Origin: Sulfurovum sp. TSL6
GTDB taxonomy: Bacteria > Campylobacterota > Campylobacteria > Campylobacterales > Sulfurovaceae
Assembly (NCBI RefSeq): GCF_019972115.1
Contig: NZ_BPFJ01000002.1
Coordinates: 248,001 to 312,000, forward strand
Length of the DNA stretch: 64,000 bases
Reading direction: 5' to 3'
Position numbers and translations under genes: made by a program. This document shows positions 1 through 64,000 of the stretch, piece by piece. The notes under the pieces are model-generated. The model was not told where the DNA came from and ran no database searches. It saw only the letters and a list, made by a program, of their open reading frames with translations. Position 1 is the stretch's first letter. The number at the start of each line of letters is the position of its first letter.

Positions 1-96
1 TTATATTAAAATATTTGTATTTTTATGAAATTTTAAAGTTCTCTTAACAACAGACATGCAAAAATGAATGGTAATCAAATTTAAAAGGAGACTAAA

Positions 97-2460
97 ATGA
101 TTTCAAAAATTGTAAAAAGCACTGTAGCCTTGTCACTACTTACTACTGCTGTTTTTTCTGCTGCTGACTATGACAAAACGCCACCGTTTTCGATGGATAA
201 ATTAGAAGCAGTAAAAATAAAAGGGAAAACTGTTTATCAACCAAAAGCAGACTATAGCATGTTCGTGAACTACGAACTTGGTATGCACTGTGTTGGTTTT
301 GATATGAGCTACTGTTGTGTAATTCCTCCATACAACTCAATCCAATCACAAGCGATCAAGGTGGGTAAAGGGGATAACCTTCCTAAACTCATGACACCAG
401 ATGATAATGTAAAAGTTTTTGCTTACACAAGAGACAATTCATTCTCAGAAGGGAATAAAATGAAGTACTGGACGGTACCTAAAGATGCCGATGGGGATGG
501 TCACCTGGACAGCCCGGGTGATAATGTTGCCAACTACGTTTGGACACACCTCTTTATCTATAAAGACCTTGAAGGTACGATGCCTGCAGGTGTAACAGAA
601 AAAGACAGACTTAGAGTGGGTCGTCAGATCCAGGTTAAAGTGGATCATGGTCCTTCAGGTGCACCTATGACCGGATACATGACATATGCTGGTAAAGATG
701 GTGGAAATGTTGTGATGACAGATACCCTAGTGCCTCCTGTGAAAGATGTAAAACTTGTCCTTACAGCTTCACACTTATGGGATGCACTGGGACTTCCGTT
801 AACTGCATTTAACGACAGTACAAGAAAAGGTTCACTTCGTACAGTCACAGAAAGAGATTTCCAACCATTCCAATACTCAACCGTTGAACTTCATACTGGT
901 GCAGGACAGCAAATAAAACAACCTGATGGAAGCGCGGTTTCTTACTTCGGTACAAACCCTGTAGATATTCCTAACTGTTATGCCTGTCACTCACGTACTG
1001 GTAAAGCAGCTCAAATGGCCAGAGATGAAGGTTTGACACAGGGGGATGAAGAGTATACGTATTGGAAATCATATCCAGATACATCTGAGTATATGGCGAG
1101 ACTTTCCGAAGGTTCTATCAATATTCTTGCACTTCATGATAAGCATCATGGAACCACATTCCTCTCTGACTATCGTAATGATGCACCTGCACAGCGTTTA
1201 GGTAAGGTCGGTTTTGTTAACTGTACTGACTGTCATGGTGACAACGTTTCGGGTAACCTTCAGGAGCCAAGAGTCACAGCTATGGGTTACAAAACGGTGA
1301 AAGCAAAACCTCTTTCAGAGGCGGTCCACGGATTCCACCTTGCGATGGTACCTATGCCTGATGCTGCCGGTAGATCACAGTCATGTCAATCATGTCACCC
1401 GACACACTTCCAAAACCCTAATATGAATGATGATACGAACCCGTTCCGTGTAACAGACAGATATGGTGAAGCAAGATTCTCTAAAGGTGATATCAGAAAT
1501 TCTGGTGGTGGATGTTATGTAAGACGTGATGCACACTCCAACCCTAATGCAAAACCTCCATTCTTCCTCAATGCCTATGGTAAGTGGCAGCTCGAAAATG
1601 TTGCAACTAAAGATGAGCATGGTAAAGATGCTGGTGAACTTAGAGGTCTGTACTGTACAAACTGTCACACAAAAGTGGCACAAGCACTTTATGCTGCGGA
1701 TGACTTGACACATGATTCCAAACAAGAGGGGAAAACACTTAGAAATAAATCTCTTAAAGAACTTGTAGCAGGTCTAACAGGTGGAGACATGAAGAAGTTT
1801 GCTTCTTGGGCAGACCCTAAATCAACAGGTGAGACGGATGAAGTACTCAGTTACTATGCAGATCATAAATCCGCAACATTGGTTAAAAATGTGGGCAAAG
1901 ATGGTAAACTGGATCTTAAGCCTTGGAACCATAAAACAGGTGGAGATGTACCGTACTTGGCAGCTTCTGCTGGTAATGACTGGTGGTTGTCAGCTTCTGA
2001 GCCTCACTGTGCGGATTGTCACTTAGCACCGTTTGTTGAGCAAGATACCGGAGGTAAATACTTCCCTATCGATCAGCCTAACAAATATTCACTCTATAGA
2101 TACTCTAAAGCACACGGTAACCTTGCTTGTCAAACATGTCATGAGTCAACACATGGTCTTTACTCTACAAGATATGATGGTGATGAAAGATCAGTAGATG
2201 TGACAACCCACCAACAAGCACTTCAGTACAGCCCTGATGGTAAATATGCCGGACCGGTTACCTGTTCTGCATGTCACGCTGTCAACAAAGATGGTGTAGC
2301 TATACAATTAGAAGGTACTGAATATGAAAATGACTATTGGGCTTCAGTCACATTGGCACACTTTATGAGAGAAGGAGACCAAAAACTTTCAGTCAAACAA
2401 TTGGTTAAAAAATATCCTTATAAAAAATCTGCACAAATTGTGAAAGATGGTTGGAAGTAA
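97..2460 (+). CDS. Secreted multiheme (heptaheme) cytochrome c
   Basis: The 787-residue protein starts with a Sec signal peptide (about residues 1-22, ending FSAAD). It has seven CxxCH heme c motifs at residues of about 294, 376, 430, 520, 638, 678 and 723, so it should bind seven hemes in the periplasm. The N-terminal third lacks heme motifs and instead holds a Cys cluster (MHC...CC near residues 64-76) and an acidic Asp/Gly loop (DADGDGHLD) that looks like a calcium site. A strong ribosome-binding site (AAGGAG) lies 5-6 bases before the ATG. A hairpin follows the gene and no co-transcribed partner is visible, so it may be a stand-alone electron carrier or reductase. Heme content is seen directly; substrate and partner are unknown. 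Confidence 0.9.
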   Translation: MISKIVKSTVALSLLTTAVFSAADYDKTPPFSMDKLEAVKIKGKTVYQPKADYSMFVNYELGMHCVGFDMSYCCVIPPYNSIQSQAIKVGKGDNLPKLMTPDDNVKVFAYTRDNSFSEGNKMKYWTVPKDADGDGHLDSPGDNVANYVWTHLFIYKDLEGTMPAGVTEKDRLRVGRQIQVKVDHGPSGAPMTGYMTYAGKDGGNVVMTDTLVPPVKDVKLVLTASHLWDALGLPLTAFNDSTRKGSLRTVTERDFQPFQYSTVELHTGAGQQIKQPDGSAVSYFGTNPVDIPNCYACHSRTGKAAQMARDEGLTQGDEEYTYWKSYPDTSEYMARLSEGSINILALHDKHHGTTFLSDYRNDAPAQRLGKVGFVNCTDCHGDNVSGNLQEPRVTAMGYKTVKAKPLSEAVHGFHLAMVPMPDAAGRSQSCQSCHPTHFQNPNMNDDTNPFRVTDRYGEARFSKGDIRNSGGGCYVRRDAHSNPNAKPPFFLNAYGKWQLENVATKDEHGKDAGELRGLYCTNCHTKVAQALYAADDLTHDSKQEGKTLRNKSLKELVAGLTGGDMKKFASWADPKSTGETDEVLSYYADHKSATLVKNVGKDGKLDLKPWNHKTGGDVPYLAASAGNDWWLSASEPHCADCHLAPFVEQDTGGKYFPIDQPNKYSLYRYSKAHGNLACQTCHESTHGLYSTRYDGDERSVDVTTHQQALQYSPDGKYAGPVTCSACHAVNKDGVAIQLEGTEYENDYWASVTLAHFMREGDQKLSVKQLVKKYPYKKSAQIVKDGWK

Positions 2461-2474
2461 TTCCAACTCTCTTT

Positions 2475-2510
2475 GAACTTACTTCCTAAAGAGTAAGTTC
2501 CTTTTCCCTT
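2475..2510 (+). terminator. Probable rho-independent terminator of the heptaheme cytochrome gene
   Basis: A perfect 9-bp inverted repeat (GAACTTACT / AGTAAGTTC) with an 8-base loop is followed by a T-rich run, 15 bases after the cytochrome stop codon. The remaining bases to 2781 are AT-rich, and I see no gene or other convincing structure in them. Confidence 0.7.
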
Positions 2511-2781
2511 CTTATTGAAGGGTTTTTACTAGACTTTTTGTTTCTACTGATGCATTCACTTTTCAAAAATTAAACACATAACCCGAACTACTTCTTTAAT
2601 GCACTACAGATAAAAATAGTGACTGGCTTGAAAATCATATGAGAGAAGCATAGACAACTGTAGCAATGATTTTTTACGAAGAGATACTACACTTTACCTA
2701 TACAGTAGAAAACTGATCATGGCGAGCCTATGCTATAAGACTCTTTATTGCTAGACCTTACGATTAAGAGAGTAAATCTCT

Positions 2782-3423
2782 TTATGACTCTTTTTTAAGT
2801 CCTAGTATAATATTACGGGTATAAATGATAAATCCAAAAAGTTGTCCCAAAAGCAAAACAGGATCCTTTCTGAAAATGGCATAACTCAATATCATGAGTG
2901 AACCTGTCAGACTTAACATCCAAAAACCAAAGGGTAAATGGGATTGTTTCATCCTTTCAGAGTAGATCCATTGATAGACAAATCTAAAGGTAAAAAGAAT
3001 TTGCCCGATGCTCCCCCAAAGTAAAAGAAATAAAGGAATATCCTCATTTTTAAAGAGACGGTGCATATCGATCTGGTTATTGTTGTAGGCATAAAGAACG
3101 ATCAGTGCAGGGAAAATCCATAAAAAGATTTGTAAAAAATAGGGGATCTTTCTCCAAGAGCCTTGAAGCTGCATATTTCTTATATAGATAAAATAAGTGA
3201 TGGATTGCCCCAACATGATAGCAAAGTCATCACGTAACCACCCATATACAAAGAGTAAAAAAGAGGCCATAAGGCTCAATTCCCAAAAGAGTTCCGGGGT
3301 GAGTACTTTTTTCACTTTTTCTGACTGTATCCATTGTACAAGAAGACGTGCCGAAAAAAGAATTTGTGCACTGAATCCTATAACATAGACAAACAGTCCA
3401 TACGAGAGCCATCCACTACTCAT
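2782..3423 (-). CDS. Membrane protein with two tandem LAB_N (lipid-A-disaccharide synthase N-terminal-like) domains
   Basis: This 213-residue, highly hydrophobic protein has two copies of the same module. QILFSARLLVQW at about residue 20 and QILFTFRFVYQW at about residue 140 are each followed by a second helix and a GQ-x-I/F-x-YxRN motif. This is the LAB_N family, small membrane proteins usually found beside dolichol-phosphate-mannose-type glycosyltransferases. Its ATG overlaps the stop of the upstream GT2 gene (ATGA), so the two are translationally coupled. I infer a role in moving or modifying lipid-linked sugars together with the GT2 and the divergent PMT-type transferase. The usual family member has one module; here it is duplicated. 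Confidence 0.8.
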   Translation of the reverse strand: MSSGWLSYGLFVYVIGFSAQILFSARLLVQWIQSEKVKKVLTPELFWELSLMASFLLFVYGWLRDDFAIMLGQSITYFIYIRNMQLQGSWRKIPYFLQIFLWIFPALIVLYAYNNNQIDMHRLFKNEDIPLFLLLWGSIGQILFTFRFVYQWIYSERMKQSHLPFGFWMLSLTGSLMILSYAIFRKDPVLLLGQLFGFIIYTRNIILGLKKES

Positions 3424-4145
3424 GCACCAGGGTTACTCTCTTCAACTTTATAGGTAATATATCTACTTTTCATCCAGCGGTAGGCAAAAGCATCTTGAAG
3501 CGGTTTGATGGAACGATTAAAGATATTAAACTTTGATACCCCTGCAGTGCGTTCAAAATGTTGAACGCTTTTTTGCTGTATCTGGCCACCTTGAAGTTTG
3601 ATCAGTGCAGGAATAAAACGGTGCATTCCGTCAAAAAAAGGTATTTTTTTTGCCACATCTGCTTTAATGATCTTTAGAGGACATCCCGTATCGATCACGC
3701 CATCATCTATCAAAGCACGTCTAATAGAGTTGGCAAAAGAGGATTGTACTTTTTTACTTAAAGTGTCTTTTCGTTTCCCTCTAAATCCAATGACTGCTTC
3801 ATACTGGTCTATCTCTTCAAGTAGTAGATCAAAGTCATATGGTGTGGTTTGCAGATCTGCATCGATATACCCAACAAGCTCTGTATCGCAAACATCAATG
3901 CCTGCTTTGATAGCCGTACTCAATCCATAGTTTTTATCAAATTTTATATAGCTGAAATTATCTTTTTTACAAATTTCTATCATTTTCTCAAAACTACCAT
4001 CAGTAGAGCCGTCATCCACAAATATCACTTTACTCTTAGTCTGACTTTGAGCAAAATAATCTGTAAAAGTTGCCTCTATCCTATCAAGGTTATCAACCTC
4101 ATTGTAGACAGGTACAATGATACTCATTTTATAATTATCTTTCAT
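3420..4145 (-). CDS. Family 2 glycosyltransferase, dolichyl/undecaprenyl-phosphate sugar synthase type
   Basis: The 241-residue cytoplasmic GT-A enzyme starts with SIIVPVYNE, followed by DDGSTDGS (about residues 44-51) and the metal-binding DADLQ motif (about residues 94-98). It has no C-terminal membrane helices, which makes it closer to Dpm1-like soluble synthases than to ArnC/GtrB. It probably charges a polyprenyl phosphate with a sugar for a membrane transferase such as the divergent ArnT-like gene at 4461. The stop overlaps the start of the LAB_N gene. An alternative ATG at 4127 begins just before SIIVPV and would be equally acceptable. Confidence 0.85.
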   Translation of the reverse strand: MKDNYKMSIIVPVYNEVDNLDRIEATFTDYFAQSQTKSKVIFVDDGSTDGSFEKMIEICKKDNFSYIKFDKNYGLSTAIKAGIDVCDTELVGYIDADLQTTPYDFDLLLEEIDQYEAVIGFRGKRKDTLSKKVQSSFANSIRRALIDDGVIDTGCPLKIIKADVAKKIPFFDGMHRFIPALIKLQGGQIQQKSVQHFERTAGVSKFNIFNRSIKPLQDAFAYRWMKSRYITYKVEESNPGA

Positions 4146-4187
4146 CTGATCATATTTCCATAATTTGTTTTAATGTAGATTCCCAAC

Positions 4188-4261
4188 ATTATAACGTACT
4201 ATAACATAAGTCCGCTCAATGGTTTTCCTGGCATTCTTTTTTGCATATTATAATGTACTAT
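4188..4261 (-). promoter_or_regulatory. Two near-identical TATAAT-containing repeats upstream of the GT2 gene
   Basis: Two 15-base direct repeats (4188-4202 and 4247-4261) differ at one base. Read on the minus strand each is ATAGTAC[A/G]TTATAAT, giving two perfect TATAAT hexamers 59 bases apart and 45-110 bases before the GT2 start. I read them as candidate tandem promoters for the GT2-LAB_N pair. No clear -35 boxes are visible. Confidence 0.4.
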
Positions 4262-4458
4262 TTTGATTGATCTTTCGCTTTCAATAGAAAATAAATAAAA
4301 AAAATTACATCGAAAATGATGTTAAAGAGAATAAGGATATACTTACCGTTAAATATCTCCATCATGGGTTTTACACTCAAGAAAGACTTAATTCTATCTG
4401 CAAAAGTTAAGACGATATTTATTTGATTTATATGTATACTCAAGGAAACAAGTACCAA
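4258..4458 (-). CDS. Possible small membrane protein, doubtful
   Basis: A 66-codon frame on the minus strand encodes a C-terminal hydrophobic helix (YILILFNIIFDVIFFIYFLL) ending in a lysine-rich tail, which is compatible with a small inner-membrane protein. It fills the otherwise empty 300-base gap between two divergent genes. However, its start lies only 2 bases from the start of the plus-strand PMT gene, it has no convincing ribosome-binding site, and its 3' end runs into a candidate promoter repeat. I do not recognise a family. It may be chance. Confidence 0.25.
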   Translation of the reverse strand: MVLVSLSIHINQINIVLTFADRIKSFLSVKPMMEIFNGKYILILFNIIFDVIFFIYFLLKAKDQSK

Positions 4459-4460
4459 TC

Positions 4461-6041
4461 ATGATGAAACATCTCTCTATCCCCTTTTTAATACTTATTC
4501 TGATCGCAGCTATTGGCATTTATTTTCGTCCTATTTGGATCATTGATGAAACACGTTATCTAAGTGTTGCATGGGAAATGTGGGATAAAGGCTCCTTTTT
4601 GGTTCCACTGCTCAATGGTGAGCCTTACCACCACAAACCTCCATTTATATTTTGGTTAGTGCATTTAAACTGGTCACTTTTGGGTGTGAATGAAACCAAT
4701 ATACGTTTTATTCCTATGCTCTTTGGTTTCGGGACACTCGTACTGGCTTATAAACTCTATCTTACCTTGTGGAAAGAAGATATTCAAGGTGCCAAAAATA
4801 CTCTCCTGATCCTGGCAGGTACCTTGATATTTACTTTTTATAATTCACTTTTTATGTTTGATATCATACTGACTTTTTGGGTGTTTTTGGGTGTTTTTGG
4901 TATCGTACAGGCTGTACAAAAACAGACGTTTATTCCATTTGTCCTCATCGCACTTTCATTTGGCTTTGGTGTACTCACCAAAGGGCCGGTCATTTTAGTG
5001 CACCTTCTTCCACTCTTACTACTCGCCTCTTATTGGAGTTCTGAAAAAGTAGATAAACGTATTTATTTTAAATTTTTATTGGCATTTTTAGGGGGTGTTG
5101 CCATTGCACTTTTTTGGGCGATTCCCGCAGGTATTGCCGGTGGTGAAGCGTATCAACATGCTATCTTTTGGGGGCAGACAGCGGATAGAATGGTAAACTC
5201 TTTTGCGCATCAAAGAGCCATTTGGTGGTATCTTGCTCTTTTGCCATTATTACTTTTTCCATGGTCATTCCATAAAGCATTTTATACGTCACTTAAAAAG
5301 AAAGCTTTTGATGATGGGTTGAAAATGCTGTTAGTTTGGATGCTCTCTGCACTGCTTATTTTTTCATTTATCAGTGGTAAGCAAGTACATTATATCTTGC
5401 CTGAAATTGCTGCGTTTTCCCTCTTTTGTGCAAGAGTTCTAACCACTACTGCTCCTAGCATAAAAAACTATACAAAGTCCATAGGATATACCTATCTTTT
5501 CTTTGCAATAGTATTTGCTATTGTCCCTTTTGTTGTACCTAAATCAGTCAAGTTTCCTCTTGACAGCACTGCTTTTTTACTCTCTGCATTTTTACTTTTT
5601 GCTCTTGGTATCTATCTTTTAAAAAAGACATTTATGACACAAAACCATGCCATAAAGGCCATGGCATTAAGTATTATAGTAGCTGTTTTTGCAGTACATT
5701 TTTCAATTCACAATTTTTTAACAGCACAAGACATTTCTAGATTTTCACAGGAAATATCATCTTTGCAACAAAAAGGTATAGTAGTAGCACATGATAAAAA
5801 ATACCATGGTCAATTTCATTTCTTAGGAAGACTCCATGATCCTATCATAGTCTTAACAGGTAAAGAAAAAATCAATAAGTTTATACGAAACCATCCTGAT
5901 GGAATGATCATTACGTATCGCAGGAAAAAGAATATGCATAAGATCAATCAAAAACTTATTACTGACAAGACAAGCTTCAAAGGGAAATACGCCATCCTCA
6001 TCAAAGCTGAGCTTTACAACAAACTAAATCGTGCACCTTGA
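4461..6041 (+). CDS. ArnT/PMT-family membrane glycosyltransferase (GT83-like)
   Basis: The 526-residue polytopic protein has the hallmark DETRY motif just after the first membrane helix (about residues 28-32), followed by an H/K-rich loop with HHKPPF. Members transfer a sugar from a polyprenyl phosphate to lipid A or another periplasmic acceptor (for example L-Ara4N to lipid A by ArnT). About 10-12 hydrophobic segments are visible, and the last 110 residues are soluble and basic. It is divergent from the GT2-LAB_N pair, which may supply the lipid-linked donor. The sugar and the acceptor cannot be told from sequence. Two consecutive ATGs are possible starts. Confidence 0.8.
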   Translation: MMKHLSIPFLILILIAAIGIYFRPIWIIDETRYLSVAWEMWDKGSFLVPLLNGEPYHHKPPFIFWLVHLNWSLLGVNETNIRFIPMLFGFGTLVLAYKLYLTLWKEDIQGAKNTLLILAGTLIFTFYNSLFMFDIILTFWVFLGVFGIVQAVQKQTFIPFVLIALSFGFGVLTKGPVILVHLLPLLLLASYWSSEKVDKRIYFKFLLAFLGGVAIALFWAIPAGIAGGEAYQHAIFWGQTADRMVNSFAHQRAIWWYLALLPLLLFPWSFHKAFYTSLKKKAFDDGLKMLLVWMLSALLIFSFISGKQVHYILPEIAAFSLFCARVLTTTAPSIKNYTKSIGYTYLFFAIVFAIVPFVVPKSVKFPLDSTAFLLSAFLLFALGIYLLKKTFMTQNHAIKAMALSIIVAVFAVHFSIHNFLTAQDISRFSQEISSLQQKGIVVAHDKKYHGQFHFLGRLHDPIIVLTGKEKINKFIRNHPDGMIITYRRKKNMHKINQKLITDKTSFKGKYAILIKAELYNKLNRAP

Positions 6042-6049
6042 CATGTAAC

Positions 6050-7180
6050 TTATTTCTTCTGCAGAAATACGCCACTCTCTACATGCTCCGTATGTGGGAA
6101 CTGATCAAACATTGCTGCTTCAACAACATCATGTGTCTGGACCAGTGTTTCAAGATCTCTTGCAAGTGTTTCAGGGTTACATGAAATATAGATAATATTT
6201 TCTATTTTTGAAATAAGTTCTATAGTTCCCTCATCCAATCCGGCTCTTGGCGGATCTACCAATACCGTACTGAAATTGTAGCTTTCCAGATCTATCTCTT
6301 TGAGCCTGGAAAACTCTCTTGCACCATTCAAAGCCTCTGTCATCTCTTCAGATGCCAGTCTTGCAAAAGTAATATTTTCAATACTATTCAGCGCACAATT
6401 CTCAAGTGCTGCATGAATAGAGCGTTTACTGATCTCTGTAGCCAACACTTTATCAAAGTAATGAGAGAGAGGCAAGGTAAAATTCCCCAGACCACAGTAA
6501 CTCTCTAAAAAATCACCGCCCCCTACAGTTTTGGCTTGCTTGATCGCCCATTCTATCATCTTAACATTGACTGTAGGATTTGGCTGTGTAAACCCGCTTT
6601 CATATTGAACATAGGAAAATGTTTTTCCATCAATCTCCAACTTCTCTGTGACAAATTCATCCGAAAGAATCACTTTTTGTTTACGGCTTCGTCCCATAAT
6701 CTTACAGTTCAGTTCTGCTTCAAGCTCTTTTGCCTCAGCACTCCAAATATCATCGAGTTTTCTATGGTACAACATAGTGACAAGACACTCATCGGTAGTT
6801 GTTGCCAAAAACTCCACGGCAAAAAGACGTTGTTTTAACACTGCTGTAGATGCATTGATCTTTTCAAGTAACTTCCACATACGCTTTTCTATAGGTTTTA
6901 TAACTTTAGGACACTCTTCTATATTAATGGCACCTTTATTCTTTACACCATCTCTTTGCATCTTTCCCATCGCATAATCACATCTGTCACCCTCATGCCA
7001 AATGCGAAACTCTGCTCTGGCTCTATAATGATCGTTAGGAGAATCAAAAACTTCCAAGTCTCCCTGATAAAAAGGAGCCAAAAGTCCGGAAACCCTCTCC
7101 TCTTTTTGTTTTAATTGTTCCTCATACCCTATCTCATAGAGGCCACAGGAGCCACAACTTCCAAAATGTTTACAGTTCAA
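6050..7180 (-). CDS. trmA: tRNA/rRNA (uracil-C5)-methyltransferase, TrmA/RlmD family with Fe-S cysteines
   Basis: The 376-residue SAM-dependent m5U methyltransferase carries the SAM loop SYCGLGNFTLPLS, VDPPRAGLDE, and the catalytic-Cys motif ISCNPETLARDL. The start appears to be TTG with AAAGG 8 bases upstream. The N-terminus has C3-x5-C9-x2-C12 and a fourth Cys at about residue 90 (NIEECP), matching the 4Fe-4S ligand pattern of RlmD. No TRAM domain is present, which fits TrmA-type length. The substrate (tRNA U54 or 23S rRNA) is therefore not certain; the symbol follows usual practice for this lineage. It is convergent with the PMT gene, 8 bases apart. Confidence 0.85.
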   Translation of the reverse strand: MNCKHFGSCGSCGLYEIGYEEQLKQKEERVSGLLAPFYQGDLEVFDSPNDHYRARAEFRIWHEGDRCDYAMGKMQRDGVKNKGAINIEECPKVIKPIEKRMWKLLEKINASTAVLKQRLFAVEFLATTTDECLVTMLYHRKLDDIWSAEAKELEAELNCKIMGRSRKQKVILSDEFVTEKLEIDGKTFSYVQYESGFTQPNPTVNVKMIEWAIKQAKTVGGGDFLESYCGLGNFTLPLSHYFDKVLATEISKRSIHAALENCALNSIENITFARLASEEMTEALNGAREFSRLKEIDLESYNFSTVLVDPPRAGLDEGTIELISKIENIIYISCNPETLARDLETLVQTHDVVEAAMFDQFPHTEHVESGVFLQKK

Positions 7181-7256
7181 ATTTCATACCTTTAATTTGC
7201 ATTGGATATAATCACAATAATAAAATATATCTGTAATTTTACCCAAAAGGTCCAAA

Positions 7257-8549
7257 ATGTCTATAAGTGTTGTTATACTCGCAGCAGGTCAAGGTACAAG
7301 AATGAAGTCCACTACCCCAAAGGTACTTCATGAAATCTCCGGAAAGTCTATGCTCTTTCATGCTATAGATGCAGCGCAGCAGATCTCTGATGATATCACC
7401 GTGGTACTCTACCATCAGGCAGCACGTATTCAAGAAGCTATAGAGGCTCACTATAGCGGCATACATTTCCACATACAAGACGCCGTACAGTTTCCAGGTA
7501 CAGGTGGGGCTATGAAAGGTGTCAAGGTTACACACTCTAAAGCATTGATACTCAATGGTGATATGCCGCTTGTCACGATGTCTGCACTTAAATCACTGAT
7601 GCAGGGAGATGCGGATATCAACATGTCTGTCATCAAACTGGACAATCCTACTGGTTATGGACGTGTGGTTATCAGCCAAGGAAATGTCGTAGAGATCGTG
7701 GAAGAAAAGGACTGCATTCCTGCACAAAAAGAGATACAGACTGTCAATGCAGGTGTCTACTGCGTCAAAAAAGAATTACTGGAAAGTTACATCCCTCTTC
7801 TCAGTAACGAAAATGCACAAAAAGAATACTACCTCACAGATATTATCAAGATGGCAGTAGACGAAGGGAAAATCGTACATCCGGTCATTGTGGAAGAAGA
7901 AGAATTTAAAGGGGTGAACTCCAAGCTTGACCTTGCACATGCAGAAGAGATACTTCAAAGACGTATCAAAAGTGAGTGGATGAAAGCCGGTATCTCTATG
8001 CGTTTACCAGAGACCATTTACATTGATTCACGAGCCACTTTTGAAGGTGAATGTATATTGGAGAATGGTGTGAGCATCCAGGGTAGTTCTCATATCATTG
8101 CTTCACACATTAAAACACACTCTGTCATAGAAGATGCGTATATAGAGAATTCTGATGTAGGTCCTATGGGAAGAGTAAGACCACATTCGAAACTCATCGA
8201 CACACATATCGGCAACTTTGTTGAAGTGAAGAAATCCACACTGACAGGGGTCAAAGCCGGGCACCTCTCTTATATGGGAGATGCAACCATAGATGAAGGT
8301 ACGAACATTGGGGCAGGTGTCATTACCTGTAATTACGATGGAAAAAACAAATACCAGACCAAGATCGGTAAAAATGTCTTTGTAGGTTCTGATACACAAC
8401 TGGTTGCACCTGTAACCATAGAAGATGATGTGATGATAGCAGCTGGAAGTACCATCAACAAAAACGTGGCACAAGGTGAGCTTGCTATATCAAGAGCACC
8501 TTTGAGAACAGTTAAAAATTTCTTTTATAAATTTTTTGGGGACAAATAA
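7257..8549 (+). CDS. glmU: Bifunctional GlcNAc-1-P uridyltransferase / glucosamine-1-P acetyltransferase GlmU
   Basis: GlmU makes UDP-GlcNAc for peptidoglycan and lipid A. The N-terminal pyrophosphorylase domain starts with [11 protein letters not shown] and contains LNGDMPL. From about residue 250 the protein forms a left-handed beta-helix of hexapeptide repeats with the acetyltransferase signature ([14 protein letters not shown]). Its 430 residues match the compact GlmU of this phylum. AAAAGG lies 6 bases before the ATG. It begins a tightly packed run with coaBC, uppS, the prepilin peptidase and lptF. Confidence 0.95.
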
Positions 8550-8550
8550 T

Positions 8551-9795
8551 ATGCAAATTGATTTGAGCGGTAAATCTGTACTCCTAGGTGTTACAGGAAG
8601 TATCTCAGCCTATAAAGCGTGTGATCTCGCACGTCTTTTTGTCAAAGCAGGGGCTCAAGTACATGTTGTCATGAGTCCTTCCGCCGAGCGCTTTGTATCT
8701 GCATTGACTTTTGAAGCCCTTACACGCAATTCTGTTTTAACAGAGACAAGTGAATCTTGGGCCAGTGAGCTCAATCATATTGAGATCGGTAAAAAGTGTG
8801 ATGTGTTTGTGATCGCTCCTGCAACAGCCAATACCATTAACAAAATTGCACAGGGTATTGCGGATAATATTTTAACCCAAACTGCATTAGCATTTAAAGA
8901 TAAGATCCTCATTGCTCCTGCAGCCAATACACAGATGCTGGCAAAAACTGCTACATGTAATGCCCTTACCTTTTTAAAAAACAATCACTATAATATCATT
9001 CATCCACAAGATAAACTTCTTGCCTGTGGTGATACCGGATCTGGTGGGCTGGCAGAACCAACAGAGATATTTTTTGAAGTCGCCAAGGCATTATGTAGTG
9101 ATCCATTTTGGGAAAACAGATCTGTCATTGTAACGGGTGGCGGAACACGGGAAAAACTGGATGAAGTACGCTATATATCAAACTTTTCCTCTGGGAAAAT
9201 GGCAAAGTCACTCTCTGTCGCACTCTATTTAAGAGGTGCAGATGTATCCTATATCTCTACGATGGGGTTTGATGACATGCCATCTGCCATTACAACCATA
9301 AAAGCTGATGATGCACAAGATATTTTAGAGGCTACGCAGCACTCTATTAAAAAAGTAACCACACATGACCACAAGGTGAAAATACCTTATTTGTTTATGG
9401 TGGCAGCTGTTGCAGACTTTACACCAAAAGAGCCACAAAGTGGTAAACTTAAAAAATCAGCACTCGGAGATACCTGGAGCGTTGAACTAAAGCAGACTAC
9501 CGATGTACTGGCATCTATCGACAAAGGTGCTATAAAAACTGTAGGCTTTAAAGCTGAAATGGATACCCAAGAGGGATTAAACAATGCCATAGCTCTTTTA
9601 GATAAAAAAGGGGTGGATGCTGTATGTTATAACCTTTTAAAGGATGCCAAAAGTTTTGGTGGTAACGAAAATGAAATTACGTTTATTACCAAGGACACAC
9701 AAGTTTCCCTAGGACGTGCAGATAAACTCACGCTCTCTAATAAGATATTAGATGAATCAAAAAAGCTCATCCATGAAGAAGAGGCCCATGTCTAA
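8551..9795 (+). CDS. coaBC: Bifunctional phosphopantothenoylcysteine decarboxylase / phosphopantothenate-cysteine ligase
   Basis: This enzyme carries out two steps of coenzyme A synthesis in the cytosol. The N-terminal flavoprotein CoaC half has IAPATANTINKIAQGIADN and the catalytic-Cys loop LLACGDTGSGGLAEP. The C-terminal CoaB half starts near ENRSVIVTGGGTREKLDEVRYISN and has the FSSGKM loop. I chose the ATG at 8551 (MQIDLSGK, 414 residues), one base after the glmU stop, with GGGGAC 7 bases before it; a TTG at 8536 would overlap glmU. Its 3' end overlaps the extended uppS reading frame. Confidence 0.93.
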   Translation: MQIDLSGKSVLLGVTGSISAYKACDLARLFVKAGAQVHVVMSPSAERFVSALTFEALTRNSVLTETSESWASELNHIEIGKKCDVFVIAPATANTINKIAQGIADNILTQTALAFKDKILIAPAANTQMLAKTATCNALTFLKNNHYNIIHPQDKLLACGDTGSGGLAEPTEIFFEVAKALCSDPFWENRSVIVTGGGTREKLDEVRYISNFSSGKMAKSLSVALYLRGADVSYISTMGFDDMPSAITTIKADDAQDILEATQHSIKKVTTHDHKVKIPYLFMVAAVADFTPKEPQSGKLKKSALGDTWSVELKQTTDVLASIDKGAIKTVGFKAEMDTQEGLNNAIALLDKKGVDAVCYNLLKDAKSFGGNENEITFITKDTQVSLGRADKLTLSNKILDESKKLIHEEEAHV

Positions 9796-10477
9796 AAATT
9801 CAATAAAGCATCTTGCTATCATCATGGATGGCAATGGAAGATGGGCAAAAGAACGTGGCCTCAATCGTACCAAAGGACATGAAGCAGGTGCAGAAATCAT
9901 TCGTGATATTACGACTTACTGCGCTGCACATAAAAGTATAGAGACAGCTACTTTTTATGCTTTTAGTACCGAAAACTGGAAACGTCCTAAACTTGAAGTA
10001 GAATTCCTCATGAAACTGCTTGACCGATACCTCCAAAAAGAACTGGAAACCTATCAATCGCATAATATCCGTTTTCAAGCTATCGGAGATATTGAAGCCT
10101 TTAGCAAGTCTCTACAGGATCGTATTAAAAAAACGGAAGAACTCACTAAAAACAATACCAGTCTTACGCAGTTACTGGCATTAAATTATGGTGGACGTGC
10201 GGAAATAACATCTGCGGTAAACGGCCTTATTGCAGAAGGTAAGACAAGTGTGACAGAAGAGGATATCTCTGCGGCACTGCAAACACCGTATAGCGATATA
10301 GATCTACTTATACGTACCAGCGGAGAAGAACGTATTTCCAACTTTCTGTTGTGGCAAATCTCTTACAGTGAATTATATTTTACTCCTACGCTCTGGCCTG
10401 ATTTTTCAAGTAAAGAGCTAAAGGAAATCATAGAAAATTTTGAACAACGTACACGACGCTTTGGAGGTGTTAAATGA
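9788..10477 (+). CDS. uppS: Undecaprenyl diphosphate synthase
   Basis: This cis-prenyltransferase extends farnesyl diphosphate to the C55 lipid carrier used for peptidoglycan and surface glycans. It has the IMDGNGRWAKERG substrate motif at about residues 11-23 and the C-terminal LLIRTSGEERISNFLLWQ and YSELYFTPTLWPDF motifs. The ATG at 9788 is preferred over the upstream one at 9752 because GAAGAAGAGG lies 3-12 bases before it and the protein then has the family length (229 residues). It overlaps the end of coaBC by 8 bases. Confidence 0.94.
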   Translation: MSKNSIKHLAIIMDGNGRWAKERGLNRTKGHEAGAEIIRDITTYCAAHKSIETATFYAFSTENWKRPKLEVEFLMKLLDRYLQKELETYQSHNIRFQAIGDIEAFSKSLQDRIKKTEELTKNNTSLTQLLALNYGGRAEITSAVNGLIAEGKTSVTEEDISAALQTPYSDIDLLIRTSGEERISNFLLWQISYSELYFTPTLWPDFSSKELKEIIENFEQRTRRFGGVK

Positions 10478-11211
10478 TAGAAACAGTTACAGGCATCATT
10501 GTTTTTATATTTGGAATTATGATAGGATCGTTTTTGAATGTGGTCATCTACCGTATACCCAAAGGTGAAAGTATTGTTTTCCCTGCATCCAAATGCCAAA
10601 GCTGCCAAACCCCGCTTAAGTGGTATCATAACATCCCTCTTTTTTCATGGATAGCACTAGGTGGTAAATGTGGTTTTTGTAAAGAGAAAATAGCTGCACA
10701 ATACCCCATAGTTGAACTGCTTACAGGTGTCATTTTTGTTGCACTCTACTTCAAGTTAGGATTGGTATGGTATCTGCCTTTTATTGCTGCTTCATTTGCT
10801 GCACTACTTGCTCTTGTGATGATTGACTTCAAATATATGGCAGTCCCTGACAATGTAAACTTTGCAGCACTCATTTTTGCCCTTGTACAACCTGAATTTC
10901 TGATGGCACTTCTCTATGCAAGCATCGCTGCAGGAGGACTTTACCTTATAGGCCTGCTTTCATCACTCATTGCAAGAAAACAAGCTATGGGTGGTGCAGA
11001 TGTCATTGTCGCTGGAACGATGGGTGCCCTGCTTGGATTCCCAAACTTTTTTGTTGCACTCTTTCTCTCTGCCTTGTTAGCCATGGTGCCTGCGCTTATT
11101 TGGAGAGACAAAGGTGTACCTTTCGTACCTTTCTTGGCTTTAGCTACATTTATTGTGTACCTCTATCATACACAAGCCACACAACTCTTGGAAACGATCA
11201 TTTATGGTTAA
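10474..11211 (+). CDS. Prepilin peptidase / N-methyltransferase (type IV leader peptidase, A24)
   Basis: The 245-residue membrane aspartyl protease cleaves and methylates type IV prepilins or type II pseudopilins. The N-terminal cytoplasmic loop carries two CxxC pairs (CQSCQTP and CGFCKEK), as in PilD. The catalytic aspartates are visible in MIDFKYMAVPDN and in GGADV (about residues 117 and 173). About seven hydrophobic segments are present. The ATG overlaps the uppS stop by 4 bases. No pilin gene is seen in the window, so its substrates are encoded elsewhere. Confidence 0.9.
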   Translation: MIETVTGIIVFIFGIMIGSFLNVVIYRIPKGESIVFPASKCQSCQTPLKWYHNIPLFSWIALGGKCGFCKEKIAAQYPIVELLTGVIFVALYFKLGLVWYLPFIAASFAALLALVMIDFKYMAVPDNVNFAALIFALVQPEFLMALLYASIAAGGLYLIGLLSSLIARKQAMGGADVIVAGTMGALLGFPNFFVALFLSALLAMVPALIWRDKGVPFVPFLALATFIVYLYHTQATQLLETIIYG

Positions 11212-12226
11212 TGTAAGAGGCTATATATCATCAAACTTTACAAAGTCATTTTTGACGATATTCCTACCATTTTACCTTATTATATCTCTCGTATTTTTTG
11301 TCAGAATATCTTCACTGACTTCCAAAATACAGATCAATTTTGCAGAATTACTCTTACTTTACAGTTATTCTATACCAGAGATTATTTTTTATACGATACC
11401 ACTCTCTTTTATCGCTGCTTTGGCTAATGTCCTTATCAATCTTTCTCAAGGCAATGAACTCATCGCACTCTATGCACTGGGCCTGAAATCAAAAAAGATA
11501 CTCAGCAGTTTGCTACTACTCGGTCTTCTATTTTCATTCCTCTTGGCCGGCATTTCTTTTCTGGCTATGCCACTGAGTAAACAATTCTATAAAGCCTTCA
11601 AAGAAGAGAAGAGAAGTGAAGCAAAACTGAACATTGTTCCTGGTGAGCTAGGTCAAAAGTTTGGAAACTATTATATGTATGTCAAAGAGAAGACAGACAA
11701 GACGTTTCATGATATCGTTATCTATAATCGTACCAATAAAGCAGATGAACAGTTCTTTTCATCTCAAAGGGGTCAAATCAACCATAATGAAAATGTGACT
11801 TCCCTACTTCTGCATAAAGGGTACGGTTATACGTATACAAAAACAAAATTACAACAAGCAGAGTACGAAACAGCGGAAATTTTTGATAGATCACAAAGCC
11901 AAGGATTTCAATTTCAAAGTATCGCCTCATATTGGAGTGAAGGTAAAGAAAGTCGCGAGAAGGTCATGCACAGAATACTATTTTATATTTTCATAAGCCT
12001 CATTCCTTTTCTTTCAGTGTATCTTGTTGCTTCCTTTACCATGATAAACCCTCGTTATCAACAAAACCGTTCATTTCTCGTTATCTTTATCACTACACTA
12101 TTCTTCTATATCATCGCATCTTCTCTAGAAAAATGGGGAACGCCTCTCCTATTGATACTATCTATTATGATCATTACGATACTTGGACAATGGCTCTTTA
12201 AAAAACGTGTAGCCAAATATTTCTAA
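11204..12226 (+). CDS. lptF: LptF/LptG-family LPS export permease
   Basis: The 340-residue protein has the YjgP/YjgQ layout. An N-terminal membrane segment (FLPFYLIISLVFFVRI) is followed by two more helices, a soluble periplasmic beta-jellyroll of about 130 residues, and three C-terminal helices. It is the permease part of the LptB2FG transporter that drives lipopolysaccharide to LptD (also in this window, 56277-58376). The ATG at 11204 (MVNVRGYI) fits the family start and overlaps the prepilin peptidase by 8 bases; the longer frame from 11153 only extends into that gene. LptG would be the alternative name. Confidence 0.87.
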   Translation: MVNVRGYISSNFTKSFLTIFLPFYLIISLVFFVRISSLTSKIQINFAELLLLYSYSIPEIIFYTIPLSFIAALANVLINLSQGNELIALYALGLKSKKILSSLLLLGLLFSFLLAGISFLAMPLSKQFYKAFKEEKRSEAKLNIVPGELGQKFGNYYMYVKEKTDKTFHDIVIYNRTNKADEQFFSSQRGQINHNENVTSLLLHKGYGYTYTKTKLQQAEYETAEIFDRSQSQGFQFQSIASYWSEGKESREKVMHRILFYIFISLIPFLSVYLVASFTMINPRYQQNRSFLVIFITTLFFYIIASSLEKWGTPLLLILSIMIITILGQWLFKKRVAKYF

Positions 12227-12248
12227 TGGTTTTTCTAAAGGTCTCTCT

Positions 12249-12974
12249 ATGCGTGTAAAAGCCATTATCAGTTATGATGGAAGTCAGTATCAGGGCTTTC
12301 AAAAACAAAAATCCACCAAAATGACCATCAGCACTGCCATAGAGGAGGCACTTGTCTCTTTACAGATAAATTCACCTATCGTGGGGAGCGGAAGAACTGA
12401 TGCAGGTGTGCATGCTACGGGCCAGGTCATACACTTTGATCTACCAGATTTCTGGAATGACCTGGAGAAACTCAAACGTAATTTAAATCGAAAATTAACA
12501 GATATTGCTTTTAAACATATCTCTTTTGCAGCAAATGATTTTCATGCACGCTTTGGCGCGAAGAAACGACTCTACCGTTATGTATTTAAAACACACAAAC
12601 CTTCTGTGTTTGAACAAAAATATATTTCCTATTATGATGCATTTGATCCTTCTCTACTGATCAAAGCACTAAAAATATTTGAAGGAAAACATGATTTTAA
12701 TTTCTTTCATAAGACAGGTACCATCACACATACTACCATTCGGGAGATCTATCGTACCGATTATGTTGAACGTAACGGCTATCATTTTATCTATTTTCAA
12801 GCGAATGGCTTTCTACGCTCTCAGGTACGCATGATGGTTGATGCAGCAATGCTTTGTGCCAGAGGTGAATTGAGTGAGATCCAACTTAGAGAACAACTTA
12901 AATGCCAAACAAAACACACCACCAAACTCGCTCCTCCAGAAGGACTTTATCTAGCAAAAATTATCTATGGGTAA
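12249..12974 (+). CDS. truA: tRNA pseudouridine(38-40) synthase TruA
   Basis: The 241-residue enzyme isomerises uridines 38-40 of the tRNA anticodon arm. It starts with the typical VKAIISYDGSQYQGFQKQ and carries the catalytic Asp in GSGRTDAGVHATGQV (about residue 54). The C-terminal FLRSQVRMMVDA motif is also present. Length is normal for bacteria. It lies 22 bases after lptF and is the last housekeeping gene of this plus-strand run. Confidence 0.94.
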   Translation: MRVKAIISYDGSQYQGFQKQKSTKMTISTAIEEALVSLQINSPIVGSGRTDAGVHATGQVIHFDLPDFWNDLEKLKRNLNRKLTDIAFKHISFAANDFHARFGAKKRLYRYVFKTHKPSVFEQKYISYYDAFDPSLLIKALKIFEGKHDFNFFHKTGTITHTTIREIYRTDYVERNGYHFIYFQANGFLRSQVRMMVDAAMLCARGELSEIQLREQLKCQTKHTTKLAPPEGLYLAKIIYG

Positions 12975-13040
12975 CTCTTTTCATTTTCTACCCACATTTT
13001 TTTGTTAGAATGTCATGATATGAAAATAAGGATATACACT

Positions 13041-13394
13041 TTGAAGAAACTCTTGATTTTGACTGCCTTATTATGCTTTTCTCATGCAAATAGCGAAATG
13101 GAAGCACTTTATCTGAAAAATGGATGTAATGGGTGCCATGGAATGTATGGAGAAGGTATGGGTGCATCTCCCAGACTACAAGGCGTACGAGAAGATGTAT
13201 TACTTAGAAGGCTTAAAGATTTACAAAAGGGGAAGACCCGTTCTGCCTTTGGTACGATCATGATATCATTTGCCAAAGCACTGGATGAAAATCAAACCAA
13301 AGAGATGGCAAAGTATCTATCCAATTTAGAAACAAAAGTGGATGATGAGCGCTATGAAATAGAGTATACCCCCGCAGGGGATGGTGGATCGTAA
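13041..13394 (+). CDS. Small periplasmic monoheme cytochrome c (class I)
   Basis: A signal peptide (MKKLLILTALLCFSHANS) is followed by a single CNGCH heme site, GEGMGASPRLQG, and a distal Met (TIMISFAKAL), the usual class I layout of about 80 mature residues. I prefer the TTG at 13041 because AAGGA lies 8 bases before it and the signal peptide then begins at its charged end. An ATG at 13020 gives seven more residues without a ribosome site. It probably carries electrons between a quinol-oxidising complex and a terminal oxidase or reductase. Confidence 0.82.
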   Translation: MKKLLILTALLCFSHANSEMEALYLKNGCNGCHGMYGEGMGASPRLQGVREDVLLRRLKDLQKGKTRSAFGTIMISFAKALDENQTKEMAKYLSNLETKVDDERYEIEYTPAGDGGS

Positions 13395-13409
13395 AGTAAA
13401 ACTATCCAC

Positions 13410-14204
13410 TTAATGCGTAGCAATTTCCGGCTGTACTACTTCTTCTGGCATACCTTCTACCTCTAGTGGTTCTGCTTCTTCTTTCACTTCAGTTTTAATA
13501 CTTTCAGGGATAGTTTCAGCTGGAGTGCTTTCCACCGGGGTGGTTTCTACCGGAATGATTTCTACGGGAGTGTCTTCTACGGTTGTTTTTACTTCAGCCT
13601 GAGTGCTGCCTGTTTCTACAGCCTCTGCTTTCTCAGATTCTTCTGAAGCTTTCATTTCTTCCAGTTCTTCTATGGCTTCATCCAGTTCCTCGTTGACATC
13701 AAAGAGTTCATCATCCAATACTTTGACTTGTTCAACATTTAGACCATGTTTATACACAAGTTCTCCACCCTCTTCACCTTGTTCAAAAATACCTGCAACA
13801 AATGCGATGAGAATTACAATATACAAGGCTCTTATAATACTTTTATCTGTGAGCATGGAAAGCAATTTAAAGAGTAACACAATCCCTGATGTCAACATCA
13901 GGTATGTCCCTAAATTTTTATGCTCAGCAAGGGCTTCCTTGGCTGCTTCATTCAATGCAGGATAGGCTTCTTTCCCATCTACCAACCCTGTAAAATATGC
14001 GCCAACCGCTGCTAACACAGTTAAAAAAATTAAAAAGAAAGATGTACCGCTTATTGCTTTCTTTCTCATCACTAAATTGATAAGCTCTAACAAGAGGATC
14101 ACAACAGGTAGAGCAATGACAAAATGATCTACTACAGGGTGCCATAAAACAGGGATATCAAACGGAAGTTCTACTTTTGGTAATGTGATAGCTGGTAACT
14201 CCAT
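13410..14204 (-). CDS. DUF2231-like membrane protein with acidic PVET-repeat tail
   Basis: The first 130 residues hold four hydrophobic helices, starting after LWHPVVDHFVIALP, the HP...H pattern of DUF2231-type inner-membrane proteins that may bind heme. Residues of about 145-264 are soluble and extremely acidic: a coiled-coil-like stretch (DELFDVNEELDEAIEELEEM) and then degenerate repeats of PVExxPVETTPVESTPAETIPE. Function is unknown. The repeat tail is low complexity and is not part of the family core. It faces the small cytochrome gene, 15 bases apart. Confidence 0.7.
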   Translation of the reverse strand: MELPAITLPKVELPFDIPVLWHPVVDHFVIALPVVILLLELINLVMRKKAISGTSFFLIFLTVLAAVGAYFTGLVDGKEAYPALNEAAKEALAEHKNLGTYLMLTSGIVLLFKLLSMLTDKSIIRALYIVILIAFVAGIFEQGEEGGELVYKHGLNVEQVKVLDDELFDVNEELDEAIEELEEMKASEESEKAEAVETGSTQAEVKTTVEDTPVEIIPVETTPVESTPAETIPESIKTEVKEEAEPLEVEGMPEEVVQPEIATH

Positions 14205-14233
14205 ACTATTTTCCTTTTTTATAATATATTTCT

Positions 14234-14264
14234 TTTTGAAGAGAGGTCAATCTCTCTCTTGTGG
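14234..14264 (-). terminator. Hairpin between hemJ and the DUF2231 gene
   Basis: An inverted repeat AAGAGAG / CTCTCTT with a short loop lies between the hemJ stop (14325) and the DUF2231 start (14204). It could end hemJ transcription or sit in the DUF2231 leader. The T-run is weak. Confidence 0.3.
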
Positions 14265-14324
14265 TATACACTAAAGCTTTGGTATTTACCTAAGATTATA
14301 GTGATTGATTATAACACAAATGCA

Positions 14325-14759
14325 TTAAAAGGGTTTAACCACCACCATAATGACGATAAATATCATAAGCAGGGTCGGTACTTCATTATAGATCCTAAAG
14401 TATTTGCTACTTTTATAGTGTGGATCATCGATAAGCGTTTTACGAATTCTTTCTAAAGAGAAATGATAGGCTATAAGAAAAGCAATAAGTAGCAATTTAG
14501 CATGCATCCATCCACCACTTGAAAAAATGCCTGAATTTAAATAAAGCATGAAAGCACCGGAGATGATCGTTGCCCACATAGCCGGTACACCTATATACTT
14601 AAAAAGTTTATACTCTTGAATCTCTACAATATCTGTAAATGCTTTGGTATCTGCATTTTCACGATGGTAGATAAACAGTCTTGGAAGGTAAAATAACATC
14701 GCCATCCACGACACAAAACTCATCACATGAAATGCCAAAATCCAACTATAATATGCCAT
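14325..14759 (-). CDS. hemJ: Protoporphyrinogen IX oxidase HemJ
   Basis: The 144-residue four-helix membrane protein makes protoporphyrin IX in heme synthesis. It has the conserved His of AFHVMSFVSWMAMLFYLPRLF near residue 10, WMHAKL (about residue 87), and the C-terminal NEVPTLLMIFIVIMVVVKPF. HemJ replaces HemG/HemY in Campylobacterota. Heme demand in this window is clear: two cytochromes c, and hemD at 60565. It starts 2 bases after the upstream nuclease gene. Confidence 0.9.
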   Translation of the reverse strand: MAYYSWILAFHVMSFVSWMAMLFYLPRLFIYHRENADTKAFTDIVEIQEYKLFKYIGVPAMWATIISGAFMLYLNSGIFSSGGWMHAKLLLIAFLIAYHFSLERIRKTLIDDPHYKSSKYFRIYNEVPTLLMIFIVIMVVVKPF

Positions 14760-14761
14760 AT

Positions 14762-16324
14762 TTACTCCAATATCTCAAAATCTTTTTTACTGTAAACAAC
14801 TAACTGTAATTTCTTATAATACCCTAGAAGTGCATTGTGTATCTTTAGCTTTGCACCATTGGGTGGCATACCTTTTTTATTTTTAAAATAGATGGGGATT
14901 TTTCGACCTTCAACATAAAAATGTTTATTTTTATATATACCTTTCAAATTTGTGATAACTTCATTTTGCCGATAGCTTATTTTTTTAGCGAGATCTCTTT
15001 GATTTAGTAGATACGCAGAAATATCTCCCTGGCCTAGTGACTTTAAAATATAAACATGCGTTACTTCTTTTAAACCTTTATAGCTTTTTACAGCCCGTAC
15101 AAGTAAGTCGTACCTCTTGCCAACTTTAAGTTCACCTGCACAGCCGTATAAAAAGAGACCTCTACCCTCTTTTGACTGTTTAATCATCGCATTTCGTTTA
15201 TGCTTCCAAACCACGATGGCATCTTTGAGTATGACTTCGTTTTCCAAACTCTCTTTTGTATAAAGATATGCGATATTTTTTACTTCTGGCTTTGTTTTAA
15301 TATCTATTTTATCTGTACCTGGAACATATGGTTTCGTATCAAAATAGGCATATAGAGGTAGATGATCAGAGTAGCCCTTACCTCTGTGTTTTCCTTTTTT
15401 ATACTGCCACCTGTTGATATACCCGCGTTTTGTAAAAAGATATGCTTTTCTAAATACCTTGAAAGAGTTATTGACATACTCTATGCCTTTTTTATCAAAT
15501 AGCGTTGAGGGCAAGATGATGTGGTCTGCTGTGCCTTTTTTACCATAAAACTTCGTGTTCCATCGCTGTTCCAACTCTAACTCTTTCCATAGTGTATAAT
15601 GGTACCCGCTAACATTTTGAAGCATATCTGGCTCAGTCACAAGACGTCCATCCTTCGCTATGTTCACAACATGATGCAACCCTGTTCTTCCATTCGTATC
15701 ATTTATCTTTTTTTCAAGACTTAAATGGGCATCATAGTCTGTGTTAAAATCACCTAGAACAATGTAAGGTTTTGACTCTGACAAAGCCTCTAAACGTTTT
15801 TTGAGTACCTTTGCATACTTCAAACGTTTACTCTCAACGCCATGATACGCTCTGGACTTCCAATGGTTCACAAATAGCCATAAGGACTCACCGTTTACAT
15901 CGACCTCAACCTCAAGTATGTTACGTACCCGTGGCGAATAACTTACCTGTAACTCTCTTTGTTTTCTAATGGGAAACCGTGAGAGTAAAGCCACTTGTAT
16001 CGCTGCATCTTTTTTAGAAGTGATAGCCGAATATCTGTACCCGCACCCTACACGGGAGAGTCGTTTTTTAAGTTGCTCAAAGATATTTCTATTTTCGATC
16101 TCCTGCAGTCCAAGAATCTGGGCATCCAGATCACAGATCACTTCTGCCACATGGTTGATCTTTATGTCCACCATACGTTTTGTCCAGTTATGTTTTTTTC
16201 TGTAGTCATCATACTCTGTACCTACATACTCTGCATCAAAAAGATTCTCTACATTGTATGTAGCCACTTTAAACGGTTTTGAGAAAAGAAGTAAAGGCAG
16301 TAAAAATAAAAGCAGGTATCGCAC
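14762..16324 (-). CDS. Secreted endonuclease/exonuclease/phosphatase-family protein with C-terminal extension
   Basis: The 520-residue protein has a signal peptide (RYLLLFLLPLLLFSKP). An EEP nuclease fold follows: NVENLFD (about residue 24), LQEIENR (about residue 75), GDFNTDYDA (about residue 195) and SDHLPLYAYF (about residue 320). These are the metal and catalytic residues of DNase I-like enzymes. Residues 340-520 form an extra basic domain that resembles the OB-fold regions seen in some extracellular nucleases. A role in using environmental DNA or phosphate is an inference. It is co-directional with hemJ. Confidence 0.8.
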   Translation of the reverse strand: MRYLLLFLLPLLLFSKPFKVATYNVENLFDAEYVGTEYDDYRKKHNWTKRMVDIKINHVAEVICDLDAQILGLQEIENRNIFEQLKKRLSRVGCGYRYSAITSKKDAAIQVALLSRFPIRKQRELQVSYSPRVRNILEVEVDVNGESLWLFVNHWKSRAYHGVESKRLKYAKVLKKRLEALSESKPYIVLGDFNTDYDAHLSLEKKINDTNGRTGLHHVVNIAKDGRLVTEPDMLQNVSGYHYTLWKELELEQRWNTKFYGKKGTADHIILPSTLFDKKGIEYVNNSFKVFRKAYLFTKRGYINRWQYKKGKHRGKGYSDHLPLYAYFDTKPYVPGTDKIDIKTKPEVKNIAYLYTKESLENEVILKDAIVVWKHKRNAMIKQSKEGRGLFLYGCAGELKVGKRYDLLVRAVKSYKGLKEVTHVYILKSLGQGDISAYLLNQRDLAKKISYRQNEVITNLKGIYKNKHFYVEGRKIPIYFKNKKGMPPNGAKLKIHNALLGYYKKLQLVVYSKKDFEILE

Positions 16325-16382
16325 GTAACATCCTATAGTTTTAAGAGTATTTTATCTAAGTCATTGAAAAGTATGCGGGTAG

Positions 16383-16399
16383 TATGACATATTGTCATA
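16383..16399. promoter_or_regulatory. Perfect 7-bp inverted repeat upstream of the nuclease gene
   Basis: TATGACA and TGTCATA are separated by three bases, about 60 bases before the start of the secreted nuclease. The size fits a dimeric regulator site. No known operator is matched. Confidence 0.3.
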
Positions 16400-16420
16400 A
16401 AAAGAGTAGACCTTTGGATT

Positions 16421-16456
16421 GAAAACCTTATACATATATCACTTTATAAGGTTTTC
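16421..16456 (-). terminator. Hairpin downstream of the glutaminase gene
   Basis: A perfect 11-bp stem (GAAAACCTTAT / ATAAGGTTTTC) with a 14-base loop lies 40 bases after the glsA stop. No strong U-tract follows on the minus strand, so it may stabilise a transcript end rather than terminate alone. Confidence 0.5.
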
Positions 16457-16496
16457 TATTCTTTTCTTAGATTAGAATGATCCTCATCAAACTACA

Positions 16497-17420
16497 TCAA
16501 AAAATTGACATTCCTGTTTTTGATGTAAACAGCTCCAAAGCTAAAGTCCCTGCAAGAGAATTCCCTTGAGCATTTAGTCCTGGAGACCAAACGCAAATCC
16601 CCATCTTTTTTGGAACTACTGCGACAATACCGCCTCCTACGCCACTCTTTCCGGGTAGCCCGACATGAAATGCAAAATCGCCAGAAGCGTCATAGTGTCC
16701 ACAGGTCAGCATCACTGCATTAACACGCTTTGCCTGCTGTTCACTAAGATATTCTACACCACTTATGGGGTCAATCCCATGATTGGACAAAAAAAGCATA
16801 GCTCTTGAGAGCATTTTTGTATTCATTTCAATAGCACAGTGCCGAAAATAGGTCTGCACAACATCATGTACATCATTGTCAAGATTGTTAAAACTTTTCA
16901 TGAGATTTGCAAGTGCCATATTTCGAAAACCATGATCCATTTCCGATGTCGAAACTATTTCATTATGGGTAAGAGAAGGTTCTCCTGCTATATCTTGAAT
17001 GAACTGCATAATCTCTTTTGAAGCGGTTGTACTGTCACCATAATAACTCATCAAAGTATCTGTGACATTAATGGCCCCAGCATTGATAAATGGATTTCTC
17101 GGAACACCATGTTCATATTCAAGCTGTACGAGTGAATTAAACGGATTACCTGATGGTTCACGTCCAATGCGCTTATATAAACCTGTACTATAAAATTTAA
17201 GTGCAAGTGTAAATGTGAAAACTTTTGAAATACTTTGAATGGAAAAAAGTGTATTAAAATCCCCTACATTATATTGAGTGCCATCAAAAAGTGTTAGTGA
17301 CATTCCAAATTGTTCGGGGTTTACATTTTCCAAGGCTGGAATATAATTGGCCACTTTTCCTTTGTCCTGTAAAGACATTATCTCTTCGGCTATCTCATTC
17401 AAAATTAACTGATAATCCAT
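16497..17420 (-). CDS. glsA: Glutaminase
   Basis: Glutaminase hydrolyses L-glutamine to glutamate and ammonia. The serine-dependent fold is recognised by SIQSISKVF (the catalytic S-x-x-K motif), EPSGNPFNS, NPFINAGAI, and the GLPGKSGVGGGI loop near the C-terminus. The ATG at 17420 (MDYQLILNE, 307 residues) is the usual family start with AAAGG before it; the frame also opens at an upstream TTG at 17438. No operon partner is visible. Confidence 0.93.
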   Translation of the reverse strand: MDYQLILNEIAEEIMSLQDKGKVANYIPALENVNPEQFGMSLTLFDGTQYNVGDFNTLFSIQSISKVFTFTLALKFYSTGLYKRIGREPSGNPFNSLVQLEYEHGVPRNPFINAGAINVTDTLMSYYGDSTTASKEIMQFIQDIAGEPSLTHNEIVSTSEMDHGFRNMALANLMKSFNNLDNDVHDVVQTYFRHCAIEMNTKMLSRAMLFLSNHGIDPISGVEYLSEQQAKRVNAVMLTCGHYDASGDFAFHVGLPGKSGVGGGIVAVVPKKMGICVWSPGLNAQGNSLAGTLALELFTSKTGMSIF

Positions 17421-17613
17421 ATTTGCAACCTTTAACAATTCTTGAATACTATAGATCTATTTTCTATTATATCAAGTTTGGACAAGCATTTATATCATCC
17501 TCATTTTACCCTGTATGCAATAATAATTAAAAAACTAAAACCTTATAATCTAACATATTTTATAATGTATAAAAATAGCTAAATAATGTTGCAAAATTAT
17601 CTTTATAAAGCGT

Positions 17614-18060
17614 TTAACGAAACATCTTTCCAAGCATTTCCATAGCCCCGGTAGGCCCACCTGTATTGGAAAGCATTTCATCCATAATCGTACCTTCTCC
17701 TCTGGTTGCCTGATCTACAACCTGAGGTACTGCTTCAGCCAAAGCAGCAGTTGCACTCTCTTGAGATATTCCAAGTTCTGAAGCAAAAGAAGCAATGTTA
17801 TCAGAACCTAGAAGTGTAGTCATCTGCTCTATGGAAATAGATTTGTTCTCTCCGTTTCCCAGCCATGAACCTACGATCTCACCCAAACCATTTTGAGACA
17901 ACCCACCTACAAATTTCACCAGGTCAAGTCCACCAGAACCATTTCCGACCAATCTATTGAGTGCGTTGGCGATATCATCTATGTTAAGCTCTTTTGTTGC
18001 ATCATCACCATTATTATGAATGATAGAGGCAGCTGCTTTCAACAAATCCATTAGTTCCAT
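17614..18060 (-). CDS. YidB/DUF937-family protein
   Basis: The 148-residue protein is Gly/Asn/Ala-rich with the family pattern GLSQNGLGEIVGSWLGNGENKSIS, then LGISQESATAALAEAVPQVVD. It has no signal peptide or membrane segment. Members are widespread soluble proteins of unknown function. GGAAAAAAGATGG lies upstream. The neighbour at 18096 is on the same strand. Confidence 0.8.
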   Translation of the reverse strand: MELMDLLKAAASIIHNNGDDATKELNIDDIANALNRLVGNGSGGLDLVKFVGGLSQNGLGEIVGSWLGNGENKSISIEQMTTLLGSDNIASFASELGISQESATAALAEAVPQVVDQATRGEGTIMDEMLSNTGGPTGAMEMLGKMFR

Positions 18061-18095
18061 CTTTTTTCCCCTTTACTATTTCTAAAATGAGTCTA

Positions 18096-18956
18096 TCACA
18101 ATAAGACAATTGCATCATCTAACAATTGTATCTTCTTTGCTTCGATAAGTTCTGTCAAAGTACGTTTAAAATTTTTCTTACTCATACCAAAAACTTTTTT
18201 GATATCTTCGGCATCACTTTTATAGGTAAAAGGCAATGTCCCATCCGCTTCTTTCAGTAATTGCAAGATAATGCCTTCAGCCTCACTTATCTTTGCCTGT
18301 TTTCCAATGGGTTGTAATGAAAGGTCAAGTTTATAGTCTTTTCGTACATTTTTGATATAGACTTTTTTACGGTCACCGATGCGCAACTCTTCAAAGATCT
18401 CATTGCTAAATAACATCCCTTCATACTGATTATCTGCTATGACTTTAAACCCTAGCGGTGTCTTAGCCAAAACAATGGCATCCAACATTTTGTTTTGATG
18501 TAGGCCACTCATATCTCTATTTAAATATTTACCTATTTTCTGTGTACCATAAAGACGACCTGTTTGTTCATCCAGACAGACACGTAAAAGATATTTTTTA
18601 CCTATATTAAAATACTCTTTTTGTTGTGAAAGAGGAACAAAGAGGTCTTTTGGGAGTCCCCAGTTTACAAATGCTCCATAAGACTTGTAATCAACCACTG
18701 TAAAGTAGCCATATTCACCCAATTTGGCATAAGGCATTTTAGTGGTAGCTACAGGTCTATCTTCTGAATCTGTATAAACAAATACATCTATCAGTGCCCC
18801 TATAGGCATCTCATCTTCCATGACGTATACATTTGGAAGCAGTACTTCGCTGTCATCTTTTGATTCTAAAAACAATCCAAAGTCCGTATCTCTAGCGACT
18901 TCCAGGGTGTTGATCTTTCCAATTTCGATATGTAGATTTTTTGATTTTTCATTCAT
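18096..18956 (-). CDS. S1-domain RNA-binding protein, CvfB-like
   Basis: The 286-residue protein has successive OB/S1-like segments (about residues 5-65, 70-135 and 145-210), including GEYGYFTVVDYKSYGAFVNWGLPKDLFVP, and a C-terminal winged helix ending in TLTELIEAKKIQLLDD. This order matches CvfB (YitL), a cytoplasmic RNA-binding regulator. I used the ATG at 18956 (MNEKSKNLHIE); the frame is open for 24 codons further upstream but those residues do not look like the family. Confidence 0.8.
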   Translation of the reverse strand: MNEKSKNLHIEIGKINTLEVARDTDFGLFLESKDDSEVLLPNVYVMEDEMPIGALIDVFVYTDSEDRPVATTKMPYAKLGEYGYFTVVDYKSYGAFVNWGLPKDLFVPLSQQKEYFNIGKKYLLRVCLDEQTGRLYGTQKIGKYLNRDMSGLHQNKMLDAIVLAKTPLGFKVIADNQYEGMLFSNEIFEELRIGDRKKVYIKNVRKDYKLDLSLQPIGKQAKISEAEGIILQLLKEADGTLPFTYKSDAEDIKKVFGMSKKNFKRTLTELIEAKKIQLLDDAIVLL

Positions 18957-19085
18957 GTGTGTTATTCCGTTTCTTTGTATTGTGATATACTCACAATGTG
19001 ATAGTGACATTATAGCTGAATAATGCACTAACCTGCACTACTACTTACTGCAGAAGAATAAATATCCTTCTACATGCAAACACTA

Positions 19086-20342
19086 TTAGTATTTATAGTC
19101 AAACATCACCCAGTATTTTGTCGTATCTACGTATGATGTAGCAGCATCCCCTTTTGAATATACTGCACCTTTAAGCATCATATTTACATCTTCCATTACT
19201 TTTCTGGTATAGACCATATCAAACTCTGAACCATAATCTACACTTCCTGCATCACTGTTAAACTTATGATATACACCCAAGATCTTTCCAAATGTTTTAT
19301 CAGCATAGCCTAGTTTAAAAGAAAGGTCTTGAAGACCGTCAGCAGGTGTCGCTAAAAACATATCTGCCCATCCATTATGTGCATGCAGTGTAGCAAGTGG
19401 TGTACTAAATGGACTTGCACCGCTTCCAGCTTCTCCTAATACTTCATAACATGCACCCGCAGTAAACCCAAGGTGACTCCCGCTTAATCCAAATCTATAG
19501 TAATCAGCATCTTGTTCAGGTTCAGCATCATTGAATGGTGCACTCTCTTCAGTGAGTGATGGATCATTTTGCTTTGCATACTCTGCCATATAGTTCAATT
19601 TAACCCCACTGTCCAATGTGGTTCCACCTGCTGCTCTGATACCAATATGATCAGCAAAACTTGCAACCATATAATCATAAGCAGTAATGGTCAACTCAGG
19701 CATAGCTTTATAAGAAGCATGCAATAGAACCGTATTGGTATCAAAGTTCGGAGTCTTTAATCCGCCTAGATCTCTATCGAAAATCCTATTTATTCCCCAA
19801 ACATATGCTGCCATAAGATCAAGCTTCTCTATACCTTTATACGCTACGGATGCAAGATCATACGTCTGAGGCATTTGTCTCCAGCCTACGGTTCCGATAA
19901 ACCTTTGATTGTCTAAATTCACACCTTTTCTTCCTACCATACCGATGAAACCATCTTTGGCATAAGAAATATTTGCCTGCGTGACTCTGGTCTGTTCACC
20001 ATCAGCAACGATAGAATAGCCTGAACTTGCCGGTGCATAATTATCTGCACCGAAATTGCTCACATTTGTCATTTCCAATGCTGCCGACAGACCATCAACA
20101 CCCAATGCATCAAATTTTGCTCCGATGACGGTTCTTACAGTAAATGCATTGGCATTATCTTTGGCATTGTCCTGATCTACGAATTCATATCTTGGTCTGA
20201 TTTGAAGAGAGTACTTCCCGTTGCTCAATACATCTGCTACACTATTTACTTCAACTGCCTCTTCAGCTCCCACTGCAGCAGTCGTTCCCATCATTATACC
20301 CATTGCTGCGATTGCAACATAACTCATCTTTGTCATTTTCAT
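19086..20342 (-). CDS. Outer-membrane porin of the Campylobacterota OprD-like type
   Basis: The 418-residue precursor has a signal peptide (MKMTKMSYVAIAAMGIMMGTTAAVGA). The mature protein is all beta with alternating hydrophobic residues and ends in aromatic KYWVMFDYKY, as expected for a beta-barrel. The N-terminal LQIRPRYEFVDQDN resembles the major porins of sulfur-oxidising Campylobacterota. The ATG at 20342 has AAGGA 7 bases upstream; two earlier ATGs exist. Substrate is not known. A long perfect palindrome lies about 60 bases upstream. Confidence 0.8.
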   Translation of the reverse strand: MKMTKMSYVAIAAMGIMMGTTAAVGAEEAVEVNSVADVLSNGKYSLQIRPRYEFVDQDNAKDNANAFTVRTVIGAKFDALGVDGLSAALEMTNVSNFGADNYAPASSGYSIVADGEQTRVTQANISYAKDGFIGMVGRKGVNLDNQRFIGTVGWRQMPQTYDLASVAYKGIEKLDLMAAYVWGINRIFDRDLGGLKTPNFDTNTVLLHASYKAMPELTITAYDYMVASFADHIGIRAAGGTTLDSGVKLNYMAEYAKQNDPSLTEESAPFNDAEPEQDADYYRFGLSGSHLGFTAGACYEVLGEAGSGASPFSTPLATLHAHNGWADMFLATPADGLQDLSFKLGYADKTFGKILGVYHKFNSDAGSVDYGSEFDMVYTRKVMEDVNMMLKGAVYSKGDAATSYVDTTKYWVMFDYKY

Positions 20343-20402
20343 ATTGTTCATTCCTTGTAATTTTGTACAAAATGATAACATACTGAAAATATTATTTAAT
20401 CA

Positions 20403-20431
20403 TTAAACTGATTAATTTTTAATCAGTTTAA
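20403..20431. promoter_or_regulatory. 29-bp perfect palindrome upstream of the porin gene
   Basis: A 13-bp inverted repeat with half-site TTAAACTGATTAA and a 3-base T spacer lies 61 bases before the porin ATG and 95 bases after the dsbD stop. It could be an operator for the porin or a bidirectional hairpin. The half-site matches no regulator I know; it is not an FNR or Fur consensus. Confidence 0.55.
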
Positions 20432-20496
20432 ATATTCTTCTTTTAAAATAAATGCGTTTGATACTGTGTATATGAGAAAAAGAGGGGTACATGTTT

Positions 20497-20526
20497 ACAG
20501 AAAGGGGTTTAAACAACCCTTTCTGT
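20497..20526 (-). terminator. Terminator hairpin of dsbD
   Basis: ACAGAAAGGG pairs with CCCTTTCTGT around a short loop, starting immediately at the dsbD stop codon. The following minus-strand bases include a T-rich run about 20 bases on. Confidence 0.55.
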
Positions 20527-22313
20527 TATTTTAGTATGCTTTCCAAATGTGTAGCAAAATCTTCGGGAGGAATAAATCCAGTTAAACTTTTTTCAGGTAA
20601 ATAGTTATTAGCTTTATCAAAAAAGATGATGTTCGGTGTACCGAACAGTTCAAATTTTTTAAGTAATGCTTTGTCTGCATCCGTATTATCTGTAAGGTCT
20701 ATCTTGATAAAAGTGAAGTTTTTAAGATGTTCTTGTACACGTGGATCTGGAAATGTGATCTCTTCGAGTTCTGTACATGCAGTACAAGACTTTTTACCAA
20801 AGTCCACCACCACCGGCTTCTCTGACTCACCTACCTCTTTCATAAGGCGGTCAACGCTATAGCCTCTATGGCTTTCTTTATCTGCACTCCTAGGTACAGT
20901 ATTTGCTAGACCAGTATTCAACTGTGTAAATCTTTCAAAAGGTCTGATCACGGAATCTGCACCACTGATACCACCGATGAACAGAGATACACCATAAAGT
21001 AAAAACACCATAGCCAAAAGCTGAAAAAGTTTCTTTGCACCCTGTGTTGCACTGCTAGGGTTAAATACACCCATATAGAGTGCTGTACCTATCAACAACA
21101 ATGCCCAAAGTATCATAGTAAGACTCTCTGGAAGTATACGTGAAAGCATAAAAATACCAAGACCTAGCATCATGACACCAAACGTTTGAGAAACCGCTGT
21201 CATCCATCCACCAGGTTTTGGCATAAATTTACCTGCACCCAATCCTACAATAAGCAGCGGCATCCCCATACCTATACTCATGATAAACAGTGCGGACCCA
21301 CCCAGAAGGGCATCCCCAGTGTGGGAGATGAACAGTACAGCCCCGCCAAGCGGTGGTGCAACACACGGTCCAACGATCAGTGCAGAGAGTAGTCCCATAA
21401 TTGCTGTACCTACTATACCTTTCCCTTGGGCATTGTCACTTACGCTACTCAGTTTCGACTGCCATGAAGCAGGAAGACCTATCTCGTAGTATCCAAAAAG
21501 AGAGAATGCCAAAGCGACGAACATCGCAGAAAAAAGAGTTAAGACCCAAGGTGTTTGCATCGCAGTTTGTATATCTGCACCAACCAATCCTGCTATGATC
21601 CCTACAACTGTATAGGTCATAGCCATAGAAACGACATAGACCAAGGAAGTAAAAAACGCTTGCGCTACACTTGGTTTTTCATTTCCCCCCTGCTGTGAAA
21701 CGATAATCGAAGACAAGATAGGTATCATAGGAAAGATACACGGTGTCAATGCCAACAATAAACCAAAAATGAAGAAAAGAAGTAAAATGAATATGGAACT
21801 TTCATTGACCAGTATATCTGCTATTTTCGCTGTATTTCCCTCTTTGACAAGTTTTGATATCTTTTCAAACAGACCGAGTTCTACACCTTTAAAATCAAAG
21901 GTTTTTTTAATAGGCTGATAACAGATACCTGTATCCGAACATCCTTGAAACTCTATCTCAAGCGTATAATCACCTTTCACCTGTGACTCTATATCTTTTG
22001 TAGGAATGCTAACAAGTAACTCTTTTTCATAACCCATATCACCATCAAAATCATGTGCTTTCGGTTTTGTAACAGTAAGTTCTAGAGAAGAAGGAGAAAT
22101 GATCCTGTAATGTAATGTATCTGCATAAACATGAATTTTATCTGCCATGATAATTTTTGTTTCTATTACTTCATCTTCAAGTACAGCTGTTACCTGAAAT
22201 GCTTCATCCGGCGATAAGAATTTCTGTTTTTTCAAGACACTCTCAAACCCTGCAGATGCAAATGCACCTAAAATTAAACTCAATAAGAGTAACTTTTTTA
22301 CTAAATCATTCAT
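20526..22313 (-). CDS. dsbD: Thiol:disulfide interchange protein DsbD
   Basis: The 595-residue inner-membrane protein carries reducing electrons from cytoplasmic thioredoxin to the periplasm. Order: signal segment; N-terminal alpha domain with the Cys pair in CSDTGICYQPIKKTF (about residue 125); eight-helix beta domain with ALTPCIFPMIP and LIVGPCVAPPLGG cysteines; C-terminal thioredoxin-like gamma domain with CTAC (about residue 510). All six redox cysteines are present. This supply of reductant fits cytochrome c maturation. Length is normal. Confidence 0.94.
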   Translation of the reverse strand: MNDLVKKLLLLSLILGAFASAGFESVLKKQKFLSPDEAFQVTAVLEDEVIETKIIMADKIHVYADTLHYRIISPSSLELTVTKPKAHDFDGDMGYEKELLVSIPTKDIESQVKGDYTLEIEFQGCSDTGICYQPIKKTFDFKGVELGLFEKISKLVKEGNTAKIADILVNESSIFILLLFFIFGLLLALTPCIFPMIPILSSIIVSQQGGNEKPSVAQAFFTSLVYVVSMAMTYTVVGIIAGLVGADIQTAMQTPWVLTLFSAMFVALAFSLFGYYEIGLPASWQSKLSSVSDNAQGKGIVGTAIMGLLSALIVGPCVAPPLGGAVLFISHTGDALLGGSALFIMSIGMGMPLLIVGLGAGKFMPKPGGWMTAVSQTFGVMMLGLGIFMLSRILPESLTMILWALLLIGTALYMGVFNPSSATQGAKKLFQLLAMVFLLYGVSLFIGGISGADSVIRPFERFTQLNTGLANTVPRSADKESHRGYSVDRLMKEVGESEKPVVVDFGKKSCTACTELEEITFPDPRVQEHLKNFTFIKIDLTDNTDADKALLKKFELFGTPNIIFFDKANNYLPEKSLTGFIPPEDFATHLESILK

Positions 22314-22413
22314 TATTTTCTCTTTTATATTAAACTTTTATACTATTCTATAGTACTATTCGTGTATAAGCTGTGTAATATTACCAATAATTGGTTAACA
22401 ATAAAGGTTAAAA

Positions 22414-24348
22414 ATGGCAAATCATCTTAAAAATGAACACTCCCCTTACTTACAGCAACATGCTGACAATCCTGTAGACTGGTACCCTTGGGGTGAAGAA
22501 GCCTTTGAAAAAGCACGAAAAGAGAACAAAGCTATCTTTCTTTCCATAGGGTACAGTTCTTGTCACTGGTGCCATGTTATGGAAGATGAGTCTTTTAAAG
22601 ATGAAGCGACTGCAAAGATCCTGAATGAACATTTCATTGCAGTCAAAGTAGATAGAGAAGAGCGTCCGGACATAGACAAACATTTTCAAGAAGTCTACCA
22701 GCTGATGAACCAACGTCCGGGGGGTTGGCCTACTTCTATCTTTTTGACACAGGAACAAAAGCCTTTTTACTCCGCTACCTACATACCTGATGAACCTCGT
22801 TACGGGATGATGAGTTTTTCAAGTTTACTCGAAGTGATCGCTGATAAATATAGTAAAGAAAAAGCGCTGCTTACAGAAAAAGCTGATGAGATACTCCGTT
22901 TTCTCAATCCCAAAGAAGATAAAATACAAGCCACAAAACTAGACCTTAGCATCATCGGAAGGGTTTCAGATCAAGCCAAACAACTTTTTGATAATACCAA
23001 TGGGGGATTTAACAAAGCACCTAAATTCCCTCAAGCGTCTATGCTTGATTTACTGTTGGATCTATACCGTATCACCGGAGATAAAGAAACACGAAACATG
23101 GCACTGCACTCACTCACTTGTATGGCCAAAGGTGGATTAAGAGATCTTGTAGAGGGTGGTTTTTGCCGTTATTCTACCGATAATGAATGGCTTATACCTC
23201 ATTTTGAAAAGATGACTTACGACAATGCCCTACTGGCAGAAGTCTACCTCAAAGCATATAACGTTAAAGGAGATGACTTTTACAAGTCTGTCGCTTTTGA
23301 AACGATAGACTTTATGATGGAAAACATGAGTGAAAATGGGCTTTTTTACTCTGCCTCTGATGCCGATACAGAAGGAGAAGAAGGCAAATACTTTGTCTAT
23401 ACCTATGAAAAGGCTTTAAAATCCTTTGAAAAAGCAGGTATCCCTAGTCAAGGACATGCTGCACTTGCCAAGGCACTGCATATCACAAAAGAAGGAAACT
23501 TTGAAGGTAAGAACATCGTCCGTATAGATGATCCTGCCCATCATCATAAGATCCCTTACTATGATGAAGCGATACAGGCACTTAAAAAACGCAGAGAAAA
23601 ACGTACCCACCCTTTCATAGACAAAAAAATACTTGTTTCATGGAATGCCATGATGATAAAAACCCTTTTCAAAGCCTCTCGTATAGATAACGCTTATCTC
23701 AAACAAGCCATCCGATCGCTGGATGCATTGCTGGAGAGTATGTACATCAATGCTGAACTCTTTCACTCTACACTCATTGGTAAAAAACCGAAGATCAAAG
23801 CTTTTTTGGAAGATTATGCCTATCTTGCAGAAGTCCTCATCGAAGCGTATGAAAGTACACTCGATGAAACGTATCTTATTACGGCAACTAAACTTACGAA
23901 CAGTGCCATTGAAAAATACTTTGACCAAGGGAAATGGAAGTTCTCAAGAGGAGAGTTTGAAACCAATGCGGACATTTATGACAGCTCCTATCCTTCTTCC
24001 GTTGCAACTATGCTCTCCGTACTTTACAGCATCTCTTCTTTGGTCGATGTCATCTATAAAAAATTTGTCTTTAAAACACTGGAGATCTACTCTTATGATG
24101 TCATGCGCCAACCCATCTCTACACCAAGCATGAGCCGTATGGTGATTCGTTATCTCAAAGATGATGTCATTATCAAAGCCAAAGAAGATGCACTCAAAAT
24201 GCATATTAAAGACCTGGATACCCTTCCCCATCCTTTCTCACTTTTGAAAAGTGACGCCAATGACGGCTTTATGCTATGTAACTCCAATAGCTGTTTTGGG
24301 CATGAAAAAGATTTTAAAGGGATTATAGAAATTTTAGAGAAACGCTAA
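22414..24348 (+). CDS. DUF255 thioredoxin-fold / (alpha/alpha)6-barrel protein (YyaL/SPATA20 family)
   Basis: The 644-residue cytoplasmic protein begins with [23 protein letters not shown] and has a CHWC redox-like site (SSCHWCHVM, about residues 49-57) in a thioredoxin-like fold. It then has RPDID and GGWPTSIFL motifs. From about residue 190 it turns into an all-helical barrel similar to N-acylglucosamine 2-epimerases. The family is highly conserved, but its reaction is unknown. Its stop overlaps the apbE start (TAATG), so the two are co-translated. Confidence 0.88.
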
Positions 24349-25394
24349 TGAGACTTCTCTTTGTTTTCCTGTTTCCTCTGTTCTTACTTGCACATGAAGG
24401 GTTACAGAAACGTACACAAGTACTTATGGGGACCTTTGTCAGTATCTCACTGCCGCAACAGTACAATCAGGAAATCACCAAATCCTTTGAACTGCTAAAG
24501 CGTATCGAAGATTCTCTCTCTACCTATGATGAGACTGCCACACTGGCAAAACTGAACAAAAACCACCATGTAAAGTATGATCCTTATTTGGCTGAAGCCA
24601 TTACACTTTCAAGATCGTATTATCATCAGAGCCATGGCTACTTTGATATCACAATCGGATCGATCTCAAAAAAGCTCTACCATTTTGGAGAAGAAAAAAC
24701 CTACTCTCCCTCCAAACAAGCGTTACGCAGTGCCCATCTGGATATCCACGGTATATCTATAGATAACAAGCAGATCATCACGGATGAAAATATTACCATA
24801 GACTTGGGCGGCATGGGCAAAGGGTATGGGGCAGACAAAGTGGCTCAGTATCTTCATGAACAAAATATCACAGAAGGGATCATTGCACTGAGCGGAGATA
24901 TCAGATGTTTGCATCGTTGTGAAGTCTACCTGCAATCCCCCTATTCTGAACAGACATTTGCCAAAATCAAAAGCAAAAAAACGCAACTCTCCATCTCTAC
25001 AAGCGGAACCTACAGGAGGTTTGCTACAACCAAAGAGGAACATCACCTCATCAATCCCAAAACAGCTTCACAGGGCCGTGAATTTGTTTCCGTATCACTT
25101 TTTACCACCGCAAACAATGCCAAGATCGATGCCTATGCTACAGCACTCTCAGTCATGCCTAGAAGAGAAGCATTGGCATTTTTAAAAGAGAGGGAAGATA
25201 TTGGCTTTGTGTTGGTAGATAGAGAAGGAAAGATACTCTATGGAAATTTAACCAATCTTGTAACTATAGAGTGGTTAGACTACAAAGAAAACCCGACCAA
25301 TCCGAGCATCACCACAAATAACAACACAAAACTTGACACTGCTACAAGTTTGATCCATCCTGATACTACGAGTCCAAACGCAATTGCAAAGTAA
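24348..25394 (+). CDS. apbE: FAD:protein FMN transferase ApbE, with extra C-terminal tail
   Basis: ApbE covalently attaches FMN from FAD to a Thr/Ser of exported flavoproteins. A signal peptide ([18 protein letters not shown]) is followed by QVLMGTFVSISLP, the DLGGMGKGYGADKV loop, HHLINPKTASQG and the metal-binding DAYATALSVM. The likely substrate is the FMN-binding protein encoded at 26200-26727 on the other strand. The usual C-terminus would end around residue 320; here about 27 Asn/Thr-rich residues follow and are antisense to the end of the gene at 25280, a 115-base convergent overlap. Confidence 0.92.
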   Translation: MRLLFVFLFPLFLLAHEGLQKRTQVLMGTFVSISLPQQYNQEITKSFELLKRIEDSLSTYDETATLAKLNKNHHVKYDPYLAEAITLSRSYYHQSHGYFDITIGSISKKLYHFGEEKTYSPSKQALRSAHLDIHGISIDNKQIITDENITIDLGGMGKGYGADKVAQYLHEQNITEGIIALSGDIRCLHRCEVYLQSPYSEQTFAKIKSKKTQLSISTSGTYRRFATTKEEHHLINPKTASQGREFVSVSLFTTANNAKIDAYATALSVMPRREALAFLKEREDIGFVLVDREGKILYGNLTNLVTIEWLDYKENPTNPSITTNNNTKLDTATSLIHPDTTSPNAIAK

Positions 25395-25723
25395 GCAAAA
25401 ATATCAAACAACGCAAAAACAAAAAGAACCATTGCCACGATCAAAGAGATTTTTTGTGACACTTTGGTACTAAACAACATGAAGTGTGCTGTTACAAAGA
25501 TCAGTGTACCAATGGCAAACAGATGCGGTGTAACTACTTCTACCAGCCCTTCTATACTTTTATCTGCAGGGGCATTGATGACATTTTTCATAGTAGCGAT
25601 GATACTCTCACTACACCCCAATCCTTGTGAAAGCAAAAAGAGCCATACCCCGCTCATTAAGATCAACATGATATAAATGAGCATATATCTTATAGGAAGA
25701 CTGTAAAGTGCTATATGTTTCAT
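25280..25723 (-). CDS. Small polytopic membrane protein of a flavinylation cluster (gene 4)
   Basis: The 147-residue protein from the ATG at 25723 has four hydrophobic helices. His residues lie inside helix 2 (TPHLFAIGTLIFVTAHFMLF), spaced so that they could bind a heme. I do not recognise a named family. The start overlaps the stop of the previous gene (ATGA). A longer open frame up to 25891 exists but would lie within that gene. Its topology and the H-L/I-x-L-F pattern resemble the neighbour at 25720, suggesting a paralogous pair. The 3' end overlaps apbE by 115 bases. Confidence 0.7.
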   Translation of the reverse strand: MKHIALYSLPIRYMLIYIMLILMSGVWLFLLSQGLGCSESIIATMKNVINAPADKSIEGLVEVVTPHLFAIGTLIFVTAHFMLFSTKVSQKISLIVAMVLFVFALFDIFAYFAIAFGLVVSGWIKLVAVSSFVLLFVVMLGLVGFSL

Positions 25724-26193
25724 TTGAACAGGAGTTTCTTTAAGGTTATAACAGCAACTATAGATGCTAGAATATGCCAAAGTACAAAGCTTATCAGCCA
25801 TACAGCTGTAAAATATGCACTGACAAAATATGCGACTAAAAGTGCCAAGGGAGCTAACATACCCAAAATAAACAGAAGGTGTACGACCCATTTGGTCATA
25901 CCTTTACTTGAATAGAGACGAATATAGATAGAGGAAAGTATCACAATGGCAAACAGTGTCATAAAGAGATCGATGTGAACCTGCAGTAAAAGGGAGTCTA
26001 TCAATACAGGTTCCACAAAGTTCTCTGCATCACCAAAAAGTGTCACCGAAATACTATGCATATCCAAACCGATCACATACGCATGAAGTACTATATCAAA
26101 TCCAAGATAGAAGAGTATCGCAAATACAACACTGCCCATCAAATAACTAAGCAGTGTAGAGTGTGCCAGATCTTTTGTGACTAAAAATTTCAT
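25720..26193 (-). CDS. Small polytopic membrane protein of a flavinylation cluster (gene 3)
   Basis: The 157-residue protein has four to five hydrophobic segments with several His residues (LHAYVIGLDMHS, VHIDLFMTLF, VLWHILAS). It has no recognised domain. It starts 6 bases after the FMN-binding gene and is coupled to the next one, so these genes form one transcript with the porin. I infer that it and its neighbour form a membrane complex that passes electrons or substrate to the flavoprotein; that is not shown by sequence alone. Confidence 0.7.
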   Translation of the reverse strand: MKFLVTKDLAHSTLLSYLMGSVVFAILFYLGFDIVLHAYVIGLDMHSISVTLFGDAENFVEPVLIDSLLLQVHIDLFMTLFAIVILSSIYIRLYSSKGMTKWVVHLLFILGMLAPLALLVAYFVSAYFTAVWLISFVLWHILASIVAVITLKKLLFK

Positions 26194-26199
26194 TGCATA

Positions 26200-26727
26200 T
26201 TACTTTAAAACAATTTCATAAATAGCTCTGGCCACTCTTGCACCTTCGGTGATCGATCTTGCCGAGAGTGTAGAACCGCTGATCGTTGGTATATCTTTTC
26301 CTACAGTCAGTGTTGCTGAGGCATCTCTATTCTGCAGTTGGCCCATCCACGTTTTGTTTGGTATATACTCCGGCGGTTCGCCAAATGCCATAATTTCCGT
26401 AAACTTCAATTTGCCGCAGTTATCAAATGCATAGAGTACAGTAGCCTTCTTTCCTCTTACTTTTCTTGCTATGAGTACCGCATATCCCAATCTTTCATTC
26501 TTACTTTTAATATCGTAATAACGATAAATTTTAGTTCTCACAGCTGCCTTCGCTCTGGACTGTACCTGAGAAAACTGTTTTTTTGTCAGTATGATCTGCT
26601 TAGGCTCTATGTTACTCACTCCGGTAAAAGAGGATTTTATCACATCATCCACTGATGGTTTCGTTTTAGCCACACCGCTTTGGGACAGAAGCATCCCAAA
26701 GAGCAGTGTAAAAAAGATTTGTTTCAT
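26200..26727 (-). CDS. Exported FMN-binding-domain protein (covalent flavoprotein)
   Basis: The 175-residue protein has a signal peptide (MKQIFFTLLFGMLLSQSGVAK) and one FMN_bind domain. The C-terminal part DIPTISGSTLSARSITEGAR holds the flavinylation motif: the Thr of SGSTLS is the likely attachment site for FMN by ApbE. Similar domains occur in NqrC and RnfG and carry electrons outside the cytoplasm. It lies 14 bases downstream of a porin and 6 bases before two small membrane proteins. ApbE is encoded opposite, at 24348. The substrate is unknown. Confidence 0.85.
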   Translation of the reverse strand: MKQIFFTLLFGMLLSQSGVAKTKPSVDDVIKSSFTGVSNIEPKQIILTKKQFSQVQSRAKAAVRTKIYRYYDIKSKNERLGYAVLIARKVRGKKATVLYAFDNCGKLKFTEIMAFGEPPEYIPNKTWMGQLQNRDASATLTVGKDIPTISGSTLSARSITEGARVARAIYEIVLK

Positions 26728-26741
26728 TGTGTATCCACGTA

Positions 26742-27995
26742 TTAAAATATAAAGCCTAGGCCAAAAGAAAATGTATTACTATCTACATTATTTACTTCTT
26801 TCATCGCGTAATCAGCCTTCAGCACCACCTGATCTGCAGGGAAAAAGTTTAAGCCGATTGTAACAATTTCTGTCTGAAATGTATCTTCATTTGATCCATC
26901 CACTGTCTTTTCTACAGGGTTAAAATCTTGGTACTGTGCAAAAACCGGTAATTTATAATTCAGTCCTACCAAAGAAGAGACATCGTAAGATGCATTCACA
27001 TAATATCCACTTGCTTTTTCAACTGCATTACCACTTAACTTCTCTGCACCATCCAGGTTCGTTTGTGTATAAAGTCCGTACATTGAGAATGGTCCGTTAT
27101 CATAACTTGCATGGATATCAAACATCGTAGTTGTCAGTCCTGATACATCTTGAATTTCATCAGGTTTTGGATCTTTAACATTTGAACCATTTCCATAATA
27201 GACAGAAGCACCGACCATAAGTCCATTGATACCAGTATAATCCACACGTCCTACAAATGCCGGTTCAAAAGATGCATCCTTACTCGCACCCAGTCTTCCT
27301 TCTCTTATCCATTTACTCTGAGTATCATCACCTCTTGTATATTGACTGTTTAGATTCAATGCATTGATCACACCTGCTGTATAGTCAATATCAGCACTAT
27401 CAAATCTACCATAAACCAATGCACCGTTTTCATGCCAAGTACTAGGAAGAAGGTGTTTTTCAATATCTGGTCTTTGTACTGTATTGAAAAGTGTCGGTTC
27501 ATGTCTGAGGTTTACCAGACCCATTGGAGTCAATACATGCCCAAGTCTTAGGTTTGCCTGCTCACTAAGTAAAAAGTCAAGATATAAAAACTCTACAACT
27601 ACTTTACCGCCATTTCCAGCATCAGCTCCATGTTCAAATTCTATCTCTGTGTTCAGTACGATCCAGTCATTGAATTTGTATCCGATATAAGTGATAAATC
27701 TATAGACATCTGCAAAATCATCCCCATTGTCAGGGTTAGCATAGAACATCTCACCATATCCCCCTATAGAGAGTGGGTTTTTAGAAAAATAGATTTTAGA
27801 AGCTGCAGGTCCCATACCGCTGTATGATTTTTGTGTGTCTACCAGTGTAAAACCACCTGTTTGTGTAGCAAGTACCTCTTCTGTAAGTACAGTGTTTTGC
27901 TCTTCTAATGCTGCCACTCTCTCCTCTAGTGATGAAGCTTGCACACCCGTTGCCAATATTGCTGATAGGCTTAATGCCGTAGCTAATCTTTTCAT
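26742..27995 (-). CDS. Outer-membrane porin with N-terminal coiled coil, first gene of a flavinylation cluster
   Basis: The 417-residue precursor has a signal peptide (MKRLATALSLSAILATGVQA) and then a short coiled coil (SSLEERVAALEEQNTVLTEEV) of the kind that anchors trimeric porins. The rest is a beta-barrel ending in a terminal Phe (SFGLGFIF). It resembles phosphate-selective OprO/P-type porins, but the ligand cannot be read from sequence. AGGGAT precedes the ATG. A Fur-like box lies 25-50 bases upstream, so the porin and the genes behind it are probably iron-repressed. Confidence 0.8.
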   Translation of the reverse strand: MKRLATALSLSAILATGVQASSLEERVAALEEQNTVLTEEVLATQTGGFTLVDTQKSYSGMGPAASKIYFSKNPLSIGGYGEMFYANPDNGDDFADVYRFITYIGYKFNDWIVLNTEIEFEHGADAGNGGKVVVEFLYLDFLLSEQANLRLGHVLTPMGLVNLRHEPTLFNTVQRPDIEKHLLPSTWHENGALVYGRFDSADIDYTAGVINALNLNSQYTRGDDTQSKWIREGRLGASKDASFEPAFVGRVDYTGINGLMVGASVYYGNGSNVKDPKPDEIQDVSGLTTTMFDIHASYDNGPFSMYGLYTQTNLDGAEKLSGNAVEKASGYYVNASYDVSSLVGLNYKLPVFAQYQDFNPVEKTVDGSNEDTFQTEIVTIGLNFFPADQVVLKADYAMKEVNNVDSNTFSFGLGFIF

Positions 27996-28020
27996 TTTTA
28001 ATCCCTTGTCTTTTAAAATT

Positions 28021-28045
28021 GATAATTATTATCTAAATTATTATC
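28021..28045 (-). promoter_or_regulatory. Fur-like box upstream of the porin/flavoprotein cluster
   Basis: GATAATTATTATC is followed closely by TTATTATC. Two overlapping 19-base windows each match 13 of 19 positions of GATAATGATAATCATTATC, as in extended Fur sites. A weaker GATAACAATTATT lies at 28090-28102. The position just before the porin start fits repression by iron-loaded Fur. Confidence 0.55.
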
Positions 28046-28311
28046 TGTGCGGAAATTTATCAAAAAAATTCTTAAGAGTTTATTAAATTGATAACAATTA
28101 TTAAAATAAAAACAAAATACTTTTAAATCATTTTCACCATTTCCTGTACCGTAGTTACAAACTAATATCTTGTTGAAAATGAAAATATACCGCAAAATCT
28201 TTGTATAAAGGCAAGATTGCATATTCTATTCTACAAAGATACGACATGCGTTACACACTTACTCCCCACCACTATGTCATAATGGCACTATCATCATTAA
28301 AGGAGTCAGTC

Positions 28312-28509
28312 ATGACATGCAATATAGGAAAAATAGATAGGATCATTCGAGCTGTCATTGGTGTAGCTTTACTGGGTTGGGGAATCATGAATGGCAATAT
28401 CATTGCTGATGTTATAGGTGTAGTCCTCCTCTTAACTGTTATTATCGGATGGTGCCCACCCTATGCCCTGTTTGGCATCAACACCGGGTGTAAACCCAAG
28501 AATGACTAA
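28312..28509 (+). CDS. DUF2892 (YgaP-like) small membrane protein
   Basis: The 65-residue protein starts CNIGKIDRIIRAVIG and has two membrane helices, then GWCPPYALFGINTGC. This is the DUF2892 family, found alone or fused to rhodanese. AAGGAG lies 7 bases before the ATG at 28312, which decides the start against the longer frame from 28201. Function is unknown; links to sulfur metabolism are by association only. Confidence 0.85.
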   Translation: MTCNIGKIDRIIRAVIGVALLGWGIMNGNIIADVIGVVLLLTVIIGWCPPYALFGINTGCKPKND

Positions 28510-28592
28510 GTTTCTAAACGCTGAACGCTGAGACTTGGAGCCAAAGGGTACAGTTTAATATTTTACTAGAGGAAAGTACACCTTTTATAGCA

Positions 28593-28618
28593 TATAATAA
28601 TCTTATAATAGATATAAT
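28593..28618 (+). promoter_or_regulatory. Three closely spaced TATAAT boxes before the DUF1538 gene
   Basis: TATAAT occurs at 28593-28598, 28604-28609 and 28613-28618, in front of a start codon at 28627 that lacks a ribosome-binding site. The transcript would be leaderless or have a leader of about 10 bases. Confidence 0.4.
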
Positions 28619-28626
28619 TTCTTTCA

Positions 28627-30162
28627 ATGAAAGAAAGTTTAAATATATTTTATGGAGATCTAAAAAATTCTTTTAAAGATCTCCTTCCCATTATCATTGT
28701 CGTCGCACTATTTCAAGGTATCATCATCCAAGCTGTACCTGAAAATCTAGCTTCGATTGTCATTGGTCTTACGATCGTTGCAGTAGGATTGGCACTTTTT
28801 ATCCGTGGTCTTGAACTGGGTATCTTTCCCATAGGTGAAGGGTTGGCTATAGAATTTGCTAAAAAAGGCTCGGTCTTTTGGCTTTTACTTTTTGCTTTTA
28901 CCATAGGTTTTTCAACTACTGTAGCAGAGCCGGCACTTATAGCGATCGCTGACAAAGCTGCACTTATCTCTAACGGGTTAATAGATGCTTTCTGGCTTCG
29001 TATGACAGTTGCACTCTCTGTAGGTTTTGCCATTGCATTAGGAACACTTCGTATCTTGCTTGGACACCCTATAGCTTACTATATCATTACAGGGTACATC
29101 TTGGTGGTAATTGTGACGTTTTTTGCCCCTAGAGAGATCATCGGACTGGCTTACGACAGTGGTGGTGTTACCACTTCAACCGTCACCGTACCGCTTGTTG
29201 CAGCACTGGGTATAGGTCTATCTTCAAGTATCAAGGGCCGTAACCCTGCCATAGACGGCTTTGGTCTCATCGCTTTTGCATCCCTGACACCCATGATATT
29301 TGTACAAATTTACGGTATCATCGTTTACAATCTGGGAGAGTCAGGTCCTGCAGCACCGGTTGTTACAGAAATACTTGAAAATACAAAGGCTGTTGCAACG
29401 GCCTATACTTTTTCAGCAATGGATACCTTTATGGAACTTCTGGGTGTGATCAAGGATGTTGCCCCTATTCTCACAGTGATATTCTTTTTTCAGTATATCA
29501 TTATCAAAAAACCTGTAGCACACTTACATAAGATTGCCACAGGTATCATTATGGTGATCCTGGGTCTTTATGCATTCATCGTAGGACTTGAAATGGGACT
29601 TTTCCCTATAGGCGAGACGATAGCCTTTCAACTTACAGATATGGGAAACTATCTCCTTATCTATCTGTTCGCATTCCTTATAGGTTTTTCAACGACGATG
29701 GCAGAACCTGCACTATTGGCCATCGCTATTAAAGCAGAAGAGATAAGCGAAGGGAAGATTAAACAAAATATACTTAGAATGATAGTAGCACTTGGTGTTG
29801 CTATTGGAATTGGTTTAGGTTCATACCGTATCGTCGCTGGTGATCCTATACACTATTACATCATTGCCGGGTATATATTGGTAATAATCTTTACCTATTT
29901 TGCACCAAAATACATTATACCTATCGCCTATGACAGTGGTGGTGTTACCACTTCAACTGTGACTGTACCATTAGTTGCAGCACTGGGCTTGGGATTGGCA
30001 GAAAATCTGGAATGGTGTGATCCACTGATAGATGGATTTGGCCTCATAGCTTTTGCCTCATTATTCCCTATGCTTACTGTAATGGGGTATGGTATTCATG
30101 CAGAGTATTATAAAAAGAAACAGAAGGTAGAACCATCCAATATTGAAGGAGAAGCGTTATGA
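28627..30162 (+). CDS. DUF1538 membrane protein, two internally duplicated halves
   Basis: The 511-residue protein has about 12-14 hydrophobic helices in two homologous halves. Each half contains [14 protein letters not shown] / [19 protein letters not shown][VM]AEPAL, and [21 protein letters not shown]. The last motif is identical in both halves, including 26 identical bases (29155-29180 and 29932-29957). DUF1538 proteins are presumed transporters of unknown substrate. It overlaps by ATGA with a PII-like gene and is followed by a CBS protein, suggesting nucleotide-controlled transport. Confidence 0.85.
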
Positions 30163-30509
30163 AATTTACAGCACTGATCGTCATCATACAGGATAAAGAT
30201 GAAGAGGCAGCTATAGAAGCTGCCAAGAAAGCAGGAGCAGGTTCTGTTACTATTTTACATGGAAAGAATATCGGGCTTGAAGAGAAAAAAGTATTCTTTG
30301 GTCTCACACTTGAAGAAAATGTCTCTATGCTGCTTTTTGTCTTACCAAGAAAACTCTCACTGCATGTCATGCGGGTACTACGCGGAGAATTTGACTTGGA
30401 TAATCCGGAAAATAGCGGACTGGCATTTACTTTGCCACTCAGTCATGTAGCAGGCTTAGATACCAAAGAGTTACACAAATTTGAGCATGATATTAAATCG
30501 ATGATATAA
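30159..30509 (+). CDS. PII-like signalling protein
   Basis: The 116-residue protein has the PII/GlnB-like ferredoxin fold pattern ([32 protein letters not shown]). It has a shortened, non-canonical T-loop region ([15 protein letters not shown]) without the usual uridylylated Tyr. PII-like proteins bind nucleotides or other small ligands and gate a partner. Coupling to the DUF1538 membrane gene, as in GlnK-AmtB, points to that protein as its target. Confidence 0.78.
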
Positions 30510-30520
30510 AGGAGAAATAA

Positions 30521-30913
30521 ATGTTAGTAGAAAATGTAATGACCACTAAAGATAATTTAGTCATAATCTCAGCGATGTCCACGGTAAGAGAAGCCCTTAG
30601 TCTCATGAAAAAACATCATGTACGTTCTGTTATTGTAGATAAAAACACAGAGGATGGTGCCTATGGTCTTTTGACCTTTAAAAATCTTTTACAAAGTATT
30701 GTTGCGGAAGATGGTGACATTGACCTGCTTAATGTCTATGACATCGCCACAACACCAGCCTTCTCTGTATCTACGAAACTTGATGTAAAATATGCTGCTA
30801 GAATGATGGTACAGAACAGTATCAAACGTTTACTGGTCATAGATAACAATGAACTTTACGGTATCCTCACCATGACCGATATTATTGGTATCCTTATGGA
30901 TAGTGTAGAGTAA
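30521..30913 (+). CDS. CBS-domain pair protein
   Basis: The 130-residue cytoplasmic protein consists of two CBS motifs (about residues 1-58 and 68-128, the second ending in YGILTMTDIIGILMD). Such pairs bind adenosine nucleotides (AMP/ATP/SAM) and regulate partners. AAAGGAG lies in front of its ATG, 11 bases after the PII-like gene. With PII-like and DUF1538 it forms a three-gene unit with two separate sensor proteins. Confidence 0.85.
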   Translation: MLVENVMTTKDNLVIISAMSTVREALSLMKKHHVRSVIVDKNTEDGAYGLLTFKNLLQSIVAEDGDIDLLNVYDIATTPAFSVSTKLDVKYAARMMVQNSIKRLLVIDNNELYGILTMTDIIGILMDSVE

Positions 30914-30921
30914 CTTTATTT

Positions 30922-32139
30922 TTATACAGTAGGGAAAGTAAGTATAAATGTACTTCCTTCTCCTTTTCTAGACTTCAAATCCAATTTTATTTTGTATTGT
31001 TTACAAATAGAAAGTACGATATTCAGCCCTATGCCAAAACCGCCACGTTCATCATTTTCTCTATAATAACGTTTAAAGATATCATCCTGTACCTTTTTAT
31101 CTATACCAACTCCCGTATCTTTCACTTTTAACACATGATCCTTCAGCGTAATAAAAATATGATCTCCCACGTCAGAATATTTGATAGCATTAGAGAGTAA
31201 ATTATCTATGAGTCTATACGCCGATGTTTTAGGCATCAAGACTTCTGTAGGTTCAAGATCCAGTGAGATATGCAGACGTTTAGAATCGATGAGTTCTTTC
31301 ACATATTCAACTCTCTCTTTTACAACATCAGAAAAACATAATACCTCTGAATGTTCCACCTTACCCTCAAGTCTATAGGTGAGAGAACTGTACATCACAG
31401 AAAGTCTTTTGGCACTGGCTTCCAAACGTTGCAATTTTTTAGGGTCAATGTCTTTAAGAGACTGTATCGTCATCAATATGGCTGAAATTGGCGTATTGAG
31501 TTCATGCGTGGTATCTGAAATAAAATTATCTAATGACTCTATCTGTTCCCTGACCGGTCTCAGAAACAGACGTCCTAAAAAATATCCTACTATCCCCATA
31601 AGTATGAATGATAATACCAGGTAGCCTATGATCTTAATACGTAAACTCTGTACATTTTTTGAAAGTGCATTCTCTTTTAACACGATATACTGTACACCTA
31701 AATGCTTACTTTTGTCTTCTATGATGGTATAAGCACTTCCATTTTCAATGAAAAAGCCTTGATCAGTTACTTTAAAGTCATCGATTTCCGTGTAGATAGG
31801 TCTTTTGTCTTTATTGTAGTACCCTACTTGAAAACGACAATGTTTTAAATGTTTTAAGAAGTCATTTTGACTCGCCAAATCCATCTCACTGTTAGAATCA
31901 TCATGCATAGCTTTCATCACAATAGAAGAAGATAACATACGTGCCTGATACATCATTTCAAACTTCATGGCATTCTGCATCGATGTACGGTTATTTTCAA
32001 AAAAGAGAAACCCTATGATAGCGAGTAATATAAAAACTGATATCAGATAAACAGCTAAAAAACTAAAGAGTGATTTACGCTCATACGATGTTAAAACGAT
32101 AACCTTCTCCTTTAATGTTCTCAAAATACTCTTTTTCAA
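30922..32139 (-). CDS. Sensor histidine kinase
   Basis: The 405-residue kinase has two membrane helices (about residues 24-47 and 172-195) bracketing a 120-residue periplasmic sensor. The H-box is TTHELNTPISAIL (about residue 215), the N-box is DNLLSNAIKYSD and the G-boxes are VKDTGVGID and GGFGIGLNIV. This order matches the ArsS-type kinases of Campylobacterota. The start is uncertain: the frame has no ATG before the first helix, and the TTG at 32139 (or 32124) lies inside the response-regulator gene, giving an overlap of up to 59 bases. The signal is unknown. Confidence 0.87.
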   Translation of the reverse strand: MKKSILRTLKEKVIVLTSYERKSLFSFLAVYLISVFILLAIIGFLFFENNRTSMQNAMKFEMMYQARMLSSSIVMKAMHDDSNSEMDLASQNDFLKHLKHCRFQVGYYNKDKRPIYTEIDDFKVTDQGFFIENGSAYTIIEDKSKHLGVQYIVLKENALSKNVQSLRIKIIGYLVLSFILMGIVGYFLGRLFLRPVREQIESLDNFISDTTHELNTPISAILMTIQSLKDIDPKKLQRLEASAKRLSVMYSSLTYRLEGKVEHSEVLCFSDVVKERVEYVKELIDSKRLHISLDLEPTEVLMPKTSAYRLIDNLLSNAIKYSDVGDHIFITLKDHVLKVKDTGVGIDKKVQDDIFKRYYRENDERGGFGIGLNIVLSICKQYKIKLDLKSRKGEGSTFILTFPTV

Positions 32140-32734
32140 ACATCTTTCTCAGATTTTTAATATACGTACGAATCGTCGCATGAGCAGGAATATTTTCATC
32201 ATCCCAGACATTTTCTATGATCTCATTGCAAGAAATGATCTTCCCCATATTGCGGATAAAATATTCTAGTACCTGTGATTCTTTCTGTCTCATTTCAATG
32301 ACACCGTCTTTTAAAAAAATTTGATGTGCTTTAGGGATGAACCTCATGCCGTCAAACTCTATCTCTTCTTGTAAACGGTAAAGCCTGACAATATGTTCTA
32401 TCCGGGCATTTAATTCTTCAAGTTCAAAAGGCTTTTTCAGGTAATCATCTGCACCTATATTAAAACCTTTTTTGAGATCCTCTACCCCGGCAAGAGAGGT
32501 GATGTATATAGCCGGTGTGGTATTACCGATCTCACGTAAATATGAAAGAATTTCAAAACCATCAATGTTGGGTACATTCACATCTAAAAGCAGCATATCA
32601 TAAGAACTCGAACCTATCGAATCAAGTGCTTTTTCACCATCAAAAAAACTCTCTACAGTATACCCTTTTTCAACGAGAAATTCCTCCATGATCTCCTGTA
32701 ATATCACATCATCTTCAAGTAATAATATCTTCAT
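32081..32734 (-). CDS. OmpR-family response regulator
   Basis: The 217-residue regulator has an N-terminal receiver domain with phospho-acceptor Asp in LLLDVNVPNIDG (about residue 51), YITS and the Lys of YLKKPF. The C-terminal winged helix has HATIRTYIKNLRKMFE and GEGYRF. It is partnered with the overlapping histidine kinase. Target genes are not evident; the DUF1538 unit is convergent and could be one. Confidence 0.9.
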   Translation of the reverse strand: MKILLLEDDVILQEIMEEFLVEKGYTVESFFDGEKALDSIGSSSYDMLLLDVNVPNIDGFEILSYLREIGNTTPAIYITSLAGVEDLKKGFNIGADDYLKKPFELEELNARIEHIVRLYRLQEEIEFDGMRFIPKAHQIFLKDGVIEMRQKESQVLEYFIRNMGKIISCNEIIENVWDDENIPAHATIRTYIKNLRKMFEKEYFENIKGEGYRFNIV

Positions 32735-32860
32735 GCCAAACCTTTATCTAAATCATAATGTATTTTAGCATACTCTTTGTGTAGATACGTACACAGAGTC
32801 TTTACGCTATAATCCCTCCGCATTACAAAAAGCAACAATTCACTACAAGGAGGCATTTAA

Positions 32861-33055
32861 ATGCCAAATCTTAAAAAATCAACACTCTACGCTATTCTTA
32901 CCCTATTGCTACTGTCTGGATGTACACAAATAGTAACGGCTCCTATCTCTGTTGCAGGCTCTGTTGTAGGTACGACTGTAGATGTAGCAGGTTCAGCGGT
33001 CAATGCAGTTTCAGGCTCAGAGGATGAGGATGAAAATGAGAACGAAGAGGATTAA
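32861..33055 (+). CDS. Small lipoprotein
   Basis: The 64-residue precursor has a lipobox LLLLSGC (Cys at about residue 21). The mature part is rich in Val, Ala and Gly (VAGSVVGTTVDVAGSAVNAV) with an acidic tail (EDEDENENEED). AAGGAGG lies 8 bases before the ATG. Similar short lipoproteins are common in Proteobacteria, without known function. Its TAA overlaps the TAA of the convergent chorismate mutase gene. Confidence 0.8.
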   Translation: MPNLKKSTLYAILTLLLLSGCTQIVTAPISVAGSVVGTTVDVAGSAVNAVSGSEDEDENENEED

Positions 33056-33351
33056 TACCTCTGTGCGTTCTTAAATTCAGAAATTTCACTTTCCACCATC
33101 TCATCTATCATTCTTACATAGAGATCATTGATAAGATTAGGAGACAAGCCAAGAGAAATAGCTTGTTCTCTTACATGGGCGATCACATCTGCTATCCTAT
33201 CCTCTGCTTTGACCTCTTCTACACTGGTTTTAAAATGTGCTATCTGTTTAATATACTCATTGCGTTTAGCGATCAATTCTACTATCTCTCTGTCTACACT
33301 GTCAATCTCATGTCTCGCTTCTTCAAGCGTGCTACACTTTTTAATTTCCAT
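33052..33351 (-). CDS. Chorismate mutase, AroQ type
   Basis: The 99-residue all-helical protein has EEARHEIDSVDREIVELIAKRNEYIKQIAHFK, the N-terminal helix of AroQ mutases with the Arg and Lys that bind chorismate, and an EDRIADVI helix. It converts chorismate to prephenate for Phe/Tyr synthesis, or could be an isochorismate pyruvate-lyase-like homologue. It is a free-standing domain, not fused to prephenate dehydratase. Confidence 0.85.
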   Translation of the reverse strand: MEIKKCSTLEEARHEIDSVDREIVELIAKRNEYIKQIAHFKTSVEEVKAEDRIADVIAHVREQAISLGLSPNLINDLYVRMIDEMVESEISEFKNAQRY

Positions 33352-33442
33352 ATTCTATCCTTGGATACTCTCTATAATAGCTGTATTATAGCCTAAAAAT
33401 ATCTTAAATAATATTCTTTACATTCTTTGCTATAATGGTTAA

Positions 33443-34765
33443 ATGAAAAATAAAAAAATTATATTTAAATATTTGTTTAGCATCATGCTTCTCTTAAGTA
33501 GTCTATTAAATGCGGCAGAAGATACAAATGTAACAAAAAATAAAAAGTGGATTTTTTTACCTTATGCATTTTCCAGTGACGCTACAGGATTTGCAGGTGG
33601 GATCAGTGCTGTTAAGAGAGGATTGTTTCAACCCCAAACCAGGTTTGCTGCAACTCTGTTTACTGGTCTGCCTCAAGATGTTATCATCAATGAACAACCA
33701 GATGAAGCAACCTTTTCCGGAGGGTTTATTTCTTTTTCTGACTTTAAACTTCCTTACACTGATCGACTCTTTTTTTCCTTTATGGGTTTAAAAAGTTATT
33801 TTCCCAAAAACCGCTACTATATAGAGGGCTCACACACCTCAGACAAAGATAATGTCTACATCAGTTCAGGGGATTCAGACTTCTTCACGACTACCTTCAG
33901 ATATACACTTCCCATAGGAGAAGGAGTAGATAATCCTGAGGGTCTCTACAGACTAGAAGGCGGTTTTTGTGTGGGAAGAGAGGATTGCGGAGGTGGTATA
34001 CCTTTTATAAGCGGTAGAACTTCTATAGGAATAAAGACATTTTTCCAAACAGACAATACGGAGAATACAGAGTTGTGGCAAGATTCTATTTGGTGGGAAA
34101 ACGGGACAGATCTACCCACATGGAATACCAATGGTCTAAGGTTTTTCCTTGCCCATGATAATACAGATTTTGATGTTAATCCCTCCAGAGGCTACCAGTT
34201 CCAACTGCAATACTCCAAAGATTTTGGCTGGGGAGACTCCCTTCAGAGTTGGGATTTTTTAGAGTTTAAATACAATCACTACATTGAGCTTGATACTTTT
34301 TCTTTTACCAAACAAAATGTTCTTGCCCTAAGTATGTGGACAGGTTACTCTTTCTCTTGGGACAACGACACTGAGATCTCTCCCGGGTTTGATGCACATC
34401 GTCCCCCTATGTGGGAAGGTGCCAGATTAGGCGGATTCAACAGAATGAGAGGCTATGACCAGGATCGTTTTTCAGACAAAGCAGCCTTTTACGTGACTGC
34501 GGAATACAGGGCTATCATCGACTACAATCCTCTAAAGGACATTGATTGGATACCCGCAAAAGTAGATTGGTTTCAGGTCGTTCTCTTTGCAGAGGCAGGA
34601 CGGGTGCATGACCAATACAATCTTGATCTTGTAAAGGACATGAAATATGATGCGGGTCTCAGCATACGGGCCCTCGTATCGGAGTTACCGGTACGGTTTG
34701 ATGTAGCATATGGAGAAGAAGGTACGTATATGTGGCTGATGGCACAGCATCCGTTTGACTTTTGA
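33443..34765 (+). CDS. BamA/TamA-type outer-membrane beta-barrel (surface antigen D15 family) without POTRA domains
   Basis: The 440-residue precursor has a signal peptide (about residues 1-24). The C-terminal half carries the Omp85 signature: SRGYQFQLQY, then GFNRMRGYDQDRFSDKAAFYVTAEYR, where the RGY/F motif plugs the barrel, and it ends in Phe (HPFDF). There is no room for POTRA repeats, so this is a short single-barrel Omp85 relative, not BamA itself. Substrate is unknown. Confidence 0.8.
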   Translation: MKNKKIIFKYLFSIMLLLSSLLNAAEDTNVTKNKKWIFLPYAFSSDATGFAGGISAVKRGLFQPQTRFAATLFTGLPQDVIINEQPDEATFSGGFISFSDFKLPYTDRLFFSFMGLKSYFPKNRYYIEGSHTSDKDNVYISSGDSDFFTTTFRYTLPIGEGVDNPEGLYRLEGGFCVGREDCGGGIPFISGRTSIGIKTFFQTDNTENTELWQDSIWWENGTDLPTWNTNGLRFFLAHDNTDFDVNPSRGYQFQLQYSKDFGWGDSLQSWDFLEFKYNHYIELDTFSFTKQNVLALSMWTGYSFSWDNDTEISPGFDAHRPPMWEGARLGGFNRMRGYDQDRFSDKAAFYVTAEYRAIIDYNPLKDIDWIPAKVDWFQVVLFAEAGRVHDQYNLDLVKDMKYDAGLSIRALVSELPVRFDVAYGEEGTYMWLMAQHPFDF

Positions 34766-34775
34766 TTCATAGAAC

Positions 34776-34964
34776 GCTTCATTGGCAAAGCCAATGAAGC
34801 TACACTGACGCTGAGTCATACCCCAAGGGCATTTCCGTTGGGCACTTCAGCAGTTGGCTCATACGACTTGTCGTATTTACAAACTTAGTAAAACTCAAAA
34901 TAAAAAATCATTATTTCTTATTTTCAATTTTATCCTAAGTATAAGAGGCGTGAGCCTCTTATAC
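34776..34964. repeat. Three hairpins between the Omp85-like gene and dnaK
   Basis: Perfect inverted repeats lie at 34776-34800 (GCTTCATTGGC, 3-base loop), 34861-34876 (ATACGAC, 2-base loop) and 34939-34964 (GTATAAGAGGC, 4-base loop). The first can end the plus-strand Omp85-like transcript and the last, 27 bases after the dnaK stop, can end dnaK. The middle one is unexplained. Confidence 0.6.
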
Positions 34965-34990
34965 AAAGTATTGCTTATGAAAGTAGAATC

Positions 34991-36865
34991 TTACTCTACT
35001 TCTGCATCGATAACATCGTCATCATCTGCTTTTTTTGCTTCAGGGTTTGCACCGCCTTGTTCTTTAGCGTACATAGCTTCAGCAAGCTTGTGACTTTTTT
35101 CAGTCAATGCTTTTACTTTTTCTTCTATCTGCTCTTTTGTTGCAGAGTCATCTTTAAGTATAGTTTCAAGCTCTTCGATAGCCGCTTCGATACTTGCTTT
35201 TTCTGTCGCATCAAAGTTTTCACCGAGATCACTCAATGACTTTTTCGTTTGGTGAACCAATGCATCCGCCTGGTTTCTTGCCTCAACTACTTCTTTTCTT
35301 TTTTCATCTTCAGCCTTGTGTGCTTCAGCATCTTGAACCATTTTTTCGATCTCTTCATCTGAAAGTCCAGACGAACCAGTGATCTTGATCTCTTGAGATT
35401 TACCCGTACCTTTATCTTGCGCAGATACAGTCAGGATACCGTTCGCATCAATATCAAATGTGACTTCGATCTGTGGTACACCTCTTGGTGCTGCCGGGAT
35501 ATCTCTAAGCTCGAACATACCAAGTGATTTGTTGTCTTTTGAGAACTCTCTTTCACCTTGAAGTACATGGATGCTCACCGCTGGTTGATTGTCTTCTGCC
35601 GTTGAGAACACTTGTGACTTCTTCGCTGGGATCGTTGTTCCTTTTTCGATCACTTTCGTTGTTACTCCACCTAACGTTTCAATACCAAGACTCAATGGCG
35701 TTACATCAAGTAAAAGTACATCTTTCACATCACCTGCAAGTACCCCACCTTGGATAGCTGCACCAAGTGCAACCACTTCATCCGGATTCACAGATTTATT
35801 AAGCTCTTTACTAAAGAATTTTTTCATCTCTTCTTGCACCAATGGTACTCTTGTAGAACCACCGACCATCACCACTTCATTGATATCTGAAGTGTTAAGA
35901 CCCGCATCTTTAAGTACACCTTGAACCGTTTTGATCGTACTTGCTACCAAGTCACCAATAAGTGATTCAAATTTTGCTCTAGTGATCTTTGTCACTAAGT
36001 GTTTTGGTCCTGATGCATCAGCCGTAATGAACGGAAGGTTTATTTCTGTTTCAGTTGATGATGAAAGCTCTTTTTTTGCTGTTTCAGCCGCATCTTTAAC
36101 CCTTTGAAGTGCCATCACATCCGCTTTAACATCGATACCAGTCTCAGCTTTGAATTCATTTGCTACAAAATCAATGATCTTGTTATCAAAGTCATCACCA
36201 CCAAGGAATGCATCACCACCTGTTGCCATAACTTCAACCACACCGTCACCTGTTTCAAGTGCAGTAACGTCAAATGTACCACCACCAAGATCGTAAACTA
36301 CGATCTGCTCTGATTCTTTTTTATCAAGCCCATACGCAAGTGCAGCTGCTGTAGGCTCATTGATGATACGAAGTACATTTAGTCCTGCGATCGTTCCAGC
36401 TTCTTTTGTTGCTTTTCTTTGTGCATCATTGAAGTATGCCGGTACTGTAATAACTGCATCTGTTACTGCTTCACCAAGGTATGCTTCTGCATCTTCTTTC
36501 ATTTTCATAAGTACTTTTGCAGAGATCTCTTGTGGTGTATAGGTTTTACCTGCCACTTCGATCGCACATGCACCAGATCTGTCTATAATGTGGTAAGGAA
36601 GTTTCTCTTGCGCTTCTTTAGCCTTATCTTCACTCATCATAAGACCCATAATTCTTTTAATAGAATAAATTGTCTTTTCAGGGTTTGTGATCGCTTGTCT
36701 TTTTGCAGACTCTCCTACAAGTACTTCACCTTTATCTGTAAATGCAACAATAGAAGGTGTCGTATTTTTACCCTCTTTGTTAGCGATGATCTTTGCTTCA
36801 CCATTTTCAAACACTGCCATTGCAGAGTTTGTTGTTCCTAAATCTATTCCTAATACTTTTGCCAT
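34991..36865 (-). CDS. dnaK: Chaperone DnaK (Hsp70)
   Basis: The 624-residue ATP-dependent chaperone shows [15 protein letters not shown] at the N-terminus, [23 protein letters not shown] and the substrate-binding domain ([18 protein letters not shown]). The C-terminal helical lid ends in [11 protein letters not shown]. It works with the DnaJ at 40629 and the GrpE encoded 31 bases upstream on the same strand. Confidence 0.98.
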
Positions 36866-36896
36866 ATTAAATCCTTAACTATTCTATTTTATTTGT

Positions 36897-37436
36897 TTAT
36901 TTACAGGTTGAAACCATCGCTGGTCTGAGTACACGATCTTTTATCGTATACCCTTTTTGCATCACTTGAACTATCTCACCTGTTTCATGTGCATCACTTT
37001 CAACTTGCATGATCGCTTGATGTACTTCCGGATCAAATTCACCTTCACATTCAACTGCTTTGATATGGTTTTTTTCTAAAACCTTTTTCAGTTGTTCATG
37101 CGTAAGGTTTACACCCTCTTTCATCTTTTCTAAGACTTCAGAACTGTCTCCACTCTCTTCCATAGATGCCAATGCATTTTCAAAAGAGTCCATGACTGCC
37201 AAAATGTCTTTTGCAAAACTCTCATTTGCATAAGCCACTGCATTCATTTTATCTTTCTCTAAACGTTTTTTAGCATTTTCAAAGTCAGCATGGGCTCTGA
37301 GATACTTATCTTTATAGTCAGCAGCTTCTGCAAGCGCAGCTTCAAGAGGGTCAACTTCCGCAGTCTCCTCTACTTCTGTTTGCTCTTCGACTTCTTCAGC
37401 CTGAGACTCTTCAAGATTTTCATTCTCTTGACTCAT
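36897..37436 (-). CDS. grpE: Nucleotide exchange factor GrpE
   Basis: The 179-residue protein starts with about 30 acidic residues and a long coiled coil, then the beta domain (GEFDPEVHQAIMQVES and GYTIKDRVLRPAMVSTCK). It releases ADP from DnaK. AAAGGAGG lies before the ATG. It is first in the grpE-dnaK transcript. The hrcA gene that usually precedes it in this lineage is not here. Confidence 0.96.
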   Translation of the reverse strand: MSQENENLEESQAEEVEEQTEVEETAEVDPLEAALAEAADYKDKYLRAHADFENAKKRLEKDKMNAVAYANESFAKDILAVMDSFENALASMEESGDSSEVLEKMKEGVNLTHEQLKKVLEKNHIKAVECEGEFDPEVHQAIMQVESDAHETGEIVQVMQKGYTIKDRVLRPAMVSTCK

Positions 37437-37491
37437 ATACAGACCTCCTTTGGTTATAAATATTGCACCTTCATATCTAATGCTTGCGGCA

Positions 37492-37521
37492 ATTATACAA
37501 CATTGAGTGTACCTTTGTCAA
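37492..37521 (-). promoter_or_regulatory. Sigma-70 promoter of grpE-dnaK
   Basis: On the minus strand TTGACA (37521-37516) and TATAAT (37497-37492) are both perfect, 18 bases apart, about 55 bases before the grpE start. The -35 box lies inside one of the HAIR-like elements. Confidence 0.75.
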
Positions 37522-37548
37522 GTACTACTTGAGTGAATATGACTAAAC
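37502..37548. promoter_or_regulatory. Two tandem HAIR-like elements (candidate HspR operators)
   Basis: The HspR operator consensus is CTTGAGT-N7-ACTCAAG. At 37528-37548 the sequence is CTTGAGT-N7-ACTAAAC (12 of 14). At 37502-37522 it is ATTGAGT-N7-TGTCAAG (11 of 14). Both have exactly seven spacer bases, lie 26 bases apart, and cover or abut the -35 box, as expected for repression. Confidence 0.6.
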
Positions 37549-37658
37549 TTAATAGAATGTGCCTAAAGATAGGTTAGCAGATTGATGTGTAACTTGTGTG
37601 TACGAGTGAAAATTTTGGTGATTTGAGGGGGAAAAGTGTGTATGTATGTGTATAAAAC

Positions 37659-37679
37659 TTACCAGCCAAAGGCTGATAA
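37659..37679 (-). terminator. Terminator of rpsO
   Basis: TTATCAGCC pairs with GGCTGGTAA (one wobble) around a 3-base loop, 11 bases after the rpsO stop, followed by GTTTTAT on the minus strand. Confidence 0.65.
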
Positions 37680-37690
37680 GGGATGCAGTA

Positions 37691-37960
37691 TTAGTTTCTA
37701 ATACCAAGATCTGCTTTGATAGTGTTCCATCTAGCAAGATCTGTATTTTTAAGATATCTCATAAGTCTTCTTCTTTGACCTACTAGTTTAAGTAGTCCTA
37801 GTCTTGAAGAGTGATCTTTTTTGTTTGTTTTAAGGTGATCAGTTAAGTATTTGATTCTCTCTGTAATAAGAGCTACTTGTACTTCTGTTGAACCTGTGTC
37901 GCCGTTTCCTCTAGCATATTTAGCAATAATTTCTGCTTTTTTCGCCTGATCTAAAGCCAT
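37691..37960 (-). CDS. rpsO: 30S ribosomal protein S15
   Basis: The 89-residue protein matches S15 throughout (ALDQAKKAEIIAKYARGNGDTGSTEVQ, HSSRLGLLKLVGQRRRLMRYL). It binds 16S rRNA in the small subunit. The ATG at 37960 has AGGAGG 5 bases upstream; the open frame extends 29 codons further but those residues are not part of S15. Confidence 0.97.
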   Translation of the reverse strand: MALDQAKKAEIIAKYARGNGDTGSTEVQVALITERIKYLTDHLKTNKKDHSSRLGLLKLVGQRRRLMRYLKNTDLARWNTIKADLGIRN

Positions 37961-38072
37961 AATGACCTCCTGATTGGTATTTAATTTCCAAAATTCAATT
38001 TGGGAACGCAATAATAGCATAATAAGCTTAGACGAATATTGACACATACCATGCCTACTTTAATGTAAATTA

Positions 38073-38089
38073 GAGTAAAATACTCCTAA
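38073..38089 (+). promoter_or_regulatory. Imperfect palindrome before the Rrf2 regulator
   Basis: GAGTA-N3-TACTC, with partly matching flanks (TTA / TAA), lies 20-35 bases before the regulator gene. Autoregulation by the Rrf2 protein is a guess. Confidence 0.25.
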
Positions 38090-38108
38090 TTAATAAAAAG
38101 GTTTTATT

Positions 38109-38507
38109 ATGCTATTGACCCGTGCAAGTGAATATGCTCTACTCTCTTTAGATGCTATACGAAAATCTGACATTCCTATCGGTGCAGAACAGTTGGCGAA
38201 TGAACTGTGTATCCCTAAAAGTTTTCTTGCAAAGATTTTACAAAGTCTTGCAAAAAAAGGCATCCTCGAATCACGTAAAGGTGCACATGGCGGATTTATC
38301 TTAGCCAAAGATGTGAATGAAATCAGTGTGAATGATATCATTTTTGCTGCTGAAGGTAAATCACCTGCTGTGTTTGACTGTACCAGCTATACAAGTACCT
38401 GTCCAAACGGGACCATAGGAAGCTGTGCCATCTCACCTTTTCTGATAAATTTTCAAACGAAGATAGATGACTTTTTAAATGGTTTAACGCTAGGCGACAT
38501 ACTTTAA
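38109..38507 (+). CDS. Rrf2-family transcriptional regulator
   Basis: The 132-residue regulator begins with LLTRASEYALLSLDAI, the family's winged-helix start, with SFLAKILQSLAKKGILESRKGAHGGF as recognition helix and wing. Three cysteines (FDC...TSTC...GSC, about residues 93-110) match the Fe-S ligands of IscR/NsrR/RsrR-type sensors. It could sense iron-sulfur status, NO or redox. No adjacent isc/suf genes are seen. No strong ribosome site, but AAAAAGG lies upstream. Confidence 0.87.
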   Translation: MLLTRASEYALLSLDAIRKSDIPIGAEQLANELCIPKSFLAKILQSLAKKGILESRKGAHGGFILAKDVNEISVNDIIFAAEGKSPAVFDCTSYTSTCPNGTIGSCAISPFLINFQTKIDDFLNGLTLGDIL

Positions 38508-38607
38508 ATACACACTTCTTTCTCCTCTTCAGGGTTGACTCTATCGACCCTACAAGTACTTCATTGTATAATGCACTTATATTTTAACCTCAAAAAGGCA
38601 TATTTTT

Positions 38608-39651
38608 ATGAAACAACATGTTTACCACCTCTCCCATATAGATCTTGATGGCTATGGATGTCAATATCTCTCGGAACAATGTTTCGACACCATCGACTGC
38701 TATAATGCAAACTATGGTCCTGAAGTACCCGCAAGACTTGGCGAGATTGTTAAAAAGATAGAACAGGATAAGTTTTTACATGGAGATGATGTCGAAGCAC
38801 TCATTCTCATCACAGACCTCAACCTCACTACCAAAGAAGGTACCTGGATAGAAAAAGAAGCTGTACGTATCGGTGCGAAGCTCCAACTGCTTGATCATCA
38901 TGCTACAGGAGCAAGTGCTGCAGAACGTTTTGCCTGGTATAAACTTGACACAACACGTTGTGCTACACTGATCACCTATGACTGGCTGCAACAACATTAT
39001 GACTTTGATAAGAATAGTGACTTAGCTAGCATCGTAAAAGCGATCAATGCCATAGATATTTGGCTTAGTGAGGACACCCTTTTTGAATATGGAAAAGTAA
39101 TGCTTGGTATGATCTCCGGAGCAAGAGAAGTCAACCGTATTTTATTTCCGGCACAGGACAGAGCCTTTAAACTCTCTCTTATAGAAGCAGCGAAACAAAG
39201 AGTCAATGATGAAAATGCACCTATACAACTAGATGATGATCTACACCAGATTAAAAAATCTTTTTTTAGACAGGCAGAGAACAACACCAAAGACAATCTC
39301 GTTGCCTTTTATGTCACAGACCTGCTCACAAGAGACAAACAACGTCTTACTATAACCTATAAAGGTTATAAGGGGATACTTGGCTACAATGTGGGCAATA
39401 CATCCATTATAGGAAATACCTGTATGGTAGAAAATGATGACTATGACTTCTATATGGATGTGAACTTCAGAGGGCACTTTTCACTCAGAAGCAACAATAA
39501 ACTGGATGTCTCAGCAATGGCTGCTCACATAGGGAATGGTGGGGGACACCCCAATGCAAGCGGTGGAAAGATAGAAGGGTACAAAGATTCTTTTGTCTAT
39601 GCTGATGTGCGTAAGTTTGTACAGGATTATATCGATAAGAAGTGCGAATAA
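38608..39651 (+). CDS. DHH-family phosphoesterase (nanoRNase/NrnB-like)
   Basis: The 347-residue enzyme has the N-terminal metal motifs LSHIDLDGYGCQY, ITDLNL and LLDHHATG (the DHH motif, about residue 97). The C-terminal DHHA1 part has AAHIGNGGGHPNASGGKI. Such proteins hydrolyse short oligonucleotides, pAp or cyclic dinucleotides; length and lack of extra domains favour an NrnB-like oligoribonuclease. Exact substrate is uncertain. Confidence 0.82.
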   Translation: MKQHVYHLSHIDLDGYGCQYLSEQCFDTIDCYNANYGPEVPARLGEIVKKIEQDKFLHGDDVEALILITDLNLTTKEGTWIEKEAVRIGAKLQLLDHHATGASAAERFAWYKLDTTRCATLITYDWLQQHYDFDKNSDLASIVKAINAIDIWLSEDTLFEYGKVMLGMISGAREVNRILFPAQDRAFKLSLIEAAKQRVNDENAPIQLDDDLHQIKKSFFRQAENNTKDNLVAFYVTDLLTRDKQRLTITYKGYKGILGYNVGNTSIIGNTCMVENDDYDFYMDVNFRGHFSLRSNNKLDVSAMAAHIGNGGGHPNASGGKIEGYKDSFVYADVRKFVQDYIDKKCE

Positions 39652-39675
39652 ACTATATATCCGATAGATACGCTG

Positions 39676-40245
39676 CTAGATCTTCACTCTCGCTTCTAAT
39701 GCGCGTGAGAGTGACATCACATCTATATTATCCAACTCTACCCCTGTAGGAACACCTTGCGCTATCTTGGTAAAGTGTATATCAAGACCTTTAAGCTTAT
39801 CTTCTATATAAAGTATCATCGTATCTGTAGCAATACTCGGAGGGAAAGCAAAGATGATCTCATCTACACCTCCTACGGCATAGAACAAATGTGCGTCATC
39901 CAGATCATGTACTTCTGTAACCACATAATAGACACCATCGAACTGTCCGCTCTCTTCAATGGTCAAGATATCTTTAGCACTTTGCACAATGCAAAGTTTT
40001 GTATTATCACGATAAGGATCAGAACAGATACTGCACAGTTCATCTTCACTCATATTATGACATTTGCTGCACTTTTGGATAGCATTGACCCCGGTTTCCA
40101 ATGCATGGGCCAATTTCATGGCAGCAAACCCATCTTCCATGACCGCATGATAGGCTAAGCGAATTGCTGTTTTCTTACCAATGGAGGGCAAAGAACCAAA
40201 AGCCTCCACCAAATTTTCAAATGCTTCTATCTTGTAGTGTTTCAT
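39676..40245 (-). CDS. recR: Recombination protein RecR
   Basis: The 189-residue protein has an N-terminal helix-hairpin-helix (LPSIGKKTAIRLAYH), a C4 zinc finger (CSKCHNMSEDELCSICSD, about residues 56-73) and a Toprim domain (LCIVQSAKDILTIEES). It loads RecA at gaps with RecO/RecF. The Toprim part is divergent (YYVVTEVHDLDD), as usual for this lineage. Its ATG overlaps the stop of the Dabb gene by one base. Confidence 0.93.
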   Translation of the reverse strand: MKHYKIEAFENLVEAFGSLPSIGKKTAIRLAYHAVMEDGFAAMKLAHALETGVNAIQKCSKCHNMSEDELCSICSDPYRDNTKLCIVQSAKDILTIEESGQFDGVYYVVTEVHDLDDAHLFYAVGGVDEIIFAFPPSIATDTMILYIEDKLKGLDIHFTKIAQGVPTGVELDNIDVMSLSRALEARVKI

Positions 40246-40538
40246 TAGGCGCGTTCGTAATCCACTACTTTGGAGTATTCGACGACTGTCTTTATGAAGT
40301 CCACTACCTTAAGATGTTCAGGGTGTATGGCATAAGCATCCAATCCTTCTTTGCTTTCAAATACAGTTATGATGCTTAGGTCCATTGCGCGTTCTTCTGT
40401 AGAAAAATTCACCCCGACATCGATACTTCTCAGTGAAGGTACAGCACCCATGAGATTTTCCAACATTTGTTTTGCCTGTATGATATTGGCCTTTTTATTT
40501 TCTTCTTTAAATTTAAATGTAACGATATGTACAACCAT
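40245..40538 (-). CDS. Dabb (stress-responsive alpha/beta barrel) family protein
   Basis: The 97-residue protein starts MVVHIVTFKFKEENK and has VDVGVNFSTEERAMDLSIITVFESKEGLDAYAIHPEH-type sequence with the conserved C-terminal HP-x-H motif. Dabb proteins are dimeric barrels, mostly of unknown reaction. It is coupled to recR by a TAATG overlap. Confidence 0.85.
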   Translation of the reverse strand: MVVHIVTFKFKEENKKANIIQAKQMLENLMGAVPSLRSIDVGVNFSTEERAMDLSIITVFESKEGLDAYAIHPEHLKVVDFIKTVVEYSKVVDYERA

Positions 40539-40628
40539 AATGAACTACCTATATTTATATTTTTGTGATTATAACTAAATTATGGTAGAATTCGCCAAAA
40601 TCATTCCCGATATTATGGAGATATATTA

Positions 40629-41768
40629 ATGACAGATTTAGATTATTATGAAGTACTTGAAGTAAGTAAAGACTGTTCAGGTGCTGAGCTTAAAAAATCA
40701 TACAGAAAACTGGCGATGAAATATCATCCAGACAGAAATCCTGATGATAAAGAAGCTGAAGATAAGTTCAAAATAGTCAACGAAGCCTATCAAGTACTCA
40801 GTGATGAAGAAAAAAGAGCGGTTTATGATCGTTACGGTAAAGCAGGTCTTGAAGGCCAAGGTGGTATGGGTGGCGGATTCGGCGGTGCAAATATGGATGA
40901 CATCATGGATATCTTTAACTCTATGTTTGGTGGTTCCGGTGGTGGATTTGGCGGAGGTTTCGGTCGAACACGTAGAGACCCGGGCCAAAAATATGCACTC
41001 GATTTTGAAATAGAACTTCCATTAAAATTCCATGAAGCTGTCTTTGGTTGCGAAAAGAAGATAGACATCCGTTATAAAACACCTTGTACAGATTGTAAAG
41101 GTACGGGTGCAAAAGATGCAAAACTAGAGACGTGTGACTACTGTCAAGGTCAAGGCCAGGTACTAATGAGACAAGGACCTATGCAGTTTGCACAAACATG
41201 TCCGAAATGCCATGGTCAAGGACAAAGTATAAAAGAAGAGTGTGGAAGCTGTCATGGTAAAGGATATCATGAAGAAGAAGACACAGTCACTGTAAATATT
41301 CCTGCTGGTGTAGACTCAGGGAACCGTCTCAGAGCACAAGGTTATGGTAACGAAGCTATCAATGGACAACGTGGTGACCTCTACCTTACTTTCCATGTAG
41401 AAGAAGATGAAAACTTTATCCGAAATGGAAATGATATCTATATAGAAGTACCTGTATTCTTTACACAAGCTATACTAGGAGAAACTATCTCTATCCCTGC
41501 GCTTGATGGTGAATTGGAACTGGAACTTAAACAAAGCACCAAAGATAAAGAGCAATTTGTCTTCGACGGTGAGGGTATCACAGATGTACATGGCGGACGC
41601 AAAGGCCGTCTTATCGCACAGGTTCGTATGGTCTTACCTAAGAAGATCAATGATGAGCAAAAAGAACTCCTTGAAAAACTCCAGGATAGTTATGGTGTAG
41701 AGAGCCGTCCACATAAAAGTGCTTTTGATTCTGCATTTGACAGAGTAAAAAATTGGTTTAAAAGCTAA
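40629..41768 (+). CDS. dnaJ: Chaperone DnaJ (Hsp40)
   Basis: The 379-residue type I Hsp40 has a J domain with YHPDRNPDD (about residues 34-42), a Gly/Phe-rich linker (about residues 75-118), four CxxCxGxG zinc repeats ([32 protein letters not shown]; about residues 155-210) and the C-terminal beta domains. It stimulates DnaK. GGAG lies upstream. It is monocistronic here and no HAIR element was found in front of it. Confidence 0.97.
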
Positions 41769-41781
41769 ACCTTCCTCCTAG

Positions 41782-41803
41782 GTGGGCTTTGCCCACTGTT
41801 TTC
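41782..41803 (+). terminator. Terminator of dnaJ
   Basis: GTGGGC pairs with GCCCAC around a 3-base loop and is followed by TGTTTTCT, 14 bases after the dnaJ stop. Confidence 0.75.
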
Positions 41804-41825
41804 TATACCTTCTCTTCTTTCTATT

Positions 41826-41844
41826 ATAAATGATAATAATTTTC
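41826..41844 (+). promoter_or_regulatory. Fur-like box upstream of the ferritin-like gene
   Basis: The 19 bases match 14 of 19 positions of GATAATGATAATCATTATC, about 70 bases before the start codon. Iron storage genes are commonly under Fur control. Confidence 0.55.
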
Positions 41845-41911
41845 CTTTAAGTTCATAAGACTATACTGACATTAAGAAGATTGTTTTCTTCATTTTACTA
41901 AGAAAGGATAC

Positions 41912-42427
41912 ATGATGGCAGTAAGAGGAAATTCGATTATCAAAGGTTTAGATATCAAAGAGATTATTACCATGCTCAACAAAGCGTATGCGGATGAATG
42001 GTTAGCTTATTATCAATATTTCATTGAAGCAAAAGTTATCAAAGGTATTATGAAAGATGCAGCAATAGCAGAACTCACACAACATGCTACAGATGAACTC
42101 AGACATGCAAATATGATAGCAGACAGGATTCTCCAACTTGGCGGAACTCCTCTCCTTCATCCACAAGAGTGGTTTACGCATACGAACTGTGGATATGAAG
42201 AACCAAAAGATTTTGATGTCGTGAGTATCCTTGAAGATTCAATTAAAGGGGAGCAGTGTGCGATATCAGTCTATTCTGAACTTACTGATATGACACGGGA
42301 TAAAGATATAGTGACCTATGATATCGTCTCGGAAATACTTGCAGATGAAGTAGAACACGAAGAAGATCTTCAGGCACTCCATGATGATATCAGTGAGTTT
42401 GTAGTGAGTCTCAAGAATAAGCTCTAA
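41912..42427 (+). CDS. Ferritin-like diiron protein (bacterioferritin/Dps-like)
   Basis: The 171-residue protein is an all-helical four-helix bundle. It has a first-helix Glu (ADEWLAYYQYF), an E-x-x-H (ATDELRHANMI, about residue 67), a third-helix Glu (IKGEQCAISVY) and E-x-x-H-E-E-D (DEVEHEEDLQ), the ligand set of a ferroxidase centre. It probably stores iron or protects against peroxide. Two adjacent ATGs (41912, 41915) follow AAAGGA; the second has the better spacing. A ZIP transporter follows after 12 bases. Confidence 0.85.
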   Translation: MMAVRGNSIIKGLDIKEIITMLNKAYADEWLAYYQYFIEAKVIKGIMKDAAIAELTQHATDELRHANMIADRILQLGGTPLLHPQEWFTHTNCGYEEPKDFDVVSILEDSIKGEQCAISVYSELTDMTRDKDIVTYDIVSEILADEVEHEEDLQALHDDISEFVVSLKNKL

Positions 42428-42439
42428 CAGGCACATAAA

Positions 42440-43264
42440 GTGGAAGCATTTACTTCTTCTCAGGTCTTGTCTGCATTTGCTTTGACACTTTTTGCAGGGC
42501 TGGCGACAGGACTGGGAGCTTTACTTACTTTTCTAAGCAGATCGACCAATACCAAATTTCTTTCTATAGGACTGGGCTTCTCTGCTGGGGTCATGATTTA
42601 CATCTCTTTTGTAGAGATCCTGACAAAATCGCAAGATGCATTTACACATAAATATGGTTCTCTCATGGGTGAAAGCTTAGGACTTTTTGCCTTCTTTTCT
42701 GGGATACTAGTCACATTTATCATCGATCAGCTTATCCCTGATAATGTCAATCCGCATCATGCTTTGGAATTTAATGAACAACACGCATCTAACCCATCAA
42801 ACCAGCATACTGCACTCTCAAGAGCAGGAGCATTTACTGCAATTGCTATTGCCATACACAATTTTCCCGAAGGATTTGCTACCTTTGTGATGGCACTGGA
42901 AGATATCAATTCTGGTATAGCGGTAGCCTTTGCCATAGCGATACACAACATTCCAGAAGGACTTGCTATCGCACTTCCGATCTATTATGCTACAAGAAAG
43001 AGAAAAAAAGCTTTTACCCTGGCTTTTGCATCAGGACTTACAGAACCTATTGGTGCACTCCTTGGGTATATGCTTCTAACGCCGCTTATGGGAGAATTGA
43101 CACTGGGGATCACATTTGGAATGGTGGCAGGCATTATGGTCTATATCTCATTTGATGAGTTATTGCCTACTGCCAGACGATATGGAAATGACCACACTGT
43201 CATTGTGGGCTTAGTCTTAGGAATGTTTGTCATGGCACTTAGCCTCATTCTCTTTCAACTATGA
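42440..43264 (+). CDS. zupT: ZIP-family metal transporter (ZupT-like)
   Basis: The 274-residue membrane protein has eight helices, with the metal-site motifs HNFPEGFATF (about residue 142) and HNIPEGLAIA (about residue 170) of ZupT/ZIP importers. ZupT takes up zinc, iron and other divalent metals. The start is GTG with only a weak CAGG upstream, so translation may be coupled to the ferritin-like gene 12 bases before it. The pair makes sense as metal import plus storage. Confidence 0.9.
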   Translation: MEAFTSSQVLSAFALTLFAGLATGLGALLTFLSRSTNTKFLSIGLGFSAGVMIYISFVEILTKSQDAFTHKYGSLMGESLGLFAFFSGILVTFIIDQLIPDNVNPHHALEFNEQHASNPSNQHTALSRAGAFTAIAIAIHNFPEGFATFVMALEDINSGIAVAFAIAIHNIPEGLAIALPIYYATRKRKKAFTLAFASGLTEPIGALLGYMLLTPLMGELTLGITFGMVAGIMVYISFDELLPTARRYGNDHTVIVGLVLGMFVMALSLILFQL

Positions 43265-44056
43265 AACTCGCTGATGTAGTATCACTTTAGACTCTGATGG
43301 TTCACAACTAGAGGTATCCTTCCTACTATCATAGGCGATTACATACACTTCATCTCCACTTTGCAGATAATTATTCTCACCAAACGCTGCATAGGCTGTT
43401 GCACCTATAGAGATGAGGGCCTGTTTAGGATAATGTGTGGCTTGAAGATGTGCAGCAATATCTTCTAAGGGACCAAAATCTTCTTGTGTGTTCATTTTGT
43501 CTATCAACCATGTTTTGAGCTTTGTATAGAAATAAGAGTAACCTAGCAGTGGTGCATCTACACCATAGGGATGTAATATACCTTCGCGTTTCACAAAAGA
43601 GCATAAATGGTAATGATCCATCACACCGCCCTCTTCAAATCTGTCAATAGATATCCATTTGTCCCCTATGCCTTTAGAGTTAAGGCCCCAGGACTTTTTT
43701 TCTGAAATCTTTTTTGCCCCTTCTTTACGAATGGTACAGTCATTGAATGTAGTAAATTTTTGAGCCATGAGATCAATGACTTTTTTCCCCTCATCATATA
43801 CAATATCAAAAAGTACAGCGATTTCCGGTTCGACTTGTGCATTTGCTTCATAATCTGGAAGCGTGAGTGTATCTGTACCTATAGAGTACACTCCTAAAAA
43901 AGAGTCTGATCCAGGAAGATAAAAAGGAAATATACCTTTAGGTGCATCAGGTTCAGCAGTTATAACATTTTCAAAGTCTTTGAGTTCGCCTGCTTGTTCC
44001 AAATGGTGTGCAAAATTTCCTGCGACACCTAAACCTATTGTATTTTGTAATTGCAT
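43259..44056 (-). CDS. DUF5718-like conserved protein
   Basis: The 265-residue cytoplasmic protein starts with NTIGLGVAGNFAHHLEQAG and includes EPEIAVLFDIVYDEG and GDEVYVIAYDS, a layout that recalls the fumarylacetoacetate-hydrolase fold. I believe it belongs to the DUF5718 family found in Campylobacterota; no reaction is known. Its end overlaps the end of zupT by 6 bases (convergent). Confidence 0.7.
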   Translation of the reverse strand: MQLQNTIGLGVAGNFAHHLEQAGELKDFENVITAEPDAPKGIFPFYLPGSDSFLGVYSIGTDTLTLPDYEANAQVEPEIAVLFDIVYDEGKKVIDLMAQKFTTFNDCTIRKEGAKKISEKKSWGLNSKGIGDKWISIDRFEEGGVMDHYHLCSFVKREGILHPYGVDAPLLGYSYFYTKLKTWLIDKMNTQEDFGPLEDIAAHLQATHYPKQALISIGATAYAAFGENNYLQSGDEVYVIAYDSRKDTSSCEPSESKVILHQRVS

Positions 44057-44146
44057 AAAAATCCTTAGATAAAGTATTAACGTAGTATATCTCAGGGATG
44101 TTTATAGGGTGTTTTAAAAAAGTTTAAGATGAAATGAGAGTGAAGG

Positions 44147-44174
44147 ATATCTACTACCCTAAGGGAGTAGATAT
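44147..44174 (-). terminator. Hairpin downstream of the HU gene
   Basis: ATATCTACT pairs with AGTAGATAT, continued by CCC/GGG around a 3-base loop with one bulged A, 11 bases after the HU stop. Confidence 0.55.
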
Positions 44175-44184
44175 GAGGGTGAAC

Positions 44185-44466
44185 TTAGTTACCTGCTACA
44201 GCGTCTTTAAGTGTTTTACCCATTTTGAATTTAGGTGCAGTATGTGCTGCTTTTGTATAAGTTTTATCAGTTCCAGGAACTTTACCACTTTTTTCTGCTA
44301 CTTCTACTGTAGAGAAAGTTCCGAAACCTACCAATGATACAGTTTCTTTTTTTACTAATGCATCAGTGACTGAAGTGATAAATGCTTTTACCGCTCTCTC
44401 TGCTGCTGCTTTACTTTCAAACTCACCGTTCTTCTGTACCAATTCTACGAAATCTGATTTTGTCAT
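44185..44466 (-). CDS. hup: HU-family nucleoid protein
   Basis: The 93-residue histone-like protein has MTKSDFVELVQ, then VSLVGFGTFSTVEVAEKSGKVPGT and the C-terminal PKFKMGKTLKDAV. It is a DNA-bending dimer. AAGGAAG lies before the ATG. The gene is monocistronic with its own promoter. Confidence 0.95.
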   Translation of the reverse strand: MTKSDFVELVQKNGEFESKAAAERAVKAFITSVTDALVKKETVSLVGFGTFSTVEVAEKSGKVPGTDKTYTKAAHTAPKFKMGKTLKDAVAGN

Positions 44467-44495
44467 TCTTACTTCCTTGTTTTTAAGATGGAATC

Positions 44496-44501
44496 ATTAT
44501 A
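44496..44501 (-). promoter_or_regulatory. -10 box of the HU promoter
   Basis: TATAAT on the minus strand lies 30 bases before the HU start, preceded by T-rich sequence but no -35 consensus, typical of Campylobacterota. Confidence 0.5.
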
Positions 44502-44947
44502 ACACAACTAATTCTTAAAAAAAGATAAAAATAAGACAAAAAGCCCTATTTTACGGCATTTAATACGCTTTTGTTAAAAAAAAGACTAATTATAATATTT
44601 AGTTATTCGTATATATAATATTTAACATATAAATAAATTATACTATAGTGACATCAGAAAGCCTAGATTATGCAAACCTAGCCTTTAAATGACGTTGTGC
44701 TCGCCATATATGTAAAAATATATCCTTGAATTCAAACTATTAAAATGTGTATCACCGAGTATTTAAATCCATACTAAGCACTTCAAATACCCTATCTAAT
44801 GATTTTCAATCATAAACCTGATCCAAGATTTAAAAGTAGCATTTGCATGATAGAGAAAATAAAAAATATGGGTTATCTCTGTTTTTATATGGGGCTAAAT
44901 AGAGTAAAAAATGTGATGAAGTACCTAACTAAAGGCTTTCAAGAAGA
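44502..44947. other. Intergenic stretch of about 450 bases without a recognised gene
   Basis: This is AT-rich DNA between the HU promoter and the tRNA-Leu gene. No reading frame with coding character and no strong hairpin or repeat was found. It may hold promoters or a small RNA that I cannot recognise. Confidence 0.4.
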
Positions 44948-45032
44948 TGGTGCGTCAGAGAGGATTTGAACCTCCACACCCGTAGGGCACTACCCCCTCA
45001 AGGTAGCGTGTCTACCGTTCCACCACTGACGC
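44948..45032 (-). tRNA. tRNA-Leu (anticodon GAG), CCA encoded
   Basis: The acceptor stem GCGTCAG / CTGACGC closes the molecule with discriminator A and an encoded CCA. The anticodon loop reads CTTGAGG within a 5-bp stem (CTACC / GGTAG), giving GAG for CUC/CUU leucine codons. A class II variable arm and a T-loop (GGTTCAAATCC) are visible. It lies about 100 bases downstream of atpE on the same strand. Confidence 0.95.
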
Positions 45033-45082
45033 ACATAGACTTGTAGTTTAAAAGTACTACTGAACTTTAAAAAATGAGGGGT

Positions 45083-45115
45083 TAAAAAGTTGTGACGGAT
45101 TATATCCATCACAAC
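45083..45115 (-). terminator. Rho-independent terminator of atpE
   Basis: GTTGTGA-T-GGAT pairs with ATCC-G-TCACAAC around a 3-base loop and is followed by TTTTT on the minus strand, 19 bases after the stop. Confidence 0.85.
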
Positions 45116-45133
45116 CTTTTAATGTCTTTAAGA

Positions 45134-45445
45134 TTAACCGATAAATGGGTTAGCGTAAAGAGCGATAAGCGCGATTACCAATGTATAGATAACTTGTGCT
45201 TCGATCATTGCAAGAGCGATGAACATTGTAGTCATTAGTTTACCACCAAGACCTGGGTTTCTAGCAGTACCAGCGATAGTCGCAGCAGCAGTGTTACCCA
45301 TACCAACAGCTCCACCAAGAGCAGCAAGACCAAGACCAACACCAGCAGCAACTACTGAGTATGCTTTGATCATAGATTCACCATCTGCTTCACCAGCAAA
45401 TGCAACAGCACCAAGTGCTAAGAAAAGTAAGAAAAACTTTTTCAT
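45134..45445 (-). CDS. atpE: ATP synthase F0 subunit c
   Basis: The 103-residue proteolipid has a signal-like N-terminal segment (KKFFLLFLALGAVAFA) before the two-helix hairpin. The first helix is Gly-rich (AAGVGLGLAALGGAVGMGN) and the second has the ion-binding Glu in MIEAQVIYTLVIAL. The extended N-terminus and the location away from other atp genes are typical of Campylobacterota. AAAGGA precedes the ATG. Confidence 0.95.
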   Translation of the reverse strand: MKKFFLLFLALGAVAFAGEADGESMIKAYSVVAAGVGLGLAALGGAVGMGNTAAATIAGTARNPGLGGKLMTTMFIALAMIEAQVIYTLVIALIALYANPFIG

Positions 45446-45760
45446 TTTATATCCTTTAAATTAATAGATTTTAAGTCTCTTCGACTGTTCCAGAAGTCTG
45501 TTCGGATAGCGTAAACGATACTAAAATATCGCCAACATAAACATAAATGCCTACATTTCCCTACTGATCACTTCAAATAACGATGCAATTATATCTAAAT
45601 ATATTTAAAAATGCATTGTCTATCGGGTTAAAAATATTCCATATGATTTATTTAATTTTAACTTAAATTATATAATAAATTATGATAAAATAAAATAAGG
45701 GATATAGGGGGAAAATGTATAAAATTTCTCTCCCCCTCATAAAAGGACAAGGAAAAGGGA
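45446..45760. other. Intergenic region between atpE and the nfrB-like gene
   Basis: The region holds the divergent promoters of the two genes. An AT-rich stretch with TATAAT (45670-45675) precedes nfrB. Apart from the hairpin described separately, nothing else is recognised. Confidence 0.4.
45706..45737 (+). promoter_or_regulatory. Hairpin in the nfrB leader
   Basis: AGGGGGA pairs with TCCCCCT, with an inner AAAT/ATTT helix, 24 bases before the nfrB start and downstream of an AT-rich promoter-like region. It is the only GC-rich element in a very AT-rich leader. It may control transcript stability or translation. Confidence 0.4.
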
Positions 45761-47809
45761 ATGGAATTTATAGATTATGTTGTAGCATATTGGTTAGTGA
45801 TAAAATATTTAGTACTTTTCGCAGCCATTATTATTTTACTAAGTAGTATAGATGATTTTTTTATAGATTGTTATTATTGGGTCCGTCGTATATGGCGAAG
45901 GTTTACTGTATACAAAAAACATAAACCATTTAATGTGAATGAGCTTTATAAAGATAGAGAAAAGCCTATTGCTATTATGGTTCCGGCATGGCAGGAGAAA
46001 GGGGTTATTGCAGATATGGCTGCCTTGGCTGCTTCAAGCTTTGAGTATTACAACTATCATATATTTATCGGTACCTATCCCAATGATCCTGAAACGCAGC
46101 ATGATGTGGATATGGTCGTTGAGCATTATCGGAATGTACATAAGGTTGTTACCCGTACCCCTGGGCCCACAAATAAATCAGATTGTCTCAATCACATCAT
46201 TGAAGATATTTTCTTATTTGAAAAAGAACATAATATAGAGTTTGAAGGGTTTGTACTGCATGATGCGGAAGACTTAATACACCCTTTGGAGTTAAAGTTG
46301 TTCAATCATCTCATTGGTAAAAATGATCTCATCCAGATCCCTGTTTTTCCGTTTGAAAGAGAATGGTATGATTTTACTACAGGACATTATGAAGACGAAT
46401 TTGCAGAAAATCATGGGAAAGACCTTATTGTAAGAGAAAGTATCTTGGGATTTGTTCCAAGTGCAGGTGTAGGAACAGCCCTGAGTAGAAAAGCCATTGA
46501 TAAACTCAAAGAAATACACAACGGAGAAGTCTTCCTAATTGATACCCTTACAGAGGATTATAACTTAGGGTACGAGCTGTTTCATGAGAATATGAAGCTC
46601 ATCTTTGTAAGAGTACCTGCTGAACTAGAGTATACGACCAGAAATAGCTATGGTAAGGAAAAAAATAAGAAAAAACAGGTCCTTATTAGCGTTAGAGAAT
46701 TTTTTCCTTCAACATTCCGTCAAGCGGTCAGACAAAAAGCAAGATGGATCACAGGTATTGCACTTCAAGGATGGCAACAACTTGGATGGTCTGACAATTT
46801 TAAAACCAACTATATCCTTTATAGAGATAGAAAAGCCATTCTCACCAACCTTGCCAATGTTCTGGCCTATATCCTTGTTATCAATATTCTTGGGATGGCA
46901 CTGTATACAAAAATCACCCAGGATATATGGTGGTTCCCACCTATCATTAAAAAAGGGGATTTACTTTGGTACCTTCTTATCATTAACGCTTTTTTCTTTC
47001 TTAACCGTATCATCCAAAGAATGTATTTTACCTATGAAGTCTATGGTATCAAAGGCGCATTACTGAGTATCCCAAGAATTATTTGGGGGAACTTTATCAA
47101 CTTTTTTGCCATGTTCAAAGCATTAGCACAGTTCTTTAAACTGAAAAAAGCAGGGCAGCAGATCCCATGGGATAAAACCACACATGATTTCCCGCTTCGC
47201 AGAAAATTCCATAAAAAACTGGGAGATATTCTATTAGAAGAAAAACTCATTGACCAGGCTACCCTTGAACAGGCCTTGGCAAAACAAAGAAGTAAGCAGA
47301 AGGCCTTAGGTAAACTACTGTTAGAAGAAAACATTATAAGCGAAACAGATCTGGCAAAAGCGATGTCCATACAAAGCAATCTGAAATATATCCATGATAT
47401 CACTCCAAACCAAGTAGATAATGAGACTATGAATAGAGTCGATCACTATTCCTTGCTTGAAAATGACATTATTATCCTCAAGACTGTCGATCATGTACAA
47501 CCTATCGTTTCATCAGGGCAAGTAGTCGATGTAGTCGTAGATGAATGTAAAAGAAAGCTATCTGATCGTACCGAACTTTACATCACCAACGAAAGTACCA
47601 TCGTAACCATTCAAAAAGAGGTGCTTTTCCATGATCTGAGTGAAACAGAGTTTAGTCAGCTTCGTAGCGTTCTCAAGAAAAAAATGATCCCAAGAGGAAT
47701 GGTAGATGAAATCTTAGAGTATAGAACACAAAACAACCAAGACTTTATTGCCAGTTGCCAACATTTCGGCTTTTTACCTGATGACCAACTTACAAGGATC
47801 GACGCATGA
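45761..47809 (+). CDS. NfrB-like processive glycosyltransferase with C-terminal MshEN-like c-di-GMP module
   Basis: The 682-residue inner-membrane GT2 synthase has an N-terminal helix, the catalytic GT-A domain with HDAEDLIHPLE (DxD type, about residue 168) and the RQKARW motif of processive enzymes (about residue 324), then three to four helices. Residues of about 484-540 carry two copies of KLGDILLEEKLID-type sequence, an MshEN pattern that binds c-di-GMP in E. coli NfrB. A GspE-N-like region follows. It should polymerise a sugar nucleotide and push the chain to NfrA. It overlaps the next gene by ATGA. Confidence 0.85.
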   Translation: MEFIDYVVAYWLVIKYLVLFAAIIILLSSIDDFFIDCYYWVRRIWRRFTVYKKHKPFNVNELYKDREKPIAIMVPAWQEKGVIADMAALAASSFEYYNYHIFIGTYPNDPETQHDVDMVVEHYRNVHKVVTRTPGPTNKSDCLNHIIEDIFLFEKEHNIEFEGFVLHDAEDLIHPLELKLFNHLIGKNDLIQIPVFPFEREWYDFTTGHYEDEFAENHGKDLIVRESILGFVPSAGVGTALSRKAIDKLKEIHNGEVFLIDTLTEDYNLGYELFHENMKLIFVRVPAELEYTTRNSYGKEKNKKKQVLISVREFFPSTFRQAVRQKARWITGIALQGWQQLGWSDNFKTNYILYRDRKAILTNLANVLAYILVINILGMALYTKITQDIWWFPPIIKKGDLLWYLLIINAFFFLNRIIQRMYFTYEVYGIKGALLSIPRIIWGNFINFFAMFKALAQFFKLKKAGQQIPWDKTTHDFPLRRKFHKKLGDILLEEKLIDQATLEQALAKQRSKQKALGKLLLEENIISETDLAKAMSIQSNLKYIHDITPNQVDNETMNRVDHYSLLENDIIILKTVDHVQPIVSSGQVVDVVVDECKRKLSDRTELYITNESTIVTIQKEVLFHDLSETEFSQLRSVLKKKMIPRGMVDEILEYRTQNNQDFIASCQHFGFLPDDQLTRIDA

Positions 47810-50235
47810 AACGAATACTAGTATTTATACCTCTATATTGTATGACATTCTTGAATGCCGATATGGTGAATAACCCTGTAGATCATCTAAAAGAGGAATT
47901 CACTGAATATCGAGTCTACCCTAGATTGCAAAAAGCTGATAACTACATTGCTGAGGGCAAGATCAAAGAAGCAAAAGAACTTCTTTTGAAAGTGCTAGAG
48001 ATTGATCCAAAGAATGCTAGAGCGGGCAATAGAGTCGTTGTACTCTGTATGCAGGATAAAGATTTTGAATGTGCCAGGAAATATGTTGAGCTTGTAGAGC
48101 CATCTACCTATCAAAAATACTACGAAGGCTATAGCGCTTTTGAGCTGCAAGACTATGCGCAAGCCCTCAAAGCAGCATCTTCTATAGAAGACGCTACAAC
48201 GCTTAAAAAAAGTGAACAGGAACTTAACAATAATATCATTCTAAGATCAGCCATTCTGTCTGAAAATAAAGAAGCAACCGATGCCTCTTTGGAAAAAATA
48301 CTCCATCCAAAATATAGTACGTCATCTTGTCCGTCTGAATCTTTAGAAATTATCTCTTTACTCTTTGAGCATAAACTCTTCGATGAAGCGTTCAGAGAAA
48401 CCCGTTTCTACGTAGACCATTGCAAGTCTCAAAAGATCCCGGATGAGAAACTTGCTGTCTGGTCGGATCTTTTGAGAAAAGAGAATCTGTTTGATCAAGA
48501 AAAAAACATCATTGCCCATATGGAAGAGTTTGATTTGAGAAATGAACATACTTTATCCATGTATCTCAAAAGCGGCGATGCATCAAAAGCCATCGAAACA
48601 ATGGAAAAAATATATCATGCGAATCCTTCTGATAAGAACAGGGTACGTCTAGTGTATCTTTATGAAAATGCAAAGATGCAAGATAAAATAATTGCGCTTT
48701 ATTCAGATACATACGAAGTTGGAAAAAACCCAGAAGATCTAAAAATACTGCTTTATCTCAAAAAGGATCCTGAACAGCAGTATCAGATACTGGAGAAATA
48801 CTATCCTTATGCAGGTCTAACAGAGGAAGAAAAATTCAACTTTTCAATTTCTCTGATAGCGTTTTATAAAAAAGAGAGCAAGGTCGCTAAAATACTCTCT
48901 ATAGTGGATGATCTTACCCAGCTTGAAAACTTGACGGACAAACAAAAACTCTATTTGAGCCATCAGTACAGTGAAAATCATCAAGACCAAAAAGCTATAG
49001 CGCTCATGGAAGCACTCTATCAAAGTGATCCGCTCCCTCAGTATAAAGAAAGACTGGTGTATCTGCGTAACAGAAACACTATTCCGAAGAAACCACAACC
49101 TAAAACAGTGCGAAAAAAACCACAAACCAAACCAAGACCTACACGTGAAGATATTCTAAGAGCAGAAACACAGAAGGCTTATGATCTTATCCATGAAAAG
49201 CGCTATGATAAAGCAAGTGTACACATCAAAAATACACTGAAGTATGACCCAAAAAATGCAGTAAGATATGAACAGCTCGGACATGTTTACTACGCTCAGG
49301 AAAAGTATGCACAGGCAGCAGATGCATTTAAGAAAGCATCAGCACTTCATCCAACATCAGGCTATTATGAATCATTGGCTTACTCTCAGATACAATTAAA
49401 AGAGAAAACAAAGGCTATAGAGAGTTTGAAAAAAAGTATTGATATCGTTAAAAAAGAAGAACCTGAAAACATCGACAAACTCTATCAGTTAAAATACAGT
49501 GTAGCAGAACTGGACCGTGACTTCTTTGGATATTTAACCTATGGGGTGAGACTTGACTCCTATGATAATCCTGGCGGAATATCACCCATACTTTCTGCTA
49601 ACTATGGTGGGTTCTCGGCTTTAGAACTTCATTATAAACCAAAAGTTTTTGATGACTATGCGACCGTCTATGTGAAAGCGCTGGCTGGAGTACGGGACCA
49701 AAGTTTGGCCATCCGATCAGAAACATGGCAACCATCCATTGGACTACGCTTTCAGCCACTCAAAGATGAAAGACTCTACTTCTTTGTAGAAAAATTCTTT
49801 AAAGGCGGTGATGAAAGTCGTGACGATACCATGCTCAGAGCATCATGGGAACTCTTTGATGGATATGACTTTTACCCTACAAAAACAGAGTATGAATGGA
49901 AACACCTTTATATGGACAGTGTATACTATCTGGATAATGGTACCTACAGTCTCTATGCAAACTATGAACATGGATATGTATGGAAAACTGGATATCAAGA
50001 TGCCTGGATGCCTTATCTTTGTACTTCTGCAGGATATAGCAATGATAATGGTTCAAAAGAGACAATCAAAAGGTTTGATGTAGGTGCAGGGATCTCTTAC
50101 CTGTTCTGGCGTAATGAACGCGAATATAAGTCCCATCAATATATCGGACGAGCAAGACTGGAATATCGTCATCAATATGCCGGAGATCCGGAAGATGATC
50201 ATGCACTAAGACTGATGCTTGAATTTTTCTTTTAA
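47806..50235 (+). CDS. NfrA-like outer-membrane polysaccharide secretin with TPR domain
   Basis: The 809-residue precursor has a signal peptide (about residues 1-18). The periplasmic part is a long superhelix of TPR repeats, clearest at about residues 40-75 (AEGKIKEAKELLLKVLEIDPKNA) and 460-545 (KRYDKASVHIKNTLKYDPKNA). A Lys/Pro-rich linker (about residues 425-450) sits between. The last 230 residues form the NfrA C-terminal barrel, ending in LEFFF. It is the export partner of the upstream synthase, comparable in plan to PgaA. Confidence 0.82.
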   Translation: MKRILVFIPLYCMTFLNADMVNNPVDHLKEEFTEYRVYPRLQKADNYIAEGKIKEAKELLLKVLEIDPKNARAGNRVVVLCMQDKDFECARKYVELVEPSTYQKYYEGYSAFELQDYAQALKAASSIEDATTLKKSEQELNNNIILRSAILSENKEATDASLEKILHPKYSTSSCPSESLEIISLLFEHKLFDEAFRETRFYVDHCKSQKIPDEKLAVWSDLLRKENLFDQEKNIIAHMEEFDLRNEHTLSMYLKSGDASKAIETMEKIYHANPSDKNRVRLVYLYENAKMQDKIIALYSDTYEVGKNPEDLKILLYLKKDPEQQYQILEKYYPYAGLTEEEKFNFSISLIAFYKKESKVAKILSIVDDLTQLENLTDKQKLYLSHQYSENHQDQKAIALMEALYQSDPLPQYKERLVYLRNRNTIPKKPQPKTVRKKPQTKPRPTREDILRAETQKAYDLIHEKRYDKASVHIKNTLKYDPKNAVRYEQLGHVYYAQEKYAQAADAFKKASALHPTSGYYESLAYSQIQLKEKTKAIESLKKSIDIVKKEEPENIDKLYQLKYSVAELDRDFFGYLTYGVRLDSYDNPGGISPILSANYGGFSALELHYKPKVFDDYATVYVKALAGVRDQSLAIRSETWQPSIGLRFQPLKDERLYFFVEKFFKGGDESRDDTMLRASWELFDGYDFYPTKTEYEWKHLYMDSVYYLDNGTYSLYANYEHGYVWKTGYQDAWMPYLCTSAGYSNDNGSKETIKRFDVGAGISYLFWRNEREYKSHQYIGRARLEYRHQYAGDPEDDHALRLMLEFFF

Positions 50236-50286
50236 ACGGAGTAAACTGTATCTATTAAGTATTTGAAAAAGAAGGAGGTTATCACA

Positions 50287-52041
50287 ATGAAAAGATTAAT
50301 TAAATTTGGTGCACTTGCTATATTTTTATTACTTCTCACCTCTTGTGGAGGGGGAGGTAGTGGCAGTTCTTTAGCAGAAACACCGATTCAAGATCCTCCG
50401 ACAGGTACAGATATTAATATTACTCTTCCTGTACCAAGTCACAATCCTCCCTTGCAAAATGTCCTGATTGTGTATGATACCGCAGGTCCTTATGGAGAAC
50501 AGGGAAATATCAATGCACTCTTACTTGAAAACCTCTTAGGCCACTTTGATCTCAACATTACCTCCAAACCTGCTGAGCAATATATTGCCAATGAAATAGT
50601 TGATGAAAATATTACGACTGTTTTCTATCTTGGTACAACATACTTAAACGATTTGACTAACTTTAAAAGTTCTGATGGATACACTACAAATTACTTAGAT
50701 TTTTTTAAAGACATTGCTACTAACAACAAAACAACTGTATGGATAAACTATAACCTTGACCTGCTGGAATATGAATGGAAAACAAATGCTTGGGGAGGAA
50801 CAACATTTGAAGAGTCAACTGGCTTTACTAGCGCCGGTACAGATACAAATTATACTCGTGTATGGTATAAGGATACAGAACTCTATAAAGGTGTAATACC
50901 ATTCAAAACACCTGATGCAGATACATCAAACTGTGAACCTGAACCAACAATAAACAATGCCTATGCCTGTGCATTAGAACTTAACACTATTTTAATTTCT
51001 GATGAAAATAAAACATCTGTCCTTGCTGAAGCAAACTCAACAATCGATTTATCTATATCAAATGAACCCTATGTCACACATGGAGGAAATTTCTGGTTTG
51101 TTGGGGATATTCCTTTTTCCTATATGTCAGAGGAGGACAGGTATCTCGCATTTGCAGATCTTCTGCATGATATGCTTAATATAGACCATAATGAATCGCA
51201 CAAGGCGACCATGAGACTCGAGGATGTAAATGCGGAGACTGATCCTTCCGATTTAATTGCAATAACAGAGTATATGCAGAGCCAAAACATTCCTTTCAAT
51301 GTTGCTACCATCCCTCAGTATAAGGATCCATACGGTGTTTACCATAACGAAATCAATACAACGATCAAACTTTATGAGTCAGATATCGGTACACTACTGC
51401 AAGCCTACTATAATGAAAGACTGATTGATATCGTACAGCATGGATTTAGTCATCAGCTATATGATTACATTAATCCATATAATGGGGTTACGGCTGAGGA
51501 TTTTGAATTTATAAGAGTCACAGATGATGGAAATAGTATTTATACTTATGAAGGACTATCTGAAGATCATAATGGAACTTGGGCAAAAAATAGAATACTG
51601 GAAGGGAAAGCGATTTTAGAGGAAGTTGGCATACAGGCATTTGCATGGGAAGCACCGCACTATATGGCAGGACCGGAGCACTACCGGTCTATCCAAGAGG
51701 TCTATCAAATACAGTACTCCAGACTTATCTACTATCCAGATGAGACTGATAAATCTAAATTTGTCGGGCAGTTTTACCCGTATATCATTAGAAAAGACAC
51801 CTATGGATATTATGTGATTCCTGAAAATATACACAACATTGAGGATGCGCCAAATGATGGCTATAGAACCATCACATCAGATGATATTATACGTTTTTCC
51901 AAAAAGCTAAAAGTGGTACGTGATAGTGTTGCAAGTTTCTATTACCATCCTTATCTGGGAACAGATGAACTTTCAAAGATCATACCCGGATTACAAAATG
52001 AAGGCTATACATTTGTTAGAGCTACCTCATTGGTAGAGTAG
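50287..52041 (+). CDS. DUF2334-family lipoprotein (polysaccharide-deacetylase-like)
   Basis: The 584-residue precursor has a lipobox LLTSC and a Gly/Ser linker. The C-terminal half (about residue 305 on) contains RLEDVNAETDP, QHGFSHQ (about residues 383-389) and AFAWEAPHY, metal-ligand motifs of DUF2334, a relative of carbohydrate esterase family 4 deacetylases. AAGGAGG before the ATG at 50287 decides the start over 50263. It lies in the NfrB-NfrA locus, where it may trim acetyl groups from the exported glycan, like PgaB. The N-terminal 250 residues have no recognised domain. Confidence 0.8.
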   Translation: MKRLIKFGALAIFLLLLTSCGGGGSGSSLAETPIQDPPTGTDINITLPVPSHNPPLQNVLIVYDTAGPYGEQGNINALLLENLLGHFDLNITSKPAEQYIANEIVDENITTVFYLGTTYLNDLTNFKSSDGYTTNYLDFFKDIATNNKTTVWINYNLDLLEYEWKTNAWGGTTFEESTGFTSAGTDTNYTRVWYKDTELYKGVIPFKTPDADTSNCEPEPTINNAYACALELNTILISDENKTSVLAEANSTIDLSISNEPYVTHGGNFWFVGDIPFSYMSEEDRYLAFADLLHDMLNIDHNESHKATMRLEDVNAETDPSDLIAITEYMQSQNIPFNVATIPQYKDPYGVYHNEINTTIKLYESDIGTLLQAYYNERLIDIVQHGFSHQLYDYINPYNGVTAEDFEFIRVTDDGNSIYTYEGLSEDHNGTWAKNRILEGKAILEEVGIQAFAWEAPHYMAGPEHYRSIQEVYQIQYSRLIYYPDETDKSKFVGQFYPYIIRKDTYGYYVIPENIHNIEDAPNDGYRTITSDDIIRFSKKLKVVRDSVASFYYHPYLGTDELSKIIPGLQNEGYTFVRATSLVE

Positions 52042-52060
52042 CTATAGTAAGGAATGACCT

Positions 52061-53113
52061 ATGTTTCATCTATTGAAGCTACCAGTGATAGTTTTCTATC
52101 TATTTATTACAACTCAGATAGGATACTGCAATGATCATGCAAAATATTCAAAGGCGAAATGGATCGAGGAAGCACTCTTTTCACTTGCAAATAAACGATA
52201 TCCCAATATCAAAGCTGTTGCATGGTGGAATGAAAACTTTGATGAAACAAGGTTGAGGATCGACTCATCCAAAAAGAGTTTAAGGGCCTATCAAAAAGGT
52301 ATCGCTTCCTCCGTATTTATATCTCAAGCACATATTGTTTCCAAAAAACTTCAAGCACCGCCACATAGATCTATCTATCATGCTGCAAATCCCGATTTTG
52401 GAGGGACAGAAGATAATGTAACATCAAAAAGTATCAAAAATTTTGAATCCCTTGCAAAAAAAAAGATAGTTTGGGCATACTTCTCCAACAACTGGTATGA
52501 TGCGATCAAGTTTCCTCTAGCTGAAGTCAATACCATTCATAAGAGCGGAAAGTTACCTTTTATCAGACTCATGCCTAGAAGTGATTTCAACGTAGGAGGT
52601 CCAGATTCACGCTATACCATGCAAAAAATCATCGATGGAGAGTTTGACAAAGAACTTATACAATGGGCACTTGATGCTAAAGAGAGTGCTATTCCACTGT
52701 TAGTTGAATTTGGAACAGAAGTCAACGGAGATTGGTTTCCATGGAACGGAAGCTATAATGGTGGGGGAACAACTGATCTTTATGGCGATAGAAAAAAAGC
52801 CGATGGCCCGGAACGTTTCCGTGATGCTTACAGATATATCATCACACTTTTTCGTCATCATAAAGTAGATAATATCACCTGGTTTTTTCACGTGAATGCA
52901 TCATCCTATCCTGAAAAATCATGGAATGAAATACATCAATATTATCCGGGTGATACCTATATTGATTGGCTTGGGGTAAGTGTATATGGTCCGCAAACCA
53001 AAGAAGATACCTATAATTCATTTACTGACATACTGGATAAAGCATATCATGAGCTCACCAATATTTCAAATAAGCCAATTGCTATTTTAGAATTGGGCAT
53101 TACTGAAATATAA
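52061..53113 (+). CDS. Secreted GH26-like glycoside hydrolase, apparently circularly permuted
   Basis: The 350-residue precursor has a signal peptide (about residues 1-23). Residues 31-80 (KAKWIEEALFSLANKRYPNI, KAVAWWNENF, LRIDSS) resemble the C-terminal end of a GH26 TIM barrel. Residues 103-350 follow the rest of the domain from its usual start (YHAANPDFGGTEDNV) through the acid/base Glu of FGTEVNGDW (about residue 220) to the nucleophile Glu of ILELGITE (about residue 344), where the gene stops. The last strand is thus at the N-terminus. It is last in the exopolysaccharide locus, 19 bases after the DUF2334 gene, and probably cuts that polymer. Confidence 0.75.
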   Translation: MFHLLKLPVIVFYLFITTQIGYCNDHAKYSKAKWIEEALFSLANKRYPNIKAVAWWNENFDETRLRIDSSKKSLRAYQKGIASSVFISQAHIVSKKLQAPPHRSIYHAANPDFGGTEDNVTSKSIKNFESLAKKKIVWAYFSNNWYDAIKFPLAEVNTIHKSGKLPFIRLMPRSDFNVGGPDSRYTMQKIIDGEFDKELIQWALDAKESAIPLLVEFGTEVNGDWFPWNGSYNGGGTTDLYGDRKKADGPERFRDAYRYIITLFRHHKVDNITWFFHVNASSYPEKSWNEIHQYYPGDTYIDWLGVSVYGPQTKEDTYNSFTDILDKAYHELTNISNKPIAILELGITEI

Positions 53114-53134
53114 AGTGTAGAGGAAAAAAGAAAT

Positions 53135-55267
53135 TTACGCTAAAAACTCTGGGGTTGCCAATTCAACTTTTTTACCTTTTTGCTCCATCACAACAACGGT
53201 GATATCATCACCCTCACTGTATCTTTCTGAAAGGTTATTGACACGTTCCTTGGCCACTTTTGAAATGTGGAGCAGTGCATCAAAGCCATCTGGCATTTCA
53301 ACAAAGAGTCCGAAGTCTACGATCTTTTTCACTTTCCCCTCATAGCTTTCACCGACTTTATACTCCATCTGCTTTTTCACAGGGGATGAAGCGATCTTTT
53401 CTATGTGGGCTTTTGCTTCTGCTACTTTTTCTTTGTCTTCACCTGAAAGTTTTACACCGCCTACATCACGGTCAAGATCAACGGAAACTTCGAACTTTTC
53501 AATGATCTCACGGATCGTCGCACCCGCTTTTCCGATAATATCTACTATCTTGCTTGGATGTATAGTAAAATGTTCTGTACTTGGAAGTGCTGTGCTTGAA
53601 ACGATATTTTTTTCTGCTTCTTCCATCAGTCCAAGAATATGGTTTTTACCCTGGCTGGATTTTTGTAGTGCATCTCTCAGTACAGCTAAGTCTATACCGC
53701 CGAGTTTCATATCCATTTGAAGTGCGGTGATACCCTTTGCAGTACCTGCTACTTTAAAATCCATATCCCCATCATGGTCTTCAAGTCCCATGATATCTGT
53801 CAGTACAGCATACTTGTCACCTTCACTCACTAGACCCATAGCAATACCTGCCACAAGTGCTGTAGTATGTACCTCAGCAGCACGCAATGCCAATGCACCA
53901 CCACAGATAGTCGCCATAGAGGACGAACCATTACTTTCTAAAATTTCAGAGACCATACGGATACTTCCATCATAGTTTAAATCTAAAGAAGGCTCTAATG
54001 CCCTTTTTCCTAAATTACCATGTCCAAGTTCTCTTCTGCCTGGAGCGCCAATGTATTTGGCTTCACCTACTGAGTAACCGGGGAAGTTATAATGTACCAT
54101 GAAATTCTCTGACTGAGCGTTTTTATCAGTGATGAGTTCATACATCTGTGCATCTTTTTTATCGCCAAGTGTCACCGTGACAAGTGCTTGTGTCTGACCA
54201 CGGGTAAAGAGACATGACCCGTGTACAGATGGTAAAAGATTTGTTTCGATGCTGATAGGTCTAACTTCATCCAGTGCTCTGCCGTCTGCACGAATATTTT
54301 TATCCAGGATCATCGCTCTTACAACGGTTTTTTTATAACGTTCCAGTACTTTAGATACCAGTTCTTTATCTGCCTCTTTACCGTCCGCTTCTAATGCTTC
54401 CATAATTTTCGTACGTACTTTTTTAAGTTCAGTAGAACGCTCACTTTTTGCCATATGCGAAATCGCTTTTTCAACATCTTCTGCATAATTTTTTTCTATC
54501 ATTGCATACAGTGATTCATCTATTTTATCTTCAGCTAATGGCAGGTCTAGGGCTTCTCGTACCATAGGAGTAAAGGCATCTACATAAGCGGTTGTTGCTG
54601 CATCTATAGCTTCTGCTGCCATCGCGATCACATCCACCAATGCTGATTCATCAAACTCATTGGCATTTTGTCCCTCTTCATCTTCGGTGGCGAGTGTACG
54701 CATCTCTATCATCACCACATCTTTACCTGAACCTACCACCAAAAGATCAAGTTCACTTTCTGCCTGCTGCGTGAGTGTCGGATTGATAACAATATCATCT
54801 CCGACTGTACCTACTCTGACTGCAGCGATACTGGTATTGACTGGAATATCTGAAACATATAATGCTGCATTTGCCGCATGTAAAGCTGCCACTTGCATAT
54901 CAACCTCTGAATCTGCACTGACCACCATCACTGTGATCGTTACAGGGTAATGAAACCCTTTAGGAAATAAGGGGCGTAAAGAACGGTCAACGATACGGGA
55001 TGTAAGTGTTTCAAAGTCACCAGGCTTCGTCTCTCTCTTGATGAAACCACCAGGGATCTTAGCTGCAGCATAAGATTTTTCCATATACTGCACAGTCAAC
55101 GGAAGAAAATCCTCATCCACTGGTTTTTCATCTACAGCAACTGCTGCTATGAGTACAGCTTTCCCCTGTCTGTACATTACTGCACCACTTGCCTGCTTTG
55201 CTATTTTATTAAATTCATATTGTTCTTCGAGACTGTTTACATTAATCTCTATTATTTGTTCTTTCAT
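53135..55267 (-). CDS. pnp: Polynucleotide phosphorylase
   Basis: The 710-residue 3'-5' phosphorolytic exoribonuclease has two RNase PH domains (GGFIKRETKPGDFETLTSRIVDRSLRP-like and PGRRELGHGNLGKRAL). A KH domain follows (HPSKIVDIIGKAGATIREI, about residue 570), then an S1 domain (GESYEGKVKKIVDFGLFVEM, about residue 635). Length is normal. It is convergent with the GH26 gene. Confidence 0.97.
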   Translation of the reverse strand: MKEQIIEINVNSLEEQYEFNKIAKQASGAVMYRQGKAVLIAAVAVDEKPVDEDFLPLTVQYMEKSYAAAKIPGGFIKRETKPGDFETLTSRIVDRSLRPLFPKGFHYPVTITVMVVSADSEVDMQVAALHAANAALYVSDIPVNTSIAAVRVGTVGDDIVINPTLTQQAESELDLLVVGSGKDVVMIEMRTLATEDEEGQNANEFDESALVDVIAMAAEAIDAATTAYVDAFTPMVREALDLPLAEDKIDESLYAMIEKNYAEDVEKAISHMAKSERSTELKKVRTKIMEALEADGKEADKELVSKVLERYKKTVVRAMILDKNIRADGRALDEVRPISIETNLLPSVHGSCLFTRGQTQALVTVTLGDKKDAQMYELITDKNAQSENFMVHYNFPGYSVGEAKYIGAPGRRELGHGNLGKRALEPSLDLNYDGSIRMVSEILESNGSSSMATICGGALALRAAEVHTTALVAGIAMGLVSEGDKYAVLTDIMGLEDHDGDMDFKVAGTAKGITALQMDMKLGGIDLAVLRDALQKSSQGKNHILGLMEEAEKNIVSSTALPSTEHFTIHPSKIVDIIGKAGATIREIIEKFEVSVDLDRDVGGVKLSGEDKEKVAEAKAHIEKIASSPVKKQMEYKVGESYEGKVKKIVDFGLFVEMPDGFDALLHISKVAKERVNNLSERYSEGDDITVVVMEQKGKKVELATPEFLA

Positions 55268-55343
55268 TCGTTTATCTTTCCTTTTTACTGTTTAATGCTT
55301 TTACAACACTCTGTTTTACATGTTTCTCTTCATAAAAATATAT

Positions 55344-56030
55344 TTAGTCTTCTTCTTTTATTTTTACTTCTTGCTTATTTACCATGAATGATATCTCTTC
55401 AAAATTTAATTTTTGAAAATCTTTATAATAGTATTCTATCGAAATATAGTCTCGTATCTTATAAGGACAAAATACACCATCACACACCGTAAGCAGATTT
55501 TGATAGACACCTTTATCCAAAATGGGCGTTGCTATAAAGATATTTTTTGCTCCCCTTGCGATGACCGACTTCAGTGCAACCATCATGGTAAGTCCTGTTT
55601 CTATGCACTCATCAGCTAAGACAACATACTTCCCCTTGAGAGAGATCAAATCCTTGCCTTTTCGATATTTATAGACATAAGAAAGTACTTCTTCTTCATA
55701 CTTTCGGTGTGCTTCCCCATAGACATAATCCTCATTGATCCCAAACGCATCGATAAGTGCTTTGTGCATCACCACTTCTTCCGTTTCTGAAACCATTGCG
55801 ATAACAAGTTCCGGGTTATTGGGTGCCAAAACAGGTTCTGTCAGTAAGATGTCCATTTGTGCATTGACAGCCTTAGATATTTGATCTGCAAAATAAACAC
55901 CTCCTTCACTTACACCTATCACTACGGTTTCATTTTTTGATAGTAACTCTATAGGAAGCGTCTCGATCAACTGTTTTGAGGCATCTTCTCTATCTTCAAA
56001 ATATGTATTAGGGTTTGAATCGCTGGGCAT
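55344..56030 (-). CDS. Phosphoribosyltransferase-domain protein
   Basis: The 228-residue protein has a type I PRT fold with VIGVSEGGVYFA as beta-1 loop and the PRPP motif YVVLADECIETGLTMM (about residues 135-150). Such free-standing PRTs often act in salvage or regulation; the base substrate is unclear. The ATG at 56030 has GGAG 7 bases before it and overlaps the J-domain gene by 23 bases; an upstream start at 56072 is open. Confidence 0.8.
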   Translation of the reverse strand: MPSDSNPNTYFEDREDASKQLIETLPIELLSKNETVVIGVSEGGVYFADQISKAVNAQMDILLTEPVLAPNNPELVIAMVSETEEVVMHKALIDAFGINEDYVYGEAHRKYEEEVLSYVYKYRKGKDLISLKGKYVVLADECIETGLTMMVALKSVIARGAKNIFIATPILDKGVYQNLLTVCDGVFCPYKIRDYISIEYYYKDFQKLNFEEISFMVNKQEVKIKEED

Positions 56031-56280
56031 AATCCGCTCCTGGGAATTGTTTAGAAATTTCTTCTTCATCAAAAGTATAACGAAACTCTTCTATATACTT
56101 CATCAATAGTTTATAAGCGTGATTTAACTGTTCCATACTTTCCACATCCCCTCCTAGATCAGGGTGATTCTTTTTAGCCAAAAAATGGTATTGTTTTTTA
56201 ATATCTGCTTTACTGATCAACTTAGGTAGATTTAATATCTCTAACGCTTTTTCTATCTCATCTTTAGGGTTAATGATCAT
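56008..56280 (-). CDS. Small J-domain protein
   Basis: The 90-residue protein is almost only a J domain, with the HPD tripeptide in KKNHPDLGGD (about residue 39). It may recruit DnaK to a specific client, possibly at the membrane next to LptD assembly. Its start overlaps the lptD stop by ATGA-type spacing. Confidence 0.85.
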   Translation of the reverse strand: MIINPKDEIEKALEILNLPKLISKADIKKQYHFLAKKNHPDLGGDVESMEQLNHAYKLLMKYIEEFRYTFDEEEISKQFPGADYAQRFKP

Positions 56281-58376
56281 TGGTTAGTGTCTCCAGTACC
56301 TATACCACCAAAAGGAATAAAATTCAACTGTACATAAAAAGAATTGTCTATGGTAAAGCCTGTAGGTCTTGGTGTGATCTGTTGTCTAATAGCAGCGTCA
56401 ACACTCCAGCAGTCACGATGATAACCTCCGCCAAATCTCCATTGGTTATTTGAGCTGTCATCCACATTATAAGTAAAACCGCCATTCAGTGCCACTTGTT
56501 CATTAAGCGTGTATCTAAACGTGAGATAAACATCATTTGCACTAATATCATCATCTGCAATATCACTAGGTACATCAGGTAAAATTTGTTTATAGGTATG
56601 CCCTACCCCTACATAATAGTCTTGTTTATTCAATGAAATACGACTGGATGATTCACGTATCTTACCGTACTCGTGAGAATAGATCACATTATTATAAAGT
56701 CTCCATTGATCCCAATTATACTGCATTTCATTACGCATATCAGCAAGTTCATAATTTCTCTCAGGATAATACGTTTGTGTTAATCTTTGATAAAACTTTA
56801 ACTTCATAGTCTCATCATAAAAGTATTGACTTACACTCAAATCGTAGTGCTCTTCAGGCAGACCGACAGTAAATAATGCCGTTTGGTTCAGATCCAGAGA
56901 AGACAACGCAGGAGACTGGTATTCATTACCCGGTCTAATGTACGTTAATGAGGGTTGCAATACATGTATAAAGCCATCGTACTTTTTTGTTAAATCTGTA
57001 AAAAGTTTTACTTTATGTATATTGCTATAGTACTCAAAATCATCATAGAAATGCACTTCATTGCCAAAAAAGAATTTACTATAATACAACTCTTCACCCA
57101 AGGATAGATTCAAAAAATCATCAAAAAATGAGGTAGTAAATTCCAATGGTACCTTGAGCTCTGCCTGACGAAGAGTAGTACCTTTTTCTCTATAAAAATT
57201 GTTGATACGGAGATCTGTGCTATAGGTAAGATTATTCCATATAAAATGAGTTAGGTATTGATGTAATTGAACAGAAGGAAGTATCTGAAGTGTTTCATCA
57301 TCATCCACTCCCTCTCTTGTATCGATGAAATATTTGGCATTGAGTCCTGCATAATAGTCATTATTATAGGCAAAATAATTGACCCTAGATTCCTGTAAGG
57401 GGACAAGTCCAAAATGCTCCAGATGACTTTTCTGCAAATTCAGATAATCAATATCGTTCAGATAGGTAGTATTGATGTATAAACCATCTGTAAAACCTTG
57501 AAGGTATGTATCTGAAAAGACTTGGGAGGATTCATAGTTAAACTCTATCCCATAGTGACTGTCATTATTAAGAGCATACTCTTCTGTATACTCTTTCTTA
57601 TCTTTGAAATACCCTACCCTTAACTTTCCGGATGAATAAGCTGTATCAACAAAACGTAATGTACTATACATTCCTATGCTTCTTGATGTCCGAATCTGAG
57701 GGTTAAACTCCATATCCATGCTTTTAGAAATAGCCCAATAGACAGGTTGTTCATAAAGAAATCCCTCATTGGATGAATATCCAAAAGCAGGGAAAAGAAG
57801 TCCTGAAGTTCTTTCTCTATCGGTTGAGAACGCGAGATAAGGTGTGTAAAACATAGGGATATCCCATAAATATACTTTTGCACCATATATCTTTATATAG
57901 TTTGTATCACTCTCGTATAAAGCGTCTGAGAAAGCCATTTTCCATAAAGGATCTGCAATATCACAACTTGAGATCAAAGATGCACCCAAAGTATATTTAC
58001 CTTCTTCTTTATATGCATCATTGGAAAAAAGCCACACATCATTTCTACCGATAAGAAAGAGTTCATCAAAGGTAACCTCTTTCGTATCTGTATGAATTTC
58101 AATATGATTGGTATGAACTTTACTTCCTTTGTAGCCCAGCATTTCGATATTTCCATCCAGAACAAGTACTTTTGTACTTTTGTCAAAATATGCAGAAGAT
58201 GCTTTAATCACAGCATCTTCATAATAAACAACTACATTATCTCTAGCTTTGACTAAGTTTTTTGCAGCATCAACATATTTTGCTGTTATCTCGATTTTAC
58301 TTTTATCTGAAGCAGCAGACAATAGTTGCACACCCACTATAATAGATACCAGAAAAAAAAAGATATTTTTAATCAT
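56277..58376 (-). CDS. lptD: LPS-assembly outer-membrane protein LptD
   Basis: The 699-residue precursor has a signal peptide. A periplasmic OstA-N domain follows (KIEITAKYVDAAKNLVKARDNVVVYYEDAVIKA, about residues 28-110), then a large beta-barrel with the family pattern PMFYTPYLAFSTDRERTSGLLFPAFGYSS. Near the C-terminus is GGGYHRDCWSVD, as in other LptD proteins. It inserts lipopolysaccharide delivered from LptF/G. Only a few cysteines are present, so the two-disulfide arrangement of E. coli is not fully conserved. Confidence 0.93.
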   Translation of the reverse strand: MIKNIFFFLVSIIVGVQLLSAASDKSKIEITAKYVDAAKNLVKARDNVVVYYEDAVIKASSAYFDKSTKVLVLDGNIEMLGYKGSKVHTNHIEIHTDTKEVTFDELFLIGRNDVWLFSNDAYKEEGKYTLGASLISSCDIADPLWKMAFSDALYESDTNYIKIYGAKVYLWDIPMFYTPYLAFSTDRERTSGLLFPAFGYSSNEGFLYEQPVYWAISKSMDMEFNPQIRTSRSIGMYSTLRFVDTAYSSGKLRVGYFKDKKEYTEEYALNNDSHYGIEFNYESSQVFSDTYLQGFTDGLYINTTYLNDIDYLNLQKSHLEHFGLVPLQESRVNYFAYNNDYYAGLNAKYFIDTREGVDDDETLQILPSVQLHQYLTHFIWNNLTYSTDLRINNFYREKGTTLRQAELKVPLEFTTSFFDDFLNLSLGEELYYSKFFFGNEVHFYDDFEYYSNIHKVKLFTDLTKKYDGFIHVLQPSLTYIRPGNEYQSPALSSLDLNQTALFTVGLPEEHYDLSVSQYFYDETMKLKFYQRLTQTYYPERNYELADMRNEMQYNWDQWRLYNNVIYSHEYGKIRESSSRISLNKQDYYVGVGHTYKQILPDVPSDIADDDISANDVYLTFRYTLNEQVALNGGFTYNVDDSSNNQWRFGGGYHRDCWSVDAAIRQQITPRPTGFTIDNSFYVQLNFIPFGGIGTGDTNQ

Positions 58377-58824
58377 TCACAACTACGCAATTAGAAAGTT
58401 TATCATGAAGCGTTTGTCTAAGTGGAACAAAGAATGCCATAAGAAAACCCAAATAAAACAGTACTTCACTTGGGATTCTCACGGAAGCACGCAAAAATGC
58501 TTTTTGAAAATCAGGTGTATTCCCTGTTTCCAGGTCTATCACTTTTATCTTCATGAGATACTTACCTAGTGTCATACCGTTTTGCCAGACCAAGACAGTA
58601 TGATAGATGAGTTTTATAGAGAGTACAACCAAAAGATTTTGAGCAATAAAGGTATTGATACTTTCAAGTGCTGCTTCATCTACCACTGTAATATTCGAAA
58701 AAACTGCAGAAAACTGATCATAAAAAATAATAATAAAAAACAGGGTGATGACTATATCATCTATGACAAAAGAAGTAATTCTTTTTTGAATGCTTGCAAT
58801 AGGCAAGGAGAGAGAGTCAGACAT
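58369..58824 (-). CDS. RDD-family membrane protein
   Basis: The 151-residue protein has three hydrophobic helices with the RDD-type residues: R and D in the first helix region (IQKRITSFVIDDIVI) and a Gly-rich turn (WQNGMTLGKYLMKIKVIDLETG). RDD proteins are thought to transport ions or solutes. The stop overlaps the start of lptD by 8 bases. Confidence 0.85.
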   Translation of the reverse strand: MSDSLSLPIASIQKRITSFVIDDIVITLFFIIIFYDQFSAVFSNITVVDEAALESINTFIAQNLLVVLSIKLIYHTVLVWQNGMTLGKYLMKIKVIDLETGNTPDFQKAFLRASVRIPSEVLFYLGFLMAFFVPLRQTLHDKLSNCVVVND

Positions 58825-58833
58825 CCCTACTTC

Positions 58834-60102
58834 CTAAAGTGCCTGATATGCAATGTCAGTACGACACTGTTTGCCTGCAAAGTGCACTTGGCCTACCAGC
58901 ATATACGCATGTCTTTGTGCTTCTTTAATACTGTCACCGACACCTACACAGACCAGTACCCTACCGCCTGTTGCATAGAGTTTTCCATCTTCACCGCGCG
59001 TCACTCCAGCATAAGAGATATGTGCATTTTCACGTACCTCTTCATGGTAGATATCATCCACGATGATCTCTGCAGGAGGTGTACTTTTATACGGGTAGTC
59101 TTTACTTGCCATCACTACACCGACTGCATATTTGTCATGAAACTCTATCTTGGCATTTTTAAGATCACCCGTTGCTGCCTTATAGAACAGTTCAGAAGCT
59201 GGAGACTTAAGCAGTGGCATCAACTCTTCACATTCAGGATCACCAAAACGTACATTATACTCAAGAATGATAGGCTCACCTTTTACCACCATCACACCGA
59301 TAAAAAGTACACCCGTAAACGGCATACCTTCGGCTTCCATACCCTTAAGTGTAGGTTCTATGACTCTTTCGTTCAACTTACGATAGATCTCATCATTGAC
59401 CAGAGGTGTGGGTGCATATGCCCCCATACCACCTGTATTGGGACCTTCATCATTATTGAGGAGTCTTTTATGATCTTGTGCAGCAGGTAAAACCACATAA
59501 TCTTTTCCATCACAAATAGCAAATACAGAAAGTTCATAGCCATCCAGGAATTCTTCTACAACAATACTTGTTCCCGCATCACCAAAAGAGTTACCTGAAA
59601 GCATTTCACCTGCAGCTTTTTTTGCTTCGTCATGACTTTGCGCAATGATCACACCCTTACCACCACAAAGCCCGTCTGCTTTCACTACGATCGGTGCATC
59701 CAGTGTCATGATAAAATCATATGCATCCTGCAATGAATCCGTTTCGATGTACTTAGCGGTAGGCACATTGTGACGGGCAAGAAAGTTTTTCATAAAGATC
59801 TTAGAACCTTCAAGTTGTGCAGCTTGGGCTGTGGGTCCAAAGATCGTAAGACCTCTGGCTTTAAATACATCAACAATACCCCCTACCAATGGTGCTTCAG
59901 GACCAACGATAGTCAGTTCGATACCATTGGCTTCAACAAAATCAGCCAATGCAGAAAAGTCACTAATCTCTAGGTTTTCACCTAATGTGTCTGTCGCTCC
60001 ATTACCCGGTGCAAAATAGATCTTCTCTACATTCTCATCTTTTTTCAATGCCAAACCAATAGAATATTCTCTACCGCCAGCACCTATTATCAATACGTTC
60101 AT
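58834..60102 (-). CDS. purD: Phosphoribosylamine-glycine ligase
   Basis: The 422-residue ATP-grasp enzyme joins glycine to phosphoribosylamine in purine synthesis. It starts NVLIIGAGGREYSIGLALKKDENVEKIYFAPGNG. It has the ATP-binding VKADGLCGGKGVIIA and the signature RFGDPECEELMPLL. An ncRNA-like region precedes it. The RDD gene follows after 9 bases. Confidence 0.97.
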   Translation of the reverse strand: MNVLIIGAGGREYSIGLALKKDENVEKIYFAPGNGATDTLGENLEISDFSALADFVEANGIELTIVGPEAPLVGGIVDVFKARGLTIFGPTAQAAQLEGSKIFMKNFLARHNVPTAKYIETDSLQDAYDFIMTLDAPIVVKADGLCGGKGVIIAQSHDEAKKAAGEMLSGNSFGDAGTSIVVEEFLDGYELSVFAICDGKDYVVLPAAQDHKRLLNNDEGPNTGGMGAYAPTPLVNDEIYRKLNERVIEPTLKGMEAEGMPFTGVLFIGVMVVKGEPIILEYNVRFGDPECEELMPLLKSPASELFYKAATGDLKNAKIEFHDKYAVGVVMASKDYPYKSTPPAEIIVDDIYHEEVRENAHISYAGVTRGEDGKLYATGGRVLVCVGVGDSIKEAQRHAYMLVGQVHFAGKQCRTDIAYQAL

Positions 60103-60175
60103 TTAAAATTCTCCGAAAAAGTTTAATTATCACCATAATATGCGGTTTGTTTAGTAGGGATGACATTGTGCGTAG

Positions 60176-60236
60176 AGGGTTTTGGAAAGGTTTGAAGGCG
60201 AACTGTCTTGTTCATCGATGACCTTTCCAAAGTCCT
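60176..60236 (-). ncRNA. Strong long-stem hairpin between the ncRNA candidate and purD
   Basis: A 16-bp stem (AGGGTTTTGGAAAGGT with ACCTTTCCAAAGTCCT, two G-U pairs) encloses a 29-base loop that itself contains a GAAC/GTTC helix. It lies 75-130 bases before purD. It may be the 3' domain of the RNA described next or a purD leader structure. Confidence 0.5.
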
Positions 60237-60269
60237 ATTCGTGCAAAAATCGTCACTAATAAGGCCCGG

Positions 60270-60449
60270 GTGAGCGTTCTGCTTAAAGTCGGCCCTATAT
60301 AGCCAACAGTGCAGGAGAGAGTCCCTCTTTAGGGGATGATGTCTCGCTGACAAAGTCAAGCTCAGATGACAACTTCCACACACCAAGAGACTACATGTCC
60401 CACTAAGATTAATGTTGGACCCCAAATACAGTAGTCGCATCACCTAGGT
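60270..60449 (-). ncRNA. ssrS: Structured RNA upstream of purD, candidate 6S RNA (purD-motif region)
   Basis: Region without coding character and with higher G+C than its surroundings. A TATAAT box (60462-60457) sets a likely 5' end near 60449. GGTGATG (60444-60438) can pair with CATCATC (60341-60335). Inside, GACTAC/GTAGTC and GTCC/GGAC form a second arm. In Campylobacterota a conserved RNA upstream of purD (the purD motif) has been equated with 6S RNA; that equation and both ends are from memory or inferred. Confidence 0.5.
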
Positions 60450-60564
60450 AAAATTTATTATAACCTATTTGGAGTTAGAAGTGAGTAAATTATGATATGT
60501 AAGAACGTTTTTCTAGCAAAGCTAGACAAAACTACATTATCGCAGGACTTGCTAAAGCTATACA

Positions 60565-61242
60565 CTACGATAACTTCAGCAGAAGGCTCTTGTGACTAGC
60601 CACACTTTTTGCTTTTAGTATACAGGCATCTATATTTGGTGTATCTGACACTTCACAGCGTGCATGAATAGGTAAATGTCTTTTTGTCGCTTTACCTATC
60701 ACTACGGCTGTATAGCTTTCATCCCATTCAAAATTTTTCAAGAAACAATGAATAGTCGAAGGAGATGTGAAGATAATAACGGCATTTTTACCCGGTTTCT
60801 CTTTTTTCTCATAGTGGATACAGGAAGTCTCATAAATGATCTGTTCCTGAAGTTCTATACCCGCCTTGGCTAAAAAAATTTTTGAATCAAAAGAGACTTC
60901 TTTAGGGCGTAAGTATAAGATCTTTTTATCTTGAAACTGTATGACAATATCTTGACTTAATGTCTCACCATAAAATGATTTAGGTTGGTATACTACTTTT
61001 CCACCCAAAGATTCTATCTCTTTTGCCGTGGCTGAACCTATGGCTAGACAAGGGTACTTTTTCCATTCGGGGTTTAATGCTTCTGCACTCTTGACCGCCT
61101 GCTTGGAGGTAAACATCAGTGTGTCACATTTTGAAAAATCTATCGTTATCGGCAGAAGTGAAAAACGTATGATGGGCAGATGTATCGTTCCTTCTCTGGG
61201 CATAGGAGATAAAAGATAGATCATAGCATCAGAGTGGGTCAT
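60565..61242 (-). CDS. hemD: Uroporphyrinogen-III synthase
   Basis: The 225-residue protein has the weakly conserved two-domain HemD layout: MFTSKQAVKSAEAL (about residue 42), CLAIGSATAKEIESLGG, then FTSPSTIHCFLKNF (about residue 157) and VVIGKATKRHL. It closes the tetrapyrrole ring in heme synthesis. Sequence identity in this family is always low, so the call rests on the paired 'TSxxAV / GxxTA' motifs. The start lies 2 bases after the CDF transporter stop. Confidence 0.87.
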   Translation of the reverse strand: MTHSDAMIYLLSPMPREGTIHLPIIRFSLLPITIDFSKCDTLMFTSKQAVKSAEALNPEWKKYPCLAIGSATAKEIESLGGKVVYQPKSFYGETLSQDIVIQFQDKKILYLRPKEVSFDSKIFLAKAGIELQEQIIYETSCIHYEKKEKPGKNAVIIFTSPSTIHCFLKNFEWDESYTAVVIGKATKRHLPIHARCEVSDTPNIDACILKAKSVASHKSLLLKLS

Positions 61243-61244
61243 GA

Positions 61245-62183
61245 TTACTCTTTGATCACTCTGGATAAATGTTCACCATTGAGCATGGCAACATTCATAC
61301 TTTCATCATCATAAGGATCAAAGTGCGGCGTGATAACCCATTTTTTATTTATATCGAGTAAAAAGATTTGATCTTCTATTTGGTCAGCGATACGATGTGC
61401 TTCGAGTAGTAGCATATTGGGACGTAAGACCATATGAAACTCTACAAAATTAGTGGTTCCATCCGTACGTGTTTTTAGCCAATGGTAACTTGTTATTTCA
61501 GGGTGATCCGAGATGATTTGACTAATATTTTCCACCATGTCCGTATCCAGTGCACGGTCTAAAAGTATCTCTATGCCCTCTTTTACGATCTCATAGGCAG
61601 AGTAAATAATATAAAGTCCTATCCCTAAACCAAATATCGCATCAATCGCATCCATACCTGTCATATATACCAATCCCAACGCTATCAAAACAGCAGCATT
61701 GCTCCATAGGTCAGTTTTATAATGTAAAGCATCTGCTTTTATCACAAGATTGTCTGTTTCTCTTGCAACTTTCAAGAGATACGTGACTAAAAAATAGGTG
61801 ATGATAATGGAAATTGTCATTGCCACAATTGAAGGTGTAAGAAGTGTAGTCTCAGTTCCGGTGCTTAGCTTTTTAATCGCTTCATAAATAATATAAATAC
61901 CCGACATGGTAATGATAGTACCTTCTATTACCGCGGCAATAGCTTGTATTTTACCTTTACCGTAGTGATACTCTTCATCGGGATGTTCTTCTGACTTTTT
62001 AATCGCAAAAAAGTTAAACCCGGAAACCAACATATCTAAAAGTGAGTCTATGGCAGAAGCAAGTACAGCCACTGAACCGCTTGCTATTCCCAAGACCAAT
62101 TTTACGATCACTAAAAGGGTTGCAACAGAACTTGACACAAGTGTTGCCCGTTTTTGTGGTGACATTTTTAACTCATGACTCAT
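61245..62183 (-). CDS. Cation diffusion facilitator (FieF-like efflux pump)
   Basis: The 312-residue protein has six membrane helices. The metal site is in helix 2 (ASAIDSLLDMLVSGFN) and helix 5 (DALHYKTDLWSNAAV, an H-x3-D motif as in FieF/YiiP), and the cytoplasmic C-terminal domain has VEFHMVLRP. It exports Zn2+ or Fe2+ using the proton gradient. The ATG at 62183 (MSHELKM) has GAGG 9 bases before it and lies 3 bases from the upstream gene's end; an ATG at 62189 is also possible. Confidence 0.9.
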   Translation of the reverse strand: MSHELKMSPQKRATLVSSSVATLLVIVKLVLGIASGSVAVLASAIDSLLDMLVSGFNFFAIKKSEEHPDEEYHYGKGKIQAIAAVIEGTIITMSGIYIIYEAIKKLSTGTETTLLTPSIVAMTISIIITYFLVTYLLKVARETDNLVIKADALHYKTDLWSNAAVLIALGLVYMTGMDAIDAIFGLGIGLYIIYSAYEIVKEGIEILLDRALDTDMVENISQIISDHPEITSYHWLKTRTDGTTNFVEFHMVLRPNMLLLEAHRIADQIEDQIFLLDINKKWVITPHFDPYDDESMNVAMLNGEHLSRVIKE

Positions 62184-62185
62184 GT

Positions 62186-62839
62186 TCATGCTCCTCTTTT
62201 TTCTTTCATTATTGTCAATCCATTGACTGCCAATAACCCCACAGATACTATAAAATAAAGTATAAGAAGTATCCATAATCCACGACTTATCACATCCAAG
62301 AAAGGGAAGAAAAGTGTGATACGATATAGTATACCTAGTAAGACTGTATATTTAACCATATTGTGTAAATATGTATAGCGTTTCACAATGGTTGTTTCAC
62401 GACAACTGGCACATCGGTTCTCAATCGCTTTTTTCTGATTTTTATCTAAAAATGCATAAACAAACTTTAGCACATAGCGTGACAAAGCAATGATAACTGC
62501 TATTCTAATGATAATAAATAAGGCTTCTAACCAAAACCCCTCTGGTATCTCAGCCCAAGTTTCAAAGAGAAGTACTTTAAGACTCATTCCCTCCGAAAGA
62601 TAATAGCTACCAAACGCAAACATACCTATCAGTCCAAACCATAACAATACTTTCAGTATAAAGAACAGATAGTGTTTGGCTTTGTCTATCTTAAACTTAT
62701 GTTTTTCATATGAAGCAGTATTTTTCATCAAGCCAAAAGCAAACTGGTAATGCCATTTAAGCATAAAATAAACTGCTGCCACAGCAAAAAGAAGCGCTCC
62801 AAAAGCAATGATCTCTTCGTAGAAATTCGGGATATTCAT
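62186..62839 (-). CDS. Conserved integral membrane protein of unknown function
   Basis: The roughly 217-residue protein has five hydrophobic segments. Between helices 3 and 4 is a cytoplasmic loop with CASCRE (CxxC) and many charged residues (KNQKKAIENRCASCRETTIVKRYTY cut in the middle of the protein). The layout recalls the N-terminal part of MscS-type channels, but no channel motif is present. The ATG at 62839 has GAGG 9 bases upstream. It is coupled to the CDF gene. Confidence 0.65.
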   Translation of the reverse strand: MNIPNFYEEIIAFGALLFAVAAVYFMLKWHYQFAFGLMKNTASYEKHKFKIDKAKHYLFFILKVLLWFGLIGMFAFGSYYLSEGMSLKVLLFETWAEIPEGFWLEALFIIIRIAVIIALSRYVLKFVYAFLDKNQKKAIENRCASCRETTIVKRYTYLHNMVKYTVLLGILYRITLFFPFLDVISRGLWILLILYFIVSVGLLAVNGLTIMKEKRGA

Positions 62840-62941
62840 AGGTGACGGCCTCATAGTTAAATGAAAAATGATTTTAACATAAGTTAGATTTGAATGGCAC
62901 GGGATACTTTACCCGTGCGCTATAAATACGATGAAGAAAAA

Positions 62942-64000
62942 TTAGAGTGCTTTTGTCGCTAAAGAAGCTACGCGTTGTGCAAATGCTCCCTTGTCTTTAG
63001 GCTCAAGTCCCTCAGAGAGTTTTGCAGAATCTAAAAGTATCCATGAGAGGTCACTAAACAGAGATTCATCTTCCAATGCATCGAGTTTTTTGATCATTTC
63101 ATGATCAGGATTGATCTCCAGAATCAAAGGTATCTCTGGCATTTCTTGTCCCATTTGAGCAAACATCGCTGCCATGCCTGCCATTGGATCTGAACTGTCT
63201 TTAAGTACACATGATGGACTCGATGTCAGTCTTGTAGAGGTTTTTACCTCTTTGACTTCGTCACCCAACACTTCTTTGATCTTATCCGTAAGAGATTTGA
63301 ACTCTTTAGAGATCTCTTCTTTCTCTTCTTCCGTCTTAGAGTCTGGGGCTTCAATAGTTGTAATATCTTTAAGGCTCCACTCTTTATAAGCTCCTATCAT
63401 CGGAGTAACGATACTGTCTACCTCTTTATCATCCATGATAAGTACTTCAATATTTGCTTTTTTATACGCTTCAAGCAGTGGAGAATTTCTTAACACATTT
63501 TCATCTTCACCTACGATATAATAGATCTCTTTCTTCTCAGAATCACCACGACTCATATACTCTTCAAACGATACAAGTCCTTCCTCTGTCGAACTTTTGT
63601 ATTTGACGATATCAAGGAGTAATTCTTTATTGGTATGATCTATGTAAATACCCTCTTTCATCACTCTATTGTATTGTTCTATGAATGTATCCGCCTCTTC
63701 ACCACTTAGTTTTTTAATAGCTTGAAGTATCTTCTTTGTTGCATTTTGCTTGATGTTAGCTAAGATTCTATTTTCCTGAAGCAACTCACGAGACACATTC
63801 AGCGGCAGATCTTCAGAATCGATAATACCTTTGACAAAACGCAAATACGGTGGTAGCAACTCTTTGTTGTCATCGGTGATAAATACACGCTTCACATAGA
63901 GTTTTACCCCTGCTTCATAATCTGCTCTGTACATATCCATAGGAGCTGTTTTAGGGATATAGAAAAGTGTGGTAAATTCATTCGCACCCTCTACTCTATT
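62942..64000 (-). CDS. htpG: Chaperone HtpG (Hsp90), 3' part only
   Basis: The frame runs off the window edge at 64000; the internal Met at 63940 is not the start. It shows the middle-domain motifs LYVKRVFITDDNKELLP, LRFVKGIIDSEDLPLNVSRE and the C-terminal dimerisation domain (DPMAGMAAMFAQMGQEMPEIP). About 352 residues are visible out of a usual 610-630; the N-terminal ATPase domain lies outside. HtpG refolds proteins with DnaK. Confidence 0.95.
   Translation of the reverse strand, partial: NRVEGANEFTTLFYIPKTAPMDMYRADYEAGVKLYVKRVFITDDNKELLPPYLRFVKGIIDSEDLPLNVSRELLQENRILANIKQNATKKILQAIKKLSGEEADTFIEQYNRVMKEGIYIDHTNKELLLDIVKYKSSTEEGLVSFEEYMSRGDSEKKEIYYIVGEDENVLRNSPLLEAYKKANIEVLIMDDKEVDSIVTPMIGAYKEWSLKDITTIEAPDSKTEEEKEEISKEFKSLTDKIKEVLGDEVKEVKTSTRLTSSPSCVLKDSSDPMAGMAAMFAQMGQEMPEIPLILEINPDHEMIKKLDALEDESLFSDLSWILLDSAKLSEGLEPKDKGAFAQRVASLATKAL

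Follow-up and report, generated by a model that had tools for sequence, protein, structure and literature searches.

A probable natural circular permutant of the GH26 barrel encoded behind nfrBA-like genes in Sulfurovum sp. TSL6

Few catalytic (β/α)8 barrels are known to be circularly permuted in nature, and the classic example is that of the GH70 glucansucrases relative to GH13. The GH70 permutation, explained by permutation per duplication, resembles the one described here in that a catalytic (β/α)8 barrel is naturally permuted while non-permuted members are found nearby (PMC4919382). GH70 enzymes differ from the protein studied here, hereafter GH26p, in belonging to clan GH-H, in being multi-domain and in their cut point (α3 start/β3 end); the GH70-type criterion, namely that both halves are homologous to one canonical domain and that the natural termini are joined, is met by GH26p. 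Within GH26, CtLic26A of Clostridium thermocellum (endoglucanase H, PDB 2bv9/2bvd) shares with GH26p the barrel fold, both catalytic glutamates and the W-x-E motif of β8, and the aligned structures are about 27% identical in sequence, but its strand order is canonical, whereas GH26p carries β8 and its helices in front. Canonical members of the same GH26 subfamily (L004, L005, L063, L069, L071, L068 and others) share the invariant active-site residues of GH26p and have the normal order, and in Bacteroidota and Chlorobiota they belong to amino-sugar-type utilisation loci.

The polymer of Nfr systems is the receptor for phage N4. It has been suggested that NfrBA synthesises and exports a polymer based on ManNAc (PMC8669472, PMC8669469), and YbcH, the product of the third gene of the E. 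coli nfrBA-ybcH operon, was termed a putative scaffold (PMC8669469). This operon (NGR polymer) is like the one that contains GH26p in the order and overlap of nfrB and nfrA and in the c-di-GMP domain of the synthase (PMC8669469, PMC8669472), but its third gene encodes a DUF4434 protein, whereas the source operon has a DUF2334 gene and a permuted GH26 gene. No earlier description of a permuted GH26 was found in the literature searched (titles and abstracts, with coverage that was not exhaustive). What is new is a GH26 lineage that is permuted yet retains its catalytic residues and has close non-permuted sisters, the GH26 family itself being already known. Overall, we consider GH26p to be a natural GH26 circular permutant with a complete active-site barrel, a single duplication-type origin and a role as an Nfr-polymer hydrolase, a reading to which we assign a probability of roughly 0.77.

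In the window, that is, the whole stretch of 64,000 nucleotides that was analysed, GH26p stands at the end of an nfrB-nfrA-DUF2334-GH26p operon, in which nfrB and nfrA are adjacent and overlapping (Table 1). The open reading frame of 350 residues has no frameshift or internal stop and ends with KPIAILELGITEI before the stop codon, six residues after E344, which makes this an unusually bold cut point. The next gene, pnp, lies on the opposite strand and its end is 22 bases past GH26p. As judged by eye, the signal is of the Sec type in the source genus and of the lipoprotein type in most other permuted relatives. The Pfam family PF02156 (Glyco_hydro_26) is matched with 48 bits (cut-off 20.2) over residues 189–325 only, and it is matched by 60/60 permuted members tested; no NCBIfam model matched GH26p. 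With Pfam coverage so limited and NCBIfam blank, such permutations are easily missed by annotation pipelines.

Table 1. Coordinates of the GH26p operon and of the parts of GH26p, numbered from the first letter of the window
Feature	Position	Strand	Details and basis
nfrB-like c-di-GMP-activated glycosyltransferase (polysaccharide synthase)	45761..47809	+	NF008411 E 2.1e-218 (below curated cut-off); NF053729 above cut-off
nfrA-like outer-membrane TPR/β-barrel export protein	47806..50235	+	Pfam NfrA_C E 4.2e-20
DUF2334 protein, lipoprotein-like signal	50263..52041	+	Pfam DUF2334 E 7.1e-39
GH26p, permuted GH26 gene	52061..53113	+	350 aa; ORF; swapped CtLic26A match; PF02156 above gathering score
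Signal peptide, residues 1–23	52061..52129	+	Low-confidence N-terminal helix in model; orthologue N termini; type judged by eye
Moved C-terminal barrel piece, residues 30–82 (α7, β8 50–56, α8)	52148..52306	+	CtLic26A 231–281; canonical profile 289–359; modelled strand
Seam, residues 83–103 (canonical C-terminal tail and canonical N-terminal start)	52307..52369	+	FISxAxF tail and KLxxP start
Strands β1–β7, residues 104–350	52370..53110	+	VIA Z 22.9, 216 residues on 2bvd 8–228; model strands
Acid/base glutamate E220, end of β4	52718..52720	+	Aligned with CtLic26A E109; invariant in 60 permuted members
Nucleophile glutamate E344, on β7	53090..53092	+	Aligned with CtLic26A E222; invariant in 60 permuted members

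An initial sequence-only reading had held that GH26p is GH26-like and circularly permuted, with residues 31–80 corresponding to the C-terminal strand and tail of the domain, residues 103–350 to its start through the nucleophile, and a seam at about 81–102 joining the original ends, the two halves forming one complete domain. These assignments are supported throughout by the alignments. In a phmmer search against the PDB, residues 122–349 align with CtLic26A 21–227 (i-Evalue 6.6e-13) and residues 30–82 with CtLic26A 231–281 (i-Evalue 0.0044). CtLic26A in turn matches a profile of the permuted family (60 members) in two swapped pieces (E 7.6e-17 and 5.2e-9) and a profile of canonical relatives (11 members) in a single collinear piece. 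In mature GH26p, positions 289–359 of the canonical profile come first (57 bits) and are followed by positions 29–288 (429 bits); the two pieces are complementary, and thus no part of the GH26 domain is doubled or missing. Rotating GH26p at residue 94 produced a single match to the canonical profile (497.5 bits, profile 33–359), while the best of 100 shuffled GH26p sequences reached 5.1 bits. Judged from sequence, GH26p is one complete GH26 domain in swapped order, its sole loss being a short β7–α7 loop.

The seam of the permuted proteins consists of a tail, F-I-(S/T)-x-x-x-F, followed by K-L-x-x-P-x-x-x-I-Y, both being natural canonical termini, and the junction falls at identical profile positions in all permuted loci. 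The reading would have been refuted by a single normal-order profile match, by a failure of residues 31–80 to align with the GH26 C terminus, or by a frameshift or assembly error restoring the ordinary layout. None of these held, with the nuance that PF02156 alone matches GH26p once and in normal order, because this model, confined to residues 189–325, stops short of the moved strand. The canonical β1-to-β8 chain order is absent from GH26p, in which β8 precedes β1; this order is an unstated feature of the known GH26 members and no formal criterion of the family, hence GH26p is filed here as a permuted variant.

The AlphaFold2 model of GH26p (mean pLDDT 93.3, pTM 0.89), a prediction and not a solved structure, has eight strands alternating with helices in the order β8-β1-β2-β3-β4-β5-β6-β7, with β8 at residues 50–56 and β1–β7 at 105–110, 138–144, 165–171, 213–217, 272–279, 303–309 and 340–346. 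In this model E220 comes directly after the β4 strand and E344 lies within β7, the places expected of the two catalytic glutamates, in agreement with the earlier proposal that both are kept. W56, E58 and E349 are likewise invariant across the 60 permuted relatives. VIA-align is sequential, and sequential aligners are unable to follow a permutation; it placed only residues 104–350 of the GH26p model on 2bvd 8–228 (Z 22.9, 216 residues), whereas the control, the canonical relative L071, was placed over its whole length (51–362 on 2bvd 8–283; Z 32.4, 271 residues). In the canonical model both chain ends form short strands (43–45 and 369–371). As far as the model can be relied upon, GH26p very likely folds to a complete (β/α)8 barrel in which the two catalytic glutamates are correctly positioned. 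GH26 enzymes are retaining hydrolases of β-mannan, β-glucan or β-xylan. We infer that GH26p is a retaining endo-β-glycosidase, there being no activity data for any member, and the presence of Thr before the acid/base glutamate, a position occupied by His in CtLic26A, would fit an altered specificity.

The permuted order was found in 71 fetched loci and the canonical order in 15 proteins; with those added later, the permuted relatives amount to about 75 loci from independent assemblies. Their records carry the labels of seven phyla (Bacteroidota, Chlorobiota, Campylobacterota, Pseudomonadota, Spirochaetota, Planctomycetota and Caldifarciminota), some being metagenome bins whose phylum labels are possibly wrong. 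Near-identical permuted genes are labelled WOR-3, Phycisphaerae and Bacteroidales (L037, L047 and L056 versus L033 and L038), and some of these bins may be mislabelled. The genome of L037 also has a second, very divergent permuted copy (L107:1486–2526), in which the catalytic motifs are retained. In the source phylum, matches occur in 5 of 397 genomes (3 permuted, 2 canonical), and this rare and patchy presence suggests horizontal transfer. Orthologues in three genomes of the source genus are 72–77% identical to GH26p over the main piece, and dN/dS values of about 0.11–0.15 against them demonstrate, or come very close to demonstrating, that GH26p is under purifying selection.

Close relatives with the normal order, whose existence the initial reading had left to be looked for, were found, and they are 50–60% identical to the permuted proteins over the main piece (β1–β7). 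A first tree, built from rotated sequences, groups the permuted proteins in a single clade (SH-aLRT 96). With more outgroups, and with the divergent L107 left out, this clade is placed among canonical GH26s with bootstrap/SH-aLRT support of 98/96, and the nearest canonical clade, from Bacteroidota and Chlorobiota, contains tandem canonical pairs (L063, L078). When included, L107 falls outside the permuted clade on a very long branch, a single clade not being rejected (AU p 0.14). The shared junction position is a further argument for one permutation event. Most likely, we infer, there was one permutation, which took place in the ancestor of a clade whose members are now spread over several phyla. 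Having the permuted clade and its sisters at such identity means that nearly matched pairs are available for studying how a permutation originates and what it costs.

The operon order nfrB-nfrA-DUF2334-GH26p is kept in three other genomes of the source genus (G919, G899, G910) and in one of the source family (G234). In G234 a CotH kinase gene (L137:7001–8764) comes after the cluster. The NF053729 match of the nfrB-like product corresponds to an MshE-related c-di-GMP domain, and the DUF2334 protein is, by inference, a putative polysaccharide deacetylase. In another genome of the source genus (G388), as well as in G833, G812 and G880, a DUF4434 gene comes after nfrA in place of GH26p. Across 10 genomes the two genes are mutually exclusive, five having the permuted GH26 without DUF4434 and five having DUF4434 without the permuted GH26. 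The ten genomes are related, so the exclusion is suggestive and carries no statistic; in one of the five DUF4434 genomes (G817) a position of the DUF4434 gene within an nfr cluster was not established, as it was in the other four. No DUF4434 was found in the source genome, where GH26p and DUF2334 come after nfrA. E. coli YbcH is a DUF4434 protein (PF14488, 1.5e-69; NF007404, 520 bits versus a cut-off of 344). DUF4434 also adjoins nfrA in L143, L146, L147 and L148, and E. coli ybcH is at L154:3092–3982. The literature searched contained no paper found to name DUF4434 or to link DUF2334 with polysaccharide. A WecB homologue is encoded in the source genome; WecB-type enzymes are common. Outside Campylobacterota, the permuted proteins are mostly stand-alone lipoproteins lacking nfr genes, and no general link of the permuted family to nfr genes or to any other neighbour emerged there.

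The loci of the canonical sisters have a different composition. Five of them (L063, L069, L071, L076, L078) share a SIS protein (GlmS/NagB-II-like), a ROK kinase and a GH2 enzyme whose closest match is exo-β-D-glucosaminidase, and L069 also encodes an N-acylglucosamine 2-epimerase that scores above the curated cut-off. DUF4434 is present in L063 (8197–9291), L069 (8882–10015) and L078. The GH26 subfamily and DUF4434 thus look to meet twice, beside a polymer synthase and in an apparent amino-sugar utilisation locus, and on the basis of this double meeting an amino-sugar polymer, perhaps containing ManNAc, is proposed as the substrate of GH26p. Support for this substrate is only moderate, because neutral mannan pathways likewise employ members of the ROK, GH2 and AGE families. 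The substrate may differ in the permuted relatives outside Campylobacterota, since most of these genes have neither nfr genes nor a common neighbourhood.

A swapped order could be mimicked by a frameshift, a chimera or an assembly error, and the source is a draft genome in seven contigs, yet nothing was found in support of such an artefact. The identical order with a constant junction in about 75 independently assembled loci, and the operon shared by the nearest relatives, leave it with a negligible chance; assembly error and frameshift were ruled out since independent genomes show the permuted order. As to how a real permutation came about, the initial reading had invoked tandem duplication followed by loss of both outer halves, and this stands in part. 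A tandem GH26 duplication, then an in-frame fusion and then the loss of the outer halves would yield the permuted gene, and this origin is likely, by inference, because the seam joins natural ends and because the sister clade has tandem canonical pairs. In L063 the tandem genes share one frame with a single stop codon between them; this pair is raw material for a fusion and not the intermediate itself. The proposal lacks direct witnesses, for no fused double GH26 domain was present among the loci seen (only the adjacent tandem genes of L063 and L078) and no remnants of lost halves were detected beside permuted genes in 414 translated flank pieces. These absences favour gene fission and re-fusion in reverse order, or circularised DNA, which we nevertheless regard as unlikely, given that the natural C-terminal tail sits directly on the natural N-terminal start, as expected of a fused tandem, and given the in-frame tandem copies in the sister clade.

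For the function, we propose that GH26p would be exported by the Sec route and would then act in the periplasm as a retaining hydrolase via E344 and E220, on the chain in transit between NfrB and NfrA, trimming or clearing the ManNAc-based polymer and standing in for the DUF4434/YbcH protein of Nfr systems. Hydrolases accompany other exopolysaccharide synthases too. This inferred role, as periplasmic hydrolase of the NfrB-made and NfrA-exported polymer in replacement of DUF4434/YbcH, is evenly poised between right and wrong, the Nfr polymer being chemically uncharacterised and the nfr link resting on few, related genomes. GH26p could instead be an ordinary secreted or surface β-glycanase for foraging on β-mannan or mixed-linkage β-glucan, set beside nfrBA by a coincidence of insertion. 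The nearest solved relative is indeed a lichenase, and outside the source order the permuted relatives are mostly stand-alone lipoproteins without nfr genes; we still find foraging unlikely, though not to be dismissed, as the gene lies directly behind nfrB-nfrA-DUF2334 in four species of the genus and in G234, excludes the YbcH family in the 10 genomes and has sister enzymes that reside in amino-sugar loci. That the protein is a GH26 relative without catalytic activity, serving in binding or as a scaffold, appears improbable. It would echo the description of YbcH in the corresponding operon as a putative scaffold (PMC8669469), and a chain end so near the nucleophile could impair catalysis, but across 60 members E220 and E344 never vary, nor do many aromatic residues and asparagines of the active site, and the strand bearing E344 is modelled with high confidence.

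The exchange of GH26p with DUF4434 suggests that the unexplained third Nfr component, YbcH, is a polysaccharide hydrolase, and DUF4434 could be the hydrolase still missing from the Nfr system. More tentatively, and with the odds somewhat against it, a single ancient permutation might have made a GH26 lineage specialised for mannosamine- or glucosamine-containing exopolysaccharides, possibly the first described in clan GH-A, which together with DUF4434/YbcH would define an unknown hydrolase step of Nfr systems. The canonical subfamily has further architectures and hosts. In Caldisericales bins it carries a GH114 domain as a fusion partner (L086:171–2144 and L087:5902–7584, with Pfam evidence for L086), in Chlorobi the partner is a GH114-associated domain (L063:4594–6216), and canonical-order members are present in the ammonia-oxidising archaea Nitrosocosmicus (L068:5824–7002, L073:1611–2780).

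Follow-up and report, generated by a model that had tools for sequence, protein, structure and literature searches.

The window analysed here, a 64,000-nt stretch of the genome of Sulfurovum sp. TSL6, holds purD and, next upstream of it on the same strand, the gene for uroporphyrinogen-III synthase. Between the two genes lie a 6S RNA and, adjoining its 3' end on the purD side, a second structured element of about 118 nt (element 2), which is separated from purD by 45 bases. The features are as follows:

58834-60102, minus strand: purD coding sequence (TIGR00877 at 497.6 bits, cut-off 288; Pfam GARS domains)
60148-60265, plus strand: element 2, a MITE-related core with a predicted RNA-type rod (match to covariance model R2; fold z -5.22; covariation in 44 relatives)
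60264-60394, minus strand: match to Rfam RF01069 (purD motif), which covers the 3' part of the 6S RNA (67.4 bits, cut-off 41)
60265-60450, minus strand: 6S RNA of about 186 nt (ends deduced: the 5' end from the position of the -10 box, the 3' end from that of the closing stem)
60457-60462, minus strand: 6S gene promoter, -10 box TATAAT (from sequence; found in the loci of 67 of 69 relatives)
60565-61242, minus strand: uroporphyrinogen-III synthase gene (Pfam HEM4)

The locus was compared among 70 species of the genus (L002-L071; L001 is a duplicate of the window's own locus); of 78 congeneric genomes, 71 contained a match to 60103-60480. A preliminary description had presented 60120-60462 as a structured, non-coding region of raised G+C content before purD, and in these respects it was borne out. 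The rise in G+C was modest, since 0.431 compared with 0.382 for the whole window is the 91st percentile among 343-nt windows. A coding frame was rejected, the register of the longest one (106 codons) being open in none of 68 relatives. On the minus strand, 60103-60452 folded with a z of -2.85 and none of 100 shuffles folded equally well. The identity of purD, also proposed there, is clear from its TIGR00877 score.

Only one Rfam family, RF01069, was matched between purD and the HEM4 gene, and a scan at E values up to 10 added no other credible match. No terminator-like site was found on either strand. From element 2 to purD, no promoter signal rose above chance on either strand; in the stretch from element 2 to the ribosome site, a conserved promoter for purD was unsupported (40 of 69 loci as compared to 34.3 +/- 3.7 in shuffles).

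The minus-strand stretch 60265-60450 is the Campylobacterota 6S RNA and constitutes the already known part of the locus. This identification, put forward as a candidate in the preliminary description, follows from the covariance-model search suggested there, in which RF01069 exceeded its cut-off, from the closing stem and central bubble, and from the published identification of the locus in Campylobacter jejuni and Helicobacter pylori. According to that publication, motif RF01069 is a shorter version of the 185-nt 6S RNA of C. jejuni, the 6S RNA of H. pylori lies in the same region and a 13-nt pRNA was observed in relatives (PMC3847290). The consensus fold of 30 relatives (RNAalifold) was a rod with a central bubble and a closing stem that shows covariation; it comprised 54 pairs, 19 of them changed on both sides, at -52.25 kcal/mol. 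RF01069 was matched once in the genome. The TATAAT box, which had likewise been pointed out, was also present in 67 of the 69 loci, close to where the 6S RNA starts, and represents a sigma-70-type promoter as judged by consensus only. The window's copy thus resembles Campylobacterota 6S RNA in sequence, in its length of near 185 nt, in lying before purD and in having a closing stem and a central bubble, with no notable difference, and by homology it would inhibit RNA polymerase.

Element 2 was recognized as a structured stretch kept behind the 6S RNA in relatives. Among the 70 loci, 47 scored above 40 bits in a profile search for it. Covariance model R1, derived from the purD copies alone and used at E values up to 0.01, added seven loci at full length and another truncated at a contig end, which gave 55 of 70. 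Two loci were borderline (L049, a partial match to R1; L053, matched by R2 only) and no convincing element 2 was found in 13 by the profile, R1 or R2, the model of the other strand. With 15 of 70 loci lacking the element or borderline, it is therefore dispensable. The following parts were distinguished within it:

60166-60191: left arm of an inverted repeat, 26 nt, 77% complementary to 60221-60246
60167-60178, plus strand: 5' strand of the core helix, nearly invariant (column identity 0.95 in purD copies, 0.71 in MITEs)
60221-60246: right arm of this repeat, pairing with 60166-60191
60234-60246, plus strand: 3' strand of the core helix, nearly invariant (column identity 0.97 in purD copies, 0.69 in MITEs)

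Pairing of the arms was examined in 44 of the 47 loci, near-duplicates L004, L005 and L060 being omitted. Own partners fitted far better than swapped ones for the outer stem, the middle and the hairpin (0 of 2000 permutations each). The core arms hardly vary and were uninformative in this test (407 of 2000).

Relatives of element 2 were also encountered far from purD. R1 matched 14 of 397 genomes of the class and R2 matched 24 of 397, in 13 of 68 genera; within the genus, R2 matches occurred in 61 of 78 genomes. One genome from another family (G222) contained at least nine full-length R1 matches (best E 4.4e-14), and its end-pattern matches numbered 44 in each direction (forward and reverse). 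The number of model matches per genome reached 32 (in G043). The dispersed relatives are imperfect palindromes, mostly of 160-164 bp, with ends CCCAAAT...ATTTGGG. They are represented by the following loci:

L079, L086, L092, L096-L101, L138-L157 (G222), L102-L106 (G012) and L107-L137: dispersed 160-164-bp MITEs

A motif scan of 84,980 species' genomes returned 31 stretches, all titled Campylobacterota or a taxon within it. From 95 loci, 75 end pairs were obtained (including two of odd length, 172 and 180 bp), of which 73 had unique flanks. An exact 5-bp target duplication was displayed by 46 of these 73 copies; mean flank identity at 5 bp was 0.847, versus 0.469 +/- 0.021 for swapped partners, and other lengths did not stand out. 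Being short, non-coding and multi-copy, with terminal inverted repeats and a target-site duplication, the dispersed palindromes are, on the basis of their sequences, mobile miniature elements (MITEs). No Rfam match was found at the element in the six loci searched.

Several observations concern individual copies. A second copy in the TSL6 genome, outside the window (C2:102930-103045, L246; 78.8 bits), has protein-phosphatase/kinase-like and transporter-like frames as neighbours, named by eye. In genomes G086 and G206 (L083, L084 and L240), a copy occupies the 16S-23S spacer next to a tRNA gene and is antisense to the rRNA transcript; such a copy, in another genus than that of the window, lies between the tRNA and the 23S rRNA. 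End pairs of 187-188 bp in G043 and three 95-nt model matches ~100 kb apart in genome G001 are length variants that may constitute MITE sub-families.

An autonomous parent element was not found by end-pattern searches of 11 genomes, nine of them with end matches, which yielded no kb-sized end pair. IS1380-type transposons have CC ends and generate 4-5-bp duplications. By this likeness they are possible mobilisers of the Campylobacterota MITEs, with the difference that the 11 pattern-searched genomes contained no kb-sized pair.

The palindrome family is apparently undescribed so far: in the literature, mostly outside subscription journals, neither the repeats nor another element separating 6S RNA from purD were found to be described. 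The REP repeats reported, also from a Sulfurovum strain, in PMC3733652 measure 20-40 bp, a size that sets them apart from the present family. YPAL/RU-2 and ERIC/RU-1 of Enterobacteria are closer in appearance, as they too are imperfect palindromes (100-200 bp) that form long stem-loops and have target duplications; ERIC/RU-1 has an orientation-dependent effect on mRNA stability, and MITE RNA hairpins of the NEMIS/Correia repeats of Neisseria were proposed as RNase III substrates (PMC2229807). The likeness to YPAL and ERIC is limited to size and folding, whereas sequence and phylum are different and here one copy is fixed beside a 6S RNA. Moreover, the same text gives duplications of 3-26 bp for YPAL, TA ends for ERIC and TA ends with 24-bp terminal repeats for NEMIS/Correia (PMC2229807), as opposed to the uniform 5-bp duplications described above.

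Element 2 is homologous to the MITE core, since full-length matches in the dispersed palindromes were obtained with R1, a model of the purD copies only. The TSL6 genome contains no match to either MITE end pattern, and terminal repeats and a target duplication are lacking in the window's copy. Because end matches are absent and the 6S 3' end adjoins the core, element 2 is considered to derive from a MITE and not to be one itself. The parts that are conserved have also changed. Both core helix strands are more conserved beside purD than in MITEs (see the list above), while the loops close to the tip, with identities of 0.79 and 0.81 in purD copies, are more conserved in MITEs (0.94 and 0.89). 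We infer from this shift that a sequence-bound role may have been gained beside purD. Distances between elements followed those between purD genes (r 0.38) and between 6S RNAs (r 0.289; Mantel, 0 of 2000 permutations each), which fits vertical descent, though weakly. Element 2 is very probably a domesticated MITE core.

The converse origin was also considered, namely that the mobile palindromes arose from a new class of small RNA gene antisense beside the 6S RNA, in parallel to SINEs, which derive from structural RNAs. This is compatible with the tree, since the latter is unrooted and places purD copies and MITEs mostly on either side of a long branch; it nevertheless appears quite unlikely. 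The tree was poorly resolved: with 90 copies it resolved little, purD needing three changes and MITE two, and being unrooted it left the direction from mobile to fixed unsupported.

The preliminary description had assigned the whole region to the purD strand. This was correct for the first ~186 nt, to which the claim is limited because the second half folds better on the plus strand. For 60131-60270, the plus strand gave a z of -5.22 (0 of 200 shuffles) versus -2.20 (7 of 200) for the minus strand, and R2 scored 100.2 bits on the plus strand and 41.7 on the minus strand. Mean fold energies of minus and plus strands were -31.3 versus -51.6 kcal/mol in 43 purD copies and -28.9 versus -54.6 kcal/mol in 45 MITE cores; in 71 full elements they were -54.8 versus -84.3 kcal/mol, the better strand of each element being picked by energy. 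Consensus energies of the same 44 purD copies were -6.93 (minus) and -26.66 kcal/mol (plus). Relative to shuffles, z values were -4.14 (minus) and -8.50 (plus) in 15 of the 43 purD copies and -4.55 and -9.15 in 15 of the 45 MITEs, with the plus strand lower in all 30 sampled copies.

Mismatches pointed in the same direction, as G.U pairs on one strand read as A.C on the other. Among pairs predicted on the plus strand, G.U exceeded A.C cells by 249 to 16 in purD copies and by 455 to 44 in MITEs, counts that are biased toward this strand by the choice of pairs. In a test scoring G.U and A.C alike, A.C outnumbered G.U on the minus strand by 142 to 20 in the purD copies and by 167 to 25 in the MITEs. 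Pairs predicted from the minus strand gave a weaker, mixed result (57 A.C versus 38 G.U cells, but 10 versus 18 pair kinds). One MITE pair was G.U in 22 and U.G in 19 of 52 copies. The plus-strand alignment of 44 purD copies contained 31 pairs with 96.6% of cells paired and 15 changed on both sides, and that of 52 of the 71 full MITEs contained 59 pairs, 94.8% and 46, respectively; none of 500 shuffles of either alignment matched any measure, although deriving the structures from the alignments tested biases these figures in their favour. A structure on the purD strand was consequently dropped after comparison of fold energies and of G.U with A.C, and that of element 2 is, according to the folding models, written on the plus strand, antisense to 6S RNA and purD.

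The dispersed copies occurred in all four orientations relative to their neighbours (10, 9, 6 and 13 of 38; eight more were unclear), so the asymmetry is hard to attribute to a mutation bias of the host strands. It can be explained by selection for RNA or single-stranded DNA on the plus strand. An unexpressed relic, whose palindrome would be kept by DNA-level processes such as folding of single-stranded DNA or arm-to-arm repair, would be in keeping with the abundance of mobile relatives, and a strand-specific single-stranded DNA fold would yield the identical G.U signature. It is judged improbable in view of a core that is nearly invariant in 44 loci despite a mean pairwise identity of 0.70, and of conserved internal loops that persist where arm-to-arm repair would erase them.

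The preliminary description had allowed for two elements in the region. Two are indeed present, the mobile origin and the opposite strand of the second having been unforeseen. Element 2 has no Rfam match and lies on the wrong strand for a second 6S RNA or a purD riboswitch, both of which were rejected. More broadly, purD lies downstream on the strand of the 6S RNA in all 69 loci that reach it, directly so whether or not the element is present, as might be expected of a cis-regulator of purD; the wrong strand, the missing riboswitch match and the varied genes adjoining the core's relatives render such a function very improbable.

The junction of 6S RNA and purD was also inspected in 50 loci from other genera. 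In 47 of them purD followed the 6S motif after a gap of 14-219 nt. In L212, L214 and L219 the gap displayed, by eye, a terminator-like hairpin and a T-run. With hairpins in the gap in several genera, the junction appears often to carry one, and in most of the window's genus it is occupied by the MITE core. A different palindromic repeat was observed in the gap of G151, which shares its genus code with G222 (L211, L247). Its apical motif resembles that of element 2 by eye and parts of it recur within that genus, in eight of 18 genomes. Neither R1 nor R2 supported orthology with element 2, and it is regarded as a separate repeat.

The hairpins in L212, L214 and L219 would suit element 2 acting in a minus-strand 6S-purD transcript, as a processing or stop signal that fixes the 6S 3' end. 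Its position against that end agrees with this, and the minus strand also folds somewhat above chance. This function is nonetheless given a low probability, as the minus-strand fold is far weaker, with A.C mismatches where the plus strand has G.U, and a T-run is absent.

A stand-alone small RNA gene on the plus strand, acting in trans through the invariant core helix and internal loops, would account for RNA-type covariation restricted to that strand and for the purD copies having a sequence-bound core of their own. It is considered unlikely: no excess of plus-strand promoters precedes element 2 (28 of 43 loci versus 26.8 +/- 3.1 in shuffles), a terminator-like site is absent and the plus strand leads downstream directly into the 6S gene.

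The best joint explanation is a 6S RNA on the minus strand with an adjoining domesticated MITE core that acts on antisense RNA of the plus strand, to which we assign a probability of about 0.45. A miniature inverted-repeat element would have inserted in an ancestor of the genus, lost its terminal repeats and then been kept. Antisense transcription leaving purD on the plus strand would produce an RNA that folds into the rod (-50.5 kcal/mol in the window) just before the polymerase enters the 6S gene. The rod might then mark the antisense RNA for processing, that is cleavage, or for a stop, and would thereby shield the 6S unit from antisense transcription. Shielding as the actual mechanism is a tentative proposal and rather doubtful. 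It is supported by the rod adjoining the 6S 3' end and by the 16S-23S spacer copy, which is also antisense to its transcript; it is weakened because promoter excess on the plus strand and a terminator-like site are absent and because the element is dispensable.

If this explanation is right, the locus would offer a clean case of a miniature transposon without ends that turned into a fixed, sequence-constrained element beside a global regulator. The comparison of G.U with A.C mismatches shows the RNA-bearing strand of a palindromic repeat. Models are now available for an apparently unnamed repeat family of Campylobacterota, and its putative RNA can be searched for in transcriptomes.
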